The notes under the pieces are model-generated. The model saw only the letters and a program-made list of their open reading frames with translations, did not search any database and was not told the DNA's origin. DNA of 19,176 nt, taken from positions 1 to 19,176 of the forward strand of contig JAQVPO010000001.1 in the NCBI GenBank assembly GCA_028702015.1. The letters are read 5' to 3'. Position 1 is the stretch's first letter. Every line of letters begins with the position of its first letter. Made by a program: the position numbers and the translations under genes. The DNA is from Synergistaceae bacterium (lineage in GTDB: Bacteria > Synergistota > Synergistia > Synergistales > Synergistaceae). This document shows positions 1 to 19,176 of the stretch, one piece after another.

Positions 1-120
1 CGAACGACAGATCTCCCTTGCAAAGGCAGTCGCGTCCCTCACGGCCCCGCGGCGGTTGTCCACCACTACGAAATCGTTTCCCGAAGCGACCATTTTGTAA
101 AAAGGAATAGATTTTTTCAT
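1..120 (-). CDS. dapF: Diaminopimelate epimerase, N-terminal part (runs off the left edge)
   Basis: The reverse strand from 120 reads an open frame of 40 codons to the window edge. The visible residues include FYKMVASGNDFVVVDNR, which matches the DapF N-terminal signature KMxGxGNDFxxxD. DapF converts LL- to meso-diaminopimelate in the cytosol for lysine and peptidoglycan synthesis. The catalytic cysteines lie outside the window. The start is ATG at 118-120, and a weak AAGGA about 11 nt upstream may be its ribosome binding site. The oddity is that the DNA just upstream is the body of a transporter gene on the opposite strand, whose frame overlaps the first codons of dapF. Identification is good although only about one seventh of the protein is visible. 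Confidence 0.85.
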   Translation of the reverse strand, partial: MKKSIPFYKMVASGNDFVVVDNRRGAVRDATAFAREICRS

Positions 121-793
121 TTTTCTAGCTGTCCTTACCGGTACCTTTATTTCCCTGACTTTTGGCTTGGTATACAGCACAGCAAGCAAACAGGCCTTTA
201 TCGGCGGACTGAATGTGATATTGGTGCCTATATTTGTCTGGGCTATATATAAGACAAAGCCAAGTTTATGGATATTCGGCGGAGCTGGCATAACTACAGC
301 AGGACTGCTTGTTATGGGATTTACTCCAGGAATGGAGTTCAATTTTGGAGATTTTCTTTCTTTTATAATGGCTATATTCTATGCATTGCAGGTATTAGCA
401 GCAGGATTCGGTGCCAGGAGGGTCGAACCGTACCGTCTTGTAGCGCTTCATATAATAATGCTTGCTGCCGTAATGACTATAATAGCCTGTATATTTGAGC
501 CGCTGCCAGATATAGGGGCATTCAGCCCGAAGATCTGGGGGACCCTGCTCTGTGTCTCGCTGGGAAATACTATATTATGTTTTATAATTCAGTTCAAAGC
601 TCAGAGGATCACGCCTGAATCACACGTTGCGGTTATTTTTTCATTGGAGGGTCTTTTTGGATATATGGTCGCTGTGCTGAGCGGACAAGATCCCTTCCAC
701 CTTCAGGGTGCCATAGGCGGTATTCTTGTGATAGCAGGAATGATGCTGACTGAAGCAGAAACATTCTTAAAAAATAAGAGGTTATCAGGATAG
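101..793 (+). pseudogene. EamA/DMT-family transporter, missing its N-terminal region
   Basis: The product is an inner-membrane drug/metabolite transporter-type protein with EamA repeats. The visible frame carries the family landmark YSTASKQAF (EamA proteins usually have YTSAS-AAF after the second or third membrane segment). It then shows about seven hydrophobic segments and ends in a normal EamA C-terminus with a TAG stop at 791-793. Full-length DMT proteins have ten segments and about 290-300 residues, whereas the open frame here begins just after a TAA at 98-100. The only plausible start is TTG at 167, which has no ribosome binding site and would give 208 residues. The first two or so membrane segments are absent, and dapF occupies that place on the other strand. 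I read it as a decayed or rearranged remnant. The substrate cannot be told. Confidence 0.65.
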
Positions 794-813
794 CTGACTG
801 CAAGGCTGAACAT

Positions 814-855
814 AAAAACAAGAGATCCTGGACAGGTATGAGGTCCAGGAACTCT
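814..855 (-). terminator. Rho-independent terminator after the racemase-like gene
   Basis: A stem of TCCTGGAC (826-833) and GTCCAGGA (843-850) is extended by AGAG/CTCT (821-824 with 852-855) across an A/A mismatch. On the reverse strand the stem is followed by TGTTTTT (820-814). It lies about 35 nt past the stop of the gene at 891-1640. It may also slow plus-strand transcripts from the truncated transporter, but there is no T tract on that side. Confidence 0.75.
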
Positions 856-890
856 TGGATCATAGACAGAACCTTAAATGAATAATTTGA

Positions 891-1640
891 TTACATGCGG
901 TAGCAGGGGCCGCAGTATTTCGTGGGATTCAGGGCTGATTCCATATGCCTGATCATAGTTATGAAGTCAAAGACGGGCAGTCCAGTATGTTCGTGCACTG
1001 CTGCCGCGAATGGAGGAAGATCGCTGCATTCAAGCTGGATAGCAGCAACTTCAGGGTTATCTTTCAGCATCTGATCACATACTTCCAGGATCTCTTTCTC
1101 AATAACATCGGTATCCATTGTTCCTTTTTCTTCCAGAACAGAAGAGCGGAACTCGTACTTGCCTTCCATTCCATACAGTACAACCGGCATGTCTGCAGTG
1201 ATGCCCACATTTCTAAGATGCTGTTCAGTCATAACAGAAGCGTTTGCCGATATTATTCCAACCTTCTGGCCTCTTTTCAGAGTTCTTGTGATAAATGGTA
1301 CCTGAAGCATGCTTGACATGAAGACAGGAATATCCACAGCATCGGCTATTTCCTGCTGAAAAAGTGCCATGAAGCCGCATGCGCCTGTTATTGCACGTAC
1401 ACCTTCTGCTTCGAGTTTCCATGCTCCTTCGAGAAACGGTTCAAGCAGACTGGGGTCACGCTGGTTCAGGAGACGTTCTATCGAAGCGCCTCTTACCTCG
1501 TGATAGCGTACGGGAAAGGGATATGTAGTAGCGTTTCCTACGTTGCCTGGTACACAGGGATATGCGGCATCAAGTATAAGTATTCCAATTGGTTCGCCAT
1601 CCCATGAGCGTGTCTTGCTTTTGATCTTATAAAACGGCAT
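891..1640 (-). CDS. Aspartate/glutamate (hydantoin) racemase-like protein
   Basis: 249 residues. The fold and cysteine layout fit the Asp/Glu/hydantoin racemase superfamily, cytosolic enzymes that use a pair of cysteines as acid and base at an amino-acid alpha carbon. The candidate catalytic cysteines are C88 in TGACGF and C205 in LECSDLPPF. The N-terminus (PIGILILDAAYP, about 17-28) resembles the first strand of the family. ATG at 1640 is preceded by GGGGGAG about 6 nt upstream, which decides it over an in-frame ATG further upstream at 1727. The gene is monocistronic between its own promoter (1677-1706) and terminator (814-855). The substrate is unknown. It could also be a maleate-isomerase-like or regulatory homologue rather than a true racemase. 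Confidence 0.75.
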   Translation of the reverse strand: MPFYKIKSKTRSWDGEPIGILILDAAYPCVPGNVGNATTYPFPVRYHEVRGASIERLLNQRDPSLLEPFLEGAWKLEAEGVRAITGACGFMALFQQEIADAVDIPVFMSSMLQVPFITRTLKRGQKVGIISANASVMTEQHLRNVGITADMPVVLYGMEGKYEFRSSVLEEKGTMDTDVIEKEILEVCDQMLKDNPEVAAIQLECSDLPPFAAAVHEHTGLPVFDFITMIRHMESALNPTKYCGPCYRM

Positions 1641-1676
1641 TCTTACTCCCCCCAATAGAATGAAATTACAATAGAG

Positions 1677-1706
1677 AAAATAGCAGTCACGTGACCCTAT
1701 TGTCAA
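1677..1706 (-). promoter_or_regulatory. Sigma-70-type promoter with a palindromic operator in its spacer
   Basis: On the reverse strand there is a perfect -35 TTGACA (1706-1701), an 18-bp spacer and a -10 TATTTT (1682-1677), ending 36 bp before the ATG of the racemase-like gene. The spacer contains the perfect 10-bp palindrome GTCACGTGAC (1686-1695). Flanking AATAG (1679-1683) and CTATT (1697-1701) extend the dyad. A dimeric repressor or activator bound there would cover the promoter. The promoter is strongly supported by sequence, while its regulation is inference. Confidence 0.72.
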
Positions 1707-1829
1707 GGAGAGGAAGGAATAATTCAATTTTTAAATTCTTTATTGAAATACGCCACATCACCTATGACAGCCAAGATATTTAAATATAAAATGAAAAAAC
1801 ATAAAATCTGTAAACGGGAGAGATTTATC

Positions 1830-2333
1830 ATGAAAAAGACTTTGTTCAGTTTTCTCGCTGCCGCATTGATAATATTCAGCCTTGCACAGACCTCATCTGC
1901 TTTAGAACTGGGATCGCCCGCAAGCGATTTTGAACTTGCCGATATCAGTGGAAAGAAGGTAAAACTCAGCGATTATAAAGGAAAGACGGTAGTGCTGAAT
2001 TTCTGGGCTACATGGTGTCCGCCATGCAGAAAAGAGATGCCGGACTTTGACCTTCTCAACAAAGAACTGAGCAAAACGGGTGATGCAGTACTGCTTGCTG
2101 TCAACATGACAGACGGCAAGAGAGAGACTAAAAGTAAAGTTGAGTCCTTCCTCATGGAGAACAAATACAGTATGAGAGTGCTTCTCGATACAGAGGGAAA
2201 AGCAGCAAAGGCTTATGATATAAAATGGCTGCCGACGACCGTTGTTGTTGACCGTAAGGGTATTCTTCACTGGCAGACGTTTGGCGAGACTACAAAAGAG
2301 ACGGTTATGAAGGCGGTAGAGGAAATAAAATAA
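1830..2333 (+). CDS. TlpA/ResA-like membrane-exported thioredoxin
   Basis: 167 residues. A signal peptide or anchor (MKKT then a hydrophobic stretch to about residue 20, with a possible cut after SSA at 24) precedes a thioredoxin fold of the AhpC-TSA/redoxin type. The active site is WCPPC (C63, C66) in the context FWATWCPPCRKEMP, and the cis-proline region is WLPTTVVVD. This is typical of TlpA/ResA proteins that keep extracytoplasmic cysteines reduced, for example for cytochrome c maturation or repair of exported proteins. ATG 1830 follows GGGAGAG with suitable spacing, and the longer in-frame start at 1743 has no such site. The stop TAA abuts the ATG of ccdA with no gap, so the two are co-translated, and the partner supplies its electrons. 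Confidence 0.88.
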   Translation: MKKTLFSFLAAALIIFSLAQTSSALELGSPASDFELADISGKKVKLSDYKGKTVVLNFWATWCPPCRKEMPDFDLLNKELSKTGDAVLLAVNMTDGKRETKSKVESFLMENKYSMRVLLDTEGKAAKAYDIKWLPTTVVVDRKGILHWQTFGETTKETVMKAVEEIK

Positions 2334-3008
2334 ATGCAGACTGATCTCCCCCTCCTCTTCCTAGAAGGCTTTCTGGCCTTTATATCTCCGTGCATGCTTC
2401 CGATGCTGCCTGTATATCTTATGTACCTGGCTGCTGAAACTGAGCATGGAAAGAAAGCAAGCATTGTCAACACGGTAGGTTTTGTTTGCGGGTTCACCTT
2501 GGTCTTTATGGCTTTGGGAGCCACTGCAACTGCTATAGGCGCTCTTATGAATGATCATAGGATGTTGCTTCAGAGGCTGAGCGGAGTAATAATTTTAATA
2601 TTCGGGCTGCATTTCCTTGGTATATTCAATATAGGTTTTCTGGATGTTGAAAAAAAGATAGACCTTGGTCTGCAGAAACGCGGCGGATTTATAGGAGCAT
2701 TGCTTTTCGGAGCCGCATTTTCTCTTGGATGGTCTCCATGCCTCGGCCCATTCCTTGGCTCTGCTCTTATGCTTGCGGGCAGCGGCAAAACTGTTTTACA
2801 GGGAGTATTTTATCTTTTCGTGTTTTCAATGGGATTAGGAGTGCCTTATATCCTTGCAGCAGTCTTTTTTACCAATATAAAGGGCGTGTTCCAATGGCTC
2901 AGGAAGCATGGCAGGCAGATCAAGGTAATATCAGGGCTGGTACTTGTTTTTGCAGGGTTTATGATGATCTTTGACCTGTTCGGATATTGGGCCGGATTAT
3001 TTTTGTAA
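2334..3008 (+). CDS. ccdA: CcdA/DsbD-type transmembrane thiol-electron transporter
   Basis: 224 residues with six predicted membrane segments. The two functional cysteines sit in the family contexts FISPCMLPMLPVY (C20) and LGWSPCLGPFLGSAL (C136), each within a membrane segment, and both prolines of each motif are present. The protein passes reducing equivalents from cytosolic thioredoxin across the inner membrane to an exported thioredoxin, here the TlpA-like protein encoded immediately before it. The ATG directly follows that gene's stop (TAAATG), and a purine-rich GAGG inside the tlpA end serves as ribosome binding site. A strong hairpin terminator follows at 3029-3069. The length is normal for stand-alone CcdA. 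Confidence 0.9.
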   Translation: MQTDLPLLFLEGFLAFISPCMLPMLPVYLMYLAAETEHGKKASIVNTVGFVCGFTLVFMALGATATAIGALMNDHRMLLQRLSGVIILIFGLHFLGIFNIGFLDVEKKIDLGLQKRGGFIGALLFGAAFSLGWSPCLGPFLGSALMLAGSGKTVLQGVFYLFVFSMGLGVPYILAAVFFTNIKGVFQWLRKHGRQIKVISGLVLVFAGFMMIFDLFGYWAGLFL

Positions 3009-3028
3009 ACAGCGAGGGCTAAACAGAA

Positions 3029-3069
3029 AAAAGCCAGGGCAGACTTATTCATTATCTCCCTGGCTTTTT
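3029..3069. terminator. Bidirectional terminator between ccdA and the hdeD-like gene
   Basis: A perfect stem of GCCAGGG (3033-3039) and CCCTGGC (3058-3064), flanked by A and T runs, gives TTTTT on the plus side and TTTTTT on the minus side. It lies between the stops of two convergent transcription units (ccdA at 3008, the hdeD-like gene at 3105) and serves both. Confidence 0.88.
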
Positions 3070-3104
3070 ATATTTATTAAAATGGTCTTTACTGGCGAAG
3101 ATCC

Positions 3105-3665
3105 CTAACAGTCGCCTGATGCTTTGGAGCAGCCTCTACCGAGTATTATCAGGCTTATCCCGCTGAAAACAAGATTGATCCCTAAAATGATCCCTATAAC
3201 TGCTGCGCCTGTGAAGAGGTTCTTCCACATCATCACTGAAAGGATTACGCCCAAAAGTCCTGAAACGAGGATCCAGACAGAACCGTTAATTTCCCTTATC
3301 CTGAAGTATTCAACAACTTTTGTTACTCCGTCTGCCATGAAATAGGCTGCGAGAATGATGCTCAGGGTCATTACTCCTGCGACCGGATGGATCAGAAAAA
3401 TAAAACCTGCTGCCATTGCTGCGACGGCCATGATCGTCTCCTGCCAAGGCCTGCCTCCGTCACGGAATCCCCTGAAGGAGCTCCATCCCTGGGCAAAAGC
3501 AACTGCTATCAAAAGCATCCCGACTATTGTTTCCACTGCGAATGATGCCAGCATTGGCATTGAGAGAGATATAAATCCGAGAAAAAGCATAAGCCCTCCG
3601 ATAAGATAAAATCGTTTCTTGTTTTTTTTAAGATCCTCTTTGGAAAATTTTCCGGTAAAAAGCAT
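3105..3665 (-). CDS. HdeD-like (DUF308) membrane protein
   Basis: 186 residues with about six hydrophobic segments arranged as three hairpin pairs, as in the HdeD/DUF308 family. An N-terminal basic stretch (KEDLKKNKKR) precedes the first segment. Landmarks are GLMLFLGFISLSMP, a typical first segment, and MADGVTKVVEYFRIRE between the middle segments. HdeD of enterobacteria is tied to acid resistance, but for most homologues the biochemical role is unknown. Two cysteines lie at the very C-terminus (GRGCSKASGDC). ATG 3665 has GGAGGG 6 nt upstream. That ribosome binding site sits in the 14-nt gap after the candidate selenoprotein ORF (stop at 3680), so the two are probably one transcript. Confidence 0.82.
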   Translation of the reverse strand: MLFTGKFSKEDLKKNKKRFYLIGGLMLFLGFISLSMPMLASFAVETIVGMLLIAVAFAQGWSSFRGFRDGGRPWQETIMAVAAMAAGFIFLIHPVAGVMTLSIILAAYFMADGVTKVVEYFRIREINGSVWILVSGLLGVILSVMMWKNLFTGAAVIGIILGINLVFSGISLIILGRGCSKASGDC

Positions 3666-3679
3666 TTGTATCCCTCCGC

Positions 3680-3814
3680 TTATTTATTATCTTCAGAATT
3701 TTTGAAAAATCCTCTTAATTTGGACACTATCCATGAAAAAGACGCGGCAACTGCCACGATCGGGAGAAGGAGTATTCAGGGAGGACATCCTCCGCGGCGT
3801 TTTTTAAAAATCAA
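3680..3814 (-). CDS. Candidate small membrane selenoprotein, in-frame TGA = Sec13 (CPPU motif)
   Basis: I see a 44-codon frame on the reverse strand. A TTG start (3814-3812) has GGAGG (3827-3823) 8 nt upstream, and TAA is at 3682-3680. Codon 13 is TGA (3778-3776). Before it come a basic N-terminus and a redox-like motif (KKRRGGCPP). After it come a hydrophobic stretch of about 17 residues (ILLLPIVAV onward), then SKLRGFFKNSEDNK. If TGA is read as selenocysteine the motif is CPPU, a CxxU analogue of CxxC. A hairpin meeting bacterial SECIS rules lies right after the TGA (see 3741-3761). The positive-inside rule would put CPPU on the cytosolic face. I do not recognise the family. The alternative is a 12-residue leader peptide followed by a chance open frame; 31 sense codons in a row happen by chance about one time in four, so the openness alone proves little. 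Confidence 0.6.
3741..3761 (-). promoter_or_regulatory. Bacterial SECIS-like hairpin downstream of the in-frame TGA
   Basis: On the reverse-strand RNA, CGUGGC (3758-3753) pairs with GCCGCG (3748-3743) including one U-G pair, with apical loop AGUU (3752-3749). Below it U3759 is bulged, then A3760-U3742 and G3761-C3741 pair. The loop begins 23 nt after the UGA and has G in its second position. Published bacterial SECIS rules ask for a loop 16-37 nt from UGA with a G among its first two bases. The E. coli fdhF element also has a bulged U and a GU in the loop. Here the upper stem is longer (six pairs against three). Confidence 0.55.
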
Positions 3815-3934
3815 TTCCAACACCTCCAGCGAGTTCCTATGTTGACTCTATTCTCGCACATCCCTAATGATAGGGAGTGGGGGGAATTACCGTATTATCT
3901 GTAACAGTTAAATTTTACAGCTGATTCAAATGAG

Positions 3935-5017
3935 TTAAAAGTCAATGAATTCCCCGCTAGGGAAGAGCCGCGCCCTCTCTTCTTTCTTCAGAACTCTTTC
4001 AGCTCCTTTATAAAGTGCTTCAAGTTCATTCTCTCCAGGTATTATGACAATGGGAGCAAGAAATTTTATCTTCTTTAGCAGCATCTCCATAAGGCTGGCC
4101 GAATAAGCCATGCCGCCTGTCAGGATAACTGAGTCTATTTCTCCGTCAAGTACGGTGCAGAGTTCTCCAATACCTTTAGCTATCTGATATACAAAAGCTT
4201 CCAGAACGGTCCGGGCTTCCTGGTTGTTCTCCGCTTTTATAAATACTTCCCTTATATCGCGTGTGCCGAGATATGCAACCAGTCCCCATCCTGAAAGCAA
4301 TTTTTTATTAAGTTCCTCTTTGGTGTACATCCCGCTGAATATAAGATCGACCAGTTCACTGACAGGCAGTCCTCCGGCACGTTCGGCGGAGAAGGGGCCG
4401 TCAGCCTTTGCGCCTACCACATCGACTATCTTCCCGCCGGAGTGTGCTCCTATAGTTATACCTGTCCCGAGGTGTGCCACCACGAATCTGCAGTCTTCAT
4501 AATTTTTTCCCAGGTCATCTGCGACCTTTCTTGCTACAGCTTTCTGATTGAGGGCGTGGACAAGGCTTGACCTTTTTATCTCAGGCGCGCCGGAGACCCT
4601 TGCTACTTCGGTAAGTTCATCCACGGATACAGGATCAACGATATACGCTCCACAGCCAGACATGTCGGCAAATTTTTTTGCGAGGAAAGCTCCAAGATTT
4701 GAGGCATGTTCTCCCCGCGGGGCCTCTCTAAGGTAATCTGTCATATTTGGGGTAACAGCATATGTCCCGCTTGGCATGGGGGCAAGAAGTCCCCCGCGTC
4801 CGACTACCGCATCAAAGCTGTCCGGCTTGATTCCTTTACTGAGGATCGCTTCTTTAATAAGTTCGAATCTATCCTCAAGCTGATCCAGAACACTGCTGTG
4901 ACCTGAGATGATATTCTGGGACGCAGGGATGTTTTCTTTGAGGATCTCATCTCCATATTGGTATACTGCGATCTTTGTTGAAGTTGATCCTGGATTCACA
5001 GCGAGGATTCGGTACAT
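3935..5017 (-). CDS. buk: Butyrate kinase (or branched-chain fatty acid kinase)
   Basis: 360 residues, the usual length for this ASKHA-fold family. It transfers phosphate from butyryl-phosphate (or isobutyryl-/isovaleryl-phosphate) to ADP in the cytosol, giving ATP and free acid. Diagnostic segments are the N-terminal phosphate loop NPGSTSTK (8-15), GRGG (73-76), AHLGTGITIGAHSGGKIVDV (181-200) and DGPFSAERAGGLP (206-218). The C-terminus VILTGGMAYS is the last nucleotide-binding strand. Its ATG lies 1 nt after the stop of ptb, with GGAGGG inside the ptb end, so translation is coupled. The fermentation of amino acids suggested by the neighbours makes branched-chain acids as likely a substrate as butyrate. 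Confidence 0.93.
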   Translation of the reverse strand: MYRILAVNPGSTSTKIAVYQYGDEILKENIPASQNIISGHSSVLDQLEDRFELIKEAILSKGIKPDSFDAVVGRGGLLAPMPSGTYAVTPNMTDYLREAPRGEHASNLGAFLAKKFADMSGCGAYIVDPVSVDELTEVARVSGAPEIKRSSLVHALNQKAVARKVADDLGKNYEDCRFVVAHLGTGITIGAHSGGKIVDVVGAKADGPFSAERAGGLPVSELVDLIFSGMYTKEELNKKLLSGWGLVAYLGTRDIREVFIKAENNQEARTVLEAFVYQIAKGIGELCTVLDGEIDSVILTGGMAYSASLMEMLLKKIKFLAPIVIIPGENELEALYKGAERVLKKEERARLFPSGEFIDF

Positions 5018-5018
5018 A

Positions 5019-5933
5019 CTATTTCATCCCTCCGGAAATTATGCATGCAAGTGCCATGCTCAGGAATTTTGATTCAGGCGGGTCTGATCTGGAGACAAGG
5101 ACGATGGGTACCATCGCACCGAGCACAAGTCCTGCCATCTGGGCATGGCAGTAGTGCACAAGCGTCTTGCAGTGAACATTGCCGCATTCTATATTGGGTG
5201 CAAGGGTAAGATCCACTTTGCCTGCAATTTTGCTTTTGATGCCTTTATGTTCCGCGAACTTCAGAGATGCCACTACATCAATGGCCATGGGTCCCTCTAT
5301 TGTGCAGGAACAGGGGAGATCGTTGAATTCGCCATTTTCCCAAGCCGTTACAAGAGCAGCGGCATCCACTGTTGACTGGATATGTGGATCAATTTTTTCA
5401 TTTGCGGCAATGCATGCCGCATTGACATGTTCGTAGCCAAGTGCACTTATTGCCTCAAAGGCGTTTCGCAGGATCTGTTTTTTCTGATCAAGGTTTGGTG
5501 CAACGTTGAATCCGCTGTCTGTACAGAAAGAAAGGTGATTCTCCCCAGGTATCTCCATTATAGCGAGGTGACTGAGAAGCCGTCCTGTTCTAAGTCCGTT
5601 TTCCCTGTCCAGTACAGCTTTCAGAAAATCAGAAGTATTGATCAGTCCCTTCATCAGCACATCGCCTTTTTTATCTCTTACACACTGTACTGCGATAGAG
5701 GCGGCGGCTGAAAGTGATTCTGCATGGATAATTTCCACCTTGTCGCAGATCCCGGCTGCCTGGACAGCAGGCAGGATAGTTCCGCTGTCTCCCGTAAGTA
5801 TTGCCCTTCCAAGGCCTCTCTGCATTGCAAGCCTTACAGCTTCGATACTTTCTGCATCTGCGGCAGCGAGGACTACTTTGCTCCCTGCAAGACACCCGCT
5901 GCTGTTCATTATTTCAATGAACCTTCTAAACAT
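5019..5933 (-). CDS. ptb: Phosphate butyryltransferase-like phosphotransacylase
   Basis: 304 residues of the phosphate acetyl/butyryltransferase family. It exchanges CoA of an acyl-CoA for phosphate and passes the acyl-phosphate to Buk. Visible landmarks are GRAILTGD near the N-terminus, KGDVLMKGLINTSDFLKAVL in the first third, TDSGFNVAPNL, and the C-terminal GLVLGAMVPIVLVSRSD, which matches the family signature near the active site. ATG 5933 is preceded by GGGAGGGG. A longer in-frame ATG at 5957 would start upstream of that site and is rejected. It is the first gene of a ptb-buk operon with one nucleotide between the genes, and it diverges from the MATE gene across a short AT-rich control region. 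Confidence 0.9.
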   Translation of the reverse strand: MFRRFIEIMNSSGCLAGSKVVLAAADAESIEAVRLAMQRGLGRAILTGDSGTILPAVQAAGICDKVEIIHAESLSAAASIAVQCVRDKKGDVLMKGLINTSDFLKAVLDRENGLRTGRLLSHLAIMEIPGENHLSFCTDSGFNVAPNLDQKKQILRNAFEAISALGYEHVNAACIAANEKIDPHIQSTVDAAALVTAWENGEFNDLPCSCTIEGPMAIDVVASLKFAEHKGIKSKIAGKVDLTLAPNIECGNVHCKTLVHYCHAQMAGLVLGAMVPIVLVSRSDPPESKFLSMALACIISGGMK

Positions 5934-5954
5934 AAACACCCCTCCCTTATATAA

Positions 5955-5990
5955 CATTATAATATCTCAGCCCGGTTTTGCATTATAATA
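5955..5990. promoter_or_regulatory. Divergent control region between ptb (-) and the MATE gene (+)
   Basis: The 10-bp sequence CATTATAATA occurs twice, at 5955-5964 and 5981-5990, as a direct repeat spaced 26 bp start to start. Each copy contains ATTATAAT, which reads the same on both strands and holds a consensus -10 TATAAT in either direction. I see no good -35 for either gene, so the promoter assignment is tentative. Confidence 0.4.
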
Positions 5991-6019
5991 GACCGAATAT
6001 TTCCACAAGGGGAATCAAA

Positions 6020-7426
6020 ATGAAACTTTTGAAGACAATAAAGAGGATGACCTGGCTCAGGGGCAAGATCGATCTGGGCAGGGGGCCTGTGCTTAGTACG
6101 CTTATAAAACTGTCGATACCCTCAATAGCGATGGTATTATTTCACACTCTTTTCCATCTTGTAGATACGGTTTTTATCTCATGGCTCGGGACCAGCCATA
6201 TGGTCGCGATCTCTTATACTTTCCCTGTCCAGATAGGAGTTTTTGCTGTGCTTGAAGGAGTGGGTAACGGAATGACAGCGCTGTGCGGCAGGAGACTTGG
6301 CGAGGGCAACCTCAGCGAGGCAAGAGATACAGCACTTGCGGGGATGGGATTTGCATATCTGCTCTGTCTTATATGGATCCCGTTTCTTTTCCCGTATACG
6401 TCAAATATGTTTTTTAAGACACTGGGCGCATCTGATCCTGAAACGCTGCGGCAGGCCTGGCTTTATAATATGTGGATACCCCCCACATGCATACTCATAA
6501 GCTTTGCGTATGTGGTGAATTCGGTCTTCAGGTGCCAGGGAAATACAATGATACCGCTTAAGTATTTTCTCATCTCAAACAGTATCAATATAATCCTTGA
6601 CCCTATATTGATATTTGTTCTGGGATGGGGGATAACAGGGGCAGCGGCTGCAACATTTGCAGGACGGCTGGCAGGGATCGTTTATCTTATAAAAAAACTG
6701 AGGACAGAGAGCGATATCCAGGTCCCTTTCAAACCCTGCATCAGATTTTCAATGGCACCGCTGTGGAGAAAAATCACAGCGATAGGATTTCCTGTTACTC
6801 TTTCTACCGCAAGTGTTGCACTGGGTATGGGCAGTGTCAACAATATACTTTCAGGCACGTTTGGTCCTCATGCGGTGGCTGCATGGATGGTTGGACTTCG
6901 TATTGAAGATATAGCCTTCAATACCCCTATGGGGATAAATGATGCGCTTGTACCGTTCCTTGCTTTTAACTACGGCAGGTGTGATCTTAAAAGAATGGAA
7001 AAGGGGATCAGGTCAGCTTTGATAATAAGCACGGTTATAACTGGCGGACTCGGACTGATTGTATGCCTTTTCCCTTTCCCGTTCATCCGGCTCTTCAGGC
7101 CGACTGAGGATATAGCAGTAATAGCAGCTCAGGCGATCCGCATTACTATCGCAGGTTATCCGATGGTTATTTACAGTGTTATATACAACGCTCTTTTTGT
7201 GGCAACTGGATTTTCCGCATTCGGTCTTATTACGCAGATATTCCGCTCGCTGGTAATCCGCGTTCCGGCAGCCCACTTTTTGTCAGGGATCCTGCCCCTG
7301 GATAAGATATGGTGGTTTCAGCCGGTATCATTTTTAGGAGCAGCATTTATGACAGGATTCTTCTCCTGGGTAATTATGAGGAAGTTAAAGCGTGATATTG
7401 GGACACCAAAGGTCCCTTCAGCATAG
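6020..7426 (+). CDS. MATE-family efflux transporter
   Basis: 468 residues with twelve predicted membrane segments in two six-segment halves. This is an inner-membrane multidrug/toxin extrusion protein that uses a Na+ or H+ gradient. Typical first-half features are LIKLSIPSIAMVLFHTLFHLVDTVFISWLGT and GNGMTALCGRRLGEG (given in parts here). In the second half the family pattern returns in ITAIGFPVTLSTASVALGM. ATG 6020 follows AAGGGGA with suitable spacing, which I prefer to the ATG at 5978, which lies inside the promoter repeat. It is probably monocistronic. The substrate cannot be predicted. Confidence 0.9.
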   Translation: MKLLKTIKRMTWLRGKIDLGRGPVLSTLIKLSIPSIAMVLFHTLFHLVDTVFISWLGTSHMVAISYTFPVQIGVFAVLEGVGNGMTALCGRRLGEGNLSEARDTALAGMGFAYLLCLIWIPFLFPYTSNMFFKTLGASDPETLRQAWLYNMWIPPTCILISFAYVVNSVFRCQGNTMIPLKYFLISNSINIILDPILIFVLGWGITGAAAATFAGRLAGIVYLIKKLRTESDIQVPFKPCIRFSMAPLWRKITAIGFPVTLSTASVALGMGSVNNILSGTFGPHAVAAWMVGLRIEDIAFNTPMGINDALVPFLAFNYGRCDLKRMEKGIRSALIISTVITGGLGLIVCLFPFPFIRLFRPTEDIAVIAAQAIRITIAGYPMVIYSVIYNALFVATGFSAFGLITQIFRSLVIRVPAAHFLSGILPLDKIWWFQPVSFLGAAFMTGFFSWVIMRKLKRDIGTPKVPSA

Positions 7427-7438
7427 CGCTCTTTTGGC

Positions 7439-7466
7439 TTGACTTTATTTTTTAAAATGCTATAAA
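7439..7466 (+). promoter_or_regulatory. Strong sigma-70-type promoter of the iorAB operon
   Basis: -35 TTGACT (7439-7444), a 16-bp spacer, then an extended -10 TGCTATAAA with TATAAA at 7461-7466. Transcription should begin near 7473, leaving a leader of about 150 nt before iorA. It starts just 12 bp after the MATE stop codon. Confidence 0.72.
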
Positions 7467-7472
7467 CATTCT

Positions 7473-7602
7473 TGAATGAAGAGGAAAGCCTCTTTATAAA
7501 GAGAGAAAAGCCAGGCAGAAGTTTTACAGAATAGAATAGATCAGGCAAAATAATACTCTTATAATTATCAGGAGCCTGTCATTTCTATGGCGGGCTTGTT
7601 TT
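7473..7602 (+). promoter_or_regulatory. Attenuator-like untranslated leader of iorA
   Basis: The leader has overlapping alternative pairings. AAGAGG (7479-7484) can pair with CCTCTT (7489-7494) around an AAAG loop, while CTCTTTATAAAGAG (7490-7503) is itself a perfect palindrome using the same bases. At the 3' end lies a terminator hairpin (7573-7602). Its 5' arm contains GCCTG (7574-7578), complementary to two upstream CAGGC copies (7512-7516, 7542-7546), so an antiterminator could form. It matches no riboswitch or T-box I know, and has no AGGGTGGNACCGCG motif. Confidence 0.4.
7573..7602 (+). terminator. Intrinsic terminator within the iorA leader
   Basis: AGCCTGTCAT (7573-7582) and ATGGCGGGCT (7587-7596) form a 10-bp stem with two U-G pairs and a TTCT loop, followed by TGTTTT. 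It stands between the promoter at 7439 and the iorA start at 7624. It is therefore either a regulated attenuator or a late terminator for the MATE transcript. Confidence 0.55.
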
Positions 7603-7623
7603 GTATACTAAGGAGGGCTTTGA

Positions 7624-9420
7624 ATGGGCAGAAGAGTCTGTATGGGAAACGAGGCTATAGCCCTTGGAGCTGCCAGGGCAGGTGTCAGTATTGTTTCAGG
7701 CTATCCGGGTACACCTTCTACAGAAATAATCGAGACATTTTTACATGAGAAGATCCCAGGAATTGAAGTCCAGTGGTCAACGAACGAGAAAACTGCGATG
7801 GAAGTAGCTGCAGGAGCTGCATACGCAGGAGCAAGGTCTATGGTCACAATGAAACAGGTCGGGCTGAACGTTGCTGCCGACCCGCTGATGAGTCTTTCCT
7901 ATGTGGGTGTTGAAGGCGGGATGGTAGTTGTTGTTGCTGATGACCCAGGGCCATGGTCTTCACAGACCGAGCAGGATACCAGACACTTTGCCAAATATGC
8001 CAATCTGCCGGTTTTTGACCCTTCTTCGCCGGAAGAAGCATATGAAATGGTTTCCTGTGCTTTTGACCTGTCCGAGGAGTTCAAGCTTCCTGTATTTCTC
8101 AGACCGACCACAAGAGTATGCCATGCGAGTGCGACTGTCGATCTGGACGATATATCAGCGCCTCGCCAGGCGGCTGGTTTTGAAAAAAAGCAGGACTGGA
8201 TAATTTTCCCGGCTCTTTCCTACAGGAAACATGGCGAGCTCGAACAAAAACAAAAACTTATCTCTGACAGATTCAGCACCCTGCCTTTCAACAGGATTAT
8301 AAAAGGCGGAAAGAAAGGAGTTGCTGTGTCAGGGGTATCTTACCTCTATCTCATGGAAGTGATAAAAGAATTCGATCTGGATCTGACTGTATTCAAGGTC
8401 GGGACCCCGTACCCGCTTCCGTTCAAACTTGCGGAAGAGTTTTTGTCTTTGGTCGATTCGGTGCTTGTCCTTGAAGAACTTGACCCTGTTGTAGAGGAAG
8501 GACTTCTTTTTATTTCAGCAGGCACAAAAAGGGTCTTGGGCAAAATAACCGGAGATATGCCGTGCAACGGAGAGTACAGTTTCGAATCGATAAAAAATGC
8601 TGTACTTAAATTTGCAGGAGTTGAAAGCAAGACCTCTGCAATGGCAGAATTGCCCACGCTTCCGCTGCGTCCGCCGGTGCTTTGTGCAGGATGCCCGCAC
8701 AGAGCATCTTTCTATGCTGCAAAAACAGCAGCCAGAAACTTTGATAAGACAGTCTACTGCGGAGATATAGGCTGTTATACCCTTGGTAATGCCGCGCCTC
8801 TGAACACAGTCGACACTAGTCTTTGTATGGGACCTGGGATAACGATAGCCCAGGGGATAAAGCTTGCTGAAAAAGGGACTAAGTGCATAGCATTCATAGG
8901 GGATTCAACATTTTTCCATACCGGGATCCCAGGAATCATCAATGCTGTCTATCAGAACACTGACATAACAATAGCGATACTTGATAACCATACTACTGCA
9001 ATGACAGGCGGACAGCCGCACCCAGGAACCGGCAGGACTGCTATGGGCATGCCAGCTAAACCCCTGGATATAGAAAAGATACTTACGGCCTGCGGTGTAG
9101 ACCATATATCGACAGTTGACCCATTCAAATATGAAGATGCAGTTGATGCCTTCAGAGCTGCCATGGAGTACAGCGGTCCTTCCGCAGTGATAGCGAGAGC
9201 TCCGTGCATTGCTCTTGTAAAGAAGCTTCCTGTGACTGTAAGAAGGGTCAATGACTCCTGCATAGGATGCCTGAAATGTATAAAGCATCTGGGATGCCCT
9301 GCGATGTCTGTCGGAAAAGAGGGAAAGGCAGTAATAAACGAACCCATATGCACAGACTGTTCTCTTTGTGTTAATGTTTGCCCTGTGGGCGCGATAAAGA
9401 GGGTAGATAGAAATGTTTAG
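7624..9420 (+). CDS. iorA: Indolepyruvate:ferredoxin oxidoreductase, alpha subunit
   Basis: 598 residues, close to the family norm. With IorB it oxidatively decarboxylates aryl-pyruvates to aryl-acetyl-CoA and reduces ferredoxin in the cytosol. Domain order: a pyrimidine-binding thiamine-diphosphate domain (GNEAIALGAARAGVSIVSGYP at the N-terminus, in pieces), a middle domain, CAGCPHR (354-360), and the pyrophosphate-binding ThDP motif starting GDS (426-428) and ending LDN near 455. The C-terminal domain carries two 4Fe-4S clusters, CIGCLKC with GCP (546-558) and CTDCSLCVNVCP (576-587). The first motif is a slightly modified CxxCxxC plus CP. ATG 7624 has AAGGAGG with ideal spacing. The gene's end overlaps iorB by 8 bp. 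Confidence 0.95.
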   Translation: MGRRVCMGNEAIALGAARAGVSIVSGYPGTPSTEIIETFLHEKIPGIEVQWSTNEKTAMEVAAGAAYAGARSMVTMKQVGLNVAADPLMSLSYVGVEGGMVVVVADDPGPWSSQTEQDTRHFAKYANLPVFDPSSPEEAYEMVSCAFDLSEEFKLPVFLRPTTRVCHASATVDLDDISAPRQAAGFEKKQDWIIFPALSYRKHGELEQKQKLISDRFSTLPFNRIIKGGKKGVAVSGVSYLYLMEVIKEFDLDLTVFKVGTPYPLPFKLAEEFLSLVDSVLVLEELDPVVEEGLLFISAGTKRVLGKITGDMPCNGEYSFESIKNAVLKFAGVESKTSAMAELPTLPLRPPVLCAGCPHRASFYAAKTAARNFDKTVYCGDIGCYTLGNAAPLNTVDTSLCMGPGITIAQGIKLAEKGTKCIAFIGDSTFFHTGIPGIINAVYQNTDITIAILDNHTTAMTGGQPHPGTGRTAMGMPAKPLDIEKILTACGVDHISTVDPFKYEDAVDAFRAAMEYSGPSAVIARAPCIALVKKLPVTVRRVNDSCIGCLKCIKHLGCPAMSVGKEGKAVINEPICTDCSLCVNVCPVGAIKRVDRNV

Positions 9421-10006
9421 CAGTATAGTAATTGCAGGAGTAGGCGGCCAGGGCACACTGCTTGCCTCGAAGATACTGTCGGAAGCTGCGCAGAAAAGAG
9501 GGCTTTTTGTAAGAACTTCCGAAACGATCGGGATGGCACAAAGGGGCGGAAGCGTATCAAGCCATCTCAGGATAGGATCTCAGGAGGTATCTCCTGTTAT
9601 CCCTCTTCATCATGCCGATATCCTCATAGGGTTCGAACTGGCTGAAGCAGCAAGGCAGATCAACAGACTGAAGCCAGATGCTTCGGCAGTGGTCAATGTC
9701 GACTGCATCGTTCCGACAAACGTTGCGCTGCGTCAGGGTGAGTATCACTGTGATGAATATCTCAGCGTGATCAAAAAAAATATTGTGAACGGGTTTTACA
9801 TAAACGCGACTCCCATGGCGATAGCGGCCGGTGATGCCAGGACCCTTAATATCGTACTCCTGGGATTTTCTGTAGGAGCAGGCATACTTCCGTTTAATGA
9901 AGAGGAAATAAGGAGTGCAATGGAGCACTGTATAAGGCCAAAGCTTTTGGAGATCAACAAAGAAGCATTCCTAATGGGAGCGGAGGCAGGCAGAAAGCAG
10001 CATTAA
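9413..10006 (+). CDS. iorB: Indolepyruvate:ferredoxin oxidoreductase, beta subunit
   Basis: 197 residues of the pyruvate/2-oxoacid:ferredoxin oxidoreductase gamma-domain family, the usual size of IorB. It shows the glycine-rich N-terminus IVIAGVGGQGTLLASKIL and the family stretch SETIGMAQRGGSVSSHLRIG. It forms the second subunit of the IorAB complex, which holds thiamine diphosphate and iron-sulphur clusters on the alpha chain. Its ATG overlaps the last codons of iorA by 8 bp, with AGAGGG upstream inside iorA, so the two subunits are translationally coupled. The stop TAA is followed by 69 nt before the ligase start. Confidence 0.93.
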   Translation: MFSSIVIAGVGGQGTLLASKILSEAAQKRGLFVRTSETIGMAQRGGSVSSHLRIGSQEVSPVIPLHHADILIGFELAEAARQINRLKPDASAVVNVDCIVPTNVALRQGEYHCDEYLSVIKKNIVNGFYINATPMAIAAGDARTLNIVLLGFSVGAGILPFNEEEIRSAMEHCIRPKLLEINKEAFLMGAEAGRKQH

Positions 10007-10075
10007 GCAGGGCTGTTAAATTATAAGAAAGTATTAACGATAACAGGATCATTAAGAAGAGCGGAGCTGAGAGTA

Positions 10076-11305
10076 ATGAATGAATTATCAATAATGAGCC
10101 AATGTTTTGCCCAGGTGAGAAGAGTTGCAAAGTTCAGTCCCATGTATATTGAAAAGTATAAGGACATCCCTGTTAACACACTTATGACGAAAGAACAGTT
10201 TGAGTCTCTGCCTTTCACGACCAAACAGGATCTTCGAGATGCATACCCCATGGGAATGCAGTGTGTGCCGAATGATCAGATAGTCAGAGTACACTCCTCA
10301 TCAGGGACTACAGGCATACCGGTCATCCTTCCATACAGCAGGCAGGATCTTGAAGACTGGGCAGTCATGATGGAGAGATGCTATCAGTTTGCCGGAGTAA
10401 CGAGAGAAGACAGGGTACAGGTAACGCCCGGATTCGGGCTGTGGACTGCGGGACTTGGATTCCAGGCCGGGGCGGAACGCCTCGGAGCTATGGTGATACC
10501 TACCGGCAGCGGTAACACAGACAGGCAGCTCCAGCTTATGCGTGATCTTGGGACCTCGGTTCTGATAGGAACCTCTTCATACGGTCTGCTGATAGCCGAA
10601 GAGGTCGATCGAAGAGATATGAGGGAGGATATCCGGCTCAAAAAGGGTATTTTTGGATCGGAAAGATGGGGAGACAAGGTAAGGGATCGTATCTACCAAA
10701 GCTTAGGCATAGAGTTCTTTGATATTTACGGACTTACTGAAATATATGGACCGGGAATTGCGATAGACTGCTCTGAGCATACAGGGATGCACTATTTCAA
10801 TGATTTTATTTATTGTGAGATCATAGATCCTGTTACAGGCAAAGTACTTCCTGACGGAGAGCAGGGGGAAATAGTCATAACCACCTTCAGGAAAGAAGCT
10901 GCTCCGCTTATCCGTTACAGAACTCATGATATTTCGAAGATAATACCCGGTGCATGCCCGTGCGGGTCTCCCTTCCCGAGGCTGGACAGGATAGTTGGAA
11001 GAAGCGATGACATGATAAAAGTCAAAGGAACAAATATTTATCCGGCTCAGGTTGAGGAAATACTGAGAAGCATTGAAGGATTTTCAAGTGAGTACAGGAT
11101 AATACTGGACAATGAAGATCTCAGGGACAGGATGATAGTACAGGCAGAGGCCCTTGAAGGGACACACCTTGAAGAGCTTGCAAAGGAACTTGAACGGTCC
11201 TGCAAATCAGGACTAGGTATCAAAGTGATACCGGAAGTTATGAAGATCGGCGAACTCCCGAGAAGTGAGAAAAAGACAAAAAGGGTAATAGACAACAGAG
11301 GATAG
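10076..11305 (+). CDS. paaK: Phenylacetate-CoA ligase-type adenylating enzyme
   Basis: 409 residues of the adenylate-forming PaaK family. It activates arylacetates (phenyl-, indole- or hydroxyphenyl-acetate) with ATP to the CoA thioester, or may be used in reverse. Visible motifs are the phosphate loop HSSSGTTGIP (73-82), the adenylation motif YGLTEIYGPG, the hinge region RTHDIS, and the C-terminal GRSDDMIKVKGTNIYPAQVEE, split here as GRSDDMIKVKG and NIYPAQVEE. Placement after iorAB fits arylacetyl-CoA metabolism. The ATG at 10076 has GGAG 9 nt upstream. The same frame stays open back to the iorB stop (10004) and encodes residues that look like the normal PaaK N-terminus, so the true start may be a non-ATG codon upstream. 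Confidence 0.9.
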   Translation: MNELSIMSQCFAQVRRVAKFSPMYIEKYKDIPVNTLMTKEQFESLPFTTKQDLRDAYPMGMQCVPNDQIVRVHSSSGTTGIPVILPYSRQDLEDWAVMMERCYQFAGVTREDRVQVTPGFGLWTAGLGFQAGAERLGAMVIPTGSGNTDRQLQLMRDLGTSVLIGTSSYGLLIAEEVDRRDMREDIRLKKGIFGSERWGDKVRDRIYQSLGIEFFDIYGLTEIYGPGIAIDCSEHTGMHYFNDFIYCEIIDPVTGKVLPDGEQGEIVITTFRKEAAPLIRYRTHDISKIIPGACPCGSPFPRLDRIVGRSDDMIKVKGTNIYPAQVEEILRSIEGFSSEYRIILDNEDLRDRMIVQAEALEGTHLEELAKELERSCKSGLGIKVIPEVMKIGELPRSEKKTKRVIDNRG

Positions 11306-11329
11306 TTCCCAAAATCATGAACAAAACAG

Positions 11330-11382
11330 GAGCGGGCTTCAGGATCATTTTAAGAAATGATCCTGGGGTCCGCTCTTTTTTT
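11330..11382 (+). terminator. Strong terminator of the iorA-iorB-paaK operon
   Basis: An inner stem AGGATCATTT (11341-11350) with AAATGATCCT (11355-11364) and an outer stem GAGCGG (11330-11335) with CCGCTC (11370-11375) are followed by seven T (11376-11382). On the other strand only a broken T run (TGTTTTGTT) follows, so it may act weakly for the convergent RNase H-like gene too. Confidence 0.9.
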
Positions 11383-11398
11383 GATGTTTATAAAATAA

Positions 11399-11791
11399 TT
11401 ACTTAGCTCCGTCAATGCCTTCGTTTGACAGAGCGTCGGCCCTTTTATTCTGATCCCGTGGTATCCAGTGATAGGAAATGTTGATCCCATCGGCAAGAGC
11501 CCAGACTTGCTGGGCCAAAAGTCTCAGGTGGGGGAGATTGATCTTCCATTGTCTGGAGACCTGGCTGACAACCAGCTTGCTGTCCCCGAATATTCTGATC
11601 GACGTGACCCCGCGTTCTTTTGCTGCTTTGAGCAGCAGTATCAGAGCTATGTATTCAGCTTCGTTGTTGGTCTTTTCTCCTAGAAAACGCGATGTCTCCC
11701 ATACCACTTTCCCATCGTCATTTATTATAAGGGCACCTGCCCCTGCTTTGCCCGGATTGCCTCTTGAGGCGCCGTCAAAAAAACCTTCCAT
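11399..11791 (-). CDS. Ribonuclease HI family protein
   Basis: 130 residues of the RNase H fold. The acidic catalytic residues are all visible: D6 in FFDGASRGNPG, E44 in NNEAEYIAL, D70 in FGDSKLVVSQV and D119 in NKRADAL. RNase HI cleaves the RNA strand of RNA-DNA hybrids with two Mg2+ ions. This short version resembles the RnhA-like/RBD-less proteins of bacteria and archaea, shorter than E. coli RnhA (155), and lacks its basic handle. ATG 11791 follows GAGAGGGA with good spacing, so the longer in-frame start at 11845 is rejected. It is divergent from ybaK. Whether it is the main RNase H of the cell cannot be told. Confidence 0.85.
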   Translation of the reverse strand: MEGFFDGASRGNPGKAGAGALIINDDGKVVWETSRFLGEKTNNEAEYIALILLLKAAKERGVTSIRIFGDSKLVVSQVSRQWKINLPHLRLLAQQVWALADGINISYHWIPRDQNKRADALSNEGIDGAK

Positions 11792-11859
11792 CAATATCCC
11801 TCTCCCAGACTCAAATAGATGCGTTATACTTATTATATACTGCATTGGGGGTAATAATT
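11792..11859. promoter_or_regulatory. Divergent promoter region between the RNase H-like gene and ybaK
   Basis: An AT-rich core at 11824-11841 contains TATACT twice on the plus strand (11825-11830, 11836-11841) and a TATAAT on the minus strand, usable as -10 elements in both directions. No convincing -35 is seen. The assignment rests mainly on the divergent layout. Confidence 0.35.
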
Positions 11860-12339
11860 ATGAGCTCTGCAAAAAAGACTAACGCAGTCAGGATACTGGA
11901 AAACGCAAAGGTAGATTTTGAGCTGATAGAATACGAGGTAGATGAAAACTTGCTCTCTGCCGAGGATGCTGCTTTAAAGACAGGAATTCCTGAAGAGCAG
12001 ACGTTCAAGACGCTCTGCGCCAGAGGCGATAAAACAGGAGTAATGATGGTCTGCGTGCCTGCCGGAAGGGAACTTGACCTCAAAGCCCTCTCATCAGCAA
12101 GCGGCAACAAAAGTTCGGTCCTTGTCCACCTGAAGGAAGTCCAGCCTCTTACAGGCTATGTGAGGGGAGGCTGTTCCCCTCTCGGAACTAAAAAGAAATA
12201 TCCTGTTTTTATTGATGATAGCGCGTGCAGGTTTGACTATATAACTGTGAACGCAGGCCATAGAGGTCTTCTTTTCAAGATAAAGCCTGATTGTCTGATA
12301 GCAGTTACAGAAGCAAAAGCAGTCAGGATCGTAAGATAA
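11860..12339 (+). CDS. ybaK: YbaK-type Cys-tRNA(Pro)/prolyl-tRNA editing deacylase
   Basis: 159 residues, the standard length of YbaK/EbsC. It hydrolyses mischarged Cys-tRNA(Pro) in trans, guarding translation fidelity. K50 in EEQTFKTL corresponds to the conserved catalytic lysine, and GYVRGGCSPLG (99-109) is the family's signature loop. The C-terminus shows NAGHRGLLFKIKP, also conserved. ATG 11860 has a GGGGG run 8 nt upstream. A longer reading from 11764 would run antisense through the divergent gene's start and is rejected. No operon partner is seen. Confidence 0.92.
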   Translation: MSSAKKTNAVRILENAKVDFELIEYEVDENLLSAEDAALKTGIPEEQTFKTLCARGDKTGVMMVCVPAGRELDLKALSSASGNKSSVLVHLKEVQPLTGYVRGGCSPLGTKKKYPVFIDDSACRFDYITVNAGHRGLLFKIKPDCLIAVTEAKAVRIVR

Positions 12340-12344
12340 TAAAA

Positions 12345-12402
12345 GAGAGCTGAAAGAGCCGGCCTATGGCCTGATACTCTCTCTGCTCTCCAAGTTTCTT
12401 TA
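12345..12402. terminator. Probable bidirectional terminator between ybaK and the SagB-like gene
   Basis: An interrupted stem runs through GAGAGC (12345-12350) with GCTCTC (12385-12390), AGAG with CTCT, and GGCC-TAT-GGCC at the tip (12361-12371). TTTCTTT follows on the plus side and TTTTATT on the minus side. The convergent stops at 12339 and 12416 flank it. Confidence 0.5.
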
Positions 12403-12415
12403 TATTATTCCCCTT

Positions 12416-13042
12416 TTATTGGAACCCTGCAGGCATTATTGCTATTATTCTTGATAAAGGGCCTAGGTTAAGGATATTTATCAGGCTTTCTCTGTTGAAA
12501 CTCTGAATATAGCGAATTTTTATCCCTAATGCCCCGGCAGCCAGATAGACGTTCTGTGTCATAGCACCTACTGCTACTTCTGCCCATCTCTCTATCCTCG
12601 GGCCGCTTCCCTTTGTTGCGAATATGAAAATACAAGGGGCTGTTCCTACGAAGTTCTGTCTGGCGGCTCTGTCTATAGAATTTTTATCAGAAAGCATTTT
12701 AAGCATATTTTTGTCCGGGTCATATACATATGCACCTTTTTTCAAAAGCACATACAAGTCTATATAGGGATCTGACCCCATTGCGAAAGGAACGGTCCAG
12801 CCTCTGCCATCCCTGTTTCTGCCGGCCGCGGCCCATATAAGCGCAGAAAGATCCTTCTGCGAAATCTCCCTCTCAGTGAAAGAGGTCTGCGCGGCGGACC
12901 CCCTTTCGTTAATAGCCTGAAATACGCTTTTACCTCCCGCTGTTTCGGGAGATGTCAGTATGATATCGGCAGCAAGAGCCGCTGAAATGTTAAGTGATAT
13001 CCCAAATAAAAGAAAAAGAGAGAAAATGGATATTTTCTTCAT
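12416..13042 (-). CDS. Exported SagB/ThcOx-type nitroreductase-fold protein
   Basis: 208 residues. A clear signal peptide (MKKISIFSLFLLFG, likely cut after ISAALA near residue 24) precedes a nitroreductase-fold domain of the SagB type. Landmarks are QKDLSALIWAAAGRNRDGRG, then DLYVLLKKGAYVYDPDKNML, and a C-terminal GAMTQNVYLAAGALGIKI, all usual in SagB-like flavoproteins. The FMN-binding start normally reads RRSxR; here it is ERGSAAQTSF, with the second arginine missing, so flavin binding or activity may be altered. ATG 13042 has GGAGG 5 nt upstream. The role is unknown. Export is unusual for an FMN enzyme but is seen in secreted relatives. Confidence 0.75.
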   Translation of the reverse strand: MKKISIFSLFLLFGISLNISAALAADIILTSPETAGGKSVFQAINERGSAAQTSFTEREISQKDLSALIWAAAGRNRDGRGWTVPFAMGSDPYIDLYVLLKKGAYVYDPDKNMLKMLSDKNSIDRAARQNFVGTAPCIFIFATKGSGPRIERWAEVAVGAMTQNVYLAAGALGIKIRYIQSFNRESLINILNLGPLSRIIAIMPAGFQ

Positions 13043-13063
13043 GGCGTCCTCCTTCTACTATAA

Positions 13064-13101
13064 GATCTGACATGTTTACTTAGTATAAATTTAAACAGAT
13101 C
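13064..13101. repeat. Interrupted inverted repeat upstream of the SagB-like gene
   Basis: GATCTG (13064-13069) and CAGATC (13096-13101) face each other, with a second matching pair GTTTA (13074-13078) and TAAA[C] (13092-13096) inside. On the minus strand a -10-like TATACT lies between the arms. It could be an operator of the SagB-like gene or a weak RNA hairpin in an ADH-SagB transcript. Confidence 0.35.
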
Positions 13102-14287
13102 ACCATGCGTTTTCATATATTTTTTTAACGGCTGCGAAATCAAGAGGACGTGGATTATTCGACATGAGCCTTACCTCCTTGAGGGCAGCTTCAGCCATTT
13201 CTGAGGCCGCTTCTTTAGGTATTCCGAATTCCCTCAGCCGTGTCTTCACTCCTATTTTCTCCCCAAGCTCTACAATGGCCTGAAGAGCCGCCCTGGCTGC
13301 TTCACAGGCAGACATCCCATTTACAGGGACTCCCATAGCCTTTGCTATCGGGATGAATTTTTCCTCACATCCTTCAATACTGTATTCCATTACCCATCTT
13401 AGAAGAGCAGTATTTGCCTCTCCGTGAGGAACATGATACTTTCCGCCCAGCGGATAGGCCATTGCATGGACGCCTGCTGTTCCTGACATTGAGAAAGCCA
13501 TCCCTGCGACCATGCTTCCGTAGGACTGTGCTTCTCTTGCATTAAGGTTTGAGCCGTTGAGCACGCATTCCGCAAGATTTGCATATATATTGCTTATCGC
13601 GATAAGAGCCAGGTCCTGTGTTAATTGATTTGTACCGAGAGAGAGGAAAGACTCGACTCCGTGAACAAGAGCGTCCATGCCTGATGCTGCAGTTATATGC
13701 GGCGGGAGGTCAAGTGTCAGCTTAGGGTCAACGAGAGCAATGTCAGAAACAAGAAACCTGCTTGAAATGCCCTTTTTCATATTCTCTTCAGTGAATGAAA
13801 AGACAGCTACTGCGGATACTTCCGATCCGCTTCCTGATGTAGTCGGGATCATGATCGTAGGCAGCCCTTTCCGGGGGATCTTTTCGCTTCCGACCATATC
13901 CGATACTTTTATATCAGGATTTTCAGCCATTACCGCGGCCATTTTTGCAAAATCCATGGAGCTCCCGCCTCCTAAGGCTATCAGACAGTCATAAGAGCCC
14001 TTTCTTATTTCTTTGGCAGCAGCTTCGAGGAGTTCGACCGGCGGCTCGGGCTCAACATTGTCCCAGTGTCCGGGATTCATCCCAAGTTCAGATGATCTTT
14101 CCATAAGAGCGGCAAGGTTTTTGCTCTTAGCCATTTTGCTGCCTGTTATGAATAAAGGTCTCTTGGATCCTAACTGCAGTGCTTTTTCGGGTGCCAGAAA
14201 AGAGCAGCCCGATTCGAAGATCACCTCATGCGGGATCCTGAATTTGAAAGGTCTCATTAGTTTAATATCATTCTCTGAAATGATCAT
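13100..14287 (-). CDS. Iron-containing alcohol dehydrogenase
   Basis: 395 residues, normal for group III metal-dependent alcohol dehydrogenases. These use NAD(P)H to interconvert aldehydes or ketones and alcohols in the cytosol. The N-terminal nucleotide-binding half has GGGSSMD (106-112) and the loop IPTTSGSGSEVS. The metal site is intact: D205 and H209 in MDALVHG, H274 in GVHAMAYPLGG and H288 in HVPHGEAN. ATG 14287 has a rather distant AGGAG (13 nt), and an internal ATG at residue 11 (MRPFKF) is an alternative. It lies 20 bp after the prepilin peptidase stop and 57 bp before the SagB-like start, all on one strand, so it may share their transcript. A butanol, lactaldehyde or 1,3-propanediol role cannot be separated by eye. 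Confidence 0.92.
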   Translation of the reverse strand: MIISENDIKLMRPFKFRIPHEVIFESGCSFLAPEKALQLGSKRPLFITGSKMAKSKNLAALMERSSELGMNPGHWDNVEPEPPVELLEAAAKEIRKGSYDCLIALGGGSSMDFAKMAAVMAENPDIKVSDMVGSEKIPRKGLPTIMIPTTSGSGSEVSAVAVFSFTEENMKKGISSRFLVSDIALVDPKLTLDLPPHITAASGMDALVHGVESFLSLGTNQLTQDLALIAISNIYANLAECVLNGSNLNAREAQSYGSMVAGMAFSMSGTAGVHAMAYPLGGKYHVPHGEANTALLRWVMEYSIEGCEEKFIPIAKAMGVPVNGMSACEAARAALQAIVELGEKIGVKTRLREFGIPKEAASEMAEAALKEVRLMSNNPRPLDFAAVKKIYENAW

Positions 14288-14306
14288 TTTTGAACAAACA
14301 CTCCTG

Positions 14307-15092
14307 TCAGATATTTGACCAAGGCCAGCCTAGGCTCAGCCCCAGATAGTCAAAAATATATCTTCCTGTAAATATAGCTAAGATGCATCCTGCAGCGAGA
14401 TATGGGCCGAGCGGTATAGCGTCCTTTCGGTTTATTTTTTTAGCAAGGAGCAGCGGTATAACTATTAAACCGCTGGTCATAAAACCAAGGTAAAGGCTTA
14501 GTATAGTCAGTTTCCAGCCCATTAGGGCCCCGATCCCGATCATCATCATTGCATCGCCTGTGCCCATCCCGCCGCCGCTTATAAGAACGATTGCATAAAT
14601 TAAAGCAAATCCTAAAATGGCCCCCAGTGCTCCGTCGATCAGGGCGGGAAGTCCGCCAGGAATCCTTGCCAGCAATGAAACAACTGCAGATGCGATGGCC
14701 CATGAATCATAGATATAACCGCTTTCAATGTCAGTGAGAGAATGGAAGAGCATAAAAAAGAGCGCGATGAAAGAGAAGAAAAGGGGAGCACTCAGTCCCC
14801 AGTACCAGACAGAAAATGCACCGAGTATCCCTCCGGTGAGTTCAGCGATAAAATGCCTGGGTGGTATAACACTTAGGCAGGTGCGGCATCGTCCCTGAAG
14901 AACTAGGTAGGAAATAACAGGTACAAGGTCGAAAGAGTTAAGCTCTCTTCCGCACTTATCGCATACAGAGCGCTCTCGTCCCCACCATTTTTTTTCTGCT
15001 ACAGTGCGCATTGCTGCGGCATTGATAAAAGAGCCGATCACAGCTCCTGCCATAAAACCGAGAAAGATAAAGATAGTTTCCATGTTTCCCAT
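14307..15092 (-). CDS. Type IV prepilin peptidase (A24 family)
   Basis: 261 residues with about eight membrane segments. This aspartic membrane protease cuts the leader from type IV pilins or type II secretion pseudopilins and methylates the new N-terminus. The N-terminal methylase domain keeps the zinc tetracysteine C44/C47 (CDKC) and C69/C72 (CRTC). The two catalytic aspartates are D121 in SLTDIESG and D180 in GMGTGDAMMM (the GxGD motif). ATG 15092 has GAGGGG 7 nt upstream, and another ATG at 15083 is possible. The frame stays open to 15353 but that extension runs antisense to the tautomerase gene and has no start signal. No pilin genes are in this window. Confidence 0.92.
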   Translation of the reverse strand: MGNMETIFIFLGFMAGAVIGSFINAAAMRTVAEKKWWGRERSVCDKCGRELNSFDLVPVISYLVLQGRCRTCLSVIPPRHFIAELTGGILGAFSVWYWGLSAPLFFSFIALFFMLFHSLTDIESGYIYDSWAIASAVVSLLARIPGGLPALIDGALGAILGFALIYAIVLISGGGMGTGDAMMMIGIGALMGWKLTILSLYLGFMTSGLIVIPLLLAKKINRKDAIPLGPYLAAGCILAIFTGRYIFDYLGLSLGWPWSNI

Positions 15093-15171
15093 GTGGACAC
15101 CCCTCATACAGGAGGTTAAAATAAGCTGCATAAAATAAACAAGACCCCAATGACTCAGGAGATGAAAAACT

Positions 15172-15384
15172 ATGCCAATAGTAGTAGTAAATATCAAAGA
15201 AGGCCGCACTCTCGAACAGAAGCGCGATATGGTAACGAAAGTGACTGATGCCCTTTGTGAGACTATGGAAGTTCCTAAAACGTCAGTTCGTATAATCATT
15301 AACGAAATGGCGAACGACAACTTTGCAACAGCGGGGACACTGCTCTGTGACAATCCTGAAGCCCAGGTCAGGAAAAAGAGCTAG
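15172..15384 (+). CDS. 4-oxalocrotonate tautomerase-family small protein
   Basis: 70 residues starting MPIVVVNIKEGRTLEQKR, with the Pro-2 (Pro-1 after Met removal) that acts as catalytic base in this family. The length and beta-alpha-beta pattern fit a 4-OT monomer, which works as a hexamer or trimer of dimers on enol/keto or unsaturated acids. R39/R40-type arginines of classical 4-OT are replaced by a TSVRIIINEM segment with one arginine, as in YdcE/DmpI-like members. ATG 15172 has GGAG 10 nt upstream. The true substrate is unknown. The stop TAG overlaps the stop of the convergent gene. Confidence 0.85.
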   Translation: MPIVVVNIKEGRTLEQKRDMVTKVTDALCETMEVPKTSVRIIINEMANDNFATAGTLLCDNPEAQVRKKS

Positions 15385-16241
15385 CGGGAAAAGAATTCTT
15401 TAAACCGCTTGTGCTGCCACAGGTACTGTCCTGGTGCTCTGCGTATCATTTTTTCCAGTTCCTGGTTTACTTTAGCTGTCAATGACCTAAATGTTGCTTC
15501 CCGATCCCTGCCTTTTTCCCATTTGATCGGGGGAGCTATAACGAGTTTGAAACGGAACGGCTCAAGCCTGATGCACTGAAACGGCAGGATAGGGGCTCCT
15601 GATACCCATGCAAAAACAGCGGCCCCCTGAAAAGTGCTGGTCATCTGCCCGAAGAACGGTACGATTACTCCGTCTCCTCCTCCGTGCTGATCTGCAGCAA
15701 GTCCTATAAGTTCATTTCTCCTTAGTATGCCTACAGCCCTTGTCATAGGCTCATCTTTCCCTAAAGTTCTCAATCCGCCGTTATGTCTAAGTGTGTCTAT
15801 CAGCTCTTTCTGGAACGGATCATCGGAGTGTCTGACTACTCCGACGCCTTTGCAGTTTCTGCCCAGCCAGGCTGCTGCATGCTCCCAGTTCCCGCAGTGG
15901 GTCGAAACGACAATAACACCCTTACCGAGGGCAAAAGCCTGATCCATATGTTCTCTGCCCTCAATTTCAACGACCCATTTATCAACAAGAGAGGGGTCTC
16001 TCTGCCAGGCTAGCATTTCAATGCCGGTCCATATCATGCTCCTGTACGAGGCATCAAGCATACCTTTTTTTTCCTTATAGGTCTTCTCAGGGAAAACGAG
16101 TTCAATGTTTTTCTGGGCCACTTTTTTCCTTGGTGCTATAAGCCTCACAGGAATAAAGAGGAAATAAAAAAGGAATATCGCCCTCCAGCCTGGTTTTATC
16201 TTTTTTGCGAAACTAATAAAAAATTTGACCTTCCAACTCAT
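15381..16241 (-). CDS. Lipid A biosynthesis acyltransferase-like protein (LpxL/HtrB family)
   Basis: 286 residues of the LpxL/LpxM lysophospholipid acyltransferase family. An N-terminal membrane anchor (AIFLFYFLFIPVRLI, 21-35) is followed by the catalytic HX4E motif H115-C-G-N-W-E120 and the later conserved ADQHGGGDGVIVPFFG segment. These enzymes add secondary acyl chains to lipid A at the inner membrane, supporting a Gram-negative envelope. ATG 16241 is preceded by AGGAG 7 nt upstream. The frame continues upstream to about 16358 without a ribosome binding site. It ends in the CTAG it shares with the tautomerase stop. Other members acylate phosphatidylinositol mannosides or ornithine lipids, so the exact acceptor is open. 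Confidence 0.87.
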   Translation of the reverse strand: MSWKVKFFISFAKKIKPGWRAIFLFYFLFIPVRLIAPRKKVAQKNIELVFPEKTYKEKKGMLDASYRSMIWTGIEMLAWQRDPSLVDKWVVEIEGREHMDQAFALGKGVIVVSTHCGNWEHAAAWLGRNCKGVGVVRHSDDPFQKELIDTLRHNGGLRTLGKDEPMTRAVGILRRNELIGLAADQHGGGDGVIVPFFGQMTSTFQGAAVFAWVSGAPILPFQCIRLEPFRFKLVIAPPIKWEKGRDREATFRSLTAKVNQELEKMIRRAPGQYLWQHKRFKEFFSR

Positions 16242-16463
16242 CTTACAGCTCCTAAAATATATCAATTGGCTACGGCATGCCAAAACAGCAGTATCGGCAG
16301 CAGTAATGTTGGCGCGGATCTGTAAAAATAAGGACGTGACAATACCGCCAATATTCAAAGCTGCCCTGCACCAGCTCCAAAACCTGGAAAGAGAGTATCC
16401 CAGTTAGTTAAACAATGATATTTTCATAAGATATTTGTCTTAATATTTTATCTATCCATGATC

Positions 16464-17744
16464 TCAATCATGGAATCTGACCAGCCTGAAATCTTTCTTT
16501 CCTACCCTTAATTGTACATATCCGCCGTTCAGCAGGTCTTCTGATGATATCATCCGGGATTCTTCAGTTAATTTGGCTCCGTTAAGGTAGACTCCGCCCT
16601 CTTTAATTTTGCGCTTAGCCTCACCTTTTGAAGCACACCCGCCTGATAGTACCAAAAGATCTGTTACAGGACCGCCTATTCTTGAGCCAGTCTCTGCAAA
16701 TGGTATCTCTGCAGAGAGTGTGTCAAGAAGTTCGGCGCCTGCTTCCTTTATGTCCATTTCACCAAAGAGGAGTGCGCTGGCATCTTTTACTCTTTGGGCT
16801 GCTTCTTCTCCATGTACCCTGCAGGTCAGGTCCCATGCGAGTCTTTTCTGGGCTGTCCTCAAGTGAGGATTTTTGTTGTGCTCTTCAATGATGGAGTTTA
16901 TTGTGTCCAGATCCATGAAAGTAAAAAGTTTATAAAGTTTTTCAAGGTCACTGTCGTCAACATTTATCCAGAACTGATAGAACTTGTATATACTTGTACG
17001 ATGCGGTGAGAGGTATACTGCGCCGCTCTCAGACTTCCCGAATTTCTGCCCCTGTGCGTTGAGCAGGAGAGGGAAGGTGATCCCGTAGCACTGTCCTCCG
17101 GATTTTTTTCTTGCAAGGTCCATTCCGGCAATTATGTTTACCTGCTGGTCATTGCCGCCCATCTGGAGGGTACAGTTCAGTTCGTTGAACATATGGTTGA
17201 AGTCATAGGCCTGGAGAAGTATGTATGAAAGCTCTGTGTATGTTATTGATTTATCAGGATCAATAACTCTGCTTCTCACATAATCCCTGTTTACGAGAAA
17301 ACTGACAGAGAAATACTTTCCAGTGTCCCTGAGGAATTCAATATAATTCAGTTTTTTGAGCCATTCGTTGTTGTTGACCAGGAGAGCTGTATTTTCTCCG
17401 CAGCCGAAATCCAAAAAATGTTCAAGCTGTTTTGCGATACATTCAACGTTGTGGCTTATCTGCTCCTCTGACAAGAGGTTTCTTTCTGCGCTTTTGCCTG
17501 AAGGGTCTCCGATTCTTCCCGTTCCGCCGCCGGCAAGAGCGATTGGACGATGACCGAGGCGCTGCATCCACGCAAGGCCCATTATAGCCACAAGGTTGCC
17601 TACATGGAGGCTGTCAGCACTTGGATCAAAGCCAATATAACCAGTGACCATATTATTTAAAAAGTGCTCCTCAAGTTCTTCGCTGTGACTGCTCCATTCA
17701 ACGAAGCCCCGTTCTTTCAAAACTTTCAGTGCATTGCAGTACAT
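16464..17744 (-). CDS. tyrS: Tyrosyl-tRNA synthetase
   Basis: 426 residues, normal for bacterial TyrRS (class Ic). It charges tRNA(Tyr) with tyrosine using ATP. The HIGH-equivalent is HVGN (47-50) in GFDPSADSLHVGNL, and the KMSKS-equivalent is KFGKS (234-238). QMGGNDQQVNI (195-205) is the tyrosine-site helix, usually QLGGSDQWGNI. A C-terminal S4 RNA-binding domain begins around residue 355 (SKGEAKRKIKEGGVYLNG). ATG 17744 has GGAGGG 7 nt upstream, which decides against the in-frame ATG at 17768. The roughly 280 bp upstream (17745-18027) is AT-rich and shows no T-box and no promoter I trust, only a 10-bp palindrome TGTCATGACA (17968-17977). Confidence 0.95.
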   Translation of the reverse strand: MYCNALKVLKERGFVEWSSHSEELEEHFLNNMVTGYIGFDPSADSLHVGNLVAIMGLAWMQRLGHRPIALAGGGTGRIGDPSGKSAERNLLSEEQISHNVECIAKQLEHFLDFGCGENTALLVNNNEWLKKLNYIEFLRDTGKYFSVSFLVNRDYVRSRVIDPDKSITYTELSYILLQAYDFNHMFNELNCTLQMGGNDQQVNIIAGMDLARKKSGGQCYGITFPLLLNAQGQKFGKSESGAVYLSPHRTSIYKFYQFWINVDDSDLEKLYKLFTFMDLDTINSIIEEHNKNPHLRTAQKRLAWDLTCRVHGEEAAQRVKDASALLFGEMDIKEAGAELLDTLSAEIPFAETGSRIGGPVTDLLVLSGGCASKGEAKRKIKEGGVYLNGAKLTEESRMISSEDLLNGGYVQLRVGKKDFRLVRFHD

Positions 17745-18027
17745 CTTTTTATCCCTCCGGTTTATCATTGCTGATGGAAATCACTGCTGTTTCCGAGATT
17801 GCATACGTTCTGAAAAATAAATCTGTGTCAGTTAATAAAATGATATTGTTCCGCATCCCTATCTTTTTAAATGTCTGAAATATCCTTAGGACAGATCAAG
17901 ACAAAACATGCAAGAATTTTTGGCATTAATATCTCAAATGCATATCTTTGCAGAGCATAAAACATAATGTCATGACAGGCATAAACCAGATAAACAGTTG
18001 TGCAGGAAAGACTGGTGTTATAAGGAG

Positions 18028-19176
18028 CTATTTTGAATTCCTATACCAGCTTATCCTGCCAGATTCGGCTGTTTCCCATACTATCAGAGTCTTCCCCATG
18101 CCTTTCAGAATATTTCCAAAAGAGTCTGATATTCCCTGGTCGAAGGGGGAGAAAGAGGTTTCAGGCTGAAACGCGTCAGCTGCATCTTCCTGATAATATG
18201 ACTCTTCATCAATACCAGGATCATTCATAAAAGCATTCATTTTAGTCATATCACTGAGAGCAGCGCCGATTTTAGGAAGGTCCGCAACGACCCAGCCTAT
18301 GGCTTTTTCATTGTTTTTCATGAAATTTTGCAGTTTTTCTGTTCCTTTGATCGATTCAGGAGAGAGCAGGCCCAGTATTGCAGCATTTCCACGGCCTGCA
18401 CCTACTACAGAAAAAGGAACATTATTGGTGCCGCCGAAATCAAACCCCTCAACTGGTTTAGGTTCTGCACCAAAGAACAATTTTGTCCAGAAGGCTTCAA
18501 CAAGTTCTCTCATAAGGTCTTCATCACCGGTGAATTCTGCCATGACGCCTGGAAGAGCAAACCAGAGAATCTTGTTGTGACCGCCGATTGAAAACATTGT
18601 CTCTCCCGAGATTATCTTTCGTATCTGTTTTTTGCTCAGTCCCATACTGATGCCAAGCTCCCCCATTGTTTTGAGAGGAAAGGGCCAATCTTCAGGCGAA
18701 CCTTTTAATTCGGGGATGTTCATGCCTGCGGACAGAAGAAGGGGCTGGGGGATAATACAGTTTGATGTATCCCATGTCTTAGGTTTCAGGGCATTCAGGA
18801 AAAGCGGCGATATCCTCTTTTCGAGCCCCCTTATCTTCCATACAGCTTCCCCTGCCTTGCCTGTTTTGTCATCGGGCTGGTTTGAACGCCAGGCCGCTTT
18901 CAGTATCAGAGGCGGTTTGGTCTCTCCCTCTGCCGACAAAAGACCGCCTTCTGAAATCTCAATATGTGCAGGCCATGATTTTTCTTTATCCCAATAATTT
19001 TTCGGGATATTCTCTGCAGATCCCGACCTTACGCTGAGCATTCTCAGAAGTGAACTGCTGCCAGTCGTAACAACAGCAAGATTTCTTTCGATGGCATAGC
19101 AGAGAGGTCTGTCTGCACTGTCTGTTATAATCTCCCATGATCCGTTTTCGCTGTTTTTCCTTATTTCAGTGTTCTG
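18028..19176 (-). CDS. Uncharacterised protein, C-terminal part (runs off the right edge)
   Basis: The reverse frame is open from the window edge to TAG at 18028-18030, giving 382 visible residues. An internal ATG at 19041 is unlikely to be the start because in-frame coding-like sequence (for example LCYAIERNLAVVTTGSSSLL) continues to the edge. I do not recognise a domain. The visible part has alternating strands and short helices, few cysteines, a glycine-rich middle (FSVVGAGRGNAAILG), an acidic low-complexity stretch near the end (PGIDEESYYQEDAADAF) and a final strand TLIVWETAESGRISWY. This resembles large exported or surface proteins such as DUF3352-like ones, but that is only a guess. The gene order suggests its own transcript, ending before tyrS. 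Confidence 0.7.
   Translation of the reverse strand, partial: QNTEIRKNSENGSWEIITDSADRPLCYAIERNLAVVTTGSSSLLRMLSVRSGSAENIPKNYWDKEKSWPAHIEISEGGLLSAEGETKPPLILKAAWRSNQPDDKTGKAGEAVWKIRGLEKRISPLFLNALKPKTWDTSNCIIPQPLLLSAGMNIPELKGSPEDWPFPLKTMGELGISMGLSKKQIRKIISGETMFSIGGHNKILWFALPGVMAEFTGDEDLMRELVEAFWTKLFFGAEPKPVEGFDFGGTNNVPFSVVGAGRGNAAILGLLSPESIKGTEKLQNFMKNNEKAIGWVVADLPKIGAALSDMTKMNAFMNDPGIDEESYYQEDAADAFQPETSFSPFDQGISDSFGNILKGMGKTLIVWETAESGRISWYRNSK

Follow-up and report, generated by a model that had tools for sequence, protein, structure and literature searches.

The mercuric transport protein (PF02411) is a small membrane protein, and several bacterial selenoproteins, namely GrdA (PF04723), the SelW-like (PF10262), AhpD-like and DUF1858 proteins and those with the CC/Se motif (NF041239), carry a Cys three residues before the Sec together with a UGA and a bSECIS hairpin. 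In the passages of a 2026 review that deal with such proteins, CxxU is given as a redox-related motif of known selenoproteins, a putative mercuric transport protein selenoprotein is described with a C/S-x-x-U motif, and the bSECIS is constrained to a loop of 3-9 nt with a G in the first two positions, a stem of 4-16 bp, a distance of 16-37 nt from the UGA and an MFE of ≤ -7.5 (PMC13188914). A further point of comparison is the stress-tolerance island tLST of Enterobacteriaceae, which has hdeD-GI and trxGI; in the passages on these genes, deleting hdeD-GI makes the bacteria less resistant to heat and chlorine, and deleting trxGI leaves a lipid-oxidation assay unchanged (PMC8407380).

The locus described here lies in a window of 19,176 nucleotides (the whole stretch of DNA that was analysed, from contig JAQVPO010000001.1 of a Synergistaceae bacterium) and consists of a very short open reading frame (ORF) with an in-frame TGA. 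Its predicted product resembles the CxxU selenoproteins in having the Cys three residues before the Sec and a UGA accompanied by a bSECIS-type hairpin. However, those proteins are covered by Pfam or NCBIfam models, whereas the present ones have no model, are 34-49 residues long, carry CPPU and have one helix, which starts at the Sec. The C/S-x-x-U motif is shared with the putative mercuric transport selenoprotein (PMC13188914), but the ORF product has one helix only and no profile match, PF02411 giving none at E-values up to 10 in any of 19 members of the group. Searches of Pfam and NCBIfam with the same 19 proteins yielded best E-values of 0.082 and 0.23, respectively, each family being matched in one member only, and the window protein alone matched no model of either collection. 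No entry of the 119-entry selenoprotein table in the review fits when compared by name, domain and motif, lengths not being given there (PMC13188914), and literature searches in an open-access library listed nothing fitting. The original prediction that no known family fits thus held against Pfam, NCBIfam and that table, and the CPPU proteins appear to form a new family of tiny membrane selenoproteins that is unusual in size and in membrane anchoring. The likeness to tLST lies in the neighbouring gene, which is HdeD-like here; tLST differs in its gene set and in belonging to Enterobacteriaceae, and a selenoprotein is not mentioned in the passages on it (PMC8407380).

Layout of the open reading frame

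The ORF and its parts were located in the window as follows.

3823..3827, minus strand: ribosome-binding site GGAGG, 8 nt upstream of the TTG (sequence)
3680..3814, minus strand: ORF of the putative small selenoprotein, 44 codons and TAA, TTG start (sequence reading and homologues)
3776..3787, minus strand: Cys-Pro-Pro-TGA (CPPU motif) with Cys10; the TGA is codon 13, at 3778-3776 (sequence)
3725..3775, minus strand: predicted single membrane helix, residues ~14-30 (hydropathy and AlphaFold2)

The product reads MIFKKRRGGCPPU-ILLLPIVAVAASFSWIVSKLRGFFKNSEDNK and is followed by TAA, with the TTG at 3814-3812 and the TAA at 3682-3680, both on the minus strand. All elements of the layout claimed in the original prediction (GGAGG, a gap of 8 nt, TTG, C10-P-P, TGA at codon 13, a hydrophobic segment followed by a charged tail, and a TAA 14 nt before an hdeD-like ATG) were confirmed on the minus strand; the prediction had been given without a strand, and positions 3680-3814 of the plus strand read differently. 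The TTG is the likely start, since the codon at the matching aligned place is ATG in four homologues (L008, L011, L012 and L014). Mean hydropathy was 2.28 over residues 13-31 (with C in place of U), and the tail after the hydrophobic segment is charged. The AlphaFold2 model, of moderate confidence (mean pLDDT 72.7, pTM 0.31), contains a helix over residues 11-42, which would therefore put Cys10 and Sec13 at the beginning of the helix, behind a basic stretch. Strings of the type C-x-x-TGA are frequent, 35 being present in the window when any frame of both strands is counted, so that the motif alone was given no weight as evidence and conservation was used instead. Rfam gave no match at E-values up to 1 within 3100-4000, and the plasmid search gave a single match with an E-value of 2.

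Homologues and the frame beyond the TGA

The 44-residue frame was used as a tblastn query against 52 genomes of the taxonomic family and was present in 13 of them, comprising all eight of the genus (the window's genome included) and five of other genera. E-values ranged from 2.9e-17 to 7.5e-12 in the seven other genomes of the genus and from 8.5e-11 to 8.7e-8 in the five of other genera, and each match contained exactly one stop, a TGA at the matching codon; the best E-value in the remaining 39 genomes was only 0.048. A profile built from 12 long-form sequences only (A1) was then run on 185 Synergistota genomes and recovered the 13 tblastn genomes together with nine members of a short form absent from the profile (9.2e-8 in G086, 4.3e-5 in G153 and 7.0e-4 to 0.0069 in seven others), these weak E-values being backed by the presence of CPP-TGA and of a hairpin at equal distance. 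With a combined profile of 19 long and short rows (A2; G006, G008, G009 and G091 lay outside it), 23 of the 185 genomes were matched at E-values ≤ 9.0e-13, 19 of these rows being in the profile by construction, and the next match was at 0.00255. These 23 genomes also supplied the rows of a covariance model of 72 columns (R1), so its recovery of them is uninformative; it gave no further strong match, with a gap from 2.8e-11 to 0.0084. Two genomes from the weak zone hold members by sequence: G083, with MKWRKFLASCPPULFLYFFLAVVLGIMYIIRLLKN, and G081 (1.6e-6), G083 having sat in the alignment that found the latter. Members were thus counted in 25 of the 185 genomes, in three families (f1, f4 and f6), all 25 with CPP-TGA, and fall into a long form of 42-49 residues and a short form of 34-39 residues, the latter mostly as single genes. 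Homologues with Cys in place of Sec (CPPC), which the original prediction had proposed to look for, were not found among the matches listed in the 185 genomes. This counts against the Sec reading, although Cys homologues are a usual and not an obligatory companion of bacterial selenoproteins.

One other match with CPP-TGA (G150, C70:45643, 0.0084 with R1) was rejected, as its frame enters an apparent tRNA gene (by eye) and overlaps a G/C-rich hairpin. Weak matches lacking CPP-TGA were judged to be chance, L052, L063 and L064 by sequence and others, including L057, L060, L061, L065 and L066, by their table rows alone.

The break in the frame past the TGA that had been named beforehand as a sign against the prediction was not seen in the relatives; the frame was conserved, and apart from the TGA itself none of the 23 aligned rows had a stop within 24 codons counted from the Cys. 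The +1 frame carried a stop in 12 and the +2 frame in 2 of the 23 rows, and open frames alone are therefore weak evidence. Comparison of seven rows of the genus with the window (two rows being identical) gave a dN of 0.05-0.17 and a dS of 0.51-1.00 after the TGA, and 0.07-0.15 and 0.39-1.32 once the SECIS codons were removed; these rates indicate purifying selection on the part beyond the TGA. Five residues, namely the C, P, P and U and a single helix Ala, do not vary among the 19 A2 proteins. These data bear on the reading of the TGA as a true stop, under which the gene would encode a leader peptide of 12 residues or be in decay. TGA is indeed a normal stop here, ending 3 of the 20 listed ORFs of the window, but same-frame conservation past the TGA, seen in 25 genomes from three families, and a covarying hairpin that exceeds coding needs, make this reading highly improbable.

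The hairpin and the selenocysteine genes

The hairpin was identified by folding and alignment.

3742..3759, minus strand: SECIS-type hairpin with a 6-7 bp stem and a 4-nt loop, AGUU (3752-3749), the loop starting 24 nt after the UGA

In a gap-free alignment of 23 rows (A5), the loops in the shared columns are AGUU, GGUC, AGGU, GGGC or AGGC (4 nt); L062 and L084 have a 6-nt loop at the site, in L007 the hairpin is not the best fold and in L009 it is formed only in part. Pairing was found in 92.2% of cells, with changes on both sides in four of the seven pairs (in some row), and none of 500 shuffles matched the hairpin on any of five measures. When the 3' side was slid, fewer cells paired and the covariation score fell, the +2 slide still giving four double-change pairs. 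Because the hairpin region is coding, a synonymous-codon control was used in which every codon was redrawn with the codon usage of its own locus (22 distinct rows). Observed core pairs numbered 128 of 132 against 100.6 expected (sd 3.2, maximum 113 in 2000 redraws), and the summed energy was -223 against -125.7 (sd 10.5, minimum -152.1 in 200 redraws); the rows are related, and these sums are therefore not independent trials. In single rows the number of pairs was not significant against the redraw (P between 0.065 and 0.56); significance was reached only when the related rows were summed. The original prediction had proposed a bSECIS search, and the covarying SECIS-type hairpin does lie where the bacterial model expects it: 19 of the 23 rows passed the bSECIS constraints in a script with a fixed 4-nt loop, L062 and L084 fit them too by reading (6-nt loop, -12.7), bringing the count to 21 of 23, and L007 and L009 fail on energy. 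G081 and G083 were folded apart and form 7 bp with a 6-nt loop, at -8.0 and -5.6 (short stretch). The window's own hairpin has a z of -2.55. The comparison shows a TGA kept at one codon, a coding frame on both sides of it and a covarying bSECIS-type hairpin after it.

An absence of selA, selB and selC, which had been named beforehand as a second sign against Sec decoding, was not observed in the window's genome, which is 65.5% complete. It contains selA (4.0e-137), an N-terminal fragment of selB beside selA at a contig end (positions 2-166 of 581; 203 bits, where a full-length match needs 242), selD over its cut-off and tRNA-Sec over its cut-off (76.0 bits). The selD gene has its own in-frame TGA in SG-U-AAK (G000:C32:5256-6182, L118), which is a line of evidence of its own for Sec decoding of UGA in this genome. 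Of the 185 genomes, 136 had a selA match (135 over the cut-off), including 24 of the 25 member genomes versus 112 of the 160 others (Fisher p = 0.003, uncorrected for kinship); in G086 the match is a contig-end fragment only, and G090 gave no selA match and has tRNA-Sec (74.6 bits). The tRNA-Sec model gave a weak signal in 184 of the 185 genomes and in all 14 controls, for which reason only matches over the cut-off were counted. Such matches were present in 20 of the first 23 member genomes; in G040, G044 and G091 tRNA-Sec was not over the cut-off and selA was present, and G081 and G083 have both selA and tRNA-Sec. In G071 (C21:24719-25670, L100) the tRNA-Sec gene is followed on the same strand, at a distance of 0.76 kb, by the short-form gene.

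Insertion of another amino acid at the TGA, by a code change or leaky read-through, would leave the frame open just as well, as would any code in which TGA is a residue. Other ORFs of the window end in TGA, however, the Sec genes are present, and the hairpin and C-x-x-U context are typical of Sec, so that this reading is scarcely credible. Decoding of the TGA as Sec, as originally proposed, is supported by the Sec genes, the conservation of the frame and the covarying hairpin. With high confidence, SelB with Sec-tRNA would read the UGA as Sec and so place CPPU beside the single helix, at the interface of the membrane. On the sequence evidence, the ORF very probably encodes a genuine selenoprotein, very small and crossing the membrane once, that is a member of a family.

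Neighbouring genes and possible function

The gene directly downstream of the ORF was assigned with PF03729 (69.6 bits, cut-off 25).

3105..3665, minus strand: gene of an HdeD-like DUF308 membrane protein

Against NF007577 this protein scored 80.4 bits, below the cut-off of 189. Its ATG at 3665 lies 14 nt past the TAA of the ORF, and an HdeD-like gene is directly downstream in all 13 long-form genomes (family f1). Relatives of HdeD with no small gene detected occur in 11 further f1 genomes and in seven of f7, and neither CPPU nor CPPC was seen upstream of them in 17 loci inspected by eye (10 of the 11 f1 genomes, for which the best HdeD-like copy was taken and no such small gene precedes it, and 7 of 7 of f7; the inspection covered neither the second copies in G012, G013, G042 and G045 nor the G032 copy). 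The link is therefore one-way, in that HdeD does not need the small gene. Upstream of the ORF is a gene of the acetate/butyrate-kinase family (3935-5017, PF00871). The window also encodes, at 1743-3008 and convergent with the hdeD gene, a TlpA/ResA-like thioredoxin, which carries WCPPC, and a CcdA-like membrane protein; such a pair is also found near the operon in L032, L097 and L098, and in L096 it sits upstream at a distance of about 4-5 kb.

Between the stop of the ORF and the start of hdeD there are 0 to 21 nt (TAAATG in L008 and L013) and no other gene, an arrangement that would suit a Sec peptide serving mainly as a selenium-sensing leader: with Sec present, ribosomes would pass the UGA, finish the ORF and begin the HdeD-like gene by translational coupling, and with Sec absent they would stop at codon 13. 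Such a role is nevertheless improbable, given that purifying selection acts on the amino-acid sequence itself, that a GGAGG-like site immediately precedes hdeD in the window and in several other loci, and that the short form retains both protein and hairpin with no hdeD behind.

Ten short-form neighbourhoods were compared (L100-L109). By eye, a TATAAT or TACAAT box lies 4-7 nt before the ribosome site in nine of them and a G/C-rich hairpin follows the stop in eight (six with a T run), which suggests, from sequence features, that the short form is a single-gene unit. Just upstream of the start in L101-L108, the -10 box is followed (by eye) by a conserved C-run/AGGGG stretch, which is palindrome-like and a possible operator; it contains the ribosome site, so the short-form mRNA leader would be very short.

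An arsenite methyltransferase (ArsM) gene has its nearest end within ~1.1 kb in six of the ten (L101, L104, L105, L106, L107 and L109; NF008823 with 298.8 bits in L104, cut-off 263), and an ArsR-type regulator is near in five. L106 and L109 also have an ArsP-type permease, and an N gap lies inside the ArsM gene of L109. These neighbours, and the fact that several known selenoproteins in the review's account are arsenic or mercury proteins (PMC13188914), would fit a CPPU pair that serves at the membrane as a ligand for soft metals or metalloids (arsenite, mercury) in place of redox catalysis. However, ArsM was not found in four of the ten stretches (L103 being near a contig end), it is upstream in four loci and downstream in two, a separate -10 box precedes the short gene in nine of ten (by eye), the long-form neighbourhoods listed showed no adjacent arsenic gene, and shared synteny (an RND pump in seven of ten) could account for the closeness of ArsM. 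Metal binding of this kind is rather unlikely, and, because the position of ArsM varies, the ArsM link was kept as no more than a rival.

CPPU may instead, as a tentative assignment, be a membrane-bound selenol/thiol redox pair. The pair would form and release an S-Se bond and be reduced by cellular thiol systems; the long form would serve or protect the adjacent HdeD-like membrane protein, of a stress-protection family, and the short form would act without it. The simplest reading would be that such a pair reduces a partner protein in the membrane or protects it; for an HdeD-like partner, the stress role of hdeD-GI in the passages on it (PMC8407380) is an analogy and not proof. Most likely, to go by its sequence, the peptide is a membrane-anchored CPPU protein of selenol/thiol redox (or soft-metal-binding) function.

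The group is probably a new minimal class of membrane selenoprotein (34-49 residues, CPPU heading one helix, three Synergistota families) that acts within the membrane as a switch based on selenol redox chemistry or on metal, is tied in one lineage to an HdeD-like stress protein and has its SECIS inside the codons of the membrane helix. If so, the selenoproteome would gain a family beyond current family models. Gene callers are expected to miss the gene, given the tiny size of the ORF and its interruption by the UGA, and more micro-selenoproteins may be hidden in anaerobes; the search approach, a profile and a SECIS model run on six-frame genomes, is repeatable elsewhere. The family would also offer a simple system, most members having one Cys, one Sec and one helix, with one neighbour gene in one lineage.
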